Assembly: GCF_036287235.1 (NCBI RefSeq)
Contig: NZ_CP142850.1
Location: forward strand, 2,571,336-2,635,335
DNA from: Exiguobacterium sp. 9-2
Lineage (GTDB): Bacteria > Bacillota > Bacilli > Exiguobacteriales > Exiguobacteriaceae
Reading direction: 5' to 3'
DNA length: 64,000 nt
Position numbers and translations under genes: made by a program. Every line of letters begins with the position of its first letter. Positions within the stretch are counted from its first letter, which is position 1. Of this stretch, positions 1 to 64,000 are shown piece after piece. The notes under the pieces are model-generated. The model saw only the letters and a list, made by a program, of their open reading frames with translations, did no database searches and was not told the origin of the DNA.

Positions 1-105
1 GTTATCAGCGCTGTTGAACGAATAGAACGCGAGATAGAAAATCGGAGCATACAAAATGATGAAGACACCGATCAAATAAAGATTTGCTAGTTTCAGACGT
101 TTCAT
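1..105 (-). CDS. potC: Spermidine/putrescine ABC transporter permease, PotC-like (partial, 5' end only)
   Basis: Only the first 35 codons are inside the window; the gene runs off the left edge. The translation begins [13 protein letters not shown] and continues into one hydrophobic segment ending near FYSFNSADN, as in the first membrane helix of PotC-type permeases. The start ATG overlaps the stop of the upstream permease by one base (TGATG), so translation is likely coupled. The identity rests mainly on position, directly after potA and potB, where PotC is expected; the visible residues alone fit any ABC permease. Confidence 0.8.
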   Translation of the reverse strand, partial: MKRLKLANLYLIGVFIILYAPIFYLAFYSFNSADN

Positions 106-914
106 CAAGTCGTCGCTCCTTTCTTCCGTTTCGTACTTGTCAAGGCAAGGATGATTGCCATCGCGATGATGAGGAAGACGGCAATCGTAGCGCCCATGCC
201 CCAGTTCTGTGTCACGAGGAATTGCTGTTCAATCGCCGTACCGAGCGTAATGACGCGGTTCCCGGCAATCAAACGCGTGATCATGAACAGTGACAATGCC
301 GGAATGAAGACAAGCTGACAGCCTGATTTCACACCGTCAAGTGTCAACGGAAAGACGACACGACGGAATGTCGTGAAATTTGAAGCTCCGAGATCACGTG
401 CCGCGAAGACGAGCGATGGACTCAGTTTTTCTATCGCGTTAAAGATCGGTAGGATCATGAACGGAATGAAAATGTAAACCGAGACGAAGACAAAACTGAA
501 ATCGGTAAACAAGATTTGCTTCCGTCCGATTCCGATCGCTTCAAGCGTTTGATTTGCGAGACCATACGTACTGAATAATCCGATGAAGGCGTAGGTTTTC
601 AACAATAAGTTGATCCACGTCGGCAAGATGACGAGCAACAGCCAAAGTTGTTTATGTTTCGTCTTCGTCAGCAAATAAGCCGTCGGATAACCGATCAAGA
701 GTGAAAACAAGGTGATCAAAAAGGCATACCAGAACGAACTAAGCGTCATCGTTAGATACGTCGATGTGAAGAAGTTCCGGTAGTTCTCAAATGAGAAATT
801 GCCATCAAGATCAAGGAACGAATAATAGACGACGAGCACAATTGGTGCGATGACGAATAAGGCGATCCAGAATAGATACGGGATGAGATACCAGTTACGT
901 GATTTCTGCATCAT
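105..914 (-). CDS. potB: Spermidine/putrescine ABC transporter permease PotB
   Basis: A 269-residue integral membrane protein with about six hydrophobic segments. It forms half of the inner-membrane channel of a polyamine importer, together with PotC. Near residues 165-180 it has the cytoplasmic coupling loop of binding-protein-dependent permeases ([19 protein letters not shown], the EAA-type loop that contacts the ATPase). Its start overlaps the end of potA by four bases and its stop overlaps the potC start, so this is a tight operon. Length and loop fit PotB well. The substrate (spermidine, putrescine or another cation) cannot be read from the sequence. Confidence 0.92.
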
Positions 915-2005
915 AACACCCCGTCGTAGGATTCCAGACGCTTATCAAATTCTTCTTCCGTCTCGTTCAATCGCATGACGTGAATCGCTTCCGGATCAAA
1001 CGTCAGACCGATTTGTTCACCAACCGTCGCTTTTTTCGTACTGTGGACGAGCCATTCGTTTCCGACTTCATCCATACAGGCGATCTCATAGTGCACCCCA
1101 CGGAACAACTGTGAGTCGACCGTAACCTTTAGTTTTCCTTGTGTCACGTTCGTAATTTCAAGATCCTCGGGACGAATGACGATTTCGACCGGTTCGTTCA
1201 GCTCAAGACCGCGGTCAACACATTCGAATTCTTTTTCTGCGAACCAAACTCGATAATCTTCGATCATACGTCCAGGAATGATATTCGACTCGCCGATGAA
1301 GTCCGCGACGAAGCGGTTGATCGGTTCATCATAAATATCTGTCGGCGTTCCCGATTGTTGAATGACGCCGTGATTGAGAACGAAGATTTCATCTGACATC
1401 GCGAGTGCCTCTTCTTGGTCGTGTGTGACGAAGATGAACGTGATCCCAAGACGACGTTGTAAGTCGCGGAGCTCATATTGCATCTCTGTCCGCAATTTCA
1501 AGTCGAGTGCTGAGAGCGGCTCATCGAGCAAGATGACTTCCGGTTCATTGACGATTGCCCGGGCAATCGCGACACGCTGCCGTTGTCCACCCGACATCTC
1601 GGTGATTTCCCGTTTCTCATAACCGGACAAGTTGACGAACTTCAATGCATCGGTCACACGTTGTGCGATTTCCGCTTCCTTCACCTTCTTGATCCGAAGA
1701 CCAAAAGCAATGTTTTCGAAGACGTTTAAGTGTGGGAACAGTGCGTAATCTTGGAAAACGGTATTAACTTGACGTTTGTTCGCCGGCACATCATTGATCC
1801 GTTTCCCGTCAAAGATAATGTCTCCCTCTGTCGCTTCCGAAAAACCGGCGATAAGTCGTAAGATCGTCGTTTTCCCGCAACCCGATGGTCCGAGTAACGT
1901 ATAGAACTTTCCGCGTTCGATTTCAAAGCTGACTTGATCAAGAACGGTCTGATCGTCATAACGTTTCGTGACGTCCTTGAATTGAATGATCGTAGTATCT
2001 GCCAA
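911..2005 (-). CDS. potA: Spermidine/putrescine ABC transporter ATP-binding protein PotA
   Basis: A 364-residue ABC ATPase that powers polyamine import. Visible motifs are Walker [10 protein letters not shown] near residue 38, the Q-loop [10 protein letters not shown], the signature [14 protein letters not shown] near residue 137, Walker [13 protein letters not shown] and the switch histidine in FVTHDQEEA. The last ~120 residues form the TOBE-type regulatory domain found in PotA and MalK subunits. It is the first transporter gene after the XRE-cupin regulator (13-base gap) and overlaps potB. Polyamine specificity follows from family resemblance and the regulator next door. Iron(III) or thiamine importers share this layout, but the regulator argues for polyamines. 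Confidence 0.92.
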
Positions 2006-2018
2006 TCTAGTTCCTCCT

Positions 2019-2564
2019 TTATAGGTATGAGTCGGTTGCGGTCACGAGGACCTTTGTCTCTTGCATTGACTCATTGCGTAATTGATGAATTTCTGAAGCC
2101 TTATAGTAAAGTGTCTCCCCTTGCTTCGCTAAAAAAGACTGACGTCCGAGCGTCAACGTGACGTTCCCCGCGAGCACATAGACAAATGTCTCCGCCCCCG
2201 ACGGTTCATACGTCTTGAAGGCTCCCCCTGGCGCAAGTGTCAGCAGGACCGGTTCCATCTCTTTTTCATTTGATTCCGGGATGAGCCATGTGACATGATA
2301 CCCTTGTTCTTCGTCCGCATATGTTGTGACATCTTCTTCTCCATAGACGACTTTTTGATTAAGTGCGTCCTCATCAAAGAAATCCTTCGGTGAGATGCCA
2401 AGGACTTCAAGGAGATGAAACAGTGTCTCGATCGATGGGGAACTGATTTCCCGTTCGAGTTGCGAGATGTACCCTTTACTCAGGTCTGTTCTTTCCCCGA
2501 GTTCCTCTTGCGTCAATCCCTTTTGAAGACGGAGGTTCTTGATTTTTTGTCCGATTGAGTACAA
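2019..2564 (-). CDS. XRE-family regulator with C-terminal cupin domain (PuuR-like), probable regulator of the pot operon
   Basis: A 181-residue protein. The N-terminal helix-turn-helix ([22 protein letters not shown], then [16 protein letters not shown]) spans about residues 3-60. A single-stranded beta-helix (cupin) sensor follows, with [11 protein letters not shown] near residue 135. The TTG start at 2564 is chosen because an AGGAGG lies seven bases upstream. An in-frame ATG at 2582 would place that ribosome binding site inside the coding region. Proteins of this build control polyamine and amine uptake in many bacteria. The gene leads the pot operon with only 13 bases before potA, so it probably regulates itself and the transporter. 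The ligand is not visible. Confidence 0.88.
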
Positions 2565-2587
2565 TCGACGTCCTCCTCTCATCGGCT

Positions 2588-2620
2588 TAGTTTAGTATAA
2601 GATGACTAAAAGTTTACTAA
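2588..2620. promoter_or_regulatory. Operator-like inverted repeats upstream of the XRE-cupin gene
   Basis: TTTAGT (2591-2596) and ACTAAA (2605-2610) form an inverted repeat, and the related ACTAAAAGTTTACT overlaps the right half. A further ACTAAAACGTTT lies at 2658-2669, on the -35 side of the minus-strand promoter. Repeats of this type around the start of an XRE gene are typical of autorepression. The protein-DNA assignment is inference. Confidence 0.45.
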
Positions 2621-2630
2621 TCACGTACCG

Positions 2631-2658
2631 ATTATAGCGTATTTCATTATTTAATCAA
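2631..2658 (-). promoter_or_regulatory. Sigma-A promoter for the XRE-cupin/pot operon
   Basis: On the minus strand, TTGATT (2658-2653) and a perfect TATAAT (2636-2631) are separated by 16 bases, about 65 bases upstream of the TTG start. Confidence 0.7.
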
Positions 2659-2688
2659 CTAAAACGTTTGATATTTTTTAATGTTCAT

Positions 2689-2717
2689 TTGACAGCGAGA
2701 ACGCTTACACCTACAAT
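2689..2717 (+). promoter_or_regulatory. Sigma-A promoter of the degV-like gene
   Basis: A perfect TTGACA (2689-2694) and TACAAT (2712-2717) are separated by 17 bases, with the start codon 35 bases downstream and a GGAGGA ribosome binding site between. Confidence 0.85.
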
Positions 2718-2751
2718 TATTATCAGGTACTAATTTGAGGAGGAACTTGTA

Positions 2752-3597
2752 ATGCGGATTGCTTGGATCACTGATAGTACGACGATTTTACCGGATACGA
2801 TTGCAAAGCGCGACGATCTCTCGGTTGTCCCTTTACTCGTCATGAAGGATGGCGAAAGTTTCATCGATGGGGCCGATGTAAATGCGGAAACCGTCTATAG
2901 CTGGATTGATGCAAAACATAAAGTGACGACGAGTCAACCTTCCATCGGTAGTTTTACCGAACACTACGAACGACTAAAAGAAGATTATGACATCGGTTTT
3001 GCTATCCACCTGTCGAGTGAACTGAGCGGAACGTATAACGCGTCCGTCCAAGGCGCAGAAATTGCCGGCTTCCGCTTGATCGCGATTGATTCTCGTTGTG
3101 GGATTTATCCGGCTGGTCAGCTCTTAGCAGAGGCAATCGAGCTCGTCGAAGCGGGACATTCGATTGAATCCGTCGAACAGATCATTCTGGAGCGTCGTTT
3201 CGACCACCATATCGAATTCACTGTCGCGAACCTCGATCAATTGCAAGCCGGTGGACGGATCTCCTCGACGAAGGCATTCGTCGGTAACTTGTTGCAACTG
3301 CGTCCGTTGTTCCACTTCGAAGAAGGAAAGATCGTTCCATACCAAACCGTTCGGACGTTCAAGAAAGCCCATTCGAAGATTTTTGATCACCTTGTTTTGA
3401 TTCTCGAGCGCGGTCAAGTGACGGACATCTCGTTGTTCCACGCGACAGCGTATGAACTGGCGCTCGATTGGAAAAATCGACTCGAAGCACAGTTCGACGT
3501 CCGGGTCCGAATCGATGATTTAACGCCGGTTCTCGGTTCACATACCGGAAACCCTGCCATCGGCATGTCCTTTTTGAACCCGACGCGTCGACCATGA
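2752..3597 (+). CDS. DegV family fatty-acid-binding protein
   Basis: A 281-residue soluble protein of the DegV family, which binds single fatty acids. Family members such as FakB work with the kinase FakA to phosphorylate exogenous fatty acids for lipid synthesis. Family marks are the N-terminal WITDSTTILPD, SQPSIGSFTEHYE near residue 62, HLSSELSGTYNASVQGAEIAG near residues 86-105, and the C-terminal GSHTGNPAIGMSFL containing the conserved GPG-like fatty-acid loop region. No kinase gene is nearby. It has its own near-consensus promoter and appears monocistronic. Which fatty acid is bound, and whether it serves FakA, cannot be told. Confidence 0.92.
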   Translation: MRIAWITDSTTILPDTIAKRDDLSVVPLLVMKDGESFIDGADVNAETVYSWIDAKHKVTTSQPSIGSFTEHYERLKEDYDIGFAIHLSSELSGTYNASVQGAEIAGFRLIAIDSRCGIYPAGQLLAEAIELVEAGHSIESVEQIILERRFDHHIEFTVANLDQLQAGGRISSTKAFVGNLLQLRPLFHFEEGKIVPYQTVRTFKKAHSKIFDHLVLILERGQVTDISLFHATAYELALDWKNRLEAQFDVRVRIDDLTPVLGSHTGNPAIGMSFLNPTRRP

Positions 3598-3656
3598 TGA
3601 CTAATGAAAATGATTTTTGGGTAAACCTTCTTTAGAGAATAAAGGAGGTTTTTTGT

Positions 3657-4385
3657 TTGAAAAATAAATGGATTTGGCTTAACTGGGTCGGCTTCATCTT
3701 TACGATTGCTGTGAACGCCCTCGATGGTGGAAAGACAGGACGGATTTCTGACTCCATCTTTACGTTATTCAAACCGGCTGGTTATGCGTTCTCGATTTGG
3801 GGATTGATCTATACGATTTTACTCATTTGGTTGATTCTCCAAACGATCCCAAAATTCAAGGAACATGAACTGGCGAAAAAAATCGGACCATGGTTCCTGA
3901 TCAGCTGTTTATTCAATGCTGGCTGGATTGTCTCATTCACCTTCGAATTGTTCGTCGTCTCTGTCGTCGTCATCGTTGGTCTCTTGCTGTCATTGATCGT
4001 CATCTACTCGAAAATCGACCGCGAGACGAAAGGCTTACGCTTCAAGCTACCTTTCTCGCTTTATCTCGGCTGGGTATCGGTCGCAACGATCGCCGACATC
4101 TTCCTAACGATCAACGCAGAGGGCGTGACGTCGTGGCTTGGAATCGGAGATGCCGGTTGGACGATGATTATGCTGGTCGTCGGTGTCATCGTCGCCCTTC
4201 TCTTCATGTTCGCAAACCGCGATCCGATTTATCCGCTCGTCTTCGTCTGGGCGTACATCGCAATCAATTTCGAGTCGGATAACGGTCTCGTCGATACGGC
4301 GGTTCTCGGTAGCGTCGTCTTATTGTTAGCGGGGTATATCTTCCTTCTTGTACGGATGCGCCGTCGAGTCATCGTGAGCAAGTGA
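3657..4385 (+). CDS. TspO/MBR-like tryptophan-rich membrane protein
   Basis: A 242-residue membrane protein with about seven hydrophobic segments, longer than the classical ~160-residue five-helix TspO. The TspO-like core is recognisable in FKPAGYAFSIWGLIYTILLIW near residues 38-58 and in WLISCLFNAGWIV-type tryptophan-containing helices. The start is TTG at 3657, eight bases after AAAGGAGG; no ATG fits. TspO-family proteins bind tetrapyrroles and similar hydrophobic ligands, but the role of this longer Bacillota form is not settled. The gap to DegV is only 59 bases with no obvious terminator, so cotranscription is possible. Confidence 0.82.
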   Translation: MKNKWIWLNWVGFIFTIAVNALDGGKTGRISDSIFTLFKPAGYAFSIWGLIYTILLIWLILQTIPKFKEHELAKKIGPWFLISCLFNAGWIVSFTFELFVVSVVVIVGLLLSLIVIYSKIDRETKGLRFKLPFSLYLGWVSVATIADIFLTINAEGVTSWLGIGDAGWTMIMLVVGVIVALLFMFANRDPIYPLVFVWAYIAINFESDNGLVDTAVLGSVVLLLAGYIFLLVRMRRRVIVSK

Positions 4386-4436
4386 CGTTCCTTTCTCATT
4401 CGAACGGCGTATACTAGAGAAAAGGAGTGAATGACC

Positions 4437-4784
4437 ATGAACATCACATTTACACCATCTGCTCAGGAACGAATCAATCAATTACGCGGTGAAGTATCCG
4501 GTCAACTACACCTCTACTACGATACAGAAGGTTGCGGTTGCGGAAACTCTGGTATTTTCAGTATTCGTCTCGTCGATGAAGCGACACCGGAAGACATGAC
4601 GATCGACTCGAATGTCGGACCCGTTCTTGTCAAACGATGGTCGAGTCATTTCCTCGATCAAGACATGACGCTCGATTACAACGCGGAGAAAAAAGCGTTA
4701 ATCCTTAAAAGCGATGGACAATACTTCAATACGAACGTGCTCGTTACGGATCAAACAGGCTGTGTCCTGACAGTTCGTTCATAA
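4437..4784 (+). CDS. HesB/YqkB-like iron-sulfur cluster biosynthesis family protein
   Basis: A 115-residue protein of the Fe-S biosynthesis fold (HesB/IscA-like, YqkB branch). The body NITFTPSAQERINQL...LHLYYDTEGCGCGNSGIFSIRLV carries a CGCG cysteine pair near residue 33, and a third cysteine lies near the end (TGCVLTV). A-type carriers use three cysteines, but their spacing here differs from IscA, so a scaffold role is only likely. The ATG at 4437 is preferred over the ATG at 4431 because it lies nine rather than three bases after GGAG. The gene ends just before a bidirectional terminator. Confidence 0.82.
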   Translation: MNITFTPSAQERINQLRGEVSGQLHLYYDTEGCGCGNSGIFSIRLVDEATPEDMTIDSNVGPVLVKRWSSHFLDQDMTLDYNAEKKALILKSDGQYFNTNVLVTDQTGCVLTVRS

Positions 4785-4793
4785 GCACAGACG

Positions 4794-4830
4794 AAAAAGG
4801 CAACTTCCGCGATGGAAGTTGCCTTTGTTT
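4794..4830. terminator. Intrinsic terminator after the yqkB-like gene
   Basis: A 13-bp perfect stem, AAAGGCAACTTCC (4796-4808) with GGAAGTTGCCTTT (4814-4826), is flanked by A-run and T-rich tails, so it can work in both directions. Confidence 0.88.
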
Positions 4831-4888
4831 GTGTTCGAACAGACAGGTGCTACGTTAAAAGCTTGGATGGTCTGAGTATGATTGAATG

Positions 4889-4989
4889 TACTAGATGTCT
4901 GTCTGCGTCGTGCACAAGCTGGTGAGAAAATCCAGCGCTTTGCGTCCCCCCAGACGTCGCATGCATCATCCTAGCATGCTTATCTAGTA
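4889..4989. other. Candidate structured RNA element, three-way-junction fold, between convergent genes
   Basis: The 101-base element is closed by a perfect 8-bp stem, TACTAGAT (4889-4896) with ATCTAGTA (4982-4989). Inside are a GCATGC/GCATGC hairpin (4959-4964 with 4974-4979), a GTCTG/CAGAC stem (4901-4905 with 4951-4955), and within that a GCTGG/CCAGC hairpin (4918-4922 with 4932-4936). It lies downstream of a terminator on the plus strand and in the 3' trailer of the MHYT-GGDEF-EAL gene on the minus strand. The strand that is transcribed is unknown. It contains no ORF, and I could not match it to a known riboswitch. Confidence 0.4.
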
Positions 4990-5017
4990 TACGAACGAAA
5001 GTCGTGTTTGGATTGCT

Positions 5018-7060
5018 TTATCCGACATTTAGAACGGTCTCTTCAATCGTCCGCTGATTCAGATCCTTCACATGCATCGGCTTACTGTAATAATAACCTT
5101 GTCCATAATCACAACCGAGACGTTTCAGGAAAAGATGCTGTTCGAGTGTCTCGACGCCTTCCGCGACGACTTCGATCCCGAGACTCTTCGCAAGCTGGAT
5201 GATCATTTCCGTGATTGCCGTTCCGCGTTCGTCATGCGGGACTTCATCGATGAACGATTTATCGATCTTCAGGATATCAATCGGGAGATGCTTCAGGTGT
5301 GTCAATGATGATAGACCCGTTCCGAAATCATCAAGTGCGATCGTCAGACTGAGTTGTTTCAGTTCACCGAGCATCATCATTGCCCGGTCGAGGTTCTCCA
5401 TGACGGATGTTTCCGTGATTTCAAGCTGTAGCTGTAGTTCGCTCCCATTCTTCAATGAATGGTGGACGATTTCCTTAATCATTAAGTTGTGTGACTCGGA
5501 CCGGAAATGCATCGCCGATAAGTTCACCGAGACTTGGCGAATGAAATAATCTTCCTTCTTCCAAATCTCCATCTGGGCGACGGTCTCTTTGAGTACCCAC
5601 TCAGTTAAACGGTGAATCAAACTGTATTTTTCTGCAAGCGGGATGAACTCCGCCGGTGAGATGAAACCAAACTTCGGATGATTCCAGCGGATCAAGACTT
5701 CCGCTTGATCAACTTTTCCCGTCGCAAGGGCGATCTTCGGTTGATAGACGAGGGCGAACTCCTTGAAATCCGTCATCGCCCGGCGTAAGGATCCGACAAT
5801 CAATTGCTCTCTACGATCCGAGTGTAGTGAGTCATCATACACGATGAAGCGATCACGCCCCTCATTTTTGCCAGCCCGAAGCGCACTCTCCATCTGACCG
5901 ATTCGCATCTCAAGTGATTCCTTCGCATTCGGGAGGATCACGCCCATCGTTGCTGTCAAATGAACCGGTTGATCTTCGAGATCAATCGGAAGACGTACAT
6001 CGTCTAAAATTTGTTCGAAGACATCTGTCATGTCTTCTTGTGAGACACGTTTGATGAGGAAGAACTGCGTCCCGTTATAACGAATACACGCTTCATCTTC
6101 CTTCAACGTCTGTAACATCCGTTCTGCGAATTGGCGGATGACCGCATCTCCCTTATCGAATCCGAATGTGTCATTGACCCATTTGTATCCATCAAGATCA
6201 AGTAACGCCATCGCCATCTCCTGCTTAGCACGACCATACTGGGCATCGACTTTTGTCATGTGATGATCGAGCCATCGTCGGTTGTGTAATCCCGTCAGAT
6301 GATCGGTATACGCCATCATCTGCAGTGCACGACGTTCGAGGTGAATGTAGAGACCTGCAATCAACACGAGAATCAAGAAGACCGGTATCGCGACTTCATT
6401 CAAGATGTTCGACGTGATTGGAGCATCACCGATAAGTCCGGCATCTGAGGCTGGAATACAGAACGATGTGCCGAGCATTCCGACATAATGCATCGAAGAG
6501 ATGGCAAACCCCATCACGACTGCGATGGGAATCAAGATCCGTTTCTTATCGACATGTCTCAAGCGATGAAGCAGTAGCAAGGCGATATAGGCGACAGTGA
6601 CTGCAATCAGGACGGATAAAAAAAATAAACTCTTCTCATACCGAACGGCTCCACCGAACTCCATCGCCATCATGCCAAGGTAATGCATCGTAGCGATTCC
6701 GCTCCCCATCAGGGATCCTGCTAAAATGACCTTCTTTCGCGTAATCGTCGACGAGTACAACAAATGAAAGGCAATGAAAGCAGCCAAAATAGCGGGAATG
6801 ACGGATAAGAACATTAAAAACCAATCATAGCGAACCGTGACGGACAGAGCGAATGCTCCCATCCCGACGAAATGCATTCCCCAGATCGATAACCCCATCG
6901 TCAACGACGAGAGGAACAAGGCACGCTTCTTTAAGGAAGTCGCTTTCGCTAGACGACGATTTAACTCCAGTGAACCATATGAGCCGAGGATGGCAACGAG
7001 CACCGATAACACGACCAATGTCACTTCGTAGTGTTTCGTTAAGATGATCCATTCATTCAT
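5018..7060 (-). CDS. MHYT-sensor GGDEF/EAL protein, probable c-di-GMP phosphodiesterase with degenerate GGDEF
   Basis: A 680-residue membrane signalling protein. Residues ~1-240 hold seven helices with three MHYT-type motifs (WGMHFVGM, ATMHYLGM, SSMHYVGM), a sensor proposed to bind copper and sense O2, CO or NO. A GGDEF domain follows (TDHLTGLHNRRWLD), but its active site reads RYNGTQFF instead of GGDEF, so cyclase activity is unlikely. The C-terminal EAL domain has EVLIRW in place of EALxRW and keeps EITE, DDFGTG, KIDKSFI and AEGVET, so hydrolysis of c-di-GMP is plausible. The ATG at 7060 is favoured; an ATG at 7090 almost touches its possible GGAGA. It is monocistronic and converges on the yqkB-like gene. 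Confidence 0.9.
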   Translation of the reverse strand: MNEWIILTKHYEVTLVVLSVLVAILGSYGSLELNRRLAKATSLKKRALFLSSLTMGLSIWGMHFVGMGAFALSVTVRYDWFLMFLSVIPAILAAFIAFHLLYSSTITRKKVILAGSLMGSGIATMHYLGMMAMEFGGAVRYEKSLFFLSVLIAVTVAYIALLLLHRLRHVDKKRILIPIAVVMGFAISSMHYVGMLGTSFCIPASDAGLIGDAPITSNILNEVAIPVFLILVLIAGLYIHLERRALQMMAYTDHLTGLHNRRWLDHHMTKVDAQYGRAKQEMAMALLDLDGYKWVNDTFGFDKGDAVIRQFAERMLQTLKEDEACIRYNGTQFFLIKRVSQEDMTDVFEQILDDVRLPIDLEDQPVHLTATMGVILPNAKESLEMRIGQMESALRAGKNEGRDRFIVYDDSLHSDRREQLIVGSLRRAMTDFKEFALVYQPKIALATGKVDQAEVLIRWNHPKFGFISPAEFIPLAEKYSLIHRLTEWVLKETVAQMEIWKKEDYFIRQVSVNLSAMHFRSESHNLMIKEIVHHSLKNGSELQLQLEITETSVMENLDRAMMMLGELKQLSLTIALDDFGTGLSSLTHLKHLPIDILKIDKSFIDEVPHDERGTAITEMIIQLAKSLGIEVVAEGVETLEQHLFLKRLGCDYGQGYYYSKPMHVKDLNQRTIEETVLNVG

Positions 7061-7202
7061 TGTATGAGGTCTCTCCTTATGAAATGTCATTCTCCTAACT
7101 ATCGTCTGCTCTGACTCTTTTTTTCAGTGAAATTTAGAAATTCGTTTGATTTCTTATCATTCCATCACTTTTTTACCTAATCACTCGACATCTTACACAA
7201 AG

Positions 7203-7227
7203 ACGGATCCGCTCGAGACGGATCCGT
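7203..7227 (-). terminator. Intrinsic terminator after the anti-sigma gene
   Basis: Read on the minus strand, ACGGATCCG and CGGATCCGT form a 9-bp perfect stem around a 7-base loop, followed by CTTTGTG. It starts 12 bases after the anti-sigma stop. Confidence 0.7.
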
Positions 7228-7239
7228 TAAACATCATTT

Positions 7240-7977
7240 TTAGAGTGCTACCGATGCGACGATTTCACCCGTCGGTTTTTCTAAATCCGGTTCGGGTTCA
7301 ACCGTGATGGCGACGGCATCAACTTTTCCGTCTCCTTTAAGCGGGAAGACAGCTGCTGCCTCTCCATCTTTTTCGATGACACCGTTCGCAGTAGGTGTCT
7401 CTCCTTCGAGCGTCCACAATTGATAGAGCTGACCTTTTTGAAGCGGTGGTAAATCTTTCAGTTGAACGAGCATATACGATTTATCGTTTTGCGTGAAAAT
7501 CATGCTTGATCCTTTAATGGACTCGGTACTTTCAAAGTTCCCCATCCCTTTGATCTCATCCATGGCTAATGTCTCTGGTGTATCTGTGCTCTCTTCCTGT
7601 GACAGGAAGTAGGCATTCGCACCAAGCGAGAGAATCAAGGCGGCGGCGATACTCATCAACCAACCGATTGGCACACTCTTCTTCTTCGTTTGTTGCTGAC
7701 GTCCTTGTTTAATGTCTACCGGAGTAGTCATCGGTGCTTCCTTCGGAGACGCTGCCTCTGCTGAACCAAGGACTTCTCCAAGAATTCGTGCTTTCATACC
7801 TGCAGGAACGGGTCGCTCCGGAAGCGATTCAGCGATGGGAAGCATGAGTTCTTCCATTTCTAAAAGCGCTTCACGACATTCTTCGCACGTCGAAAGATGC
7901 GCTTCGAACGCGTCGCGATCAGCTGCGGATAATGTTCCATTAAAATAATCGATTAAGTCATGACAACGTTCTTCCAT
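7240..7977 (-). CDS. Membrane-anchored anti-sigma factor, RskA family
   Basis: A 245-residue anti-sigma factor. The N-terminal zinc-finger anti-sigma domain shows the HxxxCxxC motif in AHLSTCEECREALLEME near residues 30-45. One membrane helix follows (GWLMSIAAALILSLGANAYF, about residue 130). The extracytoplasmic part is an RskA domain (KGQLYQLWTLEG...AVAITVEPEPD). It should hold the adjacent ECF sigma factor until the outer domain is cleaved. The ATG at 7977 is chosen because GGGAGG lies seven bases upstream, so its first 20 bases overlap the sigma gene end and translation is coupled. The triggering signal is not visible. Confidence 0.9.
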   Translation of the reverse strand: MEERCHDLIDYFNGTLSAADRDAFEAHLSTCEECREALLEMEELMLPIAESLPERPVPAGMKARILGEVLGSAEAASPKEAPMTTPVDIKQGRQQQTKKKSVPIGWLMSIAAALILSLGANAYFLSQEESTDTPETLAMDEIKGMGNFESTESIKGSSMIFTQNDKSYMLVQLKDLPPLQKGQLYQLWTLEGETPTANGVIEKDGEAAAVFPLKGDGKVDAVAITVEPEPDLEKPTGEIVASVAL

Positions 7978-8521
7978 CTCGTTCCCTCCCATCCATTCGT
8001 TTTCGTAATGCTTGAATCGCGCTCCTGATTCGCGTCTTGACCGTTCCAAGAGGTAAATCGAGCTGCTCTGAAATCTGTTGTTGCGTCATCCCTTGGAAGT
8101 AAACGAGTTCAATCAGCTCTTGCTGTTCTGGCTTCAATTCACTGACCGCGCCGCGTACTTCAGCAGCCGTTTCACGCTGCATGACCGTCCGCTCGACCGG
8201 CTCGTCGTATCCACCATCCCGCTCTTCGACTTCGATCGTCGGTTGTCGTTTTTCACGACGGAGACAATCGAGTGCCGCGTTACGTGTAATCGTTAAAATC
8301 CACGATGAAAACTTTCCTTTTTGTGTATCAAAATCAACACGACCGTTCCAAATCTTCATCCATACTTCCTGTATGACTTCTTCGGACAACCGGTCATTAT
8401 TCGTAAAGCGATGGGCGAATGAAAACAATAACCTCTCGTACTTATCGTATAATGTCTCGAGAGCTTGCTCGTCACCGCTACGCATCAGATGATAAAGCGA
8501 TTCATCGGATTGAGTGTGCAT
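7958..8521 (-). CDS. ECF RNA polymerase sigma factor (SigK-like)
   Basis: A 187-residue ECF sigma factor. Region 2 is at about residues 20-95 (YDKYERLLFSFAHRF, EVIQEVWMKIW), and region 4 is at about 125-180 (LKPEQQELIELVYFQGMTQQQISEQLDLPLGTVKTRIRSA), which reads the -35 element. The ATG at 8521 follows AGGAGG by six bases. An upstream in-frame ATG would read through arginine-rich RBS sequence and was rejected. The gene overlaps the RskA-type anti-sigma gene, the usual SigK/RskA pair arrangement. The regulon is unknown. The promoter upstream looks sigma-A-like rather than clearly self-driven. Confidence 0.92.
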   Translation of the reverse strand: MHTQSDESLYHLMRSGDEQALETLYDKYERLLFSFAHRFTNNDRLSEEVIQEVWMKIWNGRVDFDTQKGKFSSWILTITRNAALDCLRREKRQPTIEVEERDGGYDEPVERTVMQRETAAEVRGAVSELKPEQQELIELVYFQGMTQQQISEQLDLPLGTVKTRIRSAIQALRKRMDGRERDGRTLS

Positions 8522-8548
8522 CCTTCTCCTCCTTCTGACGTCAGCCCT

Positions 8549-8577
8549 ATCATATAGTATACGCAAGCTGACACCAA
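8549..8577 (-). promoter_or_regulatory. Putative promoter of the ECF sigma/anti-sigma operon
   Basis: On the minus strand, TTGGTG (8577-8572) and TATGAT (8554-8549) are 17 bases apart. A perfect CTGACGTCAG palindrome (8536-8545) lies just downstream, between promoter and start codon. Confidence 0.5.
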
Positions 8578-8671
8578 ATCGTTTTCGATTTCATCCATTT
8601 TCTAAGTAAAAAACTTCATCACATCCATATTCCCTCATTCTATTAAAAGTATAGCTTAAAATTCTGCTGAA

Positions 8672-8701
8672 TTGACAGCGATACCGTAATGGGCATAGCA
8701 T
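8672..8701 (+). promoter_or_regulatory. Promoter with CstR-type operator upstream of the CsoR-family gene
   Basis: A perfect TTGACA (8672-8677) is followed after 18 bases by TAGCAT (8696-8701). The spacer holds ATACCGTAATGGGCAT (8681-8696), an imperfect ATACC...GGG(T)AT dyad like the operators known for CstR/CsoR repressors. A repressor bound here would block polymerase, which implies autoregulation. Confidence 0.6.
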
Positions 8702-8747
8702 AAAGATACTACATGACGTCAGGTCAACGGGAATCGGAGGAATAAAG

Positions 8748-9011
8748 ATGGATTATGATCGGAAGATGAAAAACCGTGTTAGTCGGATTGAAGGACAGCT
8801 ACGAGGTATTTTACGGATGATGGAAGAAGGGCAAGATTGCCGCGATGTCATCACCCAGCTCTCCGCTGCCCGTTCTGCGATTGACCGGACGATCGGCGTC
8901 GTCGTTAGCTCGAATTTGATCGAGTGTGTCAAGGAAGCAGAACAAAACGGCGATGGACAAACAGAAGAACTCGTGAAGGAAGCGGTCAACCTACTGGTGA
9001 AAAGCCGCTGA
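8748..9011 (+). CDS. CsoR/FrmR-family repressor, CstR-like persulfide sensor
   Basis: An 87-residue all-helical repressor. The body closely resembles Staphylococcus CstR as I remember it (RIEGQLRGILRMMEEGQDCRDVITQLSAARSAIDR...NLIECV...EAVNLLVKS). The two cysteines are at about residues 30 and 59. The residue equivalent to the CsoR copper-ligand histidine is asparagine (SSNLIEC), which fits a persulfide/polysulfide sensor rather than a Cu(I) sensor. No rhodanese, CstA/CstB, SQR or TauE gene is adjacent, so its targets beyond itself must lie elsewhere. It ends at its own terminator. Confidence 0.85.
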   Translation: MDYDRKMKNRVSRIEGQLRGILRMMEEGQDCRDVITQLSAARSAIDRTIGVVVSSNLIECVKEAEQNGDGQTEELVKEAVNLLVKSR

Positions 9012-9028
9012 CGTCACGTTCGTACCGA

Positions 9029-9060
9029 TAGTCTGCTTTGGAAGCAGGCTATTTTTTTTT
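9029..9060 (+). terminator. Intrinsic terminator after the CstR-like gene
   Basis: TAGTCTGCTT (9029-9038) pairs with AAGCAGGCTA (9042-9051) with one wobble, followed by nine T residues. Confidence 0.9.
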
Positions 9061-9108
9061 AACGTTTCTTTTCCCAAAGTCGTTGCGAGTGTACACCTTG
9101 ACTTAGGT

Positions 9109-9135
9109 TTGATTGCGTATCAAAACAGGTATACT
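9109..9135 (+). promoter_or_regulatory. Putative promoter of the SMP-30-like gene
   Basis: TATACT (9130-9135) is a good -10. The best -35 is TTGATT (9109-9114) with a short 15-base spacer; TTGACT at 9098 is too far away. Confidence 0.35.
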
Positions 9136-9191
9136 AAATTGTTATTACTTGGACAGCATGTAGAGCCGTCCGCTTAGGAGGAAGAGTACTC

Positions 9192-9998
9192 ATGACCGTT
9201 TCCCTATTCATTGATATCACCTGCAAGACAGGTGAATCCCCTGTTTACGACGCAAAAACAAAACGCTTTTATTTCGTCGATATTCCGAATCAACTGCTCT
9301 TTTCATATGATCTTGTTACAGAAGCACTTAAACCATATACGTTGCCAAGCGCTATTACATCGATTGCCTTGACGGACGCTCCGGACTTATTGCGTGTCAC
9401 ATCAGCACATGGCTTTGGCACGTTCGATCTTAAGGAAGGACATCTGTCTCTCGAACATCAATTGTCATTACCGGATTCTGATCGGATGAACGATGGTAAG
9501 CTCGATCCGACCGGACAATATGTCGCTGGTAGCATTAATGAAGAAGACGGTAAAACAGCTGGGCTGTTCCGTCTGCGTCATGACGGTTCCATCGATGTTT
9601 TACACGAAGACTTGACGAACTCCAATGGACTCGTCTGGTCAGAAGATGGCAAGACGCTCTATCATATCGATACACCAACGAAAAAAGTCTATGCCTTCGA
9701 CTACGCTCCCGATGCCCCACTTTCGAATAAACGCGTCGCCGTTGATCTCGAAAAGGAAGAAGGATTCCCGGATGGTATGACGAAGGATGCTGAAGGTCAT
9801 GCATGGATCGCACATTACGCCGGATCATGTATCACACGTTGGAATCTTACGACGGGCGAAAAACTGGATCATGTCGACTTCCCTGTCTCGAATCCGACAT
9901 GTCCGATTTTTTACGAAGATCGCTTACTCGTTACGACAGCTGCCAACGGAGATGATGCACCACATGCCGGTGCTGTCTTCGCTGTGAAATTTGAATAA
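9192..9998 (+). CDS. SMP-30/gluconolactonase family hydrolase
   Basis: A 268-residue six-bladed beta-propeller of the SMP-30/gluconolactonase/LRE family. These are divalent-metal lactonases acting on sugar lactones. Metal-site candidates are Glu in TGESPVYD near residue 15, Asn in RMNDGKLDPTG near residue 101, Asn in NSNGLVWSEDG near residue 142 and Asp in FPDGMTKDAEG near residue 194, all in the expected order. It starts at an ATG after AGGAGG. The neighbours do not form an obvious sugar pathway with it, so the substrate remains open. It ends at a terminator and appears monocistronic. Confidence 0.9.
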   Translation: MTVSLFIDITCKTGESPVYDAKTKRFYFVDIPNQLLFSYDLVTEALKPYTLPSAITSIALTDAPDLLRVTSAHGFGTFDLKEGHLSLEHQLSLPDSDRMNDGKLDPTGQYVAGSINEEDGKTAGLFRLRHDGSIDVLHEDLTNSNGLVWSEDGKTLYHIDTPTKKVYAFDYAPDAPLSNKRVAVDLEKEEGFPDGMTKDAEGHAWIAHYAGSCITRWNLTTGEKLDHVDFPVSNPTCPIFYEDRLLVTTAANGDDAPHAGAVFAVKFE

Positions 9999-10007
9999 TT
10001 AGCAAGG

Positions 10008-10042
10008 GAGGGATCATCTAGTAATAGATGGTGCCTCTTTTT
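10008..10042 (+). terminator. Intrinsic terminator after the SMP-30-like gene
   Basis: GAGGGATCATCT (10008-10019) pairs with AGATGGTGCCTC (10026-10037) with one mismatch and one wobble, followed by TTTTT. Confidence 0.8.
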
Positions 10043-10124
10043 ACACATAATCCGTCTAGACGCCTATTCAAAAACAGACGATACTAAAGAAGAAGTCTAT
10101 TTACTTTTTGAAGGAGTGAAGCCG

Positions 10125-10853
10125 ATGCGTGTCACGATCATCGAACGTTTACACCAATTGCAGACGACCCCATCCTTTTTCCCGGTCAATTGCTACCTGT
10201 TTGAAGAAGCAGACAGTTTGACATTGATTGACGCCGGACTCGGAATCAACGCAAAGGCGCTTTATCACTATATTCGAAAGCAAGAAAAACCGCTCGGCGC
10301 GATTATCCTGACACACGCACATGCCGATCATGTCGGCTCGCTCGATTTCCTTGCGAATGCCTTTCCTCTCGCTCAAGTCTGCATCAGTTACCGTGATGCC
10401 GCATTGCTCAGTGGGGACGAGACGCTACGCGAAGGCGAAACGACTCCTTTAAAAGGCGGTATTCCTAAAAACATCAAAACACGTCCAGATCGATTGCTCG
10501 AAAGTGGTCAACAAGTCGGTAGCCTCAGCGTCATCGCCTCGCCAGGTCATACACCTGGTTCGATTTCTCTTTGGCATGAAGGTAGTCGGATGCTAATCGC
10601 CGGAGATGCCTTTCAGACACAAGGGGGACTCGCTGTCTCCGGTGACGTCCGTTGGCAATTTCCGTTCCCAGCACTTGCGACATGGGATCCGGACGTTGCT
10701 CTTCGCTCCGCCGACCAATTAACGGAACTGTCTCCGGATATTCTTGCCGTCGGACATGGTCCCCTCATCCTTGGACCAAGTTACGAGATGCGCCAAGCCG
10801 TCGATCGATTCACGCAAATCTTACAGACGAAAAAATCGTCACCTTTCAAATAA
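10125..10853 (+). CDS. MBL-fold metallo-hydrolase
   Basis: A 242-residue metallo-beta-lactamase-fold hydrolase. The di-metal site is visible as THAHADHVGS (HxHxDH motif) near residue 65, SPGHTPGS near residue 143, IAGDAFQTQGG near residue 165 and GHGP near residue 210. The ATG at 10125 lies eight bases after AAGGAG; a GTG nine bases earlier falls inside the RBS. The family is broad (lactonases, thioesterases, glyoxalase II-like enzymes), and nothing here fixes the substrate. It ends at a strong bidirectional terminator shared with the convergent alpha-glucosidase gene. Confidence 0.9.
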   Translation: MRVTIIERLHQLQTTPSFFPVNCYLFEEADSLTLIDAGLGINAKALYHYIRKQEKPLGAIILTHAHADHVGSLDFLANAFPLAQVCISYRDAALLSGDETLREGETTPLKGGIPKNIKTRPDRLLESGQQVGSLSVIASPGHTPGSISLWHEGSRMLIAGDAFQTQGGLAVSGDVRWQFPFPALATWDPDVALRSADQLTELSPDILAVGHGPLILGPSYEMRQAVDRFTQILQTKKSSPFK

Positions 10854-10860
10854 CACACGA

Positions 10861-10903
10861 AAAAACATCCGCGACGCGTTCCTGACACGTCGCGGATGTT
10901 TTT
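10861..10903. terminator. Bidirectional intrinsic terminator
   Basis: A 16-bp perfect stem, AAAAACATCCGCGACG (10861-10876) with CGTCGCGGATGTTTTT (10888-10903), lies between convergent genes. Confidence 0.93.
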
Positions 10904-10915
10904 TCGTCCAGTAGT

Positions 10916-12526
10916 TCAATTCTGTCCTGTAACAGTATATCGATATACACGTGCTTCATAAGGACGTAGTTCATCCGAGATATCTGGATAGTTCGACACA
11001 AGCAACTTATCTTGCGATAAAACGAAGGCAGTTTGCATCGGTTCGTCATGCACGTTGAGAACGATCCGCCACACTTCTCCTTCTAGTTCCCGCTCATAGA
11101 TATAGAGATACGGATCATGAAGGGCTAAGTCGCGATACGTACCATAGACCATGATTGGATGATCCTTTCGCATCTGAATCAATGCTCGGTAGAAGGCAAG
11201 TACGGATGATGGATCGGCTTCTGCTTGTGCGACGTTGATGTCCGTGTAATTCGGATTGACCGCTAACCACGGTTTCCCACTCGTAAAGCCTGCCGCATGC
11301 GTGCCGTCCCACTGCATCGGCGTGCGGGAGTTATCGCGTGCGAGTAACTGCATTGACGAGAGTACGACCTCCGGATCCTCGCCGCCAGCGACGCGCTCTT
11401 CGTATCGATTGCGAAAGGCGACGTCTTGATAGAGCGACGGATCCGAGAAGCGAATCCCCGTCATCCCAATCTCTTCTCCTTGATACACGTATGGAATGCC
11501 AGGTAATGTATGCAACATCAAACCGAGTAGTTTCGCACTCTCGACTCGGTATCGTTCACTGCCGAAGCGGGTCACTTGTCGCGTATGATCGTGGTTGTTG
11601 AGAAACTGTGAATTGACGCCTAACGGATACAAGACGTCATACCATCGTTTCTGAATTTCCTTGAAACGTAAAAGATCCATCGTCTCCATGTCGTCCGCGA
11701 TTTCGAAGTGAAACAGTGTCCGAAGTTCTTCACGTTCTTCACTGACATATAACAGACCGTCTTCTGGACCGACGAACGGAATCTCACCGACCGTGAACAA
11801 GTCTTTCCCGGCAAGGACGTTCGCATGCATTTCCTGAAGGAAGTCGTGCACACCTGGTTGATTTCCGAGATACGATAGATCAAACGGATTGACGACATCC
11901 TCAAGTGAACGTTTTTTGATCAAGTTGATGACGTCCATTCGGAAACCGTCAATCCCTTGAGCGATCCACCAGTTCATCATGTCGTAGATCGCTTGCCGGA
12001 CAGCCGGTTGTTCCCAGTTCAAATCGGGTTGTTCTTTCGCAAAAGAATGGAAATAATATTGTTCGCGCTCTTCACTCCACGTCCAAGGGCTCGGCGCAAA
12101 GTACGACCGCCAATTGTTCGGGGGAGTCTCTTTCGTTCCATCTTTCCAGATGTACCAATCATCCTTGTCGTGGATTCGGTCCCGCGACTGACGGAACCAG
12201 TCATGCTGGTCACTCGTATGATTGACGACCAAATCAAGAATTATCTTTAAGCCGCGTGCGTGAGCCGCTGTGATCAACTCTTGTAGATCGCCCATCGTCC
12301 CCGCCTTGTCCATGATCGTGTAATAATCGGCAATATCATAGCCATTATCGATGTCTGGAGAACGGTAACATGGATTTAACCAGACGATATCGACACCAAG
12401 CGATGCGATGTAATCTAGCTTGTCGATGACACCTCGCAAATCACCGATGCCGTCCCCATTCGAATCCTTAAAACTGCGCCAATAGACTTGATAGACGACT
12501 GCTTCTTTCCAGCTAGCTCGCTTCAT
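10916..12526 (-). CDS. malL: GH13 alpha-glucosidase / oligo-1,6-glucosidase
   Basis: A 536-residue cytoplasmic GH13 glucosidase that cleaves isomalto-oligosaccharides or sucrose-like alpha-glucosides. The start WKEAVVYQVYWRSFKDSNGDGIGDLRG is typical of the family. Catalytic residues are the nucleophile Asp in GFRMDVIN near residue 196, the acid/base Glu in FTVGEIP near residue 250 and the third carboxylate in FLNNHDHTR near residue 320. The valine after the nucleophile (MDVI) is the residue linked to alpha-1,6 preference. It is monocistronic, with no sugar transporter alongside. A trehalose-6-phosphate hydrolase role cannot be fully excluded. Confidence 0.88.
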   Translation of the reverse strand: MKRASWKEAVVYQVYWRSFKDSNGDGIGDLRGVIDKLDYIASLGVDIVWLNPCYRSPDIDNGYDIADYYTIMDKAGTMGDLQELITAAHARGLKIILDLVVNHTSDQHDWFRQSRDRIHDKDDWYIWKDGTKETPPNNWRSYFAPSPWTWSEEREQYYFHSFAKEQPDLNWEQPAVRQAIYDMMNWWIAQGIDGFRMDVINLIKKRSLEDVVNPFDLSYLGNQPGVHDFLQEMHANVLAGKDLFTVGEIPFVGPEDGLLYVSEEREELRTLFHFEIADDMETMDLLRFKEIQKRWYDVLYPLGVNSQFLNNHDHTRQVTRFGSERYRVESAKLLGLMLHTLPGIPYVYQGEEIGMTGIRFSDPSLYQDVAFRNRYEERVAGGEDPEVVLSSMQLLARDNSRTPMQWDGTHAAGFTSGKPWLAVNPNYTDINVAQAEADPSSVLAFYRALIQMRKDHPIMVYGTYRDLALHDPYLYIYERELEGEVWRIVLNVHDEPMQTAFVLSQDKLLVSNYPDISDELRPYEARVYRYTVTGQN

Positions 12527-12674
12527 CTCCTCACTCCTCTCCCTACTCTCTATTCCCGCTCCACATATCTGTACCTGTTTATTGGACGATTTTTTTGAAT
12601 TTCAAAAAAGTTCTTTTCTTTTGACTGAATATTCGTTATCCTTGACGACAATACTACGAAGGAGGCACACATCC

Positions 12675-13862
12675 ATGAAACATTTCGCTCCATCCATCGC
12701 CATCGATCGGCTTCCTGCTCCCGTTTTCGCTGAACTTGCGAACCGGATCGGCGCTGTGAAAGCTGCCGGACATGATGTCATCACCCTTGGTCAAGGAACA
12801 CCCGATCAAACGACGCCCGTACATATTCTCGACGCCTTGAAACAGGCGATCGATGAGCCAACAAACCTTCAATATCCACCATTTCGTGGACATGATTTTC
12901 TAAAGCAAGCCGTCGCGAGCTTTTATACGAACGAATTCGGCGTCACGATCGATCCGGCAACCGAGGTCGCAATTCTTCTCGGTAGTAAAGCCGGAATCGT
13001 CGCCTTACCACAAACGATCGTCAATCCTGGAGAAGGTGTCATCGTCCCGGATCCGGGGTACCCGGATTACCTGTCTGGAGCAGCACTTGCTGGTGCTTAT
13101 CCGATTACGCTTCCACTGCTTGAGAAAAATAACTTCCTGCCGGATTACGATTTACTTGATACGACAGATGTCGAGCGCGCCCGGATGTTGTTCCTCAATT
13201 ACCCGAGTAATCCGACAGGTGCGACAGCGACAGCAGAAGCCTTCGAACAGACAGTTGCCTTCGCGGATGCCCATGATATTTGTGTCGTCCATGATTTAGC
13301 CTACGGTGGCATCAGCTTTGATGGTCCCACACGAAGCTTCTTGCAGACAGAAGGGGCGAAAGATGTCGGAATCGAGTTGTTCTCACTCTCGAAACGCTTC
13401 AACATGTCTGGCTTCCGAATCGCTTTCGCGATCGGAAATCCGTCCGTCATCTCAAGCATCGAGACGTATCAGGAACATCTCTACGTCAGTGCCTTCACAC
13501 CGATCCAACATGCAGCGACCGTTGCCCTGACGAGTGACCAAACATGTGTCCGTGAGTTAAGTAGCTTATATGAAACACGACGCGATGCATTGTTTACGAA
13601 ACTCGATGCAATCGGTTGGAGCGGACCACGACCGGGCGGTTCCTTCTTCGTCTGGCTCCCCGTGCCGGAAGGATACACGTCCCAAAGCTTCACGGATCAT
13701 CTGCTTGACGAAGCACACGTCGCCGTGACCCCTGGATCATTCTTTGGTGAATACGGCGAAGGATACGTGCGGATCAGCTTAATTGCTGACGTCGAACGAC
13801 TAGAGGAGGCCGTCGACCGAATCGGAACGCTCAACCTGTTCCGGACACCTGTTGCGGAATAA
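12675..13862 (+). CDS. PLP-dependent class I/II aminotransferase, MtnE-like
   Basis: A 395-residue fold-type I aminotransferase. The PLP lysine is in FSLSKRFNMSGFRIAFAIG near residue 238, preceded by NYPSNPTGA near residue 175 and followed by GSFFGEYGEGYVRISL near residue 360. The active-site text resembles B. subtilis MtnE, the methionine-salvage transaminase that makes methionine from its keto acid. That fits the location directly upstream of a SAM riboswitch and metNIQ. An aspartate or alanine aminotransferase role is also possible. The ATG at 12675, after GAAGGAGG, is chosen over upstream in-frame starts. The aminotransferase itself is not downstream of the riboswitch. Confidence 0.85.
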   Translation: MKHFAPSIAIDRLPAPVFAELANRIGAVKAAGHDVITLGQGTPDQTTPVHILDALKQAIDEPTNLQYPPFRGHDFLKQAVASFYTNEFGVTIDPATEVAILLGSKAGIVALPQTIVNPGEGVIVPDPGYPDYLSGAALAGAYPITLPLLEKNNFLPDYDLLDTTDVERARMLFLNYPSNPTGATATAEAFEQTVAFADAHDICVVHDLAYGGISFDGPTRSFLQTEGAKDVGIELFSLSKRFNMSGFRIAFAIGNPSVISSIETYQEHLYVSAFTPIQHAATVALTSDQTCVRELSSLYETRRDALFTKLDAIGWSGPRPGGSFFVWLPVPEGYTSQSFTDHLLDEAHVAVTPGSFFGEYGEGYVRISLIADVERLEEAVDRIGTLNLFRTPVAE

Positions 13863-13876
13863 TTCTGAAAAAACAT

Positions 13877-13906
13877 TTGACAGATGGGAATCATTTCCGT
13901 TAAAGT
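13877..13906 (+). promoter_or_regulatory. Promoter of the S-box/metNIQ operon
   Basis: TTGACA (13877-13882) and TAAAGT (13901-13906) are 18 bases apart, placing the transcript start just before the riboswitch stem. Confidence 0.65.
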
Positions 13907-13925
13907 AAATCCCAACAGCATAACT

Positions 13926-14028
13926 ACTTATCGAGAGCGACCGAGGGATTAGGCCCAACGACGTCCGGCAACCACCTATCAGGAACGGTGCCACATCCTA
14001 CAGAATGGATTCATTCTGAGAGATAAGT
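13926..14028 (+). promoter_or_regulatory. SAM-I (S-box) riboswitch aptamer
   Basis: Stem P1 is ACTTATC (13926-13932) with GATAAGT (14022-14028). Between them are the conserved S-box blocks GAGAGCGACCGAGGGA, AGGCCCAACGA, CCGGCAACC, GGTGCCACATCC and CTGAGAGATAAG. SAM binding should stabilise P1 and favour the terminator downstream, shutting off methionine import when SAM is plentiful. Confidence 0.96.
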
Positions 14029-14047
14029 TACGAAATCTTACACTTTC

Positions 14048-14095
14048 GTCGCTTTTTTCTGGTTGCTCTGCTACTAGGAAAAAGCGACTTTTTTT
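14048..14095 (+). terminator. S-box transcription terminator before metN
   Basis: GTCGCTTTTTTCT (14048-14060) pairs with AGGAAAAAGCGAC (14076-14087), followed by seven T residues. It is the expression platform of the SAM riboswitch, ending ~20 bases before metN. Confidence 0.93.
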
Positions 14096-14113
14096 GTATG
14101 AGGAGATGAGCAG

Positions 14114-15127
14114 ATGATTGAATTCAAACAGATTACGAAACGGTTCGTCCGAGACCGGACTCCAATTTTTGCATTACGAGATGTCGATTTGACGATTCAA
14201 AAAGGAGAAATCTTTGGGATCATCGGTGAATCCGGTGCCGGTAAGAGTACGTTGCTTCGTCTGATCAACGGTCTCGAGCATCCGACACAAGGAACGGTCA
14301 AGGTCGACGGTGTCTCACTCGGCGGGATGTCAAAAGCAGATTTGCGTCAACTTCGTTTGCGGACAGGAATGATCTTTCAGCATTTCCAATTGATCCAGTC
14401 GCGTAATGTCGCAGATAACATTGCTTTCGCACTGAAGGCTGCTGGCGTCAAACGAGCAGATTTTCCAGAACGGATCCGTGAACTCGTCTCACTCGTCGGA
14501 CTCGAAGGATTCGAAACGAACTTCCCGAGTCAGTTGAGCGGTGGACAGAAACAGCGCGTTGGGATTGCCCGGGCACTCGCGAATGATCCAACCGTCTTGT
14601 TATGTGACGAAGCGACCTCTGCCCTTGATCCGGTCACGACGCTGCAGATTTTGGATTTGTTGAAAGATTTGAATGAACGACTCGGATTGACGATCGTCCT
14701 CATCACGCACGAGATCGATGTCGTCAAACAAATTTGCCATCGTGTCGCGGTCATGTCGCAAGGGGAAGTCGTCGAAGTCGCCTCTACATACGATTTGTTC
14801 AGTCAAGCCAAACATCCGGTGACACAACATTACGTCGACACGGCACTCCAGATCGAGCTACCGGAACGCATCTTGCAAGCGACACCGGGAAAGATCATCC
14901 GCCTGCAGTTCACGGGCGAGAAGACCGGTGAAAGTACGTTGTCGGAAGCCATCCGTCGATACGATATCTCGGTCAGCATCCTGCACGGAAAAGTCGATTA
15001 CATCCAAGACGTCGCTTTTGGTGTCTTAATCGTCAGCTTGACGGGATCCTCCGATCAAATCTCACCTGCCCTCGACTGGCTTGCGGCGGAACTTCATACA
15101 CTCGAGGTGATTCAGGATGTGGCTTGA
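14114..15127 (+). CDS. metN: Methionine ABC transporter ATP-binding protein MetN
   Basis: A 337-residue ABC ATPase. It has Walker A GESGAGKST near residue 38, signature LSGGQKQRVGIARAL near residue 141, Walker B VLLCDEATSALDP and the switch histidine in LITHEIDVV. The C-terminal ~80 residues (about 255-337) are the NIL domain that binds methionine and inhibits transport when internal methionine is high. It lies directly under the SAM riboswitch and overlaps metI by 11 bases. The substrate, D/L-methionine, is well supported by the riboswitch and the NIL domain. Confidence 0.96.
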   Translation: MIEFKQITKRFVRDRTPIFALRDVDLTIQKGEIFGIIGESGAGKSTLLRLINGLEHPTQGTVKVDGVSLGGMSKADLRQLRLRTGMIFQHFQLIQSRNVADNIAFALKAAGVKRADFPERIRELVSLVGLEGFETNFPSQLSGGQKQRVGIARALANDPTVLLCDEATSALDPVTTLQILDLLKDLNERLGLTIVLITHEIDVVKQICHRVAVMSQGEVVEVASTYDLFSQAKHPVTQHYVDTALQIELPERILQATPGKIIRLQFTGEKTGESTLSEAIRRYDISVSILHGKVDYIQDVAFGVLIVSLTGSSDQISPALDWLAAELHTLEVIQDVA

Positions 15128-15782
15128 TCGTATACAAACGATGTTACCCGAGTTGTTGAAGGCACTTGGTGAGACGGCGTGGATGGTTGGCATTTCACTT
15201 GCCTTCGCATTGGTCGTCGGGATTCCACTCGGGATTCTCCTGTTCGTCACCGACCGCGGTTTATTCTTTCAAAACATTGCCATCCGACGTGTCCTTGACT
15301 TCGTCGTCAACATCGTCCGGTCCTTGCCGTTCATCATCTTGCTTGTTGCCCTCATTCCATTAACGAAGTTCTTGCTTGATAATACGATTGGTCCGACGGC
15401 AGCATCCGTCAGCCTCAGTGTCGCAGCGATTCCGTTTCTCGCGCGCCTCGTCGAAACATCACTCCGTGAAATTCCACCTGGTTTGATTGAAGCAGCGGAA
15501 GCGTGCGGAGCGAAACCATTACGGATCATCGTCAGTGTCCTCTTACCGGAAGCACTCCCTGGCATCATTCAGGGCATCACATTAACGACGATCAGTTTGA
15601 TCGGCTTCTCGGCGATGGCTGGTATCGTCGGCGGCGGAGGTGTCGGTGACCTCGCGATCCGTTTCGGTTACTATCGCTACGATAATCTCATCATGATCGT
15701 GACGATCGTTGTCCTCATCGTCATCGTCCAGAGCATTCAAGCACTCGGCAATCAACTAGCGCGAAAAACAGACAAGCGCTAA
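15117..15782 (+). CDS. metI: Methionine ABC transporter permease MetI
   Basis: A 221-residue permease with five or six hydrophobic segments. The cytoplasmic EAA loop (LIEAAEACGAKPLRIIVSVLLPEALPG, about residues 122-148) docks on MetN. The C-terminal part, IVGGGGVGDLAIRFGYYRYD, is typical of MetI. Its start lies inside the last codons of metN, so the two are translationally coupled, and metQ follows after 27 bases. It is regulated with the operon by SAM. Confidence 0.96.
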   Translation: MWLDRIQTMLPELLKALGETAWMVGISLAFALVVGIPLGILLFVTDRGLFFQNIAIRRVLDFVVNIVRSLPFIILLVALIPLTKFLLDNTIGPTAASVSLSVAAIPFLARLVETSLREIPPGLIEAAEACGAKPLRIIVSVLLPEALPGIIQGITLTTISLIGFSAMAGIVGGGGVGDLAIRFGYYRYDNLIMIVTIVVLIVIVQSIQALGNQLARKTDKR

Positions 15783-15809
15783 TCATACATATAAAGGGAG
15801 AGTTGAATC

Positions 15810-16625
15810 ATGAAAAAACGATATGCCTTTTTAGCGACAGCCTTACTCGGTGCAGGAATCCTCGCAGGATGTGGAGACAGCAGCGCTGATGAAAAAGACA
15901 AGACGATCAAGATTGGGGCGACAAGCGGTCCTTATAGCGACATGGTCAAACAAGCGATTCAACCGCAACTCGAAAAGAAAGGCTATAAAGTCGAAATCGT
16001 CGAATTCAGCGATTATATCCAACCAAACATCGCACTCGGTAGTGGCAATATCGATGCTAACTTATTCCAACACTCGATTTACCTGAAGACGTTCTCTAAA
16101 GAAAAGAAGCTCGACCTTAAAGGACTCATCACTGTCCCGACGGCACCGATGGGACTGTATAGTAAAACGGCGAAGACACTTGACGACGTCAAGACAGGCG
16201 CTGAAGTCGCGACACCGAACGATCCAACGAACCAGGCACGCGCGCTGAACCTCTTGGCAGAACAAGGCTGGATCGAACTGAAGCCAGATGTCGATCCACT
16301 GACCGTCTCAGAGAAAGATATCGTCAAAAATCCGAAGAAACTCGTCATCAAGCCGCTTGAAGCAGCGCAACTGCCACGTGCCATCGAAAGCGTTGATGTC
16401 TCAGCAGTTCCAGGAAACTTCGCGCTTGCTGCAAAATTCGATTTACTCGATGCGTTAGCACTTGAGACAATGGACGAGCAATACCGGAACCTCATTGCTG
16501 TCCAAACGAAAGATGCAGACTCACAAGTCGCAAAAGACCTGAAGACAGCTGTCGAATCCGATGCATTCAACACAGTCATCGAAAAATCATTCAAAGGTTT
16601 CAGCAAACCAAATTGGGCAAACTGA
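15810..16625 (+). CDS. metQ: Methionine-binding lipoprotein MetQ (NlpA family)
   Basis: A 271-residue substrate-binding lipoprotein. The signal peptide ends in the lipobox LAGCG, placing the lipidated cysteine near residue 21. NlpA-family blocks follow: IKIGATSGPYSDMV, GNIDANLFQHSIYL near residue 77, PNDPTNQARALNLL near residue 132 and the C-terminal SFKGFSKPNW. It captures methionine outside the membrane and delivers it to MetNI. It is the last gene of the S-box operon and ends at a long bidirectional terminator. Confidence 0.96.
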   Translation: MKKRYAFLATALLGAGILAGCGDSSADEKDKTIKIGATSGPYSDMVKQAIQPQLEKKGYKVEIVEFSDYIQPNIALGSGNIDANLFQHSIYLKTFSKEKKLDLKGLITVPTAPMGLYSKTAKTLDDVKTGAEVATPNDPTNQARALNLLAEQGWIELKPDVDPLTVSEKDIVKNPKKLVIKPLEAAQLPRAIESVDVSAVPGNFALAAKFDLLDALALETMDEQYRNLIAVQTKDADSQVAKDLKTAVESDAFNTVIEKSFKGFSKPNWAN

Positions 16626-16630
16626 TTTTA

Positions 16631-16682
16631 AAAACGACCGGAATTCAAAAGAGATCATCTCTCATTGAATTTCGGTCGTTTT
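16631..16682. terminator. Bidirectional terminator between metQ and the GNAT gene
   Basis: An 18-base arm at 16631-16648 (AAAACGACCGGAATTCAA) pairs with 16665-16682 (TTGAATTTCGGTCGTTTT) with one mismatch. An inner GAGAT/ATCTC helix sits in the loop. Confidence 0.9.
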
Positions 16683-16685
16683 GTG

Positions 16686-17183
16686 TTAGAACCGATACCA
16701 CATGAGTTCTTCATCATGATAGGTACTATCGATTTTCAACGCCCGCGGTTCAATCGCGTACGATTCGAAGCCAAGCGACCGATACAAGGCTTTAGCAGCT
16801 TCATTCGTCCGAACGACCGAGAGATGAACCTGCTCGATCCAAGGACGTTCCTCTAATGCCCGTAATGCCTCTTGTACCAATTGCTGTCCGACCTGCTGTT
16901 TTCTGATGCTTGGAGTGACGTACATCGCAAATAAATTGGCTCGATGTCGCATCTTGTCTAGCTCGGAGCAGACAACGGTGACGACCCCAACGAGTTGCGC
17001 TTTATGAAAGGCACCGAACGTCGCTGCCTGTTCGCTCTGAAAACGTGCAGCATACTGGTCGACCGGTCGATCTTTTTCCGCTTCATAATCGGAGCCGAAC
17101 GCTTCCGGATGATTCTGTAATGCTTCTAATCGCAATGCTTTATAGAGTACTGCATCTTCTGGATTCAATCGACGGATTTCCAA
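16686..17183 (-). CDS. GNAT family N-acetyltransferase
   Basis: A 165-residue acetyltransferase. The acetyl-CoA loop is VTPSIRKQQVGQQLVQEAL near residues 89-107 (an R/QxxGxG/A-type P-loop), and the C-terminal ALYRSLGFESYAIEP is the usual GNAT ending. Start choice: AGGAGG lies eight bases before the TTG at 17183, and a GTG at 17192 overlaps the RBS, so TTG is preferred (LEIRRLNPEDA). Substrate is unknown. The gene is separated from the upstream CAP gene by a terminator and is probably independent. Confidence 0.85.
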   Translation of the reverse strand: MEIRRLNPEDAVLYKALRLEALQNHPEAFGSDYEAEKDRPVDQYAARFQSEQAATFGAFHKAQLVGVVTVVCSELDKMRHRANLFAMYVTPSIRKQQVGQQLVQEALRALEERPWIEQVHLSVVRTNEAAKALYRSLGFESYAIEPRALKIDSTYHDEELMWYRF

Positions 17184-17226
17184 TCGCCCCACCTCCTGCC
17201 TTTAGTATAAAACAAACAATCTCATG

Positions 17227-17265
17227 AAAAAGAGAACGACATCGTGAAATGTCATCCTCTTTTTT
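17227..17265 (-). terminator. Terminator after the CAP-domain gene
   Basis: On the minus strand, AAAAAGAGGATGACAT pairs with ATGTCGTTCTCTTTTT with two mismatches around a short loop. The symmetric A/T tails could also work on the plus strand. Confidence 0.75.
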
Positions 17266-17271
17266 ACATAC

Positions 17272-18150
17272 TTAAGGTGTTCGGAAATTGATCGTGAAGT
17301 ACGGTGCGTTGTCTCGGAATGCCACACCGACATCAGCTTGCTTGTACTCTTTTTTCAAAATATTTTCTCGGTGTCCTTGTGAATTCATTAGACCCCAATG
17401 CGCGGCAAAGACGTTCGGATACCCCATCGAGAGATTTTCGCCAGCATAGCTGAACATGATTCCCCCGCGTTTCATCCGGTCGAACGGATCACGACCTTGT
17501 GGATCCGTATGCGAGAAGAAATTATGTTTCGCCATGTTTTCGCTATGACCACGGGTGACCGGCTTCAATGCTGTGTACGGTGCTAACGGATTCAACTTAT
17601 AGTCAGCGCGTTCCCAGTTCATCAAGCGAAGCATCAATTTCTCATCCGTCGTCCGTAGCGCATTTGACGACGTACCGTAGAAGCCTTTTTTCTTCGCTTC
17701 GACGTCTTTCGGAATCGCAAGTGTCGCTTTGACTTTATTGCCGTCATGTTGATCGAAAAAGTACGTCACATAGTTGCCTTTCTTCTCATAAACGGCGGCA
17801 TGGTCCAGATTCAGCATGTAGTTTGTGTTGCCTTTACGATAGGATTTCACTGCGGTCCAACCCTTTTTCTTCAAAGAGGATTCCGTATCCTTATTCAATA
17901 CTGCACCTTGTGTCGTCACACCGTTTTTGAAACGATATTTTCCGTAGTCCTTACCATCCTTCGTTAAGGCGACGAATTCTTCCGTTGAAGTCCGTCTGAC
18001 TTCCCAGTCATATCCGGGATACTCACTGCTATATCGATCAATCAGCTTGCCGCCACTTTTCGGGTAATCGGCTTCTGCCTGTTCCATTGGAATGTTTTCG
18101 TAGCCGAAAAAGGCTACCGCTGCTACTCCGATGATCAACCATTTTTTCAT
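17272..18150 (-). CDS. Secreted CAP-domain (YkwD-like) protein
   Basis: A 292-residue protein with an N-terminal signal or anchor helix (WLIIGVAAVAFFGY). Residues ~25-150 look like the CAP-associated N-terminal domain of Bacilli. The C-terminal CAP/SCP domain (about 165-292) shows MNWERADYKLNPLAPYTAL, RGHSENMAKHNFFSHTDPQGRDPFDRM, YAGENLSMG and NSQGHRENILKKEY, with the histidines and glutamates of the CAP cavity. Bacterial CAP proteins act at the cell surface, often in envelope or spore contexts, but the biochemical role is usually unknown. It is monocistronic. Confidence 0.9.
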   Translation of the reverse strand: MKKWLIIGVAAVAFFGYENIPMEQAEADYPKSGGKLIDRYSSEYPGYDWEVRRTSTEEFVALTKDGKDYGKYRFKNGVTTQGAVLNKDTESSLKKKGWTAVKSYRKGNTNYMLNLDHAAVYEKKGNYVTYFFDQHDGNKVKATLAIPKDVEAKKKGFYGTSSNALRTTDEKLMLRLMNWERADYKLNPLAPYTALKPVTRGHSENMAKHNFFSHTDPQGRDPFDRMKRGGIMFSYAGENLSMGYPNVFAAHWGLMNSQGHRENILKKEYKQADVGVAFRDNAPYFTINFRTP

Positions 18151-18238
18151 GTCGTCGTTTCGCCTCCTTTAATCTCATTACCTTTATTTTAAAAGAAATT
18201 GTTTCCCCCGAACAGTCATTGGCTCTCATTTGTCTAAA

Positions 18239-18520
18239 TCACATCTTCTGTCCACAAACCTGACACATTTCATGAGAACGCTCTTCCTTTAGTGAAATGC
18301 TTTCTTTTAAACGATTCTTGAAAACATTTAGTACAGAGACTAAAGTATATTCCCCTTTTCTTAAAATGTGTGAACATTCTTTTATTTCATTCTCAGCGAA
18401 TTTTGGTTGCTCTCCGAATCTTGACTCGGTATCATTAAAATTCGTAAGCCAAACTTTCAATGCATTTCTAAATAACATAATGATATGAAGGAGCTGACCT
18501 ATGGTTTTACTGTATTTCAT
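18239..18520 (-). CDS. Hypothetical small protein ending in a CxxC motif (doubtful)
   Basis: An open frame of up to 93 codons with no recognised domain, ending in MCQVCGQKM. It overlaps the 5' end of the head-to-head plus-strand gene at 18501 by 20 bases. The region is lower in GC than its neighbours, and no convincing ribosome binding site precedes either the ATG at 18520 or the one at 18478. It could be a decayed or horizontally acquired gene, or chance. The plus strand over the same stretch has no better frame until 18501. Confidence 0.3.
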   Translation of the reverse strand: MKYSKTIGQLLHIIMLFRNALKVWLTNFNDTESRFGEQPKFAENEIKECSHILRKGEYTLVSVLNVFKNRLKESISLKEERSHEMCQVCGQKM

Positions 18521-18857
18521 TTATGAATCCATTGCCTTTTTACCCATTCAACAATACTTATTCTCCGGCTGGATGATCCTTGTCGCCTTGACTGTATCCT
18601 TTAGCTTAGCCAATGCCCACGAAGATGTTCGTCTCAATCAACGACTTGGATTTGAAATACTCGTTCCAGGTTCCGGTATGTTGCTCTCAAAACAATTCAT
18701 TCCTGGTCTCGCTATCATTCTATTATTGATCATCATTCACTTCACGTATATGTTCCGTGCCATCCTGTTACCCGTTGCCTTAATTTCCACACTCTCGATC
18801 AGTACACTCTCACTTCTTTTACTCTTTATCCCAGCACGCAAAAAAGCGGACCGCTAA
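18501..18857 (+). CDS. Hypothetical membrane protein, four hydrophobic segments
   Basis: A 118-residue protein, mostly hydrophobic, with segments around residues 1-15, 20-38, 62-85 and 88-112, and a charged end (RKKADR). A short polar stretch NAHEDVRLNQRLGFE separates the helices. AAGGAG seven bases before the ATG supports translation. No family was recognised. The stop codon lies inside the loop of its own terminator, which is shared with the convergent nuclease gene. Confidence 0.75.
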   Translation: MVLLYFIYESIAFLPIQQYLFSGWMILVALTVSFSLANAHEDVRLNQRLGFEILVPGSGMLLSKQFIPGLAIILLLIIIHFTYMFRAILLPVALISTLSISTLSLLLLFIPARKKADR

Positions 18858-18870
18858 GTCCGCTTTTTTT
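18840..18870. terminator. Bidirectional terminator overlapping a gene end
   Basis: AAAAAAGCGGAC (18840-18851) pairs with GTCCGCTTTTTTT (18858-18870). The upstream arm is the last coding sequence of the small membrane protein gene. Confidence 0.92.
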
Positions 18871-18874
18871 GATT

Positions 18875-21625
18875 TTATTGGTATTTCGTTGTTTCAGCTA
18901 GTTTGTATTTGTTCGACAATTCAAGCCAGATCGTTTTGCCTTTGATTGTCTTCACTTGAATGTATGGACGCCCTTGTGACACGCGAAGTGCGAGCAATTC
19001 ACCTTGTTGATCGGCGTGTGTTTCACTGGCTTTATCCCAGTTGCGACCCAATTTACGTTCAATGAAGATATGTTTTCCTTTTTGAACAGCACGCCAGATA
19101 CCGACTTCTGCCGTTCCTTTGACCGGTACTGCCGTTTGTGCACCTTGAATCGAGATGATCGCTGGATCGTGGTCACTCGCGCTACCGTCTGCTTCCATGT
19201 AATCCGAGTTGATGTTGACGATATCCGACGATGTATACGACTTCAAGTTATTCGAAATTAAGATATGGTCGAGTACTTGAGCATTTCCGTTGTAGACGTA
19301 CGAGTAACGCTCAGATTTTGGAAGATCATCGACTGTGTTCCAGAGATTTTTCCCTTTCAGGATGTCTAACGTTTCTGAAAACTGGAAGTCGTTGAGGTCA
19401 CCAAGAACGACGACATTCGAATCTTTGACTTCCGTCTTCAATTCAGAAACGAAGTTTTGGACGATGTTCGCAATCGCATGACGCTGGACTTCACTCTTAC
19501 GAACGACCGGTTGGTTTTTACCGAAGTCAGCTCCATCGCCACCTTTTGAGTTGAAGTGGTTGACGATGACATGATATGAATCACCATTAAAGAGGAATTC
19601 CGCGACGAGCGGTTTCCGCGAACTCGCGAAGTTCGGATCCGTCGGCTGAATGCGACCCGGGTTTTTCGTCAGCTTACCATTTTCAACTGACACGGCTTCC
19701 GTCGCTCCACCTTTTTCTCCTGGTGCGAGTGATACACGCGCTGGATTGTAGAGGAACCCGACACGGATGTTTCCGCCTGGTTGCCCGCCGTCCTTTTTAT
19801 CTTCTGGTGCGATGTCCGTATACGCATACCGGACACCTGTTTTTCCTTCGATCGCTGCGATCAATGTCTCAAATGATTTCGAAGCGTCGACTGTGCCGCT
19901 ATCTGTTGCGCCGTCGTTATCCTGCATCTCTGTCAAACCAACGATGTCTGGTGTCTTCAGGAATGTCGCGATGCCTTCCGAGACACGATCGACTTTTCCG
20001 GCATCCGCTGTCGAAGCAAAGTTCTCGACATTGTATGAAGCGACAGTCAGGCGTGATTCACCCGTTTCGATGTTCGTCGGCTGACGTTCCGCTTCGCTCG
20101 TAACGAGTTTCGGAAGGTCTGCTACTTTTGCGAGTACTTTGTAAGCCGAATAGTTGTAGCTCATGACACCCTCAATCGTTCCATCGAATGTGTCTCCGGC
20201 TTTCGCACGATACGATGAACTTCCCATCTCCACGAACAAGCGCTCCGGATTGACGTTGTCCTTCGTCAGAATCGGTGTGCCACGTTTCGTGTAGACCTTG
20301 TTTGCGTCTGTTTGTGTACGAACTGGGATCGTCCGGTTCGCTTGTGGTCCTGTGACGATCGCGTTCGGTAAAGCAACACGCATGCCTTCTAAGCTTTCGT
20401 ATAAATCAATCGCATCTTCTTCCGGGTCAAACTGAGTGAAGGAATCGTTATCGACGACTTGAGTCGGAATCAAGACGCCTTTATCACCAAGGACGATGCT
20501 CGCTGGTAACCCTTCGTTGAGCGCACCCTTTACGAGATTGACCGTACTGATTTCCGTAACGGCTAGATCCGTATCGAATTTATCGCTGTATCCGCCAAGG
20601 ATCCATTCCTTGACGTAACCTGTCGTCGCGACCTTTTGTCCAACGGCAGCACCGTGGTTTTTCGCGTAGACGAGAATACCTTCTGATGTCCGGCTGTCGT
20701 TATCCGGATTTGGATCCTGCATGTAGAAGTTGTTCGCATCAACGACATACGTGACGACACCCGTCGTCCGGACGAGTTGATCTGCGTATGATGATGTGTG
20801 CGCGACGCCTTGGATACTGCTGATTTTAGTGATTGGTGGTGCGATGTAGTACTTGAATGTCGAGACAGCTGACGTTTTCCCGTCCTTGACAGCAACCGCT
20901 TGAATCGTCACTTCGTCATTGATCGTAATCGGTGATGTGTAAACCGGACTGTCAACAGTCGGTGTCGTACCATCAACTGTATAATGGATCGTTCCTTCAC
21001 CTGACAGTGTCACTTGATCCCCACGCTCGACCTCACCGACTGGAGTAGCCGTTGGTGCAACGAGAATATCGCCGGCTTCCGTCTGATGGCTACCGAGATT
21101 CGTCAGTGTATCGACAGGAAAGCTCGTCCACTGTGATGGTTCATACGTCTTAACACCTGATGTAACACCTGATTTCCGAACAAGTGTCGTGTCTTTTGCG
21201 AAATCAACGGATGAACCGATCGGTCCGATGATATCAAGGACAACGTCGCCCTTTTTTAATGCAACCGGATCATTTCCGTTGAAGTTCAACGAACCCGTCG
21301 TCATTTGCGCTTTTGCTTTGATGTCTGCATTCGCACTTGAATTCGCGATAACGAATGTTTTACCTGGATCTACTTTCCCCGATAATGTGATTTTGGACTC
21401 AGATGGTCCACCGTTCGTGTATTGAACGAGTGTATAGTCTGCTAAATCAATGATTTGCCCCGATCCATTGTATAGCTCGATTGCCTTGTTGTTACTTGTT
21501 CCTTCTATGTATTCAGACAAGATGACGCCTTCGCCTTCTGCCCCGACAAGACCCGCTTGTGGAAGGATTCCTGCAGTCAATACTCCGGCCAATGCCCACT
21601 TTCCAAACGTACTGCCGTATTTCAT
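18875..21625 (-). CDS. Large secreted nuclease: lamin-tail, chitobiase-like, OB-type and endonuclease/exonuclease/phosphatase domains
   Basis: A 916-residue exported protein. After a signal peptide (ALAGVLTAGILPQAGLVGAEG) comes a lamin-tail domain (residues ~35-180, ILSEYIEGTSNNKAIELYNG). A chitobiase C-terminal-like module follows (~195-265, GTIHYTVDGTTPTVDSPVY), then an OB-fold region (~265-510). The catalytic endonuclease/exonuclease/phosphatase domain is at ~525-840, with LTVASYNVENF, GLTEMQDNDG, NHFNSKGGDGADFG, VVLGDLNDF and SDHDPAI. The tail is an unassigned ~70 residues. Similar proteins are extracellular DNases used for phosphate or nucleotide scavenging and biofilm turnover. The start ATG at 21625 follows AGGGGG by seven bases. 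No LPxTG anchor is seen. Confidence 0.9.
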   Translation of the reverse strand: MKYGSTFGKWALAGVLTAGILPQAGLVGAEGEGVILSEYIEGTSNNKAIELYNGSGQIIDLADYTLVQYTNGGPSESKITLSGKVDPGKTFVIANSSANADIKAKAQMTTGSLNFNGNDPVALKKGDVVLDIIGPIGSSVDFAKDTTLVRKSGVTSGVKTYEPSQWTSFPVDTLTNLGSHQTEAGDILVAPTATPVGEVERGDQVTLSGEGTIHYTVDGTTPTVDSPVYTSPITINDEVTIQAVAVKDGKTSAVSTFKYYIAPPITKISSIQGVAHTSSYADQLVRTTGVVTYVVDANNFYMQDPNPDNDSRTSEGILVYAKNHGAAVGQKVATTGYVKEWILGGYSDKFDTDLAVTEISTVNLVKGALNEGLPASIVLGDKGVLIPTQVVDNDSFTQFDPEEDAIDLYESLEGMRVALPNAIVTGPQANRTIPVRTQTDANKVYTKRGTPILTKDNVNPERLFVEMGSSSYRAKAGDTFDGTIEGVMSYNYSAYKVLAKVADLPKLVTSEAERQPTNIETGESRLTVASYNVENFASTADAGKVDRVSEGIATFLKTPDIVGLTEMQDNDGATDSGTVDASKSFETLIAAIEGKTGVRYAYTDIAPEDKKDGGQPGGNIRVGFLYNPARVSLAPGEKGGATEAVSVENGKLTKNPGRIQPTDPNFASSRKPLVAEFLFNGDSYHVIVNHFNSKGGDGADFGKNQPVVRKSEVQRHAIANIVQNFVSELKTEVKDSNVVVLGDLNDFQFSETLDILKGKNLWNTVDDLPKSERYSYVYNGNAQVLDHILISNNLKSYTSSDIVNINSDYMEADGSASDHDPAIISIQGAQTAVPVKGTAEVGIWRAVQKGKHIFIERKLGRNWDKASETHADQQGELLALRVSQGRPYIQVKTIKGKTIWLELSNKYKLAETTKYQ

Positions 21626-21701
21626 GATGTGACCCCCTATTGAATTTTCTGACACTTCTTTATAATATCAGATTATATTCAAAAGAGTGTATATTTTTCG
21701 T

Positions 21702-21742
21702 AAAAAAAGATACCATCCTTCGTAAATGAAAGAAATGGTATC
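21702..21742 (-). terminator. Terminator after the YdaT-like gene
   Basis: On the minus strand, GATACCAT (21742-21735) pairs with ATGGTATC (21716-21709), followed by seven T residues. Confidence 0.85.
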
Positions 21743-21754
21743 GCTTACAACATT

Positions 21755-21934
21755 TTATTGTTCGTCTTTGTGACTTTCGTACCATTTTTCAGCTTGTGAT
21801 GTCGCAATCGGAATAGCGCGTCCCTCTTCATACCCTTCTTCTAACAAAGCGTTCGCGATCTCAATCGCTTTTTTTCGAAGCGGTGGATCAAAGTTCTTGA
21901 ATGAATCCGGATAGTTGTTCTCATTCCATGGCAT
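21755..21934 (-). CDS. Small conserved YdaT-like protein
   Basis: A 59-residue soluble protein beginning MPWNENNYPDSFKNFDPPLR and continuing KKAIEIANALLEEGYEEGRAIPIATSQAEKWY. This pattern is common to small Bacillota proteins of the YdaT type, some linked to general stress, and their function is not established. AGGGGGTGACGAC before the ATG at 21934 fixes the start; a longer in-frame ATG at 22018 lacks support. It sits at the end of a long leader region and has its own terminator. Confidence 0.8.
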   Translation of the reverse strand: MPWNENNYPDSFKNFDPPLRKKAIEIANALLEEGYEEGRAIPIATSQAEKWYESHKDEQ

Positions 21935-22534
21935 GTCGTCACCCCCTTCTTTCCGCTTTACCCGAAAAAAGGCATAAAAAAAACGCCTCATCAGCGTGTC
22001 GTTGTTTTTGGTTGTCATGAGAATCGAGGATTACAGGTGATCAAAACACCTGAAACGACGAAAGCCCTACCTCTCTTTCGTTGTTACGGCTCCTTGGCCG
22101 CGCCAGCTGAATCAAGCATTTTAGCAAGAATCGTGATGCGTCTGCAACGGACGCATGATACTGGGATTTTTAGAAATAGCTCGGGAATGAGCGGAAAAGT
22201 ATCGATTGGAAGGTTTATCTTGCTGGGTCGACTTCTTCCCGTAGTATGAAGAAGGACAAAATAAAAGCGATGACTTATGTCTGACTCATTTGTCAGTAGC
22301 GGTCTAAAAATCCTGACCTGTCGATTTAATTGTATGATATGGATTGAAGATTCTCACATGAGTGATCATCCCCGATTCATGACTTATATTAATTTATCAT
22401 ACTTTCTTTTATAAAGTCAATCTTTCTTTTAGAAAATCGTTTTCCCTCGTCTTGGAATCAGAGTTGCACCTGCTACAAAAGCCGAGTATCGTGAAGAGGA
22501 CTCATTACTATAGAAGAAACGAGGGAAATCCATC
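21935..22534. other. 600-base intergenic region with hairpins; possible long 5' leader of the YdaT-like gene
   Basis: No credible ORF is present. On the minus strand TTGACT (22420-22415) and a weak ATAAAT (22397-22392), 17 bases apart, could drive a leader of about 460 bases. Strong hairpins lie inside: CAGGTG/CACCTG (22034-22052), CGACGAAAG/CTTTCGTTG (22056-22083), CGGC/GCCG (22087-22100), GATGCGTC/GACGCATG (22135-22158) and CTTCTTC/GAAGAAG (22231-22253). I could not match it to a known riboswitch. The plus-strand gene at 22535 has a GAGGG RBS but no clear promoter. Confidence 0.4.
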
Positions 22535-24565
22535 ATGTCGAATCGACTTATCCATGAAACGAGTCCCTATCTATTGCAACATGCCCACCACCCTGTCGAT
22601 TGGTACCCCTGGGGTGAGGATGCCTTCACTGCCGCGCGTGAGACTGGTAAGCCAATCTTTTTATCAATCGGGTATTCGACGTGCCACTGGTGCCATGTGC
22701 TGGCACACGAAAGTTTCGAAGATGAAGAAACGGCACGACTCTTAAATGAACGCTATATCTCGATCAAAGTCGACCGAGAAGAACGTCCCGACATCGATCA
22801 TTTGTACATGACGGCTGCTCAAGTCATGAACGGACAAGGCGGCTGGCCGCTGAGCGTCTTCATGACAGCGGATCAACAGCCATTTTATATCGGCACGTAT
22901 TTTCCAAAAACGCCTCAGTTCAATCGTCCGAGTTTTCGTCAAGTGACACTCCAGCTCAGCGAACAATTCCGCCGTTCACCAGAGAAAATCGCACAAGTCG
23001 GTCAGAATATGTCGCAGACGCTTCGCGACGTATTGCAGCCTGCGACGTCTACCCGTACTTGGGATGAATCGATCATTCATGACACTTTCGATCAAGCGAT
23101 GCGACAATTTGATCGTCAACATGGCGGATTCGGAGAGGCGCCGAAGTTCCCGTCGCCTGCCCTGCTCCGTTTCTTGCTCGATTATTATCAGTTCGCGGAA
23201 GACGAGACGGCACTTCATATGGTCATGCGATCGCTGATCGCGATGCGTGACGGCGGGATGACGGACCAAGTCGGCTACGGTCTATTCCGCTACACGGTCG
23301 ATGCCAAGTGGGAAATTCCTCATTTCGAGAAGATGCTCTATGACAATGCCTGGTTTGCGACAGTATGCATCGAAACGTATCAAGCATCGGGTCAAACTCG
23401 CTTCCGTCGCTACGCAGAAGAAGTGCTGACGTTTGTAGAACAGGAATTGACCGCACCGGACGGCACCTTTTATGCTGCACTGGATGCAGATAGCGAAGGG
23501 GGCGAAGGACATTTTTATACGTTCACGGAGCGTGAGCTGACCGACTTGCTCGGACCAAACGCGCTGTTCCCCCGCTTCTATCATGCTTCAGCATCGGGAA
23601 ACTTTGAGGGACGGAACGTCTTTTACCGGACAGGACGAACACTCGAGGCATTCGCACGTTCTATTCACTTATCGCTTGCTGAAACAGCGTCGCAACTCGA
23701 ACACGAGCGCCAAATTCTTCTTCGTGCGCGAAATGAACGCATGCGTCCATTCCGTGATGATAAACGGTTGACATCGTGGAATGCGATGATGATTTCGACG
23801 TTCGCTAAAGCCGGCCGTGTCCTTGGCGAACCGCATTATACGCATGTCGCAACGCGTGCCATGACGTCCCTCGAACGATTCGTTCGTACTGAACAGCATC
23901 TTGCAGTCCATTACCGCGATGGACAAGCGACCGGTCACGGTTTCCTCGATGACTATGCGTACATGATTGATGCACATCTTGAACTATTCCAGTCTACACA
24001 CCATGCTCTCCATCTAAAGGAAGCTTTAGCATTTGCAGATGTGCTGCAGGACCAGTTCCAGACAGCAGATGGTTATTTTTATCTGACGTCGTCACGCTCC
24101 GACAAACTACTTGTTCGTCCACTCGATCTGTATGATGGCGTCACACCTGCCGGAAATAGCATTGCCTTGAACGCCCTTTTCACGCTCAGTCGTCTTACTG
24201 GTCGTCTCGTTTATCAAAAGAGTGCTGAACGGGCTCTCGCAACCTTAATAGAGGAAGTCGAGCAACAACCGACTGGATTCGCCTCACTTGTCAGTACCTT
24301 CACCTACCGGCAGATGGAACCGAAGGAATTGATTATCTTGCTTCCGGAAGAAGTAGCTATCCCGCTCGAAATCGAGCAACTGCAACAGTTACGCTTACCG
24401 GAAGTTGCTTTGTTGATCGGTACAAAGCGCGACCTTCTTCCGCACGTCCCACTGCTTGCGGAGTATCCAGAACCAGACGCACCAACGGCTTATCTCTGTC
24501 ATGATTTTTCCTGCGAACGTCCGACGACGCGTTTAACGGAAATCCTCGCACGTCTCAATATCTAA
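22535..24565 (+). CDS. DUF255 thioredoxin-domain protein (YyaL/SSP411-like)
   Basis: A 676-residue protein of the widespread YyaL/spermatogenesis-associated-20 family. The N-terminal thioredoxin-like domain starts [29 protein letters not shown] and has the redox motif in [17 protein letters not shown] near residue 50. The rest is an (alpha/alpha)6 barrel like N-acylglucosamine 2-epimerases and glycosidases ([13 protein letters not shown] near residue 262, [15 protein letters not shown] near residue 315). The biochemical role of the family is unsettled; redox-linked sugar chemistry has been suggested. It is monocistronic with its own terminator. Confidence 0.93.
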
Positions 24566-24571
24566 CCATAT

Positions 24572-24603
24572 CCCCTCTTGTTTAAAAAAACAGGAGGGTT
24601 TTT
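24572..24603 (+). terminator. Intrinsic terminator after the DUF255 gene
   Basis: CCCTCTTGTTT (24573-24583) pairs with AAACAGGAGGG (24588-24598) with one mismatch, followed by TTTTT. Confidence 0.88.
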
Positions 24604-24662
24604 CAAAAAACCAGACCCCTTTTTTCAAAATTATTCAATCTTTTGTTCATAAAAATCCGATA

Positions 24663-24691
24663 TTGTCGATAGTAAGGATAGGCAATAGATT
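24663..24691 (+). promoter_or_regulatory. Putative promoter of the SH3-repeat glucosaminidase
   Basis: TTGTCG (24663-24668) and TAGATT (24686-24691) are 17 bases apart, leaving an untranslated leader of about 70 bases with a GTCC/GGAC hairpin near 24728-24740. Confidence 0.45.
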
Positions 24692-24766
24692 TTACAACTT
24701 AGACTTAGACATCCTAGAAGCCGATTCCGTCCATCCGGACGAATATCTACTAGGAGGAAAGATACT

Positions 24767-27700
24767 TTGAACACGACATCATTCTCGAAGACCTTGAAGG
24801 TGTTCGCAAGCTTTCTCATCGTTTTTAGCATCGTTTTGACATCTCTTCCGATGGCTGAAGCAGCAACGACGAAAGCGACGACCTACCGTCTGTCTACCGA
24901 TAGTTATCTGTACGATAAGACGGCATCTTCTCGGAAACGCTTGTTGACGATCAAGACCGGAACTGTCGTTTCATCCACGTATGCTTCTGGCTCGTTCAGA
25001 AGGGTCACATATGCTGGAAAAACGGGATATGTCGCGTCGAAATACCTCACGCTGTATGAAAAGAAACAAACCGTTTCAGGACAGCGCTACCTCGTCCTCA
25101 AAAAGACACCGATCAAAAAGACAGCAGTGGATACTGCAACGACGATCGGCACGTTGAACGAAGAGGATGTGTACTACACGTCACAACGTGTGACGAATCC
25201 ATATGGCGAGACATGGTACCGCGTCAAATATGACGGCAAGACAGGCTATGTCGCAGCTGGCGCAAAAGCGGTCGCGTATAAAAAGGTGACGAACACGACC
25301 TTAAAAACGATCGATGCTTACATCTTGCGTCAGTACGCTGGAACAGGTTATCCCAAAGTTCAGACCATTCCATCTGGAAAAGACGTCAAAGTCGTCGGTC
25401 GGATCGAAAAATGGGTCAGTATCCAGTACGACGGGAAGACAGGCTACATGCATCAAGATGCGTTCGCCTCTTCTGAAAAGCAAAATGTGACATTAATTCC
25501 ACAAACACGGTATCAGACAAAAAGTGTGACACCACTTTACAGTCAAGCCGAGGCAAAACAAAGTCTAGCGAGTCTACCAAAAGGTACGGTCGTCACCTCG
25601 AATGCTAAGACGGCAATCTATCACCAAGTCACATATGCCGGAAAGACAGGGTATGTCTTATCCGCTACGTTGGCAGAATACACAGAAAAAACAAAGCTTC
25701 CGTCTTCACGCTTCTTGTTGACATCACCACTCGTCATCAGAACGACACCTGCTGCGAATGGAGAAGCACTTGCGACACTGAGTGCCGGAAACGTCTATTA
25801 TACGAAAACACGTGTGACGAATCCGCTCGGCGAAACATGGCATCAAGTATCGAAGGAAGGTAAAATCGGATTCGTACTAGCCAATCAAGGGACAGCGATT
25901 GCATACGAAACTGAATCAAACCTCTCTTTAAAAACGACGGCATCGACGGCGATTCGTTCGTATGCTGGTCCATCGTATGCAACAGTACAAACGATTCCGA
26001 GCAATACCGTCATCAAAATTTCTGGACGGATCGGGAATTGGTACCGTGTCAGTTATAACGGTAAAACGGGATATGCCGCATCAAACACGTTTACGACACT
26101 TGCGACGAAACAAACGATTTCAGGCGCCCGCTTCGAACTGGAAAACACGGTTTCCATCAAATCTTCACCCGACGCACAAGCATCGACACTTGCAACACTG
26201 CAGAGCGGTGACATCTATTACACGACACAGCTCGTCACGTCAAAAGGACAGCAATGGCATCGTGTCAGTAAGGATGGAAAGACGGGCTACATTCCTGTCA
26301 ACCAAGGCAAGAGTGTGCAGTACCAATCGGACCGGATCGTCATGCAGACGACGGCTTCGACTCCACTTCGCTCGTATGCCGGAAACACTTACGCGACCGT
26401 TAAAACGATTCCTTCTGGTACAAGCATTACTGTCACTGGAATGATCGACGACTGGTATCGTGTGACGTACAGCGGGAAGACGGGTTATATCGCTTCACGT
26501 TACGCTAAGGAAAAAGTCATGACGCAATCGATTCCTTCTTCTTATTATCGCCTTGAACGTACCGTCGAAGTGAAAGCATCGCACCATGCGACAGCAGAAA
26601 CCGTCGTTCGCCTTTCTTCTGGAGACGTCTACACGACGAATCAAGTCGTCACGAATGGTCGTTCCGAGCAATGGCATCAACTGACAGTCGATGGGAAGAC
26701 CGGCTACGTTCAAATCAATCAAGGTTCACCGGTCACCTATGAGAGTGTTAATAACCATCGCTATCAAGCAACGACGGATACGACACTCCAGTCGGATGCC
26801 GGTTCAGCCTATGCGACAGTGACGAAGCTGCCAAAAGCAGCCGTCGTTCAAGTAACAGGCAGTCTCGATCAGTGGTTAAAGATCAGCTACGCTGGGAAAA
26901 ATGGCTATGTCTTAAAATCAACACTGACACCGTATACCGAAACGAAAAAGATCACAGGTGCACGCTTCTTGGCGAATGAATCGCTCGTCGTCAAACAAGC
27001 ACCGGACGATCAAGCATCGAATGTCACGACACTCGCGTTCGGAAATGTCTATTACACTTCTGCTTTGATCACGTCGTACACGAACACGTCGTGGCATAAA
27101 GTAACGATCGACGGGAAAACGGGTTATATCCGTACCGGACAAAATACGTCATCGATCAAATATGAATCAAAGGACAAAATGTATGTACGGGCAACATCAG
27201 ACGCTGCCTTACGGTCTTACGTTGGTAGCTCCTATAATGTCATCAAGACGATTCCGAAAAACCTCGTCGTTACTGTCTCCGGTCAAATCGGTGATTGGTA
27301 TAAGATTTCTTATGATGGAAAAAGTGGGTACGCGTATAAGGGGGCGTTCGTGACGACTTCTTCGAAATTAAACGTCTATAACTCTGTCGCGACACCGTAT
27401 ACGTTCGATACCTTCATCAGCGCCCAGATGAAACTGAACCCACCACCACAAACGGATATCTATAAAGATAAATTGATGTATGTCAGTACGGGTTACGTCC
27501 GTCTCGGCGGCGCACTTGATCCAGTCAATGGAACAATTGCGACTGTCACAGCGACGACACCACTTAACATCCGCTCTGGTGCTTCGACGGCGAGTCACGT
27601 CTACGGTCAGTTCCAACCTGGTCGAATGATTCGCGTCTATCAATCAGTCAGTGGCTTCTATACGACAAAGCCACGTGTCTACACGAGTGCGACAAGTGGT

Positions 27701-28354
27701 TACTCAACGATCCAATGGTTGAATGCACTGGAAACGGACGTCCGTGATGTTGCCGATCCACTGAAAGTCGACCGCAACTCTTCTGCCTTCTATCAGTTCC
27801 TCGATCTCTCGAAAACGACAGGAGCATCGGCTGCGACACTTGATAAGATGTTAGCGAACGTAACAAAAGGACTCGGGATCTTCAACAAGTGTAGCAACGG
27901 TAGTTGTGGACAAGCGTTCATCGATGCTGGTCAAAAATACAGCGTCAACGAAGCTTACTTGATCTCACACGCTTTACTTGAGACAGGCAATGGACAATCG
28001 ACACTCGCAATGGGTGTGACATGGAATGGACGTAAAGTCTATAACATGTACGGAATCGGTGCGTATGATTATGATGCGATCAACACCGGAGCTGCTTATG
28101 CCTATAAAATGGGCTGGTTTACACCAGAAGCGGCAATCGTCGGTGGTGCTGAATTCATCAGCACGAAGTACATCCATAATGAATACGGACAAAACACGCT
28201 CTACAAGATGCGTTGGAGTCCGATGCGTCCTGGTAGCCATCAATACGCAACAGACATGGGATGGGCCGTTAAGCAAACGTCTCGAATCTATTCACTCTAT
28301 CAACAGATGGATAGCTACACAGCTGTCTTTGATATTCCAGTCTTCGCTCGTTAA
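24767..28354 (+). CDS. Secreted N-acetylglucosaminidase (autolysin) with twelve bacterial SH3-like repeats
   Basis: A 1195-residue exported cell-wall hydrolase. The start is TTG, seven bases after AGGAGGAAA. A signal peptide ends near AEA (residue 33). Residues ~38-870 are twelve SH3-like modules, each ending in a DGKTGY/AGKTGY-type motif. Two module types alternate: one contains VYYT...W, the other SYAG..YATV.TIP...WYRVSY. A further SH3-like stretch precedes the catalytic glucosaminidase domain (~1020-1185, LISHALLETGNGQSTLAMG with the probable catalytic Glu). A cysteine pair lies in NKCSNGSCGQAF. The enzyme should cut GlcNAc-MurNAc bonds, with the repeats holding it in the wall. Confidence 0.92.
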   Translation: MNTTSFSKTLKVFASFLIVFSIVLTSLPMAEAATTKATTYRLSTDSYLYDKTASSRKRLLTIKTGTVVSSTYASGSFRRVTYAGKTGYVASKYLTLYEKKQTVSGQRYLVLKKTPIKKTAVDTATTIGTLNEEDVYYTSQRVTNPYGETWYRVKYDGKTGYVAAGAKAVAYKKVTNTTLKTIDAYILRQYAGTGYPKVQTIPSGKDVKVVGRIEKWVSIQYDGKTGYMHQDAFASSEKQNVTLIPQTRYQTKSVTPLYSQAEAKQSLASLPKGTVVTSNAKTAIYHQVTYAGKTGYVLSATLAEYTEKTKLPSSRFLLTSPLVIRTTPAANGEALATLSAGNVYYTKTRVTNPLGETWHQVSKEGKIGFVLANQGTAIAYETESNLSLKTTASTAIRSYAGPSYATVQTIPSNTVIKISGRIGNWYRVSYNGKTGYAASNTFTTLATKQTISGARFELENTVSIKSSPDAQASTLATLQSGDIYYTTQLVTSKGQQWHRVSKDGKTGYIPVNQGKSVQYQSDRIVMQTTASTPLRSYAGNTYATVKTIPSGTSITVTGMIDDWYRVTYSGKTGYIASRYAKEKVMTQSIPSSYYRLERTVEVKASHHATAETVVRLSSGDVYTTNQVVTNGRSEQWHQLTVDGKTGYVQINQGSPVTYESVNNHRYQATTDTTLQSDAGSAYATVTKLPKAAVVQVTGSLDQWLKISYAGKNGYVLKSTLTPYTETKKITGARFLANESLVVKQAPDDQASNVTTLAFGNVYYTSALITSYTNTSWHKVTIDGKTGYIRTGQNTSSIKYESKDKMYVRATSDAALRSYVGSSYNVIKTIPKNLVVTVSGQIGDWYKISYDGKSGYAYKGAFVTTSSKLNVYNSVATPYTFDTFISAQMKLNPPPQTDIYKDKLMYVSTGYVRLGGALDPVNGTIATVTATTPLNIRSGASTASHVYGQFQPGRMIRVYQSVSGFYTTKPRVYTSATSGYSTIQWLNALETDVRDVADPLKVDRNSSAFYQFLDLSKTTGASAATLDKMLANVTKGLGIFNKCSNGSCGQAFIDAGQKYSVNEAYLISHALLETGNGQSTLAMGVTWNGRKVYNMYGIGAYDYDAINTGAAYAYKMGWFTPEAAIVGGAEFISTKYIHNEYGQNTLYKMRWSPMRPGSHQYATDMGWAVKQTSRIYSLYQQMDSYTAVFDIPVFAR

Positions 28355-28402
28355 GGAGACGATGAACCAACGTCTTTAAATCAATGAATGTGTTCCAACA
28401 TC

Positions 28403-28455
28403 AAAAAAAGGAAAGACCGTTCTGGTGATCCCACCGGAACGGTCTTTCCTTTTTC
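28403..28455 (+). terminator. Long intrinsic terminator after the glucosaminidase gene
   Basis: AAAAAAAGGAAAGACCGTTC (28403-28422) pairs with GAACGGTCTTTCCTTTTT (28437-28454), with an inner GGTG/CACC helix. A-run and T-run tails make it potentially bidirectional. Confidence 0.92.
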
Positions 28456-28629
28456 ATTAGTAGCGAACGAGCAGGATCATCCTCAACTCCTGCAGGAAAA
28501 GAAAGCGCGCTCGACGCTTTCGACAGGGATAGGTAAGACCCGGTAGACCGCATGAAATGCGAGGATGTCGCAGCTTACCTCCCGCCTGCGGAAAGGGAGG
28601 ATGACCAACTGACTCGTTCGTCTTATGAA
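28454..28629 (+). repeat. Dispersed structured repeat, copy A
   Basis: A ~176-base non-coding element with imperfect terminal inverted repeats (TTCATTAG...CTTATGAA; CGAACGAG 28464-28471 with CTCGTTCG 28613-28620; TCATCCTC 28477-28484 with GAGGATGA 28597-28604). It has internal hairpins AAAGCG/CGCTTT, GGTAAG/CTTACC and CGCAT/ATGCG. It shares blocks with copy B at 42016-42190 in the same order: ACTCCT.CAGGAAAAGAAAG, TCAGGGAT-like, AGACCCGG, GCATGAAATG, TCCCGCCTG.GGAAAG. Similar CTCC-TGCGGGAAAA...CCCGCGGAAAG elements are scattered in Bacilli genomes as I recall. No transposase is nearby. Confidence 0.75.
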
Positions 28630-28685
28630 ACGATAGACTGATGATGGTGCGAAGAAAACCCCTGCATTTACGCGGAAGGGCTCCC

Positions 28686-29774
28686 CTAGCGTTCCATGTC
28701 ATCGGCGACGATTTGGATATCGATTCCGCGGACATGACGCATGATTTCATTGATGATCGATCCGCGTCGGATTTCCTGCCAGCGGGTCCGCGCGGATTGA
28801 CCGAGGACGATTTGCGTGATGCGATGATGTTTGGCAGCGGCGGTAATCGCTTGAGCAATCGAACGTTCGCCTTGAATCCGGATCAGCACTTCTGCTCCGA
28901 ACAAGGCACCACTCTCCCGCACCATCGCAAGCACTTCCTTCTGTTTCGCATTCAATTGATTTTCCGCTGCCGGTAAAATCGTCAGAACATACAGTTCCGC
29001 CTTTAATCGACTTGCCATGCGAAATCCGCGATAGATCAACTTTCGCGCGTTATCATTAAGCTGGATGCAGACGAGAATCCGTTCTTGTAACGTCGCTGGG
29101 TCTTTTTCAATCAACAAACGTGATTGATAGACTTGATCGTCGACTTCGTCCGCGACTTGTCGTAACGATAACTCCCGTAAGCTCGCGAGATTCTGAAGCG
29201 AGAAAAACGAATTCAGACTCTGTTCAATCTTTTCTTTCTTGTAGATTTTCCCTTGCTCGAGTCTCTCCCGTAACGTTTGCGGCGTCACGTCGACGAGTAA
29301 GATCTCATCGGCCTCTCCGAGAAATGGATCCGGGATTCGCTCCCGGACCTCGACACCCGTCACTTCTTTGACTTTAAAGAGTAAGCTTTCGAAGTGCTGG
29401 ATGTTGACGGCCGAGTAAACGTTGATCCCGGCGTCAAGGAGTGCCGCGACATCTTGATAGCGTTTTTTCCGTTCTGATCCGGGAGCATTCGTATGCGCCA
29501 GTTCATCGATCAGGACAATATCCGGGTGACGGGCAATGATCGCGTCCACGTTCACCTCAGGAAACACTTTCTCTTTATAGACGACTTCAAGTAACGGGAC
29601 TTGTTCGAGCTGTCCGACCATCTCCGCCGTCTCTTTTCGACCGTGTGTCTCGATCAGACCGATGACGACATCCTTGCCTTCAAGCGTCAAGGTTCGTGCA
29701 TCGGCAAGCATCTTATACGTTTTTCCGACACCGGGAGCTGAGCCGATATAAAGCTTCAGCTTTCCCCGTGTCAT
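28686..29774 (-). CDS. kdpD: Short KdpD: N-terminal KdpD and universal-stress-protein domains without histidine kinase
   Basis: A 362-residue protein matching only the N-terminal cytoplasmic part of the ~900-residue KdpD sensor kinase. The KdpD domain (1-210) has Walker A GSAPGVGKTYKM and LIDELAHTNAPGS, followed by a universal-stress-protein domain (~230-360, ILVCIQLNDNARKLIYRGFRMA...IVLGQSARTRW). There are no membrane helices, H-box or ATPase domain, and no kdpE follows. Such short KdpD proteins occur in several Bacillota and cyanobacteria, and the USP-like domain of KdpD binds c-di-AMP in Staphylococcus. A c-di-AMP or K+ sensing role on KdpFABC is therefore plausible. Its start overlaps the kdpC stop (ATGA). 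Confidence 0.9.
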   Translation of the reverse strand: MTRGKLKLYIGSAPGVGKTYKMLADARTLTLEGKDVVIGLIETHGRKETAEMVGQLEQVPLLEVVYKEKVFPEVNVDAIIARHPDIVLIDELAHTNAPGSERKKRYQDVAALLDAGINVYSAVNIQHFESLLFKVKEVTGVEVRERIPDPFLGEADEILLVDVTPQTLRERLEQGKIYKKEKIEQSLNSFFSLQNLASLRELSLRQVADEVDDQVYQSRLLIEKDPATLQERILVCIQLNDNARKLIYRGFRMASRLKAELYVLTILPAAENQLNAKQKEVLAMVRESGALFGAEVLIRIQGERSIAQAITAAAKHHRITQIVLGQSARTRWQEIRRGSIINEIMRHVRGIDIQIVADDMER

Positions 29775-30292
29775 GATTTGCTCCGATCAAGTGCTAGGTT
29801 CAAAAGGAGGACATTGACGTAATCATGCGTCCCGGCTTCTTTCGTGATTAGCTTGCGTACCTCGTCACGCGATAGGTCGCGTGCGGTTGCGATACGCTTC
29901 GCTTGATCCAAAGCATAAGCGACTGAGATATGCGGATCGAAACCAGAACCGGATGTCACGAGGGCATCGTCCGGAAGCGAAGCGCCGTCCTCTCGATTCT
30001 GTTTCTGCAATGCCGCTATCTTCGTACCAAGCTCCGGGTTCGATGCTGCCAAGTTATCCCCAGCAGATGATCCCGCTAATTGATCGACCGCTGATGGACG
30101 TCCGTGAAAATACTGTTTCGACGTGAACGGTTGGGCAATCAATTCCGATCCAATGAATTTTCCGTTTTCCTGTACGAGTGAACCGGCTGCTTTATCCGGT
30201 ACGAGAATCTGACCAAACAGCGTCAACAAGGCGGGAAAGACGATCCCGCATAATGCTGTGATGAAGATCGTCACACGAATGGCTTGTTTCAT
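29771..30292 (-). CDS. kdpC: Potassium-transporting ATPase subunit KdpC
   Basis: A 173-residue subunit with one N-terminal membrane helix (VTIFITALCGIVFPALLTLFG). The periplasm-side domain carries the KdpC signatures IGSELIAQPF, YFHGRPSA, SGSGFDPHISVAYA and VRKLI. It stabilises the KdpFABC complex and influences ATP binding by KdpB. It lies 14 bases after kdpB and overlaps kdpD by four bases. Confidence 0.95.
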   Translation of the reverse strand: MKQAIRVTIFITALCGIVFPALLTLFGQILVPDKAAGSLVQENGKFIGSELIAQPFTSKQYFHGRPSAVDQLAGSSAGDNLAASNPELGTKIAALQKQNREDGASLPDDALVTSGSGFDPHISVAYALDQAKRIATARDLSRDEVRKLITKEAGTHDYVNVLLLNLALDRSKS

Positions 30293-30306
30293 GATTCGTT
30301 TTCTCC

Positions 30307-32376
30307 TTAAAGGATGCTTGCAAGCAAGACATCGATGATTTTAATCCCAATGAACGGTACGATGACACCACCAAGACCGTAGATGAGTAAGTTACGCCCG
30401 AGCAATTGATCGGCTGTCATCGGTTTATACGAGACACCTTTCATCGCGAGCGGGATCAGCATCGGGATGATGATCGCGTTAAAGATTAGAGCCGACAAAA
30501 TTGCTGTCGTCGGGGAATCGAGTCGCATGATGTTGAGTACTTCCATCTGCGGAATCGCGACCATGAACATCGCCGGGATGATCGCAAAATATTTCGCGAC
30601 ATCGTTTGCAATCGAGAACGTCGTCAACGCTCCCCGTGTCATCAAGAGCTGCTTTCCGATTTCGACGACTTCGATGATCTTCGTTGGGTTCGAATCAAGA
30701 TCAATCATGTTCGCTGCTTCTTTCGCAGCTTGTGTCCCACTGTTCATCGCTAGACCTACGTCCGCTTGAGCGAGTGCTGGTGCATCATTCGTACCGTCCC
30801 CTGTCATGGCGACGAGGTGACCAGCTGCTTGTTCTTGCTGAATGACACGAATTTTATCTTCCGGTTTACATTCGGCGACGAAGTCATCAACGCCTGCTTC
30901 GCGAGCGATCGTTGCTGCCGTCAACGGGTTGTCGCCGGTACACATGATCGTTTTGATCCCCATCTCACGCAACCGATCAAACCGTTCCCGCATTCCTGGT
31001 TTGACGGTGTCTTTCAAGTAGATGACTCCAAGAATCGTCGCCTCTATCGCAACGACAAGTGGGGTTCCACCTAAGCGTGAGACGGAATCGATCGTTTCTT
31101 GCAAATCATTCGGAATCGTTCCGCCTTGTTCTGTCACCCATTCTTGAATTGCTTGACCCGCCCCTTTCCGTACACGGCGACCATCCGTCAAATCAAGACC
31201 TGACATCCGTGTTTCCGCGCGAAACGGAATGATTTCTGCGCCATCTAACCACTGGCGCTCGACTGGCATGTCTCGTAGTTCTGCGAGTTCTAAGACGGAT
31301 CGTCCTTCTGGTGTCTCATCGGCTAACGAAGCGATGATTGCCCCTTCGAATGCTTGCTCGGAAGAGCGTCCACCGACAGGCGTGATTTCCGACGCCATCC
31401 GGTTCCCGAACGTGATCGTTCCCGTTTTATCTAAGATGATCGTTTGGATATCCCCTGCTGCTTCGACCGCCTTCCCGCTCATCGCGATGACGTTAAAACG
31501 GGTGACACGGTCCATCCCGGCGATGCCGATCGCGGACAGCAAACCACCGATCGTCGTCGGAATCAAACAGACGAGCAAAGCGATCAAGATTGGACCAGAA
31601 AGATTGAATCCAAGATAGTTCGTAAAGACTGGTAACGTCATGACGACGAGTAAGAAAATCAATGTCAAGCTCGTCAACAGTGTTGATAAAGCGAGCTCGT
31701 TCGGTGTCTTTTGACGGCTTGCGCCTTCGACAAGCGCAATCATCTGATCGAGGAACGATTCCCCTGGATTACTCGTGATTCGGACTTCAATCTCATCACT
31801 AACGACGAGTGTTCCACCGATGACCGACGAGAAATCACCCCCCGCTTCCTTGATGACTGGTGCCGATTCCCCTGTGATCGCCGATTCATCAATTGAAGCA
31901 AGACCTTTGATGATTTCACCGTCACCTGGTATATATTCACCGGCCCGGACGAAGACGATGTCGCCTTTCCGGAGTGTCGCGGACGAGACACTCTCAATCA
32001 ATTGTCCGACACGTTTACGAGCCATGACGTCCGCTTTCGACGCTTTTAGCGAGTCTGCTTGTGCTTTCCCGCGTCCTTCGGCGATCGATTCTGCGAAGTT
32101 CGCGAACAAGACCGTCAAGAAGAGTATGATGCTGACCGTCAAGTTAAAACCACGCATCTCATCAATGAAGATCGTATAGCCGATTGCGAGCAAACAACCG
32201 ATCCAGACGACGAACATGATTGGTTGTTTGATCATGTTGACGGGATTCATTTTTTTAAAGGCGTCCATTGTCGCCTGGCGGACAATCGAGCCGTTGATTG
32301 CTGATTTGGATTGGTGTTCCGGCTGCCCATTCGGTTGGTGTTCGTCGGACGTCGGATGCATGATACGTTCCATCAT
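30307..32376 (-). CDS. kdpB: Potassium-transporting P-type ATPase subunit KdpB
   Basis: A 689-residue P-type ATPase, the energy-coupling subunit of the high-affinity K+ pump. It has the phosphorylation motif [13 protein letters not shown] near residue 317, [12 protein letters not shown] near residue 170, the hinge [18 protein letters not shown] near residue 528 and the N-domain [10 protein letters not shown]. Six to seven membrane helices are in the expected places. The ATG at 32376 lies ten bases after GGAG; another in-frame ATG follows immediately. It is transcribed from the c-di-AMP-controlled promoter upstream of kdpF. Confidence 0.96.
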
Positions 32377-32393
32377 ATGCTTTTATCTCCTGT

Positions 32394-34034
32394 TCACATC
32401 GTCAGCCAGTCCGCGACCGGTCCAAGTACGAGCACTGGCAAGAATGTCAATGCACCGACGAGTACGACCGTACCGAGGAAGACTGTTCCGAAGAGTGGTG
32501 TGTCTGTTTTGAATGAAAACTCATCTTGCGGCACGGATGGCTTCGCCTTCAGCGAACCAACGATCGCAAGCATTAAAATCAATGGGATGTAACGTCCGAA
32601 AAATAACGCAAACGATGTCGAGACGTTCCAGTAGACATTCGCGTCCCCGAGCCCTTCAAATCCAGAACCATTATTGGCTGTCGCCGACGTGAATTCGTAC
32701 AAGACTTGTGATAGCCCGTGATAGCCTGGATTCGAGATGCCAGCGACGCCTGGTGCAACGTACATGGAGATTGCCGTTCCGACGAGAATCAAGAATGGTG
32801 GCACAAGAAGTGCGATAGCGATCATCTTCACTTCGAACGTCTCGATTTTCTTACCAAGGAACGTTGGTGTCCGACCGATCAAGAGACCTGTCAGGAAGAC
32901 TGCGACAAAAGCATAAAGCAAGACATTCAAGAATCCAGCGCCGGCACCGCCGTACACGACGTTCAGCATCATGTTGCCGAGCTGAATCAAACCAGCAAGC
33001 GGATGAAGCGAGTCATGCATCGCGTTGACGGCACCCGTCTCGGCTGCTGTCGTAATCGAGCTGTAGAGCGCTGTACCGACTTGACCGAAGCGTAATTCCT
33101 GACCGTGCGCGGTCGGGTTCGCAAATAAGCTACCTGCCATGCCGAATGTCATCATGACGAACAAAATCGTCATGACGCCAAGGAAAAGACGTCCTTGTTT
33201 CGCAGAACCGATGATTTTTCCATACGCGACAGGAAGTGACATCGGAATCAATAACATTAAGAACATCTGGATGAAGTTAACGAACTGGTTCGGGTTCTCA
33301 AACGGATGGGCACCGTTTGCTCCGAAGAAACCACCGCCGTTGTTACCAAGCTGTTTGATGACCTCAAACGCTGCGACCGGTCCACGGTAAATCAACTGCT
33401 TCGCCCCTTCAAGCGTCGTGACGCTGATTGCGCCACTAAACGTCTGTGGTACGCCGAGTAAAATCATCAACATCCCGAAGAACAATGAAATCGGAAGCAG
33501 GATGCGGAAGATGAAGCGAACGAAGTCGGCGTAGAAGTTACCGAGCGGTTTATTCGCAAGACCACGGATGACAGCGATACAGACCGTGAATGCCATCGTC
33601 GGTGCAACGAATAACATCGTTCCAAGGACGAACGTTTGTGAGAGATACGATAAAGCTTCACCCGAATAGTGTTGTTGATCGGTGTTCGTCATGAAGCTGA
33701 TCGTCGTATGGAGCGCTGTCGACCAGTCAAGATTAGCGGCGCCGTTCGGATTGAGCGGTAGACTTCCTTGAAAGCGAAGCAACAAATACCCACCGATGAA
33801 AAACAGTAGATTGACGACTAATAGACTTTTTGAATAGCCGACCCACGATTGATCTTGTTTCTTTTCATCGACACCGAGTAACGATAGAAGGCGTCGTTCG
33901 ACCTTACCGATTGTATCGACCCGACGCTCTGCGATCGGCGCAAAGTACATCCCGATGTAGCGACCGAGCAAGACCGCTGCACAAAGTGCAATGACGAGTA
34001 GGATCCAAAATTGGATCAGGAATTGAGTCCACAT
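32394..34034 (-). CDS. kdpA: Potassium-transporting ATPase channel subunit KdpA
   Basis: A 546-residue membrane protein with about ten helices that binds and conducts K+. Selectivity-filter-like loops include TNTDQQHYSGE near residue 117, NNGGGFFGANGAHPFENPNQF near residue 227, a third around GAVNAMHDSLHP, and TSATANNGSGFEGLG near residue 460. The length matches the family (~555). It follows kdpF after 23 bases, and kdpB starts 17 bases downstream. Confidence 0.96.
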   Translation of the reverse strand: MWTQFLIQFWILLVIALCAAVLLGRYIGMYFAPIAERRVDTIGKVERRLLSLLGVDEKKQDQSWVGYSKSLLVVNLLFFIGGYLLLRFQGSLPLNPNGAANLDWSTALHTTISFMTNTDQQHYSGEALSYLSQTFVLGTMLFVAPTMAFTVCIAVIRGLANKPLGNFYADFVRFIFRILLPISLFFGMLMILLGVPQTFSGAISVTTLEGAKQLIYRGPVAAFEVIKQLGNNGGGFFGANGAHPFENPNQFVNFIQMFLMLLIPMSLPVAYGKIIGSAKQGRLFLGVMTILFVMMTFGMAGSLFANPTAHGQELRFGQVGTALYSSITTAAETGAVNAMHDSLHPLAGLIQLGNMMLNVVYGGAGAGFLNVLLYAFVAVFLTGLLIGRTPTFLGKKIETFEVKMIAIALLVPPFLILVGTAISMYVAPGVAGISNPGYHGLSQVLYEFTSATANNGSGFEGLGDANVYWNVSTSFALFFGRYIPLILMLAIVGSLKAKPSVPQDEFSFKTDTPLFGTVFLGTVVLVGALTFLPVLVLGPVADWLTM

Positions 34035-34057
34035 GTTTTTCTTTTCTCCCTATGCGA

Positions 34058-34138
34058 TTAGAATTTTTCTGGATAGATCAGACAATAACCGAGATACAAA
34101 AAGACGAGACATCCCATTGCTAGTAAAAACCACGTCAT
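34058..34138 (-). CDS. kdpF: KdpF-type single-helix subunit
   Basis: A 26-residue peptide: MTWFLLAMGCLVFLYLGY followed by CLIYPEKF. The single helix and the C-terminal YPEKF are the hallmarks of KdpF, which stabilises the Kdp complex in the membrane. Its ATG overlaps the stop of the preceding 35-codon ORF (ATGA), and kdpA follows after 23 bases. At 26 codons it falls below most gene-finder limits. Confidence 0.88.
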   Translation of the reverse strand: MTWFLLAMGCLVFLYLGYCLIYPEKF

Positions 34139-34242
34139 TTCCGGTCACCCGCTCTCCACTGGACACGTTCGATCAGTCGAATCATTCCGAACGTCGTACC
34201 GAAGAAGAAGACGAGCAGTACGATACTCCATAGTTCTCCCAT
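34135..34242 (-). CDS. Small single-helix membrane protein at the head of the kdp operon
   Basis: A 35-residue ORF translating to MGELWSIVLLVFFFGTTFGM then IRLIERVQWRAGDRK. It has one hydrophobic helix with a positively charged cytoplasmic end. GGGGGTAA lies six bases upstream of the ATG, and its stop overlaps the kdpF start, so it appears translated and coupled. I do not recognise a family. It is the first cistron after the c-di-AMP riboswitch and may be an extra Kdp accessory peptide. Confidence rests on RBS, coupling and membrane character. Confidence 0.65.
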   Translation of the reverse strand: MGELWSIVLLVFFFGTTFGMIRLIERVQWRAGDRK

Positions 34243-34290
34243 TATGAAATTACCCCCATATTATTCAATATTTTTACAATTAAGCACGAC

Positions 34291-34330
34291 AAAAAGACGA
34301 TGTGAGGCGAAAAACGGCCCCAGCATCGCC
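34291..34330 (-). terminator. Expression-platform terminator of the kdp c-di-AMP riboswitch
   Basis: On the minus strand, GGCGATG (34330-34324) pairs with CATCGTC (34302-34296), with GGGGC/GCCTC partial pairing inside, followed by TTTTT. It lies between the aptamer and the first kdp ORF, as expected for an OFF switch. Confidence 0.8.
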
Positions 34331-34368
34331 TTTATAACTTGGCATACTGAAAAAGAGTCGTTCCCTCC

Positions 34369-34509
34369 TAAAAACGCCTGCGAGGTTAGCTGTCGGATTC
34401 GGGCATACCTAGGATTTCGCCCTACCTTTCCCGTTCGGAAAGGATTCACCCCGTGTCACATGTCGTGACGATTGGGTCCCCCGCTTCAATCATGAATTCG
34501 GCGTACTTT
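34369..34509 (-). promoter_or_regulatory. c-di-AMP (ydaO/yuaA) riboswitch aptamer controlling kdp
   Basis: Read on the minus strand, the conserved ydaO/yuaA blocks appear in order: ACGCC, GGGGGACC, CGGGGTGAATCC, GTAGGGCGAAATCC, GCCCGAATCCGACAGCTAACC and CTCGCAGGCGT. P1 is closed by ACGCC (34504-34500) with GGCGT (34378-34374). c-di-AMP binding normally turns expression off and represses K+ uptake systems, which fits the kdp genes downstream. Confidence 0.94.
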
Positions 34510-34551
34510 GAGATCGAAGCATTAACATGTTAGTGTTCGTTGATGAGATGG

Positions 34552-34580
34552 ATATTACTCCGATTTTTTAAGGTTGTAAA
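34552..34580 (-). promoter_or_regulatory. Promoter of the kdp operon
   Basis: On the minus strand TTTACA (34580-34575) and TAATAT (34557-34552) are 17 bases apart in an AT-rich block, ~40 bases upstream of the riboswitch stem. Confidence 0.65.
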
Positions 34581-34663
34581 TAGAAAAAATGAAAAAAAAA
34601 TAGTCTGATTTTTTAATGACTTACTTTCGAAAAATAGTGTTTTTTGACTCTATGCTATAGAAG

Positions 34664-34740
34664 AAAAAAAACCACAGAAATCGATTCTTTCATCTAAAGT
34701 GGAGGAGCTCCTTTTTAGATCGAATCGCTCTGCGGTTTCA
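34664..34740 (-). terminator. Long terminator after the small membrane protein gene
   Basis: On the minus strand, AACCGCAGAGCGATTCGATCTAAA folds back on TTTAGATGAAAGAATCGATTTCTGTGGTT with small bulges, followed by T8. It insulates the kdp promoter from the gene at 34755-34949. Confidence 0.82.
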
Positions 34741-34754
34741 TAAGCAAATCAGAA

Positions 34755-34949
34755 TTATGATTGCTGATTCATTTTGGCATGGACCGTCAAAGGAGCTAGC
34801 ATCGTCACCCATAGGGCAACCACTCCAGAAACAAGAATCACAATATCGCGTTCGAATCCAAGCGTCAGTAAGGTAATACAACTTCCGACGAGGACGAGAC
34901 AAAGCGTCGCGATCATGACGAACCGCGATTGTTTCAACATTTTTCTCAT
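34755..34949 (-). CDS. Small membrane protein, two helices
   Basis: A 64-residue protein MRKMLKQSRFVMIATLCLVL... with two hydrophobic segments (about residues 9-28 and 34-54) and a polar tail (HAKMNQQS). The ATG at 34949 lies seven bases after AGGAGAG; further upstream in-frame starts have no RBS. No family recognised. It sits alone between the glutathione-peroxidase-like gene (divergent) and the kdp control region. Confidence 0.7.
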   Translation of the reverse strand: MRKMLKQSRFVMIATLCLVLVGSCITLLTLGFERDIVILVSGVVALWVTMLAPLTVHAKMNQQS

Positions 34950-35119
34950 GTGGCATCTCTCCTTTCCTTCCATATTCCTTTTCATCGTAACAAAGATTGA
35001 CATCAAATGCGTCGTTGATACTTGATTGTGATGTTTCTGTCATCACGCAAGTAATGATAGCAGACGACAGGAAAACGGATTTGTTACACTAGAGAAGTAC
35101 TTAAAAAGGGGGAATTGAT

Positions 35120-35599
35120 ATGTTACAAGATCATTCATTTCAACGCGTCGACGGAACGTCGGCATCCTTAAGTGACTACCCAGCTCAAGCATGGCTGATC
35201 GTTAATACAGCCAGTAAATGCGGCTTGACGCCACAGTTCGAAGGACTGGAACAATTGCATCAAGACTATCGTTCGCAAGGATTGACCGTACTTGGTTTCC
35301 CATGTAATCAGTTCGCGAACCAAGACCCCGGAACGGACGAGGAGATTCAGTCGTTCTGCCAAGTCAACTACGGCGTGACGTTCCCCGTTTTCTCAAAAAT
35401 CGATGTCAACGGTGAGCAAGCACATCCGTTATTCGAAGAACTGAAAGCACAAGCACCGACGACGGACGGTACAACAGACATCGAGTGGAATTTCACGAAA
35501 TTCCTCGTGACTCGTGATGGAGAAGTGACGCGGTTCTCTCCAAAAACGAATCCAACGGATTTGACGGCAGCGATCGAACGATTGCTCGTTCAAGTCTAA
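35120..35599 (+). CDS. Glutathione peroxidase family thiol peroxidase (BsaA-like)
   Basis: A 159-residue peroxidase of the GPx family in its cysteine form. The peroxidatic cysteine is in NTASKCGLTPQFEGL near residue 35, the Gln in LGFPCNQFANQDPG near residue 70 and the Trp/Asn in IEWNFTKFLVTRDG near residue 125. A second cysteine in FPCNQF may resolve the disulfide, so the electron donor is probably thioredoxin or bacillithiol rather than glutathione. It is monocistronic, ending at a bidirectional terminator. Confidence 0.93.
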   Translation: MLQDHSFQRVDGTSASLSDYPAQAWLIVNTASKCGLTPQFEGLEQLHQDYRSQGLTVLGFPCNQFANQDPGTDEEIQSFCQVNYGVTFPVFSKIDVNGEQAHPLFEELKAQAPTTDGTTDIEWNFTKFLVTRDGEVTRFSPKTNPTDLTAAIERLLVQV

Positions 35600-35603
35600 A
35601 AGG

Positions 35604-35647
35604 TAAGCTTCCCTCCTTCTCCCTTGAAGGAACGGAAGCTTATTTTT
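35604..35647. terminator. Bidirectional terminator
   Basis: TAAGCTTCC (35604-35612) pairs with GGAAGCTTA (35634-35642), with inner CCTTC/GAAGG, followed by TTTTT; it is shared by convergent genes. Confidence 0.88.
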
Positions 35648-36215
35648 ATGTTGTCCCCGGCTCAAGATGACGACTGATCATCTCTTCCGCCAATCGTTTG
35701 ACATCATCGATATCGCGCATTTCCGTGAACGGATGCCCCCAGACGATCAGCTCTTCGATTTCTTCAATCAGTTGCGTCGTGTATCGTGTACCATCGGCAA
35801 CGAACTCTTGCGCAATCGTCGATTCAAAGGCAGCATACTTCAGGAGCCACGGTTTCTCACTCAAGATTTTGTGGGCATGCTTCGCCTGCTTGAACGTCAC
35901 ATCGCCGACGAGGACGACGGGATCGAATCGTTCATGGAGAGGATGCGTATATTGAACAGAGATCAGTAATCCATGTTGGTTCGTTTTTTCCTGTTGTCGG
36001 ACATACGTCCGCGTTAGGAAATGTGGAACGAGTGACTCAGCACTCTCTTTCGTCTGATGGATGCTCAAACCATGTTCCGTTTGGACGACATCCGGTAGGA
36101 CTGGTTCGTATCCACGGTTCACTAATTGTTGATCGAGCTCTTTGAATAACAGCAAAGTATGTTCGACAAGCGCTCGGACTTGGCGAAACGATAATTGGAT
36201 CGATTGATTGATCAT
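35646..36215 (-). CDS. Conserved hypothetical protein
   Basis: A 189-residue soluble protein with no recognised domain or catalytic motif. The N-terminal third is helical (INQSIQLSFRQVRALVEHTLLLFKELDQQL), the middle is beta-rich (HGLLISVQYTHPLHERFDPVVLVGDVTF), and the C-terminal third is acidic and helical (YTTQLIEEIEELIVWGHPFTEMRDIDDVKRLAEEM). The RBS (GTAGGTCATCCT) is weak. No clear functional link to its neighbours is visible. Confidence 0.75.
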   Translation of the reverse strand: MINQSIQLSFRQVRALVEHTLLLFKELDQQLVNRGYEPVLPDVVQTEHGLSIHQTKESAESLVPHFLTRTYVRQQEKTNQHGLLISVQYTHPLHERFDPVVLVGDVTFKQAKHAHKILSEKPWLLKYAAFESTIAQEFVADGTRYTTQLIEEIEELIVWGHPFTEMRDIDDVKRLAEEMISRHLEPGTT

Positions 36216-36278
36216 AGGATGACCTACTTTCTCTAAAAGTATGGCAATATACAGTTATTTACCCAAACTTTTCCGACT

Positions 36279-37352
36279 TCATCCCTGTTTCAGCGAAAGT
36301 TCCTCGAGCCACTTACGTGTTTGCTCCTGTATACGCGTTTTCGTCTGTTCCGGGTCGAGGGTGATCTTCTGATCGACATGAATCGATCGACAATCAAGTG
36401 CCTGCGGGATGTTTTCTTCGACGATTCCTGCAAGGATCAGACAAGGAACGCCAGCTGTTCTCGCCATCCGCGTGACCTCACCTGGCAATTTACCGATTTG
36501 GCTTTGACGGTCGACCCGTCCTTCCCCTGTCCAGACATAATCCGCTTGTTGCATCCGCTCTGCTACACGAAGGTGTTGCAAGATCATCGATGCGCCCGGA
36601 ACGATCCGTCCACCAAGCGCATACACGGCTCCACCGAGTCCGCCGGCTGCCCCTGCTCCTTTGACGCCCTCTAATCCAAGTAACTTTCCAATCTGTTCGA
36701 GTTGTTGATCGAGTTTTATGATGTCATCCGGAAGCAGTCCTTTTTGTGGACCAAACAGATAAGCCGGACCATCTAGACCACGATAGGGAGCTGTCACATC
36801 TACGAGGGCTTCCAGCTGAACCGGATACGTTGAACAATGAATGGCTTGCGTCTCAAGTAACGGATTTGTACAAAACAAAATCGGCTTACCCGAGGCATCT
36901 TGAAGACGACAACCGACTTCCGCGAGTAAACCAAGTCCCCCATCCGTCGTACCTGTCCCCCCTAACGCCAGTCGAATACGTGTTATTCCTTGATTGCGTA
37001 ACTGTTCCATCAAACGCCCGACGCCACGCGTATTCACTCGAACAGGATTATCTCCGCTTTGTCGCATCGGCAGTCCACAAATACGCGCGACTTCGATGAC
37101 GGCGTCTGAATCTTTTACGGCATACTGTACTTCACACGGACGACCTGCTAGATCAATCGTCATGGTCGTCTTTTCCTCATATCCAAGCGCGAGATAGACT
37201 TCAAGCGTTCCTTCCCCACCGTCCGCGATAGGTGAGGAATCGATGATCGCGGTTGGATCATGTGCCAGTATTCCAGACGTGACGGCTTCTGCTGCCTCCT
37301 TCGAAGAAATACTACCTTTGAACGCATCCATTAAAATCAAGTGACGTTCCAT
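36279..37352 (-). CDS. Glycerate kinase (GlxK/GarK family)
   Basis: A 357-residue kinase that phosphorylates D-glycerate, giving 2-phosphoglycerate in most GlxK-type enzymes. Signatures are MDAFKGSISSKEAAEAVTSG near residue 8, PIADGGEGTLEV near residue 41, RLALGGTGTTDGGLGLLAEVG near residue 126, FGPQKG near residue 200, GAGAAGGLGGAVYALGG near residue 232 and WTGEGRVDRQSQIGKLPG near residue 275. It appears monocistronic. The glycerate source is not apparent nearby. Confidence 0.93.
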   Translation of the reverse strand: MERHLILMDAFKGSISSKEAAEAVTSGILAHDPTAIIDSSPIADGGEGTLEVYLALGYEEKTTMTIDLAGRPCEVQYAVKDSDAVIEVARICGLPMRQSGDNPVRVNTRGVGRLMEQLRNQGITRIRLALGGTGTTDGGLGLLAEVGCRLQDASGKPILFCTNPLLETQAIHCSTYPVQLEALVDVTAPYRGLDGPAYLFGPQKGLLPDDIIKLDQQLEQIGKLLGLEGVKGAGAAGGLGGAVYALGGRIVPGASMILQHLRVAERMQQADYVWTGEGRVDRQSQIGKLPGEVTRMARTAGVPCLILAGIVEENIPQALDCRSIHVDQKITLDPEQTKTRIQEQTRKWLEELSLKQG

Positions 37353-37485
37353 CTGTAAGCTCTCCCTTCAAAAATCTCATATCAAGTTTTGATTGCGTTT
37401 CCAATTAATGTTACGATGATACTAATTTCAAATTACCATTCCCTTATCTGACATTTCATTTTACATACACAGGAGGTCTTATCCC

Positions 37486-38175
37486 ATGGAACGCTGTTCG
37501 TTATGTGGAACACCACTTCGTCAACACGATACGACTTGTTCGCATTGCCAACATCCTGTTATCAAGAAAGAACAACTCGCCGAACCACCCACTTCGTCCA
37601 CTTCACGGACTTGGCTCATCAGTACCTGCCTTTTGCTCTTTCTCGTCGGAGGAGCCGGTTTCCTGTGGTATTCGCTACAAGATCCCGTTTCCCCTGAAGC
37701 GGGTCCGACACCTAGTGTCGAAGCACTCGCGCTTTCGGAATGGTCCGATGAACAAACAGCGTACAATCAAACGTACTCGAAAGACCGTCCTCCAACGTCC
37801 TATGATGTCCTTCGCTTTGTCCGTCAATATACTCGGACGATTCCGGAGCTTGCGACATTCTCGAAGAAATACGATTCCATCGAGACGTTTTCTGCGATCC
37901 AGTTCACGACTTTGAACGTCTTTGAATCAGAGTTCAAGCATCTCCATCGTATAACGAATGCCGTTGATGCCCCTGTCGCTCCAAGTGTTCTCGCCGTGAC
38001 ATTCCAAAAATTCACGTCAAAGGGAGTTACGTATCATTTACGTACACAAGAAACGTACCAAATTGCGACAGCAAACGGTTCAGAGCCTGTGACGTATCGC
38101 GTCCATTATCGTCTGAAAGTGCATACGGATCATCTTCAAATCATTGATGTCAATCGAACGGAGGTGACTTCATGA
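37486..38175 (+). CDS. Zinc-ribbon single-pass membrane protein, TcaA/YvbJ-like
   Basis: A 229-residue protein. The N-terminal zinc ribbon (CSLCGTPL...CSHCQHP, two CxxC pairs) is followed by a membrane helix (about residues 44-63, WLISTCLLLFLVGGAGFLWYSL). The extracytoplasmic domain ends in a NTF2-like strand pattern (TYHLRTQETYQIA...VTYRVHYRLKVHTDHLQIIDV). This build resembles TcaA/YvbJ wall-stress proteins, though it lacks their intermediate domains. The stop overlaps the start of the next gene (ATGA), a lipoprotein, so the two probably act together at the membrane. Confidence 0.72.
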   Translation: MERCSLCGTPLRQHDTTCSHCQHPVIKKEQLAEPPTSSTSRTWLISTCLLLFLVGGAGFLWYSLQDPVSPEAGPTPSVEALALSEWSDEQTAYNQTYSKDRPPTSYDVLRFVRQYTRTIPELATFSKKYDSIETFSAIQFTTLNVFESEFKHLHRITNAVDAPVAPSVLAVTFQKFTSKGVTYHLRTQETYQIATANGSEPVTYRVHYRLKVHTDHLQIIDVNRTEVTS

Positions 38176-38792
38176 AACGAGTGCTCCTTTGTCTGCCTCT
38201 TTGTCTTCTGATGGCGTGTTCGCCAGAAACATCTAGGATTCAAGAACAGCTCGAGCAGCAAACCTACACCCGTGCCGTCGAACGATCGGAACAAGATATC
38301 GATGAACCGGCTGCTCAGCTGATGGTTCAGCTTGAACGACAGCTTGCTGGTTATCAACTGCGTGATGTCTTAAAAACAGCGGAAGCAATCGAACGTCTTC
38401 AACTCACAACAGATCATCCTGTTCGAAAAAGGGCAGAAGCCATTGCCCTCAGTGCAAAAAAGATGTTGAAGCAAGTCAAACAGTTCGAAGGTACGTATGA
38501 AGTCGAACGAAGTATACTCGAAGACGAGCCGTTCGACGGAACCGGACGTATTCATGTGTCTTTTGACGAGCAGGACACATTCATCGCGATGATTCGCTTT
38601 GAGCAGTTCGGTCTCCCGGACGCACTGCGAAACGACGAAGAGATCATTCGTTTTGAACCGGATTTCTCTGCTCGTATCAACTTATCCGAAGGACAAGTCA
38701 GTTACCGCTTCGCCCGCTCGACACTTCGTGTGACGTTCGAAGGACCGAGCGGTAAGCGAATCTATCAACTCAAACAACTATCAAAGAAGTAA
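38172..38792 (+). CDS. Hypothetical lipoprotein coupled to the TcaA-like gene
   Basis: A 206-residue protein with a lipoprotein signal peptide (LLCLPLCLLMACS; lipobox LMAC, Cys near residue 16). The mature part begins with a helical, Glu/Gln-rich stretch (~20-105) and ends in a beta-rich domain (GTGRIHVSFDEQDTFIAMIRFEQFG, then QVSYRFARSTLRVTFEG). I do not recognise the family. The four-base overlap with the zinc-ribbon membrane protein gene and the shared terminator make them a two-gene unit. Confidence 0.78.
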   Translation: MKRVLLCLPLCLLMACSPETSRIQEQLEQQTYTRAVERSEQDIDEPAAQLMVQLERQLAGYQLRDVLKTAEAIERLQLTTDHPVRKRAEAIALSAKKMLKQVKQFEGTYEVERSILEDEPFDGTGRIHVSFDEQDTFIAMIRFEQFGLPDALRNDEEIIRFEPDFSARINLSEGQVSYRFARSTLRVTFEGPSGKRIYQLKQLSKK

Positions 38793-38797
38793 ACGCT

Positions 38798-38847
38798 AAA
38801 ATGCCGCTCCACTCTGAGAGAATATCCTCGAGTGAAGCGGCATTTTT
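38798..38847. terminator. Bidirectional terminator
   Basis: AAAATGCCGCT (38798-38808) pairs with AGCGGCATTTTT (38836-38847), with CACTC/GAGTG inside; it is shared by convergent genes. Confidence 0.9.
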
Positions 38848-38859
38848 GACGATTCCTAC

Positions 38860-39771
38860 TCAGCGCGCAGCTTGAACGTGTTCATACACCTGTTGGCATA
38901 ATTCATGTGTCGCGAGGCTATCAGACGCTACGACCGATTCGGAATGTTCCCCTTTGATCGTCCGAAGGAACGCGTCTAACATATCGACGAACCCGCGTCG
39001 CTTTAACGTCGCTTCCCAGTTATCGAGCGGATACCGGAGCGTCCCTTGCTTCGTCAATTGATCGAGTGTCGTCACGTCGGTTGCGACCCGTTTTTCCTCC
39101 GGTCCCATCACTTCGACGCGTTCTTCCGTCATACCGTTATCGCGGTTCATGACACCGATTGCCGTGATGCCGTTTGAGACGAATTGAATCGTCACGTGAT
39201 GTAGCCCGCTTTCGTCTTGCTTACTCTTGACGTGTAAGTCTTCAATCTCACCACGTCCCGTCAAAAAGCGAAGCGTGTCCGCGACATGGATGAAATCATC
39301 GAACAGAAATGGCTTGGCGTCTTCGATGAACGACGTCCGATTCTTTTGCATGAGGACGAGATTCGGATCGTTCACTTCAAGTAAGCGCTGGTGTGCTGAC
39401 GCAAAGCGACGATTGAATCCCGTGATGAACGGTAACTGCTTCTCTTCCGATAGACGAGTCAGTTCACGAATTTCTTCAATTTCCATCGAGACTGGTTTAT
39501 CAACGTAGACGGCGATTCCTGCTTCTAGCGCTTGTCGCGCTTGCTCGGCATGGACGACGGTCGCTGAGTGGATCATGACCGCGTCGATCCCTTCCTGTAC
39601 AGCATCAGTAAACGTCGCGTATGTCCCCGCAAAGCGATAGTCTGCTTGCAATCGTTTTGCTTTCTCTTCATCTCGTGAAATCAAATATACCTCGATATCA
39701 GATCGTTCAGCATAGACCGGTAAATAGGCTTTTTGAGCGATGTCCCCTAAACCAATGACGGCTAATTTCAT
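38860..39771 (-). CDS. Gfo/Idh/MocA-family oxidoreductase
   Basis: A 303-residue NAD(P)-dependent oxidoreductase. The Rossmann start is MKLAVIGLGDIAQKAYLPVYAERSD, followed by EAGIAVYVDKPVSMEIEEI near residue 85, which holds the family's EKP-like motif as DKP. The C-terminal alpha/beta domain carries DFIHVADTLRFLTG, similar to the GxHxxD-type site. Sugars, inositols or biliverdin are typical substrates, and none is indicated here. It is monocistronic. Confidence 0.88.
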   Translation of the reverse strand: MKLAVIGLGDIAQKAYLPVYAERSDIEVYLISRDEEKAKRLQADYRFAGTYATFTDAVQEGIDAVMIHSATVVHAEQARQALEAGIAVYVDKPVSMEIEEIRELTRLSEEKQLPFITGFNRRFASAHQRLLEVNDPNLVLMQKNRTSFIEDAKPFLFDDFIHVADTLRFLTGRGEIEDLHVKSKQDESGLHHVTIQFVSNGITAIGVMNRDNGMTEERVEVMGPEEKRVATDVTTLDQLTKQGTLRYPLDNWEATLKRRGFVDMLDAFLRTIKGEHSESVVASDSLATHELCQQVYEHVQAAR

Positions 39772-39943
39772 ATGAACTCCTCCTTTTCGACTGTTGCTTA
39801 CATTCCCTATGATACGTTAATTGACACGAAAAGATGAGAAACAGCCCTTTACAGGCATCAAATTCCTTTTTTTGAAAAGAAGTGAATTTCCTTTTTTTGT
39901 TTTATGATAAAACCATATTTGAACAAGGAGGGAATGAGTTTTT

Positions 39944-41197
39944 ATGAAGCGCTTGCTCCGTACTAGTCTTACGCTCTTATTATTGTTCGCTTTGTGCCTT
40001 CCCGCCATTCCGGCTCAGGCAGCCAGTTACCAAGTCGTCGTCACTTCGACGATTGGAGCGAACATCCGCTCGAAGCCGAGTACCGCCTCGTCCGCAACGA
40101 TTGTAAGACGTGCTGCGTACAAGGCAAAATTTACAGCCGTCTCGTATACGAATGGCTGGTACAAGATCAAGGACGGAGGTACATATCGTTATCTATCGAA
40201 CCAGGTCGCTCAAAAAGTATCGAGTAGCTCAGTGAAGACGTACAAAATCGTCGTCTACTCGAAAGCTGGAGCGAACGTCCGAACATCCCCAAGCACGGCA
40301 TCGTCAAAGAATATCAAGCGACTCGCACCTTACAACTCGAAGTTCAATGCGGTTTCGTATTCGAATGGTTGGTATAAGGTCAAAGGTACGACCAATTACT
40401 ACTATGTGTCGAACCAAGTCGCTAGAAAAGTGACGACGAGCAGTCCAAAACCATCGAGTGGTAGTTATCCTGTTGCGTCGATGCGGTATTTTAAGCTTGG
40501 ATCGTCAAGTTATCAATTGACGAAAGAAAGTTTCGTTCGCCGTTACCCAGCGAGTACAACGAAACTATTGACGGGGATCGTCGCTTATGACGAAGCAGTG
40601 CGTAAAGGCACACTCGATCAAACGTTCACCCTGACGTCTGCGATGTTATCTGTCCCTGCTGGCAGTAGCGTAGCGGGTTTCCGTGTTGGCGACAAAGTGA
40701 CGATGCGCCAACTCTTGAACGGGATGCTGATCCGCTCTGGCAACGATGCAGCAAAAGCGATCGCCGTCCGGACAGCAGGTTCTGAATCGAAGTTCGTCTC
40801 GTACATGAATAACCGCGCCCGTTCGATCGGGATGAGTGCGAGCCATTTCATGAACCCACACGGTTTCTATCATCCAAGTCATTACACGACAGCTGCTGAT
40901 ATGCAAAAACTCGCGAATACATATGCGAAGTACAGCACACTCATGACGATCAGTGGACGAAAATCATACCAGACGACCGTTAAAGGACCGTATGCACGGA
41001 CATTGACGTGGTATCATACGAATACGTCGCTTCCAGGAGATACACGTGTTTATGCGAGCAAGACTGGTTACACACCGGAATCTGGCTACACACGCGTCTT
41101 CTTCATCAAAAAAGGATCGACACGATATGGTCTCGTCACACTGAAAGGAACGTTGTCCCAAACCGAGACGACACTTCGCTCCGTCTTAAATCAATAA
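39944..41197 (+). CDS. D-alanyl-D-alanine carboxypeptidase (PBP5-type) with two N-terminal SH3-like domains
   Basis: A 417-residue exported penicillin-binding protein. The signal peptide ends at AQAAS (about residue 26). Two SH3-like repeats follow (IGANIRSKPSTASS and AGANVRTSPSTASS, residues ~30-90 and ~98-160). The peptidase domain has SxxK in PASTTKLL near residue 205, SxN in RSGNDAAK near residue 264 and KTG in ASKTGYTPESG near residue 370. It trims pentapeptides in peptidoglycan. SH3 modules ahead of a DacA-like domain are less usual than the C-terminal PBP5 domain, which is absent here. It is monocistronic. Confidence 0.93.
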   Translation: MKRLLRTSLTLLLLFALCLPAIPAQAASYQVVVTSTIGANIRSKPSTASSATIVRRAAYKAKFTAVSYTNGWYKIKDGGTYRYLSNQVAQKVSSSSVKTYKIVVYSKAGANVRTSPSTASSKNIKRLAPYNSKFNAVSYSNGWYKVKGTTNYYYVSNQVARKVTTSSPKPSSGSYPVASMRYFKLGSSSYQLTKESFVRRYPASTTKLLTGIVAYDEAVRKGTLDQTFTLTSAMLSVPAGSSVAGFRVGDKVTMRQLLNGMLIRSGNDAAKAIAVRTAGSESKFVSYMNNRARSIGMSASHFMNPHGFYHPSHYTTAADMQKLANTYAKYSTLMTISGRKSYQTTVKGPYARTLTWYHTNTSLPGDTRVYASKTGYTPESGYTRVFFIKKGSTRYGLVTLKGTLSQTETTLRSVLNQ

Positions 41198-41207
41198 TCG
41201 ACTCATC

Positions 41208-41247
41208 AACAGTCTGGTTTTCCGTTTCGGGAGCCAGACTGTTTTCT
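41208..41247 (+). terminator. Intrinsic terminator after the carboxypeptidase gene
   Basis: AACAGTCTGG (41208-41217) pairs with CCAGACTGTT (41234-41243), followed by TTCTTTT. Confidence 0.85.
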
Positions 41248-41342
41248 TTTTCCTTCAAATTATACTTGCGCTGAAAACGAATTCATCTTAGAGTTGAAAT
41301 TAGAATCAGACGTCTGACGTCTTAATGAAGGAGAGTTTTTAC

Positions 41343-41948
41343 GTGGGAAATGTCAGTTTGTTATTTGGGGGCGTTGCGCTCTTTTTAAATAGTTTGACCT
41401 TGTTCGGAAAAGTCGATCTCCGTAGCGCTGGTGTGTTCAGTCTCATCACGGGTCTACTGCAAACGTTCATCGCAACGTATCTCGTCATCGATGCTGCAGG
41501 TGATCCAGCGTTGACGTTCGGGTACGCGAGTATTTATCTGTTTTCCTTTACGTATGTTTATGTCGGGATCACGTTCTTATTTAACCTCGACGGAAGCGGT
41601 GTCGGTTGGTTTTCCTTGTTCGTTGCGATCGCCGCTTTGTTTTATGCATTTGTCAGCTTCACGACAGCAGACATCATCGGCGGGGTGACATGGTTGTTCT
41701 GGGTATTGCTCTGGAGCCTGTTTTTCCTTGGGATGGGAATGAATCGCCCGATTGACGCGATCACTGCCCGCGTCGCCCTCGTATTAAGCTGGTTGACGTT
41801 GATCGTCCCGGCACTGATCGGTCTTCGATTCGGCTACTTTAGTACGGCATATCAATGGTTATGGAGCGGTGCTGCCATTTTGACTGTCGTCTATTTCCTC
41901 TATACGATGATGAAATTCTCGATGCTTCGGACGATCCGCTCGTCGTGA
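41343..41948 (+). CDS. AmiS/UreI family channel (urea or short amide)
   Basis: A 201-residue membrane protein with six hydrophobic segments, typical of AmiS/UreI proton-gated urea or amide channels. Family text includes GNVSLLFGGVALFLNSL at the start, GYASIYLFSFTYVYVGITFLF near residue 60 and the C-terminal YFSTAYQWLWSGAAILTVVYF. The GTG at 41343 is chosen because AAGGAG lies nine bases upstream; the ATG at 41325 is part of that RBS. No urease or amidase gene adjoins it, so the transported solute is unresolved. Confidence 0.87.
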   Translation: MGNVSLLFGGVALFLNSLTLFGKVDLRSAGVFSLITGLLQTFIATYLVIDAAGDPALTFGYASIYLFSFTYVYVGITFLFNLDGSGVGWFSLFVAIAALFYAFVSFTTADIIGGVTWLFWVLLWSLFFLGMGMNRPIDAITARVALVLSWLTLIVPALIGLRFGYFSTAYQWLWSGAAILTVVYFLYTMMKFSMLRTIRSS

Positions 41949-41964
41949 CATGCTAATCGATTCA

Positions 41965-42017
41965 TCAAAAAAGATGTCTATTTCCAGTTATGAATCGGAG
42001 ATGGACATCTTTTTTGA
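41965..42017 (+). terminator. Terminator after the AmiS-like gene
   Basis: TCAAAAAAGATGTC (41965-41978) pairs perfectly with GACATCTTTTTTGA (42004-42017). Its right end touches the left arm of repeat copy B. Confidence 0.85.
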
Positions 42018-42190
42018 TTGATGGAGAACGCTATCGTTCATCCGCGACTCCTACAGGAAAAGAAAGTGCCATTGGTACTTTCGTCAGGGATGAATCAGAC
42101 CCGGCAAACAGCATGAAATGTTGGTTGCCGCGGCTGATTTCCCGCCTGAGGAAAGCGCGGATGAGAGTAGCGTTCGTTTCGTTATCAATC
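42016..42190 (+). repeat. Dispersed structured repeat, copy B
   Basis: A 175-base element homologous to 28454-28629. Terminal arms are GATTGAT/ATCAATC, GAACGCTA/TAGCGTTC and CATCCGCG/CGCGGATG. Inner hairpins are AAAGTGCC/GGTACTTT, AATCAG/CTGATT and CAGCAT/ATGTTG. The stem sequences differ from copy A while pairing is kept, and the single-stranded blocks (AGGAAAAGAAAG, AGACCCGG, CATGAAATG, TCCCGCCTGAGGAAAGC) are conserved. It lies between the amiS terminator and the 3' end of the convergent polysaccharide operon. Confidence 0.75.
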
Positions 42191-42223
42191 AGTCCTGATA
42201 TCGCAATTTCCTCTCCATTCCAA

Positions 42224-43114
42224 TCATTTGAGCGCTTCCTGCAGTTGAGCTTGAACTTCTTTTAACGACTTATCCGTCGGATGCCAGTAATAGATGCCGT
42301 CCGATTCGATGCCTCCTGATCCGTCAAGCGACAAGGTCTTGACGTTACGTAAGGCATCCCGGTAGTCCGTCGCGACCGTCCGGGCAACGGAAAATGGTAC
42401 GTTCGTCTTGACGTTTTTCCCGAGGGCATCGAGGATAGCGTTGAAACGACGAATCGAGAAGTCTTCTGTCATTTTATCGGCAACTGCCTGAACGACTTGC
42501 CGTTGGCGGATTTGTCGTCCGAAGTCCCCACGTGGATCATCGTGCCGCATACGGGCATAGGCGAGTGCTTCCTTCCCGTTCAGTAATAGTTCTCCTTTTG
42601 GGAACTGCATCTCATAGTACGAAAAATTGATATCGTTCTTGACTCTGACCCCATCCACCGCATTGACGAGATCCGTAAAGCCCGCTAGATTGATCTCAGC
42701 GAAATAGTCGATCTGGATCTTTAACAGATGACTGACCGTATCAAGCGCCATCTGTGGACCACCGAAGGCATAGGCATGGTTGATTTTATCATTCGAACCA
42801 TTGCCGATGATGTCTGTCTTTAAGTCGCGCGGGATGCTGATCATCTGACTGGTATTCGTTTTCGGATCAATCGTCACGACGATGATCGTATCACTCCGTC
42901 CTGTCTCATTTTTTCGTTGATCGACGCCGAGTAAGAGAAACGAGAGTCCTTTTTTCTGCTCGACGGTTTTTTCCGTCTCAACGCTTGCTTTGACCGGTAC
43001 CTGGACTTCTTCGAGTGTCTGACTCGCTTTATGATACACATATCCGCCTGAACTAAAGAGAAGGAGCAGGCAAATCCCCGTAAGTGTCAGTACGATCCAT
43101 TTCCATTTCTTCAT
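42224..43114 (-). CDS. LytR-CpsA-Psr (LCP) family glycopolymer-peptidoglycan ligase
   Basis: A 296-residue membrane-anchored transferase. An N-terminal helix (WIVLTLTGICLLLLFSSGG) is followed by the LCP domain (~60-270). Signatures are LLLGVDQRKNETGRSDTIIVVTIDP near residue 62, SIPRDLKTDI near residue 93, KINHAYAFGG, VDGVRV and YARMRHDDPRGDFGRQIRQRQVV near residue 186. LCP enzymes move undecaprenyl-phosphate-linked glycopolymers onto peptidoglycan. As the last gene of the polysaccharide operon it suggests the polymer is wall-attached. ATG at 43114 is used; an adjoining GTG at 43117 is possible. Confidence 0.94.
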   Translation of the reverse strand: MKKWKWIVLTLTGICLLLLFSSGGYVYHKASQTLEEVQVPVKASVETEKTVEQKKGLSFLLLGVDQRKNETGRSDTIIVVTIDPKTNTSQMISIPRDLKTDIIGNGSNDKINHAYAFGGPQMALDTVSHLLKIQIDYFAEINLAGFTDLVNAVDGVRVKNDINFSYYEMQFPKGELLLNGKEALAYARMRHDDPRGDFGRQIRQRQVVQAVADKMTEDFSIRRFNAILDALGKNVKTNVPFSVARTVATDYRDALRNVKTLSLDGSGGIESDGIYYWHPTDKSLKEVQAQLQEALK

Positions 43115-43143
43115 CACCCATTCTCCTTTTCTTCAATTTGAAT

Positions 43144-43887
43144 TCAGGACGGTCGTTGTGCTTCGAGTACCAGCAAAGCATTGCGCCAGCTACCGAACAA
43201 GGCAGTGATGACTCCGATGCTTGGCGCATCACGTCCGATACTGAACCGTTGATAACTTGCGATCGTCAGATGCTCCGTCTCTTGTGCGGCTTCAGCAAGT
43301 ACGTCGAGCACTTCTTCTTCCCGCCAGCGTTTACGTGGGAATTCGATCCCAATGATTTCAAGTGCGTTTGACCAAGAGCCGTACCGGCGGGCAATCGTTG
43401 CGACGGTCGGACGATTTTGACCAGCCGCCCACTTCGTGTAGGTCTGACTCGTCAAGACCGGCAAGACCCCTTGCGCTTCCAGTAATGACTCGATGATCCG
43501 TTGTTCCATTTCCTGGACGCGTTCCTTTAAGATGTCCGCTTCTGACAATGCCTGCTGCCACGAGTTGAATTGATGGACGATATCCGTCAGGCTTGGTGCT
43601 TGTTTCTGTTGTGCCCATTCGCGGTACGTCGCACTCGTGAAAGGATGGAGTTCCTCCCGTGCCTGACGCAAGGCGTCAATGATTTCCGATTTCGTGAACG
43701 TCAAGCGGGCATGCCCGATGCCTGCTCGTTCCAAGGCGATTTGCCACGATCCAAACAGCATCAGGATTTCCGCGACGCTTGGATGAGTGGTGTGGAGTTG
43801 CCAGCGGAAATAGGTATTGGCCGTCAATTCATTCTTCCCGTTCGCAGCGAGACGGAGTGCGTGGATCGCTTCCTCCATATCGCGCAT
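43144..43887 (-). CDS. Protein made of four homing-endonuclease-associated (HNH_repeat-type) repeats, paralogue 1
   Basis: A 247-residue protein consisting almost entirely of four ~55-residue repeats. The pattern is (E)EIIxALxxA...xLTxxTYxxWxxxxxxPSxxTIxxxFGSWxxALxxxGI, with GSW cores FGSWQIAL, FNSWQQAL, YGSWSNAL and FGSWRNAL. Repeats of this type accompany HNH homing endonucleases and bind DNA, but no nuclease domain (HNH, LAGLIDADG or GIY-YIG) is present. It lies between the PglE-like and LCP genes inside the polysaccharide operon and is paralogous to 58295-59053. The most likely role is DNA binding, perhaps regulating the locus; this is inference. The ATG at 43887 follows AAGGGGACATCGTC. 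Confidence 0.8.
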   Translation of the reverse strand: MRDMEEAIHALRLAANGKNELTANTYFRWQLHTTHPSVAEILMLFGSWQIALERAGIGHARLTFTKSEIIDALRQAREELHPFTSATYREWAQQKQAPSLTDIVHQFNSWQQALSEADILKERVQEMEQRIIESLLEAQGVLPVLTSQTYTKWAAGQNRPTVATIARRYGSWSNALEIIGIEFPRKRWREEEVLDVLAEAAQETEHLTIASYQRFSIGRDAPSIGVITALFGSWRNALLVLEAQRPS

Positions 43888-43910
43888 GACGATGTCCCCT
43901 TCCCATATAT

Positions 43911-45062
43911 TCATGACTGGACGTTCCGGCGTACGGTCGTCTGTAAAGCATGACGAACGTTTCGGATGACGACGGCTTGTTCAGTGAACGTCATTTGTGA
44001 AGCAGACGGAAGGCAGATACCGTCTTCAAACAAGCGACGGCTGACGTCAACCCCTTCTGCTGTGACAAATGGTACGTCGCGATAGACGGGCTGTAAGTGC
44101 ATCGGTTTCCAGACCGGGCGAGACTCGGCATTCGCTTGTTGCAGTGTCTGAATCATCGCATCGCGTTGCGCTTGACCACCCGGTAAAAGAAAGGCACTGA
44201 GCCAGCGGTTGGCGAATGTTCTAGGCTGCTCGACTTGCGACGTGACGCTGTCCGGTGCAAAGGCACGGTCGTAGCGATCAAAAATTTTCCGCCGTGCATC
44301 GACGCGTTGATCGAGAACCTCAAGCTGTCCCCGTCCGATCCCAGCAGCGACATTACTCATCCGGTAATTGTAGCCGACTTCCGTATGCTCATAATGCAAG
44401 ACCGGCTGTCGCGCTTGTGTTCCGAGATAAAAGGCACGCTCGATCAGAGCCGGATCATTTGCGACAAGCATTCCGCCGCCTGACGTCGTGATGATTTTGT
44501 TGCCATTGAACGAATAGATTCCGAACGTTCCGAACGTTCCTGTCATCCGCCCGTTGACACGAGTCCCGAGTGATTCTGCAGCATCCTCGATCAACGGAAC
44601 ATCGTATTCTTCACAGAGCGCAGCAATCTCCTCGATTTGCGCGGCGACACCGTACAGATGAACGACGATGACAGCCTTCGGAAGTCGACCACGCGTCGCC
44701 GCCTGGATCAAGGCCCGACGGAGTGCGACGGGCGACATGTTCCAGGTCTCTTCTTCCGAGTCGATCAATACAGGTCGCGCTCCGACATACCGAATCGGAT
44801 TCGTCGAGGCAATGAACGTCAAGGACTGACAGAAGACATCATCCCCCGTCGTGACACCAAGTGTCGCGAGCGCCAGATGGATCGCTGCTGTCCCACTGCT
44901 CGTCGCAAGCGTTGCACCAGCTCCCGTGTATGCTTGCATATCTCGTTCAAAGGCATCGACATTTGGTCCAAGAGGGGCGACCCAGTTCGTCTCGAGTGCC
45001 TCGTTGACGTAACGGGCTTCCTGACCACTTAAATGCGGGATGGAGAGTGGGATGTGTTTCAT
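43911..45062 (-). CDS. DegT/DnrJ/EryC1 aminotransferase (PglE/EpsN-like)
   Basis: A 383-residue PLP-dependent sugar aminotransferase. It starts IPLSIPHLSGQEARYVNEALETNWVAPLGPNVDAFE, typical of PglE/EpsN enzymes that aminate UDP-4-keto-6-deoxy-GlcNAc. The PLP lysine is in YSFNGNKIITTSGGGML near residue 185, with EDAAESLGTRVNGRMTG just before it. With the PglF-like dehydratase and PglC-like transferase of the same operon it should make and use a UDP-4-amino-4,6-dideoxy sugar (bacillosamine type). Its start overlaps the FemAB-like gene by four bases. Confidence 0.92.
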   Translation of the reverse strand: MKHIPLSIPHLSGQEARYVNEALETNWVAPLGPNVDAFERDMQAYTGAGATLATSSGTAAIHLALATLGVTTGDDVFCQSLTFIASTNPIRYVGARPVLIDSEEETWNMSPVALRRALIQAATRGRLPKAVIVVHLYGVAAQIEEIAALCEEYDVPLIEDAAESLGTRVNGRMTGTFGTFGIYSFNGNKIITTSGGGMLVANDPALIERAFYLGTQARQPVLHYEHTEVGYNYRMSNVAAGIGRGQLEVLDQRVDARRKIFDRYDRAFAPDSVTSQVEQPRTFANRWLSAFLLPGGQAQRDAMIQTLQQANAESRPVWKPMHLQPVYRDVPFVTAEGVDVSRRLFEDGICLPSASQMTFTEQAVVIRNVRHALQTTVRRNVQS

Positions 45063-46129
45063 GATGTTTCCTCCCTTCGAGGTGACAGATGACGAATCGG
45101 TGTTCGGTAGAGCGGGAACCAGTGACCCATTTGAGTTTCCGGATGTTGTCGTTCGAATTGTCGCGTTAGACGCTCATAGATCGTGGCATCAAGAATCGAC
45201 GTACCGAGTCCAAAAAACGTTTGATTCGCACTAAAGGATCGTTTGTAGGCAAGTAAGCTATCCGTATTCGATCGTGTCGTGCCTCCCCCGAGATGAAGCG
45301 CTTGAAAACCGGCTTGTTTTGCCCAACGAATCATCTCTGCGAATAATAGATGGTTGGGTCGAAGTGCTAACGACGCGGGATCGGAAGCACCGAGATGATA
45401 ATGCGCGAACTGGCGACCAGTCAAGACGATGCATCCGGCGATGATCCGTCCGTCATGTTCAGCAAGCAACAGGACATTTTTGATTCGTCCGTCCGCGAAG
45501 TGATCGAAGTAGGTCTGATCAAAGTAATACCGGGCATCGGCTTGATGTTTGTCCATCGTCATCTGATAGAGACGCGCGAAGTCCCGGTATTCTTCCGGGC
45601 GTCCCAGACGAATCGTGACGCCTTCGCGACGCGCCTTCCGGATGTTGCGTCGCGTCATTTGCGAAAAGTCGCTTTCGATCATCTCGAACGGGTCCGTTAG
45701 TTCCAGTGTCACGGTCGGCTGCAGGATCTCCGTTTGATGGCACCAGTATTGACCCAGTTCTTGATTGTGCAAGAGTGGATGGAAGCGAACCGTCTCTGTG
45801 ACGATTCCCGTCTCATTGCAATAGCGTTCGAATCGCTCGCGCGCTTCGCGAATCTGATCGAGTGACCAGATGCCTTTGAAAGAAGGACCACCGTAGCCGT
45901 AAGGTGTCGTGATATCTTCAAAGAGTGTGCCTGGAATCCGTCGCCGCAAGTACGGATAGATCAACGTCCCAAACTCCGTCGGATAATAAAATAACTCAGG
46001 AATCTCGTCGTGTTCCTTCGCGAGTTCGAAGTAAGCATGTTCGTAGTAACAATCGAGCTGATAGGTCGCAACGAGTGCATCCCATTCGCGCGGATCCCGG
46101 ATCAACCGTTCATCGCTTAACGACATCAT
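45059..46129 (-). CDS. FemAB/GNAT-fold acyl- or aminoacyltransferase of the polysaccharide locus
   Basis: A 356-residue protein of the FemAB-like (acetyltransferase_6) GNAT superfamily. Marks are YEHAYFELAKEH near residue 29, YPYLRRRIPG, SQMTRRNIRKARREGVTIRLG near residue 165 and YHLGASDP, LRPNHLLFAEMIRWAKQAGFQALHLGGGTT near residue 270. Members transfer amino acids from tRNA or acyl groups from CoA. It sits where a PglD-type acetyltransferase is expected, so it may acylate the 4-amino sugar. The ATG at 46129 has GGAGG eight bases upstream; a longer frame into the PglC-like gene was rejected. Confidence 0.82.
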   Translation of the reverse strand: MMSLSDERLIRDPREWDALVATYQLDCYYEHAYFELAKEHDEIPELFYYPTEFGTLIYPYLRRRIPGTLFEDITTPYGYGGPSFKGIWSLDQIREARERFERYCNETGIVTETVRFHPLLHNQELGQYWCHQTEILQPTVTLELTDPFEMIESDFSQMTRRNIRKARREGVTIRLGRPEEYRDFARLYQMTMDKHQADARYYFDQTYFDHFADGRIKNVLLLAEHDGRIIAGCIVLTGRQFAHYHLGASDPASLALRPNHLLFAEMIRWAKQAGFQALHLGGGTTRSNTDSLLAYKRSFSANQTFFGLGTSILDATIYERLTRQFERQHPETQMGHWFPLYRTPIRHLSPRREETS

Positions 46130-46730
46130 GGGGAACACCTCCGTCGAGACCCTTGAACTCACCCATCCCAGTCTGATGAGCCGTCGAGTTCCCTTCTGAC
46201 GAGATGACCATTTTGAACGTCTTGAACAAGATATAGAGATCGAGTCGGAATGTCTGATTCGCTGCGTACCATTGATCTTGCTCGAGTCGTTGTTGCCACG
46301 TCGTCGCGTTCCGTCCATGAATCTGCGCCCAGCCCGTCAGACCAGGAAGGACATCATGCCGTGTCATCTGCTCCTTCGTATAGTGGTTCAAGTAACTGAC
46401 GAGTAATGGACGCGGTCCGACGAAGCTCATCTGTCCGCGAAGAATGTTAAAAAACTGCGGAATCTCATCAAGGCTTAAGCGACGAATCCACTCGAGTGAT
46501 GCGGGAATCCGGTCTGCATCCGGGAGAAGTTTTCCCTCAGTATCCATTTCGTTCGTCATCGTGCGGAATTTGTAGATTTTGAACAACTCCCCCTTGTAAC
46601 CTGGGCGGACTTGATTGAAGAAAATCGGACGACCGAGCTTCGTATAGATGACTAAGGCGACGAGGGCGTAGACGGGAATCAGGATCAAGATAGCGATAAG
46701 ACTAACCGTGAAGTCGAATGTGCGTTTCAT
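46110..46730 (-). CDS. Undecaprenyl-phosphate sugar phosphotransferase (PglC/EpsL-like)
   Basis: A 206-residue monotopic phosphoglycosyl transferase that starts the repeat unit on undecaprenyl phosphate. It has an N-terminal re-entrant helix (FTVSLIAILILIPVYALVALVIY), then IFFNQVRPGYKGELFKIYKFRTM near residue 36, LSLDEIPQFFNILRGQMSFVGPRPLL near residue 85 and LPGLTGWAQIHGRN near residue 130. The short form without extra N-terminal helices matches PglC, which uses UDP-diNAc-bacillosamine. That agrees with PglF- and PglE-like genes in the operon. It overlaps the FemAB-like gene by 20 bases. Confidence 0.93.
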   Translation of the reverse strand: MKRTFDFTVSLIAILILIPVYALVALVIYTKLGRPIFFNQVRPGYKGELFKIYKFRTMTNEMDTEGKLLPDADRIPASLEWIRRLSLDEIPQFFNILRGQMSFVGPRPLLVSYLNHYTKEQMTRHDVLPGLTGWAQIHGRNATTWQQRLEQDQWYAANQTFRLDLYILFKTFKMVISSEGNSTAHQTGMGEFKGLDGGVPHDVVKR

Positions 46731-46745
46731 GATGACGTCCTCCTT

Positions 46746-47855
46746 TTACATAGCTGAAAAGAGATCAAGTTGTCGTTTGATGACGTCGGCTTCGTTGAAA
46801 TGTTTCATGGCACGGTCAAATCCGTTCCGTCCCATCTCGTTGGCACGGTCAGGATGTTCGACGAGTGTGTTCATCCGTTTGGCAAGCTTCGTGATATCGC
46901 GGACTTCGATGAGATAGCCTGTCTTCCCCTCGACGACTTCCTCACGACAGCCGCGGATGTTTGTCGCGATGACCGGTTTTGCGCTCGCCATCGCTTCGAT
47001 GATTGATCGTGGTACGCCTTCACGATGCGACGGTAAGACGAAGGCATCGACTTGTTGGAACAAACCCGGTACGTCTTCGACGAATCCAAGGTAGTCGACG
47101 TTTGGAATCTCGCGGATCCGCCGTAAGAATAAGTGTTTCGTCGTCTGATCGCGCTCGCTTGCCATCATCTCACCGGCAATGACGAGACGGGCTTCCGGGT
47201 GACGATAGACGACATCCTCGAATGCATCGAGCAGTTCGAGAATTCCTTTCTCTTCGACGATCCGACCGATGAATAAGAACGTAAACGGCGCTCCGGCTTC
47301 ACGTGGTCGTGGGTAGAAGCGGGTCAAGTCGATTCCATTTCCGAGATGCATCAGCCGGGTATTCGCTTTAAAGCGTTTGCGCTGGGCGAGTTGATAATCT
47401 TCCTCGCTTTGAAGGAGCAGATAATCGGTCGCGAGACGTGCCAACCACTTTTCGACTGAATACGTTAGCTGATACGTCATCCGCCCCATCTTCTCGTGGA
47501 AGTAAAAACCGTGTGCCGTATAGACGATATGCTTCGTCCCGGCACGTTTGGCGGCGACCCGTCCAAGGGCAGCGGCGACTGGTGTGTGGACATGGACGAC
47601 GTCGTAACCATCCTCTTTCAAGATTCGCGTGATTTCACGGATCGTCCGCCAGTTACTCGTCCAGTCGATTCGCCGCTCGATCGGAATGTCATGCATCCGG
47701 AATCCCTTTGCTGCCAGTTTCACCGAGGCACCCGTGTCGGCACAGGCGATGCCGACGTCGTGCCCCGCATTTTGCAAAGCGAGTAAGAGCGGCTGCAACA
47801 TCGTCTCTGCCGTCGTATCGAGAGCACAGACTTGAAGGATTTTTAGAGGCGCCAT
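46746..47855 (-). CDS. Glycosyltransferase family 4 (EpsD-like)
   Basis: A 369-residue GT4 retaining glycosyltransferase with GT-B fold. The N-terminal LKILQVCALDTTAETMLQPLLLALQNAGHDV and DVVHVHTPVAAALGRVAAKRAG form the acceptor side. The C-terminal half has FLFIGRIVEEKGILELLDAFE near residue 194 and the donor-binding LPSHREGVPRSIIEAMASAKPVIATN near residue 282. It resembles EpsD and PglA. It is the only clear glycosyltransferase in the operon besides the initiating enzyme, so a disaccharide-like unit or transferases elsewhere are implied. The start ATG at 47855 is set by GGAGGGGGT. Confidence 0.92.
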   Translation of the reverse strand: MAPLKILQVCALDTTAETMLQPLLLALQNAGHDVGIACADTGASVKLAAKGFRMHDIPIERRIDWTSNWRTIREITRILKEDGYDVVHVHTPVAAALGRVAAKRAGTKHIVYTAHGFYFHEKMGRMTYQLTYSVEKWLARLATDYLLLQSEEDYQLAQRKRFKANTRLMHLGNGIDLTRFYPRPREAGAPFTFLFIGRIVEEKGILELLDAFEDVVYRHPEARLVIAGEMMASERDQTTKHLFLRRIREIPNVDYLGFVEDVPGLFQQVDAFVLPSHREGVPRSIIEAMASAKPVIATNIRGCREEVVEGKTGYLIEVRDITKLAKRMNTLVEHPDRANEMGRNGFDRAMKHFNEADVIKRQLDLFSAM

Positions 47856-49186
47856 ACGTGGACCCCCTCCGGTTGTTCTGCTCGTGGCAACATGCCTTTG
47901 ATGTCGACGACGATGCCGCGACCGACCTTCAGTAAGTGTTGTGCTAGATTCCAACCACCTTCAACGTATTCTTCGTGTGAGACGGCAAAGATGACGACGT
48001 CGGCTGGTTTGAGTTCACTCATCTCGAGTAAGTCGATCCCGTACTCACGTTTTGCCTCACTCTTTTCGACGAGTCGGTCCGTCACTTGGACGTCGATTCC
48101 GAACTCTTCGATTTCATGAACGAGGTTCGCAACTTTCGAGTTGCGGATGTCGCTGACGTTTTCTTTGAACGATAATCCAAGAATTGTGACCCGGGCGCCG
48201 AGCACCGGCATGTTCTGTTTGATCAAGTTCTTAACGAGCGCTGTTGCGATGAAACGCCCCATCGTATCGTTGATCCGGCGACCGGCAAGGATGACTTCCG
48301 GATGGTATCCAAGTGACTCCGCCTTCATCGTCAGATAGAACGGATCGACACCGATACAGTGACCGCCGACGAGACCCGGACGGAACGGGAGGAAGTTCCA
48401 TTTCGTACCGGCTGCTTCGAGGACTTCGAGCGTATCGATGTTCATCCGGTCGAAGATGATTGCGAGTTCGTTCATCAAGGCGATGTTGAGGTCGCGTTGT
48501 GTGTTTTCGATGATTTTTGCTGCTTCCGCGACCTTGATCGATGAGGCACGGTGGACACCGGCTTCGACGACGGCTTCATAAACTTCCGCGACGATATCCA
48601 GTGTCTGTTCATCTTGGGCGGAGACGATTTTTTTAATCGTTTTAAACGTGTGCTCATGGTCACCCGGGTTGATTCGCTCCGGTGAGTAGCCGACGAAGAA
48701 GTCGACACCAGCGCATAAGCCGGACGCTTCTTCAAGAACCGGGATACAATCTTCTTCCGTAGCTCCAGGGTAGACGGTCGACTCGTAGACGACGATGTCG
48801 CCTCTATTGAGTTGGCGACCCACGAGGTGCGACGCCCGTAAGAGTGGTGTCAGGTCCGGCTGGTTCTGTGCATTGATCGGGGTCGGAACGGCGATGATGA
48901 TGAAGTCGCTCGCCTGCAGTGCCGATGGATCTGAGACATAATCGACGGTTGCGTTCTTCAACGTGAAGGGACTCAGTTCGAGTGTCGCGTCGATGCCTTC
49001 TTGAAGTTCTTGGATTCGTTGTTCCTTGATGTCAAAGCCGATCACGCCCGTCTTTTCACCGAACGCAACGGCAACGGGAAGTCCGACGTAGCCGAGTCCG
49101 ACGACGGCAATCGAACGGTTGGCAATGGGAAGTGCACCAGTATGGGCTGCTGTCGTATCTACGATGTGTTTGACTGCCTTGTTCAT
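47843..49186 (-). CDS. UDP-N-acetylhexosamine 6-dehydrogenase (WbpO/TviB-type)
   Basis: A 447-residue NAD-dependent nucleotide-sugar dehydrogenase that oxidises C6 to a uronic acid. It has the Rossmann motif IAVVGLGYVGLPVAVAFGEK near residue 27, VYESTVYPGATEE near residue 132 and FVGYSPERINPGD near residue 160. The catalytic cysteine is in GLVGGHCIGVDPFYL near residue 275. The sequence style fits the UDP-GlcNAc/GalNAc branch better than UDP-glucose dehydrogenase. The polymer therefore probably contains an acidic sugar. It overlaps the GT4 gene by 13 bases. Confidence 0.9.
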   Translation of the reverse strand: MNKAVKHIVDTTAAHTGALPIANRSIAVVGLGYVGLPVAVAFGEKTGVIGFDIKEQRIQELQEGIDATLELSPFTLKNATVDYVSDPSALQASDFIIIAVPTPINAQNQPDLTPLLRASHLVGRQLNRGDIVVYESTVYPGATEEDCIPVLEEASGLCAGVDFFVGYSPERINPGDHEHTFKTIKKIVSAQDEQTLDIVAEVYEAVVEAGVHRASSIKVAEAAKIIENTQRDLNIALMNELAIIFDRMNIDTLEVLEAAGTKWNFLPFRPGLVGGHCIGVDPFYLTMKAESLGYHPEVILAGRRINDTMGRFIATALVKNLIKQNMPVLGARVTILGLSFKENVSDIRNSKVANLVHEIEEFGIDVQVTDRLVEKSEAKREYGIDLLEMSELKPADVVIFAVSHEEYVEGGWNLAQHLLKVGRGIVVDIKGMLPRAEQPEGVHVWRL

Positions 49187-49198
49187 GTTGGGTTCCTC

Positions 49199-50548
49199 CT
49201 ATTTCATCGACTGTTTGACGATCAACGTTTTTCCGTTTGGCTCTTGTTTGACGTGTTCGACTGGTTCGAGGACGATTTTCATGTCGGAGCCGAGTAACTT
49301 GCGCATCTCGTTCAAGAGAATCTGTTCGTGCTTCGGTTGGAAACGTTTCGCATCCGGAATATAGCGGAGTGTCACATGATTGAGCGCATGCTGTTCGACT
49401 TGGAGTCGTAGAACTGAGTTCGGTAGCTCCCGGGCAATCGTCGTGATGTCTCCTTCGAAGACTTTGCCACGCTTCTCGCTGACGATGTAGCTCGTTCCCC
49501 GACCATCGATCGAGGCGATGACGGGACCATTTAATCCGCAGCCGCATGTCTCGTCACTGAGTGTCATCCGGTCACCGATCCGGTAACGAATCAGCGGTGT
49601 GCCGCGTGTCGTAAAACAGGTGACGACGACTTCTCCGTCCTCTCCATACGGTTCGATGATGCCAGTTTCGTGGTGCAGATGCAGTTTATGATGGCGGCAC
49701 TCCGAGATGATTGGTGCTCCTTCCGAGGAACCGTATTGATCAAAGACCGGGACACCGAATGCTTCCTCGAGGATGGAGCGCATCTCCTCCGTCACCGTTT
49801 CTGATGTCGGGAAGATGGCGATCAGCGGGATATCCAGTTGAATGTGGTGCTTCAGCATATAACGGGCGATTTCGACCATCGCCGTCGGTGTTCCGTCGAG
49901 TGCGCGTGGTTGAAAACGATTCAGCTCTTCAATATAGGCTGGGAAGTTCTCTTCTTTCATATGAAAAATCGAGAGTAACAATTGATTGAGTGGTCGATTC
50001 ATCCGCCAGAAGATCGGTTTCGTTTGATCGACGGCTGTCAGCGTCCGACCGGTGAAGCTTGCCCGGCGCATTCCGGCCTTGAAACCGTGGAGTTCCTTGA
50101 AGTAATCAAGATGGGCCATCCGTTCCTGGACATCTTCTCGCATGAAGGCGACCTGGAGTGACTTTCCGCTCGTCCCTCCCGTCCGTCCGCGAACCGGCGC
50201 ATCGACACGGGACATGAACGCATCATTGTTTTGGCGAAGCGTCTCTTTTTCAAGGATCGGAATCGTCTTCAGCTGCTCGAGTGACGTAAACGGTAACTGG
50301 ATGTCATGTTCGTGAAAGAGTTGTCTGTAATACGGTGTATGCGCCACGGCGAAGGCAAGGAACGCATTCAGACGGTCGAGTTGTTCCGCTTGGTAATCCC
50401 GCGTCCGGTCCTTCATCCGGAGCTCCTTCATCTTTTGCTCATAGAAGCGACCGTAGCGTTCTTGCATCAACTTCCGACCGTATAACGAGGTCAGCCAATT
50501 TTGGATGAAAATTGGAGAGCGATAGTAGATATTCTCTTTAAGCGCCAT
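49199..50548 (-). CDS. CapK/PaaK-like AMP-binding (adenylate-forming) protein of the polysaccharide locus
   Basis: A 449-residue member of the phenylacetate-CoA-ligase-like CapK family. It shows GRTGGTSGKSLQVAFMRED near residue 119 (nucleotide-binding loop), FGVPVFDQYGSSEGAPIISECRHHKLHLH near residue 263 and RYRIGDRM near residue 328. CapK proteins recur in capsule and EPS loci, where they are thought to activate a carboxylate that decorates the polymer. With the FemAB-like transferase in the same operon it may form an activation/transfer pair; this is inference. It overlaps the epimerase gene by 11 bases. Confidence 0.85.
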   Translation of the reverse strand: MALKENIYYRSPIFIQNWLTSLYGRKLMQERYGRFYEQKMKELRMKDRTRDYQAEQLDRLNAFLAFAVAHTPYYRQLFHEHDIQLPFTSLEQLKTIPILEKETLRQNNDAFMSRVDAPVRGRTGGTSGKSLQVAFMREDVQERMAHLDYFKELHGFKAGMRRASFTGRTLTAVDQTKPIFWRMNRPLNQLLLSIFHMKEENFPAYIEELNRFQPRALDGTPTAMVEIARYMLKHHIQLDIPLIAIFPTSETVTEEMRSILEEAFGVPVFDQYGSSEGAPIISECRHHKLHLHHETGIIEPYGEDGEVVVTCFTTRGTPLIRYRIGDRMTLSDETCGCGLNGPVIASIDGRGTSYIVSEKRGKVFEGDITTIARELPNSVLRLQVEQHALNHVTLRYIPDAKRFQPKHEQILLNEMRKLLGSDMKIVLEPVEHVKQEPNGKTLIVKQSMK

Positions 50549-51572
50549 CTTGGATTTCCTCCTTCATCAAGTAATGGCTCTCGTACCAGTCGATGAATGC
50601 ATGGACACCAGCTTCGACCGTCGTCTGTGGTCGGTAGCCGATTGTCTCAAATAGTGAGGAGACATCGGCGAAACTTTCCGGGACGTCACCCGGTTGTAAC
50701 GGCATCCCGTTCTTGATCGCCGTCTTACCGAGGCGTCGTTCAATCAAGGCGACGAATTCACTTAAGCGAATCGGGCTATGACTACCGATGTTGTAGACGC
50801 GATACGGGACGTTGCTACGATCCGGTAAGGGATTTGACGCGTCAAACGTCGCGTCGACTTCCGGTTCAGTCTGGAACAGACGATAGATGCTTTCGATGAT
50901 ATCGTCGACGTAGGTGAAGTCTCGTCCCATCTCGCCGTAGTTGTAGAGATCGATTGGTTCGCCCTTCGCAATCGCCTCTGTGAACTTGAACAATGCCATA
51001 TCCGGGCGCCCCCATGGACCGTAGACGCTAAAGAAGCGAAGCCCTGTCGTCTTGATGCCGTAAAGGCTGCTATAGGTGTGTGCCATCAATTCGTTTGCTT
51101 TTTTCGAGGCGGCGTAAAGACTTAGCGGATGATCGACGGCATCCGTCGTCGCAAACGGCATCTTCGTATTCGATCCATAGACGGAACTCGATGAAGCGTA
51201 GATCAACTGCTCGACGGGATGATGGCGACAGGCTTCTAAAATCGAGAGAAAACCGACGATGTTTGATGTCATGTAGACATCGGGTCGGTCGATGCTATAG
51301 CGTACGCCTGCCTGCGCTGCCAGGTGGAGAACGAGATCAATTGATTCTTGTTCAAAGATTCGCGCGACGACTTCCGTCTCTTCGAGTGAGACCCGGTAAA
51401 ATGTATAATTCGTGCCGAGTTCAGCGAGCCGGGCTTCTTTTAACGTCGGGTCGTAATAGTCGTTCACTTCATCGAGTCCGATGACTCGGTAACCCTCCCG
51501 GATGAAACGACGTGCGGCATGAAATCCAATGAAGCCTGCGATACCAGTGATTAAGATCGTTTTATTCGGCAC
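50538..51572 (-). CDS. NAD-dependent nucleotide-sugar epimerase (UDP-glucuronate 4-epimerase-like)
   Basis: A 344-residue extended SDR epimerase. It has the dinucleotide motif ITGIAGFIGFHAARRF near residue 8, the catalytic region ASSSSVYG near residue 125, and the YxxxK motif in LYAASKKANELMAHTY near residue 150. NDYYDPTLKEARL near residue 36 is typical of UDP-glucuronate 4-epimerases. Paired with the 6-dehydrogenase it likely interconverts uronic acids. The GTG at 51572 lies nine bases after AGGAGG; no ATG fits. It overlaps the Wzy-like gene by 11 bases. Confidence 0.9.
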   Translation of the reverse strand: MPNKTILITGIAGFIGFHAARRFIREGYRVIGLDEVNDYYDPTLKEARLAELGTNYTFYRVSLEETEVVARIFEQESIDLVLHLAAQAGVRYSIDRPDVYMTSNIVGFLSILEACRHHPVEQLIYASSSSVYGSNTKMPFATTDAVDHPLSLYAASKKANELMAHTYSSLYGIKTTGLRFFSVYGPWGRPDMALFKFTEAIAKGEPIDLYNYGEMGRDFTYVDDIIESIYRLFQTEPEVDATFDASNPLPDRSNVPYRVYNIGSHSPIRLSEFVALIERRLGKTAIKNGMPLQPGDVPESFADVSSLFETIGYRPQTTVEAGVHAFIDWYESHYLMKEEIQDGA

Positions 51573-52848
51573 GGTGTTCGACCTCCTCGAAGTAGTGGCG
51601 CGCTTGCAGGCGCATGTAGTGAACGGATGTATAGACGATGAGTAACATCGGGAACAACTTATACCGGTGTCGAATGGCCGTTCCGACGTTGCCGGTTCCA
51701 AGACCGAAGATCAACGCGTTGAGTGCAAAAAGAAGGAAAAAGAAGAAGAGGACGCTGCCGAACGGATGCTGACGAATCAGTTTGAACGACCGAATGATGG
51801 TAAAACAACCGATGAAGTAGAAGATGGCGTCAAGGAAGAAAATCAGGATGTTCATGACACTCGACCATTGCCACGGGAATGGTGAGAACAGGAAGTAGAT
51901 CATCCGGATCGGTGAGTAGAGAATCATGTCGCCTGGACCTGTCACCGTCAATCCATTCAAGTAAGCGGAGCCGCCACGGTCATAGCTCATCCCGCTGAAC
52001 AACTGTCCGTTTTCCGATACGTGGGTGAACTTCGCGAACAAGACGTCTTGGAAGCTGTAGACGATGAAGCCGACGACGAGTACTTGGAAAATCAGTCGCT
52101 GTACCTTCGTCGGTTCAAAGTCCATGCGTCGTGTCTCATGGCTATAAAACGAGAAGTAGACGAGTAAGACGGCGATTCCAACGGCAAGACCGGAGTGGAA
52201 CATCGTACTGACGAAGTAGCCGAGATACGCGAGAACCATATGTCTGCTGGACTTCTCTTCCGTCCAGCGGACCATGTAATAAAGCGTATAGACGATTCCA
52301 AGGGCGACGATCTGATCCCGTAAGAGAATCGGTGAGAGCAACAATCCTTGCGGGAAGAACGCGAAGATGAGTGTTGCACCGAAGACGTATCGTTCCGGTA
52401 AACGTAATCGCTGTAATGTCTTTGCTAGAATGACGACGGCGACGACGCCAAGGATGACGTTGAAGAACTGAGCTAGGATTCGTTCCGGTCCGAACATCAG
52501 ATAGAAGATTCCGAGAAACTTGGAATAGGTGCCGCGGACGACATCATTGAAGGTCGACGGGTCGGTGAAGATTTGGACACCTTCGAGATGAAAGGCTTCC
52601 GTATCGTCCCCACTGTGCGGTGGTAAGCGGAACAGTTCGAGATCGATGAACATCAAAACCAATCGGACGAAGAAAGCGGTGATGAAGACAAGATAGAGCG
52701 GCGTCGTCTCGGCTTGGCGGAGTAGGTAATAGAGAAACAACACCGAGTTGATGAGCAGCAAGGCGGTCACGTACGTGTCCGGGAAGAGCGACCGGGCGAA
52801 TTGACAAACGAGCGCTTCAATGACGATGAGTAAGAGAATTGGTCGCAT
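51562..52848 (-). CDS. Wzy-type polysaccharide polymerase (putative)
   Basis: A 428-residue membrane protein with about eleven hydrophobic segments and a large extracytoplasmic loop (about residues 265-320, with SENGQLFSGMSYDRGGSAYLNG). It has weak sequence signals, as is usual for repeat-unit polymerases. Assignment comes from size, topology and position next to the flippase. It would polymerise lipid-linked repeat units outside the membrane. It starts 12 bases downstream of the Wzx-like gene. Confidence 0.75.
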   Translation of the reverse strand: MRPILLLIVIEALVCQFARSLFPDTYVTALLLINSVLFLYYLLRQAETTPLYLVFITAFFVRLVLMFIDLELFRLPPHSGDDTEAFHLEGVQIFTDPSTFNDVVRGTYSKFLGIFYLMFGPERILAQFFNVILGVVAVVILAKTLQRLRLPERYVFGATLIFAFFPQGLLLSPILLRDQIVALGIVYTLYYMVRWTEEKSSRHMVLAYLGYFVSTMFHSGLAVGIAVLLVYFSFYSHETRRMDFEPTKVQRLIFQVLVVGFIVYSFQDVLFAKFTHVSENGQLFSGMSYDRGGSAYLNGLTVTGPGDMILYSPIRMIYFLFSPFPWQWSSVMNILIFFLDAIFYFIGCFTIIRSFKLIRQHPFGSVLFFFFLLFALNALIFGLGTGNVGTAIRHRYKLFPMLLIVYTSVHYMRLQARHYFEEVEHRAE

Positions 52849-52860
52849 CTTCTTCCCTCC

Positions 52861-54120
52861 TTAACTGCTTTGTTCGACAACGAGGGCGACGTTTCGTGGA
52901 TACAAGGAGCGATAGAGCGCGGGTAACAGTAGGACGATCTGAGTGACTGCGCAAAGTGTGTATGCAATCGTCGCTCCGTATAGTCCGTACAACGGAATCA
53001 AGAGGCTACAAGCGACGAGATTGACGACGACACTGCCGAAGATCGAGAGTGTCTGGATTCGAAACTGCTGGAAGCCGGTCAGTAGTGCTTGAATGACGGT
53101 CGAATTATAGAAGAACAACGACGCGACCATCATCAAGACGAAAATCAGATGATATTTGACGAACGACGCATTGTAGAAAATCGTCAAACCCCACTTTCCG
53201 AAGAAGATTGCTCCAAGAATCAGGAGGATCCCGACAATGTTCGTCATCAGTAACATCGACCGTGTCAGCTTGCGCAGTTCCGGTAAACTTTGGCGTTCAC
53301 CAGTCTCTGACGAGAAGTTCGGCAATAAGACAGCAATCAAGGAGTGGATGAACAGACTACCGAGTACGAGTAGATAGGCAATGCTTGCATAATATCCGAG
53401 TTCTTCCGTTCCGATCGCATGTCCAACGAATAATCGTGGGATGTTTGCGTTCAAGGCGATCAGTAGAGCGACGAACCCGAGTGGCATCGCTTTAAGGAAC
53501 AACTCCTTACCGGATCGATATCGTAAGTCGAGCGCTTGATTGTCAAAACCACGACCGACCCGGCGAATCGTCGGGAGATCGTAGACGAGTAACATGATCA
53601 AGTTACCAGTGATCAAGGCGATGACGAATCCCTGGATCGAATGGGTCGTAAAGAGGACGAGTGCTGCGCCTGAGACATTCAGGAGACTGCGAAAAATCTT
53701 CGAGATGGCGACTTCCTTGAAGGCAGTGTGTCCCTGTAAGAAGCCGTATCCGAGATCAGCGAACGACTCCATGTATTTATTGAGATAGACGAGTAACGTC
53801 AGCAGTAAGATGTTCGCTTCACCGAAGAAATAATAGACACCAAGGAGGACGAACACACCTGCCGAGAGGAGCGAAAAACGGGTCTTGATGAAGAGCCAGA
53901 AGTTCGTCAGTCCAGCCCGTTCTGCCGTCAGGATCGTACTGGCATTCAGCCAACAGAACATGACGATTGGTGCGGTGATGGCAAGGGCGTAATTAAAGTA
54001 GCCGATATTGAGCGGCGTACTCCATTTGATCAGGAGCGTCAAAATCATCCATTGATGTAACGAATATGCTGTATCTGCAATGAAGATGAGATTGAAGCGA
54101 GACAGCCGAACCGTTTTCAT
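52861..54120 (-). CDS. Oligosaccharide flippase, Wzx-like
   Basis: A 419-residue MOP-superfamily membrane protein with about twelve helices. It starts FNLIFIADTAYSLHQWMILTLLIKW and has the N-terminal NASTILTAERAGLTN and RSLLNVSGAALVLF segments common to polysaccharide flippases, with a charged loop RRVGRGFDNQALDLRYRSGKEL near residue 180. It should flip undecaprenyl-PP-linked repeat units to the outer leaflet. It lies between the PglF-like and Wzy-like genes of the operon. Confidence 0.88.
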   Translation of the reverse strand: MKTVRLSRFNLIFIADTAYSLHQWMILTLLIKWSTPLNIGYFNYALAITAPIVMFCWLNASTILTAERAGLTNFWLFIKTRFSLLSAGVFVLLGVYYFFGEANILLLTLLVYLNKYMESFADLGYGFLQGHTAFKEVAISKIFRSLLNVSGAALVLFTTHSIQGFVIALITGNLIMLLVYDLPTIRRVGRGFDNQALDLRYRSGKELFLKAMPLGFVALLIALNANIPRLFVGHAIGTEELGYYASIAYLLVLGSLFIHSLIAVLLPNFSSETGERQSLPELRKLTRSMLLMTNIVGILLILGAIFFGKWGLTIFYNASFVKYHLIFVLMMVASLFFYNSTVIQALLTGFQQFRIQTLSIFGSVVVNLVACSLLIPLYGLYGATIAYTLCAVTQIVLLLPALYRSLYPRNVALVVEQSS

Positions 54121-54135
54121 CGTTCTCCCCCCTCT

Positions 54136-56001
54136 CTATTTACGAGCGATCCGCATCGTTGGTGCGACTGGATCGGCATCGGTCTCGTTCGTCGCTTCTA
54201 ATAAATACTGGCGAAGTGTATCGTCCCGATCGAGCGCTTGGGCGATCTCACGCAAGTACGGATCGACGGAGCCGAAGGGGCGTGTTTTTCCGACGAGGAT
54301 CTTATCGAAGACGAGTTCGTCATGCACCTCATCACGAGCGAGCAGTTCCTCGTAGAGTTTCTCCCCTTTTCGAATCCCGCTGTAGACGATCGGGATCTGT
54401 TCTTCTGTAAATCCACTCAAGTGAATCAAGTTTTTCGCAAGTGTCGTAATGTGGACCGGTTCACCCATATCAAGGACGAACACTTCGCCTCCTTTTGCGA
54501 GGACACTCGCTTGAATGACGAGACGACTCGCTTCCGGAATCGTCATGAAGTAACGTGTCATCCGAGGATCGGTGATCGTGATCGGCCCGCCTTTCGCGAT
54601 TTGTTCCTTGAAAAGTGGGATGACGGAACCGCGGCTACCGAGGACGTTGCCGAACCGGACGACGGCGAACGTCGTTTCGCTATTTCTTGCCATCTGCTGG
54701 ATGACCATCTCAGCGATTCGTTTCGTCGCGCCCATCACGCTCGTCGGGTTGACTGCCTTATCGGTCGAGATCATGACGAAGCGTTTGACTCCAGCCGCTT
54801 CTGCTGCTCGGGCGACGTTACGTGTTCCGTAGATATTATTCTTGACGGCTTCGCTCGGATTATCCTCCATCAGCGGGACGTGCTTATGGGCTGCCGCATG
54901 ATAGACGAGGTCCGGTTCGAAGCGTCGCATGACTTCAAGCATCCGGTCACTGTCCTGTACATCGGCGATGACGGATTCGAACTGGATGTCCTGGCTGAGA
55001 CACTCGAGTTCCCGGCGAATCAGGTAGATACTGTTTTCACCGTGTCCAAGAAGAACAAGTCGTTCAGGACGAAAACGAATCAGTTGCCGGCAAATCTCGG
55101 AACCGATTGATCCACCGGCACCGGTGACGAGGACCGTCGCTCCATGCACGCTTCGTTCGATTTCCGTGATATCAAGCTCGACTGGTTCCCGTCCGAGTAA
55201 ATCAGCGATTGAGACTTCACGGATTTGTTGAATCGACACCTTACCGGAAGCGAGTTCGACGAGCATCGGTAACGTATGCGCCTCGACTTGCGTCTGTTTA
55301 ATTCGATTCAACAGTTCGATTCGTCGCGGATACGATAAGGACGGGATCGCGAGGACGACCGCTTCAATCTTTTGTTCCTCGATGATGCATTCAAGTTGCT
55401 CGATCGCTCCGATGACAGGAACACCGTGAATTCGCATCCCGCGTAGTTCAAGCGAGTCATCGAGTAATCCGACGACGTTTAAGATATGCGATTTCTTTTG
55501 TTTCAGTTCTTTCGTGATCATCTGTCCGGAAGCTCCGGCACCGATGATTAGCGTCCGTTTGCCGAGCGTCTTATGCTCCGGAACGAGTCTGAGACTACGG
55601 CCACGAATCAACAACCGGACGAATAAGATACCGTTCAAGACAAGTCCTGTCTGCAAGAAGATCGCCCGTTCGACCGCAAAGTCGAACAACGCATATTCAA
55701 GACCAAGTAAAACGAAACTGCTGGCAAGGACGACGACGAGGAGAACGGCGAGATCACGTAAACTCGCGTAGCGCCAGATGATTTGATAGAAACGCATCCA
55801 ATGAGCGACGAAGGTGAGGGCAATCCACTGGATGAGTGCGATTTCGAGCGCATCCTGTAACTCGAAATTGACGGTGAGATGGAGCGGATTAAAGAAGTAG
55901 AACGTTACTACGGTTGCGAGTGCGATGACTCCGGCGTCGATCAGGCGAAGGAGTCCAATCTTCAACTGCCGACGATACGGGGTAAGCGGGGAATGCTGCA
56001 T
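54136..56001 (-). CDS. Membrane nucleoside-diphosphate-sugar 4,6-dehydratase (PglF/CapD-like)
   Basis: A 621-residue protein with four N-terminal helices, a CoA-binding-like Rossmann domain (~140-280, TLIIGAGASGQMI) and a C-terminal SDR dehydratase domain (~295-590). The dehydratase domain shows VLVTGAGGSIGSEICRQL, AAHKHVPLMEDNPSEAVKNN, MISTDKAVNPTSVMGATKR and VRFGNVLGSRGSVIPLF. The site has the SMGATKR Met/Lys arrangement of PglF-type enzymes, not a Tyr. It converts UDP-GlcNAc to the 4-keto-6-deoxy sugar used by the PglE-like aminotransferase. Confidence 0.94.
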   Translation of the reverse strand: MQHSPLTPYRRQLKIGLLRLIDAGVIALATVVTFYFFNPLHLTVNFELQDALEIALIQWIALTFVAHWMRFYQIIWRYASLRDLAVLLVVVLASSFVLLGLEYALFDFAVERAIFLQTGLVLNGILFVRLLIRGRSLRLVPEHKTLGKRTLIIGAGASGQMITKELKQKKSHILNVVGLLDDSLELRGMRIHGVPVIGAIEQLECIIEEQKIEAVVLAIPSLSYPRRIELLNRIKQTQVEAHTLPMLVELASGKVSIQQIREVSIADLLGREPVELDITEIERSVHGATVLVTGAGGSIGSEICRQLIRFRPERLVLLGHGENSIYLIRRELECLSQDIQFESVIADVQDSDRMLEVMRRFEPDLVYHAAAHKHVPLMEDNPSEAVKNNIYGTRNVARAAEAAGVKRFVMISTDKAVNPTSVMGATKRIAEMVIQQMARNSETTFAVVRFGNVLGSRGSVIPLFKEQIAKGGPITITDPRMTRYFMTIPEASRLVIQASVLAKGGEVFVLDMGEPVHITTLAKNLIHLSGFTEEQIPIVYSGIRKGEKLYEELLARDEVHDELVFDKILVGKTRPFGSVDPYLREIAQALDRDDTLRQYLLEATNETDADPVAPTMRIARK

Positions 56002-56022
56002 GATGGTGTCTCCTCTCCTCTC

Positions 56023-56667
56023 TCATGAGTGCGTCCGGGGAATGACTTTCGGATAACTGTCGGTCGCTTCACGTGTCACTTCTTTTTTGCTTAACGAGCG
56101 CGAATAGACGATCAGGAGTCCGAGCATTAAACCAAGGACACCACCGATTCCCGTATTCATCAAAATGTTCGGGGATACGGGCTTCGTTGGAATTCGTGCA
56201 CTGGAGAAGACTTCCGTCTTACTCGTGTTAATCAGTTGCGGGAGATAATCCTGGAAGACTTCCGTCATCGTATTTGCCTGAATGGCTGCCTGCTCCGCTG
56301 AACGATCCGTGATGGATAAGGCGATGACTTGCGAATCGAGATTGCTCGAGACCGTCAGACGATCCGTCAAATCGAATAATCGCTTGTCGGTGACGTTCAT
56401 CTTTTGGGCGACCTGATCGACGACCTCTGGGCTTCGCAAGATATCTTGATAGGTACTGACGAGTGTCGGCGTCGATGTCGCCTCTGCGTTTGCTTGAGGA
56501 ACGACGAGGATGTAGGCCGTCGCTTCATATGTCTTCGGAATGACATACGTGCTGAGTGCATATCCGGCACCTGCGAAGAGCATCGTGAAGAGTGCCAGTA
56601 GCCACCAGCCGCGTCGGAGTGTCGTCAGATGATCTCCAAAGGTTTTTCTTTGATGCATCGAGCTCAC
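56023..56667 (-). CDS. Wzz/YveK-type polysaccharide chain-length modulator
   Basis: A 214-residue protein with two membrane helices (WWLLALFTMLFAGAGYALSTYV near residue 20 and NTGIGGVLGLMLGLLIVY near residue 176) around an extracytoplasmic coiled region. It has the proline-rich AKIPTKPVSPN-like motif (SARIPTKPVSPN) before the second helix. It fits the CapA/YveK/EpsA adaptors that work with BY-kinases, but no tyrosine kinase gene is found here. The GTG at 56667 has GAGGTG seven bases upstream. It is the first gene of the operon. Confidence 0.9.
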   Translation of the reverse strand: MSSMHQRKTFGDHLTTLRRGWWLLALFTMLFAGAGYALSTYVIPKTYEATAYILVVPQANAEATSTPTLVSTYQDILRSPEVVDQVAQKMNVTDKRLFDLTDRLTVSSNLDSQVIALSITDRSAEQAAIQANTMTEVFQDYLPQLINTSKTEVFSSARIPTKPVSPNILMNTGIGGVLGLMLGLLIVYSRSLSKKEVTREATDSYPKVIPRTHS

Positions 56668-56996
56668 TGTTGTTCACCTCTTTCTAGCTTGACCGAATGG
56701 ATGGACATTGGTTATGTCTACACCTTATTTCCAATCGAATTCCAAAACAATTAGAGCTTGGTGAAAATGATTATATTTTTTTCGGTAGCTATCTCGTTTG
56801 CGTGACGCGAGTTCACAGCAGGAATTCATGTCACAAAAAAAACGCGATTCACGAAAAAATGATTGCGTTTTTCTTAATATTTTTTCATTGGTATGCATGA
56901 TTTTTTAAAATATGAGGGTAAATACAAATTTGACGATTAAAAAGTATTTGAATCGGTAATAAGTCCTATATGAAGGGTGGATAGTCTTTAGAAATC
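56668..56996. promoter_or_regulatory. Divergent control region of the polysaccharide operon
   Basis: A 329-base AT-rich gap without ORFs separates the operon from the divergent O-antigen-ligase-like gene. On the minus strand a perfect TATAAT lies at 56775-56770 but with no good -35 (AACGAG at 17 bases), as seen for activator-dependent promoters. Upstream of it, 56872-56835 folds as AAAAACGC/GCGTTTTT with a T-run, a terminator-like hairpin. CTCG/CGAG (56793-56811) adds a small dyad. On the plus strand TTGACG (56930-56935) has no well-spaced -10. Confidence 0.45.
56835..56872 (-). terminator. Terminator-like hairpin in the polysaccharide operon leader
   Basis: On the minus strand AAAAACGC (56872-56865) pairs with GCGTTTTT (56845-56838), followed by more T residues, ~170 bases before the first gene. 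If a promoter lies upstream of it, this could be an attenuator. Confidence 0.5.
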
Positions 56997-58265
56997 ATGT
57001 TAAAATCAGTCAATATACCCACATCGTTTGCCTTATCCATCCTAGTCATTTGGATCATGCTCGATGCTTGGATTCGTCCTCTATCCTTTACGGACGAAGT
57101 GTTACCTAAACAGTGGTCACTTTGGTTGCTTCCTGCCTACATCGTTCTGTTCAGCGTCTGTTGGTTCATCTTACGACCGTTCTATCGCGTCAATCGCACA
57201 ACTGGACATCAAATCGGATTTATTTTTCTGATTTATCTGACATTTCATATCGTATTTTTCTTTTTTAACGCGAATACGGATCGTGTCCTTGCTTCGCTTT
57301 ACCTCATTTCGACTTGGCTTTTCGTCGGCATCGTCTCTTCGCTCTCACGTACATCGATCGATCAATGGCATCGTCTTCTGTATTACTTCCTTTACGGACA
57401 AGCCGTCTTTCTCGCTTCCTACGCACTCATCGTCTCGTTTGGCACAGAGTATGTTCCGGTCGAAAACCTACAATGGCTTCGAATCGGTCCTTTGTCGTTT
57501 CCTCAGCTGTATGTCGGAGAGCAAGGTTCATTCCTTCGCCTTGCTGGACTGATGAACAATCCGAATACGTTCGCAGCGTGGCTCGTTCCGGGAGGACTGC
57601 TTGCTTGGGTCTATCTACTGCGACAGTTTCCACGTTGGCAAAGTCTTCTGCACGCTGTTTTCTTACTCCTGATCGTCATTGCTTTGCTAAGGAGCGGTTC
57701 GCAGACAGGAATCTACTCCTTCGTCCTCCTGGCACTCTTGACGAGTATTCGAATGGTTCCGGGAACGAGACGCCGGATGCAGGTAGCTGCCTGTTATGTG
57801 ACAGGAAGCCTGATCTTATGTGCCGTCTTCGCATTTCAAGGTCTGCTTCCCCGTCTGCTCAGTCTTAACGGACGATTTACGCTTTGGCAAGCAGGATGGC
57901 ACGCTTCCGCTGACGCGCTCTGGTTCGGTCACGGGATTGGAAGTGCCCCGCGTGGACTGCAGGAACAACTCGGGGAACGGATTCTTTATACATTTCACAG
58001 CACACCGATCACGTTTCTCTACGAATTCGGTCTCATTGGTTGTCTGCTGTACGGTGCAGTCTTTCTGTATCTGTTTTATCGACTGCTTCGCATTCAGACG
58101 ACGGATCTCGCTTTCCTCGCGCTCTTGCTAGCCAGCTGGCTCGGGTTACTCCAATTCACGGAAAGTGTTCTCGTCAGACCGAGTGGATTTTATTTCATTT
58201 GGCTCAGCCTTCTTGCTTATGCGTCGCTTCGTCGACTTCCACCTCACGACAGTACCCACACCTAG
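56997..58265 (+). CDS. O-antigen ligase/polymerase family membrane protein
   Basis: A 422-residue membrane protein with about eleven helices. A Wzy_C-like segment lies around LLRSGSQTGIYSF...LLSLNGRFTLWQAGWHASADALWFGHGIGSAP near residues 225-320. The FHSTPITFLYEFGLIGCLLYG motif near residue 330 matches the HNxxLxxxxExG loop of ligases, with Ser-Thr in place of the usual Asn. It could be a second polymerase or a ligase for the polymer of the divergent operon. The start ATG has only a distant purine-rich RBS (GAAGGGTGG, 16 bases away), so initiation may be weak. Confidence 0.82.
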   Translation: MLKSVNIPTSFALSILVIWIMLDAWIRPLSFTDEVLPKQWSLWLLPAYIVLFSVCWFILRPFYRVNRTTGHQIGFIFLIYLTFHIVFFFFNANTDRVLASLYLISTWLFVGIVSSLSRTSIDQWHRLLYYFLYGQAVFLASYALIVSFGTEYVPVENLQWLRIGPLSFPQLYVGEQGSFLRLAGLMNNPNTFAAWLVPGGLLAWVYLLRQFPRWQSLLHAVFLLLIVIALLRSGSQTGIYSFVLLALLTSIRMVPGTRRRMQVAACYVTGSLILCAVFAFQGLLPRLLSLNGRFTLWQAGWHASADALWFGHGIGSAPRGLQEQLGERILYTFHSTPITFLYEFGLIGCLLYGAVFLYLFYRLLRIQTTDLAFLALLLASWLGLLQFTESVLVRPSGFYFIWLSLLAYASLRRLPPHDSTHT

Positions 58266-58294
58266 ACGCACCTACACGAAAGGGGTATGACATC

Positions 58295-59053
58295 ATGAAG
58301 AAATGGACAGAACAACAAGTCATCGATAGCCTGATCGAAGCTAGTATCGAATATCCCTCTCTCGACGCAAAGACATATGCGCGCTGGTCGGTCGGAAAAG
58401 ACATTCCATCGATCACGACGATCATCAATGTATTCGGCTCTTGGCGTGAAGCACTCCAAGCTGCTGGTCTCTCATCAATTCGTCCGTATTTTTCAGATGA
58501 AGAGATTCTTACTTTCATCAAGGAAGCATCGACACGTTTACATCCCTTCCATAGTAATAGCTACCGGGAGTGGGCAAAAGCCAAACACGGACCATCCTTG
58601 ACGCTGATCAACTTACGTTTCGGTTCTTGGTCACGTGCGCTTGAAGAAGCACAGATCGAGATGACACGCTCCATCTCGATGACGGAAGAACGGATCATCA
58701 CTGCTTTACTTGAAGCTTCCGATGTCCTTTCGCGTCTGACAACACAGACGTATGCGATTTGGGCACAGGAAAATGGACATCCGACAGTCGCGACGATTGC
58801 CCGTAAATATGGTTCGTGGGCAGATGCTCTCGCTTGCCTTGACATCGCTCCACCTCGCCGGAAATGGGTCGAAGAAGACGTCCTTGAAGCACTGCGGCAG
58901 GCACAAGAAGAATTACCTTCTCTCAGCATCATCCATTACCGAAAATGGGCAGAAGGTCGCTCGGTTCCGAGCACCTCGACGATCAACGCCCTCTTCGGCA
59001 GCTGGACCTCCGCCGTGCAATGCCTCAAGCGTGCACGCGTTTCTCTTTCCTAA
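58295..59053 (+). CDS. Four-repeat homing-endonuclease-associated (HNH_repeat-type) protein, paralogue 2
   Basis: A 252-residue protein of four ~55-residue repeats with cores FGSWREAL, FGSWSRAL, YGSWADAL and FGSWTSAV. Each is preceded by a TYxxW...PSxxTI-type segment. It aligns repeat-for-repeat with the protein encoded at 43144-43887. No nuclease domain is present. It follows the ligase-like gene by 29 bases and so probably shares its transcript. The two copies enclose the polysaccharide genes. A DNA-binding regulatory role is inferred from the repeat type. The ATG at 58295 follows AAAGGGG. Confidence 0.8.
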   Translation: MKKWTEQQVIDSLIEASIEYPSLDAKTYARWSVGKDIPSITTIINVFGSWREALQAAGLSSIRPYFSDEEILTFIKEASTRLHPFHSNSYREWAKAKHGPSLTLINLRFGSWSRALEEAQIEMTRSISMTEERIITALLEASDVLSRLTTQTYAIWAQENGHPTVATIARKYGSWADALACLDIAPPRRKWVEEDVLEALRQAQEELPSLSIIHYRKWAEGRSVPSTSTINALFGSWTSAVQCLKRARVSLS

Positions 59054-59069
59054 TCCTTTTCTTCCATCT

Positions 59070-59110
59070 AAAAAAGAGTGACCCGGTATGTTACCGGATC
59101 ACTCCTTTTT
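59070..59110. terminator. Bidirectional terminator
   Basis: AAAAAAGAGTGACCCGGTA (59070-59088) pairs with TACCGGATCACTCCTTTTT (59092-59110) with two mismatches and a 3-base loop. Confidence 0.9.
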
Positions 59111-59118
59111 CGTGCGTA

Positions 59119-60114
59119 TCATGATTTTTCGATCTGCTCAAGTAGAGATGCCGGCAATAGTGTCACCGTATCGTGCTTCAACAAATAGATGTCTTCCGTA
59201 TACGCCCCGATTCGTCGAGGATTGCGTTGCCCGTGGAGATTGTTTCGGATCGCTTTCGGAAAATTGACCCCACATTCATAGGCATGAAGATACCCCCCAC
59301 CAAATCGTGGATTGATTTCCGATAAGTAGAGCGTTCCGTCAACATCGAACAGATCAAAATCTAGTGGACCGACGAGACGAGTTCCCGCTAATACCTGCTC
59401 AATCAATTCAAAGACGTCGTCGCGTTTGACGGAGCGACTCTTATCCGTTTCTCCTGCGCGCATGACGAGTTTCTCCTTAATGAAGATATCCGTCACTTCA
59501 TGCGTCAGCCAATCGACATACACATCAACGCCAAGTTCTTGTCCTCTTAAGTATTCCTGAATCAATAAATTCGGATGGACAGCGAACAATCCTTCGACGA
59601 CCTGAAGGGAGGAGACAACCTGGACATGAAGACTAGCACTGCCGTTACGTGGTTTTACGAAGACTGGAAATGCGACTTCCCCTTGCGCGAGCGCATTTTT
59701 AAATGCGTCGAGTGTCGTATATGTTCGTGCATGGGCAATCCCTTCCGTGACACAATACGTATACATAGCGTATTTATCAAAGCATAACTGGCACGCATCC
59801 ATCGGTGAGACAAGGACCGTGACACCGATCGCTTCAAATCGTTCTGTTGCCGCTGCGAGCAACTCCAATTCGGGATCGATCAATGACAACAGCGCCGTTA
59901 CGCCTTCCCGCTGACACAACTCTAGTAGATGATCGATATACCCCGGTGCGTCGATGCGCGGGACAAGATGATGACGCTCCGTCATATAAAGACCCGGTGC
60001 AAGTGGATTACAATCCGCAGTACTGACGTGACCGTCCGGCATCTCACGAACGAAGTACTCGACCAGTTTCGTTCGGCGACCGACGCTTGTCATCAACAAA
60101 TGGGCAGTCTTCAT
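59119..60114 (-). CDS. ATP-grasp carboxylate-amine ligase-like protein
   Basis: A 331-residue ATP-grasp enzyme resembling carbamoyl-phosphate-synthase large-chain fragments found in polysaccharide loci. The pre-ATP-grasp Rossmann part has MTSVGRRTKLVEYF near residue 9. ATP-binding residues are in FPVFVKPRNGSAS near residue 149 and LIQEYLRGQELGVDVYVD near residue 181. The metal site is LYLSEINPRFGGGYLHAYECG near residue 262. Such enzymes join an amine and a carboxylate; the substrate is unknown. It lies next to the VanZ gene and may serve surface-polymer modification, which is inference. Confidence 0.86.
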   Translation of the reverse strand: MKTAHLLMTSVGRRTKLVEYFVREMPDGHVSTADCNPLAPGLYMTERHHLVPRIDAPGYIDHLLELCQREGVTALLSLIDPELELLAAATERFEAIGVTVLVSPMDACQLCFDKYAMYTYCVTEGIAHARTYTTLDAFKNALAQGEVAFPVFVKPRNGSASLHVQVVSSLQVVEGLFAVHPNLLIQEYLRGQELGVDVYVDWLTHEVTDIFIKEKLVMRAGETDKSRSVKRDDVFELIEQVLAGTRLVGPLDFDLFDVDGTLYLSEINPRFGGGYLHAYECGVNFPKAIRNNLHGQRNPRRIGAYTEDIYLLKHDTVTLLPASLLEQIEKS

Positions 60115-60130
60115 AGGGCCATCTCCTTCG

Positions 60131-60655
60131 TTAAAAGTGATGCCTTTTCTTTTCGTGCCAGAAAGAAAGACTTCCTGCTTGGCGCTGTACTTTTTTCCTA
60201 CGAACGAGCAGATAGCATCCGATTCCGATCAATGCTCCGGTTCCGTCGAGTAACACATCTTGGACGAGACCAGTCCGGTCACCCGTTAAAATTTGATGAA
60301 ACTCATCAAACACAGCGATGGTGATTGCTAATGAGTAAGCGAACAAGACGGCAAGACCCGGTGTCAAACGACGACGCGTCAAATCAATCAAACCGATACC
60401 TAATACGAGAAACGTCGAGACGTGCGCTGCTTTACGAATGAAAAATTCAATGAATCCACTGCGTCCGAGTGCCGCTACACTGACTTCTCCATGATACGAG
60501 AAGGAGATGAATCGCAGATGATCGACGAATCCTAATGGGATATAGCGAGATAGACCAGGTTTGATCGATTGTGCCTGATAAGGCATCGAACTTGAGATGA
60601 AGAGGATCAATAGGACGGCAAAGACGACATAGCCGGACCAGGTGATTTTTTTCAT
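60131..60655 (-). CDS. VanZ-like membrane protein
   Basis: A 174-residue protein with about four or five helices. The family text is HVSTFLVLGIGLIDLTRRR...AITIAVFDEFHQILTGDRTGLVQDVLLDGTGALIGIGCYLLV, containing the VanZ motif DEFHQxxxxxRxxxxxDxxxNxxG, with glycines and threonine at the end. VanZ-like proteins are common near surface-polysaccharide genes, and their activity is not defined. It is 16 bases upstream of the ATP-grasp gene and likely co-transcribed with it. Confidence 0.9.
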   Translation of the reverse strand: MKKITWSGYVVFAVLLILFISSSMPYQAQSIKPGLSRYIPLGFVDHLRFISFSYHGEVSVAALGRSGFIEFFIRKAAHVSTFLVLGIGLIDLTRRRLTPGLAVLFAYSLAITIAVFDEFHQILTGDRTGLVQDVLLDGTGALIGIGCYLLVRRKKVQRQAGSLSFWHEKKRHHF

Positions 60656-60779
60656 GAAGACACTCCCTTATGTGATATCACTTTAGAATAGCACGGACAG
60701 AAACGATAGGCGATTATCTCCGAAAATCAATTTCTATTTTAACCCAGTTCATTTTTTTAGTTTCCTTGAAAAACGATAT

Positions 60780-60807
60780 TTTACATTTATCAGGTTTCTT
60801 TTATAAT
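60780..60807 (+). promoter_or_regulatory. Promoter of the XRE regulator gene
   Basis: TTTACA (60780-60785) and a perfect TATAAT (60802-60807), 16 bases apart, ~55 bases before the ATG. Confidence 0.72.
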
Positions 60808-60862
60808 GAAAGTGGTTAATTAGTACTATAAAGAATGAGCTGAAGAATAGGAGTGGAGTGCC

Positions 60863-61282
60863 ATGAATCGTGCACTAGGTAAAAAAATTATGCAATTGCG
60901 CAAACAACACAAGTATACTCAAAAATTTTTAGGTGAACGGTGTGGTGAATCAGCAACGGACATTTCCGCTTACGAACGTGGTCAGCGCATTCCCTCTGCT
61001 CAAGTTTTGGAACGATTGGCTCTTGCTTTAGACACGACGATCATTGATCTCATCGATCCGAAGTATGTACAGCATCCTTCATTGAGTGAATTCATGCAAC
61101 AAGCGCTTGAACCATCGCAACCGCTTGATCTAAAGCTCATTCTTGAAGATTTACTGGTTCATCTCAGTCTATCGAAGGAAATCTATTTTGATGGTCGACT
61201 CGTCTCATCACCTGTCCGGGATGAGATGGCAACGTCCATTGATCAAGCATTAAAGCGGGGTCTTTCTTCTATCGAAGCGTAA
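60863..61282 (+). CDS. XRE-family transcriptional regulator
   Basis: A 139-residue regulator. The helix-turn-helix domain (residues ~5-65) reads LGKKIMQLRKQHKYTQKFLGERCGESATDISAYERGQRIPSAQVLERLALAL. The remaining ~75 residues are helical and contain LSEFMQQALEPSQPLDLKLILEDLLVHL, with no recognised ligand domain. The layout recalls SinR-type regulators, and a gene close to a polysaccharide operon makes such a target possible but unproven. It has its own promoter and terminator. Confidence 0.85.
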   Translation: MNRALGKKIMQLRKQHKYTQKFLGERCGESATDISAYERGQRIPSAQVLERLALALDTTIIDLIDPKYVQHPSLSEFMQQALEPSQPLDLKLILEDLLVHLSLSKEIYFDGRLVSSPVRDEMATSIDQALKRGLSSIEA

Positions 61283-61320
61283 AAAAGAGATCAAAATCAG
61301 CTGATTTTGATCTCTTTTTT
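61281..61320. terminator. Perfect 40-base palindromic bidirectional terminator
   Basis: AAAAAAGAGATCAAAATCAG (61281-61300) is followed immediately by its exact reverse complement (61301-61320). It overlaps the stop of the XRE gene and reaches the stop of the convergent gene. Confidence 0.9.
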
Positions 61321-61630
61321 ATTCTGTTTGGACGATATGATCGATGTATAATTGATTGTCGTCATATGTTGCTTCTAATAACTGACGAAAAAACGTATTT
61401 TCGCTTGTTTTCTCGGATACGAATACACGTGCGTAATGCTTATGCGCCTGCTCGAGTACAGTGAATTTCAAAGTACGGGCAGATGAAGAGAAAAACAATT
61501 GACGACCGGGATAACCAAAGGCGTCCATCGCTTTCGATTCTTCTAAGAAATGAAAAGGTTCGTCTGGAAACAAGGTCTCAATGAACGATAGACAACTTTG
61601 TTGAAAGGTACTTCCGCTCTGATTTTCCAT
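61319..61630 (-). CDS. Hypothetical small protein downstream of the peptide-modification genes
   Basis: A 103-residue soluble protein with no recognised domain (SGSTFQQSCLSFIETLFPDEPFHFLEESKAMDAFGYPGRQL, then RTLKFTVLEQAHKHYARVFVSEKTSENTFFRQLL). A GAGGAG-type RBS precedes the ATG. It lies 141 AT-rich bases after the methyltransferase-like gene, on the same strand. Without a visible terminator between, it could belong to that operon, for example as an immunity or accessory protein, but nothing in the sequence shows this. Confidence 0.7.
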   Translation of the reverse strand: MENQSGSTFQQSCLSFIETLFPDEPFHFLEESKAMDAFGYPGRQLFFSSSARTLKFTVLEQAHKHYARVFVSEKTSENTFFRQLLEATYDDNQLYIDHIVQTE

Positions 61631-61771
61631 GATACATCCGGCTCCTCTTTCTTATGATGTACTTTGAATCGTGCAAAGGAAACTACTGTATCTCATTACC
61701 CAGTCTTTAGACCTATTCAAACCAATATATTACATATATTTTTTATTTTATTATTACATTATATTTTGTAC

Positions 61772-62509
61772 TTATTGTTTTTCGAACTCCAATACCATCA
61801 TTGTCTTTCCTTCATATAGAAATTGTCCATGATAACGCGATAACGTCGCAAATTCAAACAGCGTTTTTGGTTCGTATAGATATTCGACCGCATAACTGAC
61901 TTTTTCCTCTTGTCCGGATTTGAGATAAGCGTTGAACAAAAGACGCTCCCCATCGATGTGATAGCCATAGAAAAGTAATGTCTTTTGAAAGCGTCGTGTC
62001 GCAATCGGATGGACAATTGATTTTAGGTGATCGATGTGATACAAGGACACAAGCAAGCGTCCGCTCGGTCGTAGCAACTGACGGATGTTTCGGAAGAACA
62101 ACAGCAGTTCCCCACGCGTATAACGTAAAATCGTCGTTCCCGGTAAGATGATCCGGTCAAAATACTCAGGCCCGACGACGTCCGTCACGTCATGACTCCA
62201 GCCGTAAATCTTATGCTGATACTTCTCCGCGATCTGTTTCGTCCGCGAAGCTTCCGGTTCAATCAGATAAAGGTCATACCCCTCGTCCGACAAAAGATTA
62301 AAGAGCGATGGATCAAACGTTCCGTAAAATAGGATCTGCTCTCCTTTTTGTAGATAACGTCGATAGAGCATCAACTCATCGACTTCATTTAACTGTTGTG
62401 CTTCTTGGTACAATCGACCAAATCGTTCATCTCCCTGTACATGATCGAGCACTTGGACGCGGGAGTAGCTACCTTTACGCAAAAACGGACCAAATAAGAC
62501 CTCACCCAT
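61772..62509 (-). CDS. Class I SAM-dependent methyltransferase-like protein
   Basis: A 245-residue protein with a Rossmann-like methyltransferase core. EQILFYGTFDPSLFNLLSDEGYDLYLIEPEASRTKQIAEKY (residues ~57-97) has a motif I degraded from GxGxG to YGTFDPS but keeps the acidic end (LIEPE). FDRIILPGTTILRYTRGELLLFFRNIRQLLRPSGRLLVSLY (~117-157) is a typical motif IV/post-V region. The C-terminal half may be an acceptor domain. Its start overlaps the 401-residue protein gene by eight bases with AAGGAG ten bases upstream, so translation is coupled. In this context the substrate could be the adjacent peptide, which is inference. Confidence 0.78.
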   Translation of the reverse strand: MGEVLFGPFLRKGSYSRVQVLDHVQGDERFGRLYQEAQQLNEVDELMLYRRYLQKGEQILFYGTFDPSLFNLLSDEGYDLYLIEPEASRTKQIAEKYQHKIYGWSHDVTDVVGPEYFDRIILPGTTILRYTRGELLLFFRNIRQLLRPSGRLLVSLYHIDHLKSIVHPIATRRFQKTLLFYGYHIDGERLLFNAYLKSGQEEKVSYAVEYLYEPKTLFEFATLSRYHGQFLYEGKTMMVLEFEKQ

Positions 62510-63707
62510 GATACATCAACTCCTTGTAATGCTGAATCGCTTCCGCATAGTTTGCGCCGAGTCGCTCTGGCAACACGTCGAATTGTTCCTTTTGATCCGC
62601 TTCTAAAATCCAGAGGAATGCTTCGTTCGTCTCGAACAGGCGTAACGTCGTTCGATCGAACGCAAAACACCCTTCCTCATTTTGAATGCCGATTAGTGTT
62701 AACGGTCCAATCCGTCCAGACGTCCGGGGTAATTCAAGATCCGAGTAAGGGGTGATGAAACGGCTCGTCCCTTGAAACGATCCTGCCAGTTGATACAACA
62801 ACGGAAACAACTCCAGTTCCGTTTGCGACGCGAGCGCCTCCGGTTGAAGTTGCTGTTCTCGAAGACATTCAATATCGCTTGAAATATCCGCACTCAACTG
62901 AATCGTTTTTTGTCGATCAGCGTAAATCCCATCCGCAAAAAAGAACAAGCGATGCGAGACGCATAATCCGCTTACTGTCGCATAATCGAGAATCCCCATC
63001 GTTTGATCGTTTTGAATGCGCCCCGTTTGCTGCCAGTCTTGTAACCGCTCGGCAAGTGCGTCGCGAGATAAGACCGTCAGCTGTGACGCAAGTGACGGAG
63101 ATAAACGATCTGAGAATGTCAACAAAATCGGGGTCCGACTCATCAGCTCGATGATCGGCAGATCGTGCCGCATCGGATGATCAAAATAGATGACACTATT
63201 GATCGTCATCACTTGAAAACTGTCTACTGGAATCCGGTCCAACAATGAGCTGTCCTCGATGTAGACATGACGCAGCGGTTGCGGATGGTGTGGCACGGAT
63301 GCCGGATAGACACCCGTCATCAAAGAAAGGAGAGCATGATGAACAGCCGGAACGGATGCCGAAACCGGTATTTCTTCCTGCGGTAAGAAGAGACCGTTCA
63401 GGAAATCCGGTTGACCAAACAGAACCTCCCCGTTCTGCCGGATCAAATGAAACTGGACGTGTAGCATCTCGTGTTGCAAATAGGCAACGAGACGCAACGT
63501 ACGCTCCCCTTCTCCTTGAAGGACGAAGACGTAGTGCTCATATTCCTGAAAATTCATGTAATCGAGTAAATCATGAAACGTATGTGTATCATAATCAAAG
63601 GCATCAATTGATATACGGTGTGTCTCACAAAAAGTCTGCATCGCGATGGATGGCAAGGAACGTTGCAACCAACCGTCTTGTTCCGATATAAGTGATAATC
63701 CGATCAT
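62502..63707 (-). CDS. Unrecognised 401-residue protein, putative peptide-maturation protein
   Basis: A soluble 401-residue protein with no family that I recognise. The N-terminal MIGLSLISEQDGWLQRSLPSIAMQTF resembles the opening strand-helix of GT-A glycosyltransferases or related folds, but no DxD-type site is clear. The C-terminal ~70 residues (IGIQNEEGCFAFDRTTLRLFETNEAFLWILEADQ) loosely resemble a PqqD-like winged-helix RiPP recognition element, which needs structural testing. AGGAGAGAGGAC precedes the ATG. It lies after the peptide gene and its terminator and overlaps the methyltransferase-like gene, as a core component of the putative peptide cluster. Confidence 0.75.
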   Translation of the reverse strand: MIGLSLISEQDGWLQRSLPSIAMQTFCETHRISIDAFDYDTHTFHDLLDYMNFQEYEHYVFVLQGEGERTLRLVAYLQHEMLHVQFHLIRQNGEVLFGQPDFLNGLFLPQEEIPVSASVPAVHHALLSLMTGVYPASVPHHPQPLRHVYIEDSSLLDRIPVDSFQVMTINSVIYFDHPMRHDLPIIELMSRTPILLTFSDRLSPSLASQLTVLSRDALAERLQDWQQTGRIQNDQTMGILDYATVSGLCVSHRLFFFADGIYADRQKTIQLSADISSDIECLREQQLQPEALASQTELELFPLLYQLAGSFQGTSRFITPYSDLELPRTSGRIGPLTLIGIQNEEGCFAFDRTTLRLFETNEAFLWILEADQKEQFDVLPERLGANYAEAIQHYKELMYHG

Positions 63708-63736
63708 GTCCTCTCTCCTTTCTCTTCAAGTGATTG

Positions 63737-63779
63737 AAAAAAGGGCTTCATTCTCTACGATCCGAATGAAGTCCTTTTT
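63737..63779 (-). terminator. Terminator between the small peptide gene and the maturation genes
   Basis: On the minus strand AAAAAGGACTTCATTC (63779-63764) pairs with GAATGAAGCCCTTTTTT (63753-63737) with one mismatch, 8 bases after the peptide stop. A leaky terminator here would make peptide mRNA exceed downstream mRNA. Confidence 0.88.
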
Positions 63780-63786
63780 GTGTGTA

Positions 63787-63933
63787 TTAAGCCGATTTGA
63801 TAGTTGCTTTTGGTTTCGTATTAGTCCGGTCCATTTCCCGATGAGCGAGGGGGGCGACGGAGACGGTAGCAGGATTGAGACACCAAGCGCAAGAAGTCAT
63901 GTTACGTCGCGTTTCTTTTAATATGAGTGTCAT
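63787..63933 (-). CDS. 48-residue Cys-Ala-Trp-Cys peptide, putative RiPP precursor
   Basis: The peptide is MTLILKETRRNMTSCAWCLN followed by PATVSVAPLAHREMDRTN and TKPKATIKSA. Two cysteines lie at 15 and 18 in a CAWC motif. The first 12 residues are charged/hydrophobic (leader-like). The C-terminal 30 residues are rich in Thr, Ser, Ala and Lys with no acidic residues except Glu33 and Asp35. AAGGGG seven bases before the ATG supports translation. It has no signal peptide. An intrinsic terminator follows, then the 401-residue and methyltransferase-like genes. That order is typical of ribosomal modified-peptide clusters. A CxxC metal- or redox-active small protein is the main alternative. Confidence 0.62.
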   Translation of the reverse strand: MTLILKETRRNMTSCAWCLNPATVSVAPLAHREMDRTNTKPKATIKSA

Positions 63934-64000
63934 GGTTGTACCCCTTTCTGAATCAAGTGAGATGGTCGTTGAAACATTGATACGAAATCAAGTAAATCAG

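Follow-up and report, generated by a model that had tools for sequence, protein, structure and literature searches.

The question raised by this locus was whether a short peptide gene and the two genes behind it, located at the end of a 64,000-nucleotide stretch of Exiguobacterium sp. 9-2 DNA (the window), belong to a new class of RiPP operon. On the minus strand, a 48-codon peptide gene was followed by a terminator-like hairpin, a gene for a 401-aa protein and an overlapping gene of methyltransferase fold. The preliminary description had read this as a RiPP-type operon in which the precursor comes first and a hairpin and two partner genes follow, and this reading was borne out, the hairpin being conserved.

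Organization of the operon

The 48-codon ORF (63933-63787) was indeed preceded by a good ribosome-binding site, AGAAAGGGG, ahead of the ATG, and the hairpin with its T-run began ~8 nt after the stop codon, where the terminator had been placed. The two downstream genes (63707-62502 and 62509-61772) overlapped as described, the start of the 245-aa ORF lying across the 401-aa ORF by 8 bp. The features of the locus are as follows.

61319-61630, minus strand: conserved 103-aa gene, 3' of the operon in all 19 genomes of the genus group; a putative operon member only
61772-62509, minus strand: DapM homologue of 245 aa by profile and fold matches, class I methyltransferase fold, degenerate SAM motif I
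62502-63707, minus strand: DapB homologue of 401 aa by tblastn and profile comparison
63737-63779, minus strand: intrinsic-terminator-like hairpin and T-run in the gap between the peptide and dapB-like genes, by inspection
63787-63933, minus strand: DapA-like (daptide-precursor-like) 48-aa peptide gene, by ORF reading, alignments and profile search
63934-64000, no strand: window part of the divergent region common to the PlcR-type receptor gene and the operon, by alignment
63941-63949, minus strand: ribosome-binding site of the peptide gene, by direct reading; GAAAGG aligned in all 19 genomes
L002 10414-11295, plus strand, outside the window: PlcR-type receptor gene
L002 11300-11734, minus strand, outside the window: PapR-like repeat gene

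The hairpin, read off the sequences, was kept in 18 of the 19 genomes; genome G006 was the exception and had an extra small ORF in that gap. The 103-aa gene gave no match in a Pfam search. When the ORFs beside the locus were read, no dapC, dapD, dapP or exporter gene was recognised adjoining the operon. The region past base 64000, where transporters or proteases had been suggested, was read as well: by eye, ~9.7 kb contained no recognisable transporter or protease of RiPP type, and a PlcR-type receptor gene and a multi-copy pheromone gene were found to adjoin the operon instead. An ABC pair 2.7 kb away resembled, by eye, a cell-wall polymer exporter.

Distribution of the operon

The peptide, 401-aa and methyltransferase-like genes were all present, at one place, in 19 of 19 genus-group genomes. 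The 401-aa gene was accompanied by the peptide gene in every case, and none of the 19 genomes carried it alone. It was absent from the 19 genomes of the sister genus. With an Exiguobacterium-only profile, no match was found in 379 genomes outside the genus group, which took in those of the sister genus (398 Bacilli drawn). When Priestia and Weissella were added to the profile, it matched 1 of 313 such genomes (329 Bacilli drawn), a count in which three unlisted genus genomes were treated as not drawn. No relatives were found in phages, nor in plasmids by a DNA-level search.

Conservation of the peptide

A homologue of the peptide was located at the same place in all 19 genomes; a stricter motif search gave 18, and the profile search 19 full-length matches. 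For codons 2-40, pS and pN were 0.28 and 0.045 in the pair G000/G017, 0.42 and 0.045 in G015/G008, and 0.52 and 0.227 in the distant pair G000/G018. With every pair among 18 genomes taken together, pN/pS was 0.39; G006 was omitted because its peptide differs in length. Synonymous change thus exceeds non-synonymous change and the peptide is under coding selection, so that, together with its constant position, the ORF is more than a chance reading frame. The lack of coding conservation that would have spoken against the gene was not observed.

The CAWC motif was present in the window peptide, but it was not conserved as a motif: across the 19 aligned peptides it took the form [C/Y/S][A/G]WC, with W17 and C18 alone invariant. 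Since the first Cys varies, the suggested cyclisation through this motif was left unsupported. The second half of the peptide was strongly conserved (W-C-x-N ... VAPL-x-x-R-x-M), the conservation being centred in mid-peptide and not at the end. The leader start was daptide-like, with [FL]-[KI]-E, nine residues and W, and read LKE in the window peptide and FKE in 9 of 19 genomes. None of the 19 peptides ended in Thr; the last residue was Ala or Ser in 18 and Arg in G006, and the hydrophobic core of daptides was missing. Outside the genus group, the peptide profile matched only in part, in 52 genomes and with no score above 20.5 bits; these matches were judged to be chance.

The 401-aa protein is related to DapB

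tblastn placed matches to the 401-aa protein on three plasmids, two from Priestia (32.8% over 400 aa, E 1e-67) and one from Weissella (E 1e-9). Profile comparison with four Bacillota DapBs yielded a probability of 100% (E 3e-40), or 98.9% without Priestia, against 0.08% for crossed controls. On the evidence of sequence, the protein is homologous to DapB, which recognises the leader in daptide clusters, so that the protein, at first not recognised from a known RiPP class, is related to one after all. Because of this relationship, the operon would be a derived form rather than a class arisen from scratch, and its RiPP ancestry is well supported.

Other searches added little. The protein profile found no relative in PDB, only dysferlin at E 0.87, and its C-terminal part gave no match; Foldseek with the model returned nothing at E ≤ 0.001, and in a VIA second look at the model every Z stayed below 5. 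In family searches with Pfam, NCBIfam and PADLOC, the three operon proteins gave nothing usable beyond weak methyltransferase matches. An early idea that the N-terminal half was a remnant of a B12-binding radical-SAM protein, which came from a GEGE motif seen by eye, was set aside.

The last 70 residues match the RRE region of DapB in position, and TfDapB has been modelled with a C-terminal RRE (PMC12338566). In the predicted model, this region comprised three strands and then two helices, the second of 25 residues. Profile comparison of the domain with PqqD-type RREs gave 0.27%, under the reversed and best shuffled controls, and 0.09% with all DapBs (PqqD alignment from 30 loci of Bacilli, compared without secondary-structure scoring). 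Structural matches of the modelled domain to lasso RREs were weak (Z 4.2, level with unrelated folds), and the lasso B1 RREs among the rows are suggestive only.

The DapM-like protein has a degenerate SAM motif

Profile comparison of the 245-aa protein with DapM from four clusters gave 99.5%, or 97.6% without Priestia, which identifies it by profile as a DapM homologue. At E ≤ 1, the NCBIfam daptide_MTase model found a match in every one of the 19 genomes (7.8e-5 at best), and the window protein scored 19.6 bits against a cut-off of 175. The acidic residue and the G-x-G of SAM motif I were missing in all 19 genomes, whereas motif I was intact in four of four fuller clusters. The proposed methylation of the peptide therefore appears doubtful, however a degenerate motif I is no proof of lost SAM binding. 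The fold matches included the RiPP peptide methyltransferases CypM, YunM and CgnL and the C-methyltransferases PsmD, SgMT and SeMT. A link to crocagin through CgnL was considered and dropped, CgnB and CgnE being aminopeptidase-like.

Comparison with daptide clusters

Fuller clusters were found in Priestia and Weissella, with an overlapping methyltransferase, a class III aminotransferase, an SDR oxidoreductase and an ABC transporter; that of Priestia also had an annotated M50 peptidase. Further clusters were present on an S. epidermidis plasmid (one of two matching plasmids examined) and in genome G303, where the genes were assigned by eye. The Exiguobacterium operon resembles daptide clusters (DapABCDMP; Bacillota, Actinomycetota) in its DapB homologue, related over the whole length, and DapM homologue, in the dapB-dapM order with overlapping start, in the position of the precursor and in the leader start. 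By eye, a small hydrophobic ORF lay beside the precursors in Priestia, in G303 and in Exiguobacterium G006. Unlike daptide clusters, the operon has one precursor and no adjoining dapC, dapD, dapP or exporter, its peptide lacks both the C-terminal Thr needed by daptide chemistry and a Gly/Ala-rich hydrophobic core, and its DapM-like protein has lost motif I. Its chromosomal location is also constant within the genus group, whereas three of the four compared clusters are plasmid-borne.

The small ORFs of the four Bacillota daptide clusters end in Thr and begin with F[KES]E...N. A leader profile was built from ten foreign (non-Exiguobacterium) cluster ORFs only and scored on 2250 small ORFs; the third Thr-ending ORF of G303 was left out because its start was unclear, and Priestia precursor 1 was taken from an inner ATG. 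The Exiguobacterium peptide occupied 8 of the first 11 places, with weak scores (best E 1.4), a non-peptide ORF at the top and all eight copies from one family. The best 40 rows contained none of the 11 remaining Exiguobacterium peptides, among which is that of the window. The L/V-N pair before the Trp region, common to the ten foreign leaders, was absent from the Exiguobacterium peptide; FKE-x9-W was present in 3 of 10 foreign leaders and 9 of 19 Exiguobacterium peptides.

The PlcR-type receptor and its pheromone

The receptor gene, just outside the window and divergent from the operon, encodes a full-length PlcR homologue (PDB 2qfc, E 1.7e-52, 277 of 291 profile positions) of HTH plus RNPP_C architecture (RNPP_C, E 1.2e-34). 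The PapR-like pheromone gene beside it carries 2-9 near-identical copies per precursor. An adjacent propeptide with a PapR-like unit, putatively secreted as judged by eye, was found in 18 of 19 genomes; the contig of G007 ends before the propeptide, and the contig start of G012 truncates it. The half made up of pheromone and receptor was found to be swapped between lineages independently of the operon (G007 left out of the pherotype test). In three genomes with paralogous PlcR-like arrays, a simple pattern scan found no PapR-like precursor on the receptors' strand.

As in PlcR-PapR of the Bacillus cereus group, the receptor is full-length with the same architecture, the precursor starts like a secretion signal, the [LI]P-x-E-[FYH] units resemble PapR7 ADLPFEF, and several pherotypes exist. 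The system differs in its several pheromone copies per precursor, in the divergence of the receptor gene from a dap-type operon and in pherotypes exchanged between species. Judging solely from the divergent adjacency, the operon is probably under quorum-sensing control. Rgg-linked RaS-RiPPs are RRNPP-regulated RiPP clusters, in which an RRNPP receptor and pheromone likewise adjoin a RiPP-type operon; here, in contrast, the receptor is PlcR-type and the operon daptide-derived. RRNPP_detector reported 196 candidate regulated clusters of all kinds, and Exiguobacterium is absent from the main text of that work (PMC10075063).

Proposed role of the operon and alternatives

We proposed that the operon is probably a reduced and repurposed daptide system, a quorum-controlled module in which recognition was kept and the chemistry appears lost. 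At high cell density, the PapR-like secreted peptide would bind the divergent PlcR-type receptor and switch the operon on. Most transcripts would end at the conserved hairpin, so that the peptide would be in excess. With its C-terminal RRE-like domain, the DapB-like protein may still bind the peptide's leader half and present the rewritten, strongly conserved second half to the DapM-like protein, which, its SAM motif lost, would most likely act as a scaffold or with changed chemistry. Leader recognition would thus be retained, the Dmp terminus would not be made, and the module would serve another use under purifying selection across the genus group.

In a working RiPP pathway, the DapM-like enzyme would still modify the conserved W-C segment, with SAM or some other cofactor, and the DapB-like protein would serve as recognition factor. 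On this view the ancestry is daptide, as in the favoured reading, and the difference lies in today's chemistry; the odds of the two therefore overlap. The methyltransferase fold matches, the invariant W and C and the purifying selection on the peptide are in its favour, however the matched folds are common to many unrelated methyltransferases, the motif I residues kept in the fuller clusters are gone and no protease or RiPP exporter adjoins; it was considered rather unlikely. Slightly more credible, if still short of an even chance, is that the module is no longer biosynthetic and that peptide, DapB-like protein and pseudo-methyltransferase assemble into a complex for regulation or sensing. 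This is a sub-reading of the reduced daptide system, and its odds overlap with it. Presence at one place in all 19 genomes, unlike the typically patchy RiPP clusters, the lost motif I and the lack of a recognised export or protease gene beside the operon agree with it, but family searches recognised no regulatory domain in the DapB-like or DapM-like protein.

The position of the ORF directly 5' of the conserved hairpin would also suit attenuation, with the ORF as a leader peptide, not a precursor, and its translation in control of the terminator before the two genes. That was judged improbable: conservation lies in mid-peptide, synonymous sites vary freely, which indicates selection on the protein, and both the place of the gene and its leader start match daptide precursors. 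Even less probable is a normal daptide pathway with the missing enzymes encoded elsewhere in the genome. In its favour, class III aminotransferases were found in 19 of 19 genomes, the best scoring almost as well as the Priestia DapD with the daptide model, but the same search was positive in all 14 control genomes and thus showed nothing specific. None passed the 450-bit cut-off of the daptide aminotransferase model; the best Exiguobacterium score was 214.6 bits, and since the Priestia DapD itself reached only 224.9, the genome-wide search was uninformative. A search for a Priestia-type DapP, run without a positive control, found none in the 19 genomes. The Ala or Ser termini also speak against this pathway, since neither residue is accepted by MpaC (PMC10036551).

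If the reduced daptide system is real, it would be a natural case of a RiPP pathway without its defining chemistry, in which precursor, recognition protein and an inactivated-looking enzyme are nevertheless kept genus-group-wide, and would therefore show in isolation what use the DapB-leader interaction has by itself. More speculatively, and with the odds against it, the operon may be a domesticated core-genome module in which leader peptide, DapB and pseudo-methyltransferase form a quorum-controlled complex, a peptide-driven switch that makes no natural product, while its pheromone/receptor half is swapped freely between species. The locus also brings a dap-type operon together with a receptor of PlcR-PapR type whose pheromones are multi-copy and exchanged, and does so in culturable bacteria, in which pherotype exchange and its target are directly testable.

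The operon and its conservation

The RiPP-type operon suggested in the preliminary description was found to be real. It was positioned at the end of the window on the minus strand, in a genome of a single 3.06 Mb contig whose named relatives are Exiguobacterium. The following features were read from the sequence:

63933-63787, minus strand: 48-codon ORF with a good ribosome-binding site
after the stop of the 48-codon ORF and before the 401-aa ORF, minus strand: terminator-like hairpin
63707-62502, minus strand: 401-aa ORF
62509-61772, minus strand: 245-aa methyltransferase-like ORF, overlapping the 401-aa ORF by 8 bp

Elsewhere in the window (51562-60655), a putative exopolysaccharide cluster was recognized by eye, comprising polymerase-like, flippase-like, sugar epimerase, Wzz-like, ATP-grasp and VanZ-like genes.

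The 401-aa protein was present in all 19 genomes of the genus group and absent from 19 genomes of its sister genus within the family and from the other 360 Bacilli genomes sampled. The peptide ORF, a methyltransferase-like gene and a regulator gene in divergent orientation stood with it in each of the 19 genomes, and no genus genome carried it without the peptide. Full-length peptide matches were confined to those genomes among the 398 searched, and the hairpin 3' of the peptide stop codon was retained in 18 of them, as judged by inspection. Coding conservation of the peptide ORF was upheld by the substitution pattern of codons 2-40, from which genome G006 was excluded due to its different peptide length. 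Twelve positions were invariant in the 19 peptides (M1, E7, S14, W17, C18, N20, V26, A27, P28, L29, R32 and M34). The CAWC motif pointed out earlier thus held at W17 and C18, while its first Cys (C/Y/S) and its Ala (A/G) varied.

Relationship to daptide clusters

Direct family searches with the 401-aa and 245-aa proteins gave no identification. By tblastn of plasmids, relatives of the 401-aa protein were retrieved on two Priestia plasmids (32.8% identity over 400 aa), and a Weissella plasmid yielded one that was more distant. In both cases the gene of the relative was followed by an overlapping class I methyltransferase gene, and the regions held a class III aminotransferase, an SDR oxidoreductase and an ABC transporter, with an annotated M50 peptidase additionally present in Priestia. 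The Priestia protein was matched on two Staphylococcus epidermidis plasmids, the context being inspected for one, and a further cluster was found in genome G303, its genes being assigned by eye. The same gene set is described for Bacillota daptide clusters in PMC10036551. The best NCBIfam matches of the Priestia aminotransferase, peptidase and methyltransferase were daptide models, all under the curated cut-offs, and all four clusters contained small ORFs with a Gly/Ala-rich hydrophobic stretch followed by a terminal Thr.

In profile comparisons with these four clusters, the Exiguobacterium 401-aa protein matched DapB, the leader recognition protein, with a probability of 100% (E 3e-40), and the 245-aa protein matched the methyltransferase DapM with 99.5% (E 4e-22). 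The values were 98.9% and 97.6%, respectively, when Priestia was left out, and 0.08% in each of two crossed controls. The 401-aa protein, previously taken for an unrecognised kind, was thus reassigned as a DapB homologue, and these comparisons make a daptide ancestry of the two large genes very probable.

It was also observed that the S. epidermidis daptide-type cluster (L115, 7426-14879) was located on a mobilizable plasmid and adjoined resistance genes, and that daptide-type genes occurred a second time on the Weissella plasmid, in a partly shortened copy (L113, 1-3336).

Retained daptide features

A leader start of FKE-x9-W was found in 9 of the 19 Exiguobacterium peptides and in 3 of ten foreign leaders, namely those of Priestia precursor 1, in which GWC is also present, and Weissella precursors 1 and 2. 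The same spacing was kept with LKE in nine other peptides, including that of the window, and with LIE in G006. Among 2250 small ORFs of the 19 loci, F[KR]E-x9-W occurred in nine, every one being the peptide, and a relaxed pattern in 20, including 19 peptides; the pattern was chosen once the sequences were known. When a profile of the ten foreign leaders was compared with these ORFs, the Exiguobacterium peptides took 8 of the 11 top places, these eight being non-independent copies; the scores were weak (best E 1.4, an unrelated ORF in first place), and the other 11 peptides fell outside the best 40. An Asn before the Trp region was present in all ten foreign leaders, whereas the Exiguobacterium peptides lacked it.

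The C-terminal 70 residues of the 401-aa protein showed a mean column identity of 85% (14 sequences), above the 75% of the whole protein (19 sequences), and lay where MpaB, a DapB-type protein, has its RRE. Direct tests of this region for an RRE by structural and profile comparison were weak or negative, hence the label rests on the DapB homology and a published deletion experiment. PqqD-type RRE proteins, which may belong to lasso peptide clusters, were seen in the sister-genus genomes G019 (L072) and G021 (L092) and not in the 14 genus-group genomes listed.

In G006, the most divergent genome (L041), a small hydrophobic ORF was noticed by eye between the peptide and the 401-aa gene. Similar ORFs lie beside the precursors of Priestia (L112, 9501-9668) and G303 (L116, 6993-7190), also by eye, and the G006 ORF looks like a possible trace of a complete daptide cluster.

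Lost or altered daptide features

A look for transporters or proteases past base 64000 had been suggested. When the ORFs of the window and beyond were read, no dapC, dapD, dapP or RiPP exporter gene was recognised beside the operon; an ABC pair ~2.7 kb off (L002, 13013-14815) resembled, by eye, a cell-wall polymer exporter. A complete daptide pathway with the missing enzymes encoded elsewhere in the genome would accommodate this. Class III aminotransferases were found in all 19 genus genomes, all under the daptide cut-off, as were the Priestia DapD and the class III aminotransferases of 14 control genomes. Since this cut-off does not discriminate, the full pathway was rated marginally higher than it would otherwise have been, and was judged very improbable. 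A Priestia DapP query, likewise a weak test, gave no match in the 19 genomes, in a search run without a positive control.

The peptide ended in Ala or Ser in 18 of the 19 genomes and in Arg in one, whereas the small ORFs of the four daptide-type clusters end in Thr; replacement of Thr by Ser or Ala was not tolerated by MpaC, according to PMC10036551. The methyltransferase-like protein was modeled with a class I fold (pLDDT 83) that matched many methyltransferases with Z up to 17, including the RiPP enzymes CypM, YunM and CgnL. Its motif I read G-x-[FL]-[DS] in all 19 genomes, the second Gly being missing, and EIGSGNG, EIGSGTG, ELACGSG and ELASGSG were found in DapM of the four clusters. Due to the degenerate motif I and the loss of Thr, canonical daptide chemistry by the Exiguobacterium operon is unlikely. 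As the best reading, it was proposed that a daptide cluster was reduced throughout the genus group to a precursor, a recognition protein and a degenerate methyltransferase. At present this module may yield a differently modified peptide or form a non-biosynthetic complex. No paper combining daptide and Exiguobacterium was found in a literature search.

The adjoining PlcR-type receptor and PapR-like pheromone gene

Directly upstream of the operon and divergent from it, just beyond the window, lay a gene for a full-length PlcR homologue (PDB 2qfc, E 1.7e-52; RNPP_C, E 1.2e-34), followed by a convergent PapR-like pheromone gene whose product start was secretion-signal-like by eye:

L002 10414-11734 = G000:C1 2635413-2636733: receptor and pheromone genes, with the locus at the corresponding position in the 18 further genus genomes

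The pheromone gene was present in 17 of those 18, and no PlcR-type receptor was found in the 19 sister-genus genomes at E <= 1e-20. From this position, the receptor would control the operon, and the reduced daptide operon is probably under a PlcR/PapR-like system. Each precursor contained 2 to 9 pheromone units, such as NDLPAEF, KEIPFEF, NGLPLEY and DLLPPEH; PapR7 of Bacillus cereus is ADLPFEF (PMC6568020).

The mean receptor identity was 90% in the DNA-binding half and 54% in the ligand half. Identity of the 401-aa protein correlated with that of the methyltransferase (Spearman 0.905) and the DNA-binding half (0.61), and not with that of the ligand half (-0.016). The ligand half tracked the pheromone unit instead (partial rank correlation 0.52, a value reached in 0 of 5000 permutations), with G007 excluded because a contig end cuts off its pheromone gene. 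Of 16 tree splits, the 401-aa protein shared 13 with the methyltransferase and 2 with the ligand half. Further, the 401-aa proteins of G005 and G013 were 100% identical (rounded), with ligand halves of 55% identity and different pheromones. These contrasts indicate that the signal and the sensing half are exchanged between lineages independently of the adjoining operon, and that the operon and the DNA-binding half remain in place.

PMC9765709 has already counted multi-copy propeptides for PlcR-type receptors, at 3 of 15 atypically long ones. Exiguobacterium was not mentioned in the main text of that paper or in the main text of PMC10075063, and the available part of PMC3171730, which covers PlcR and Exiguobacterium, did not describe the system at this locus.

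A second PlcR-like locus was observed in the three genomes examined, with no PapR-like precursor beside it by a simple pattern scan:

G000:C1 1786505-1789186 (L117): tandem array of 3 receptors
G007:C1 1073055-1077657 (L118): tandem array of 5 receptors
G013:C1 880498-883153 (L119): tandem array of 3 receptors
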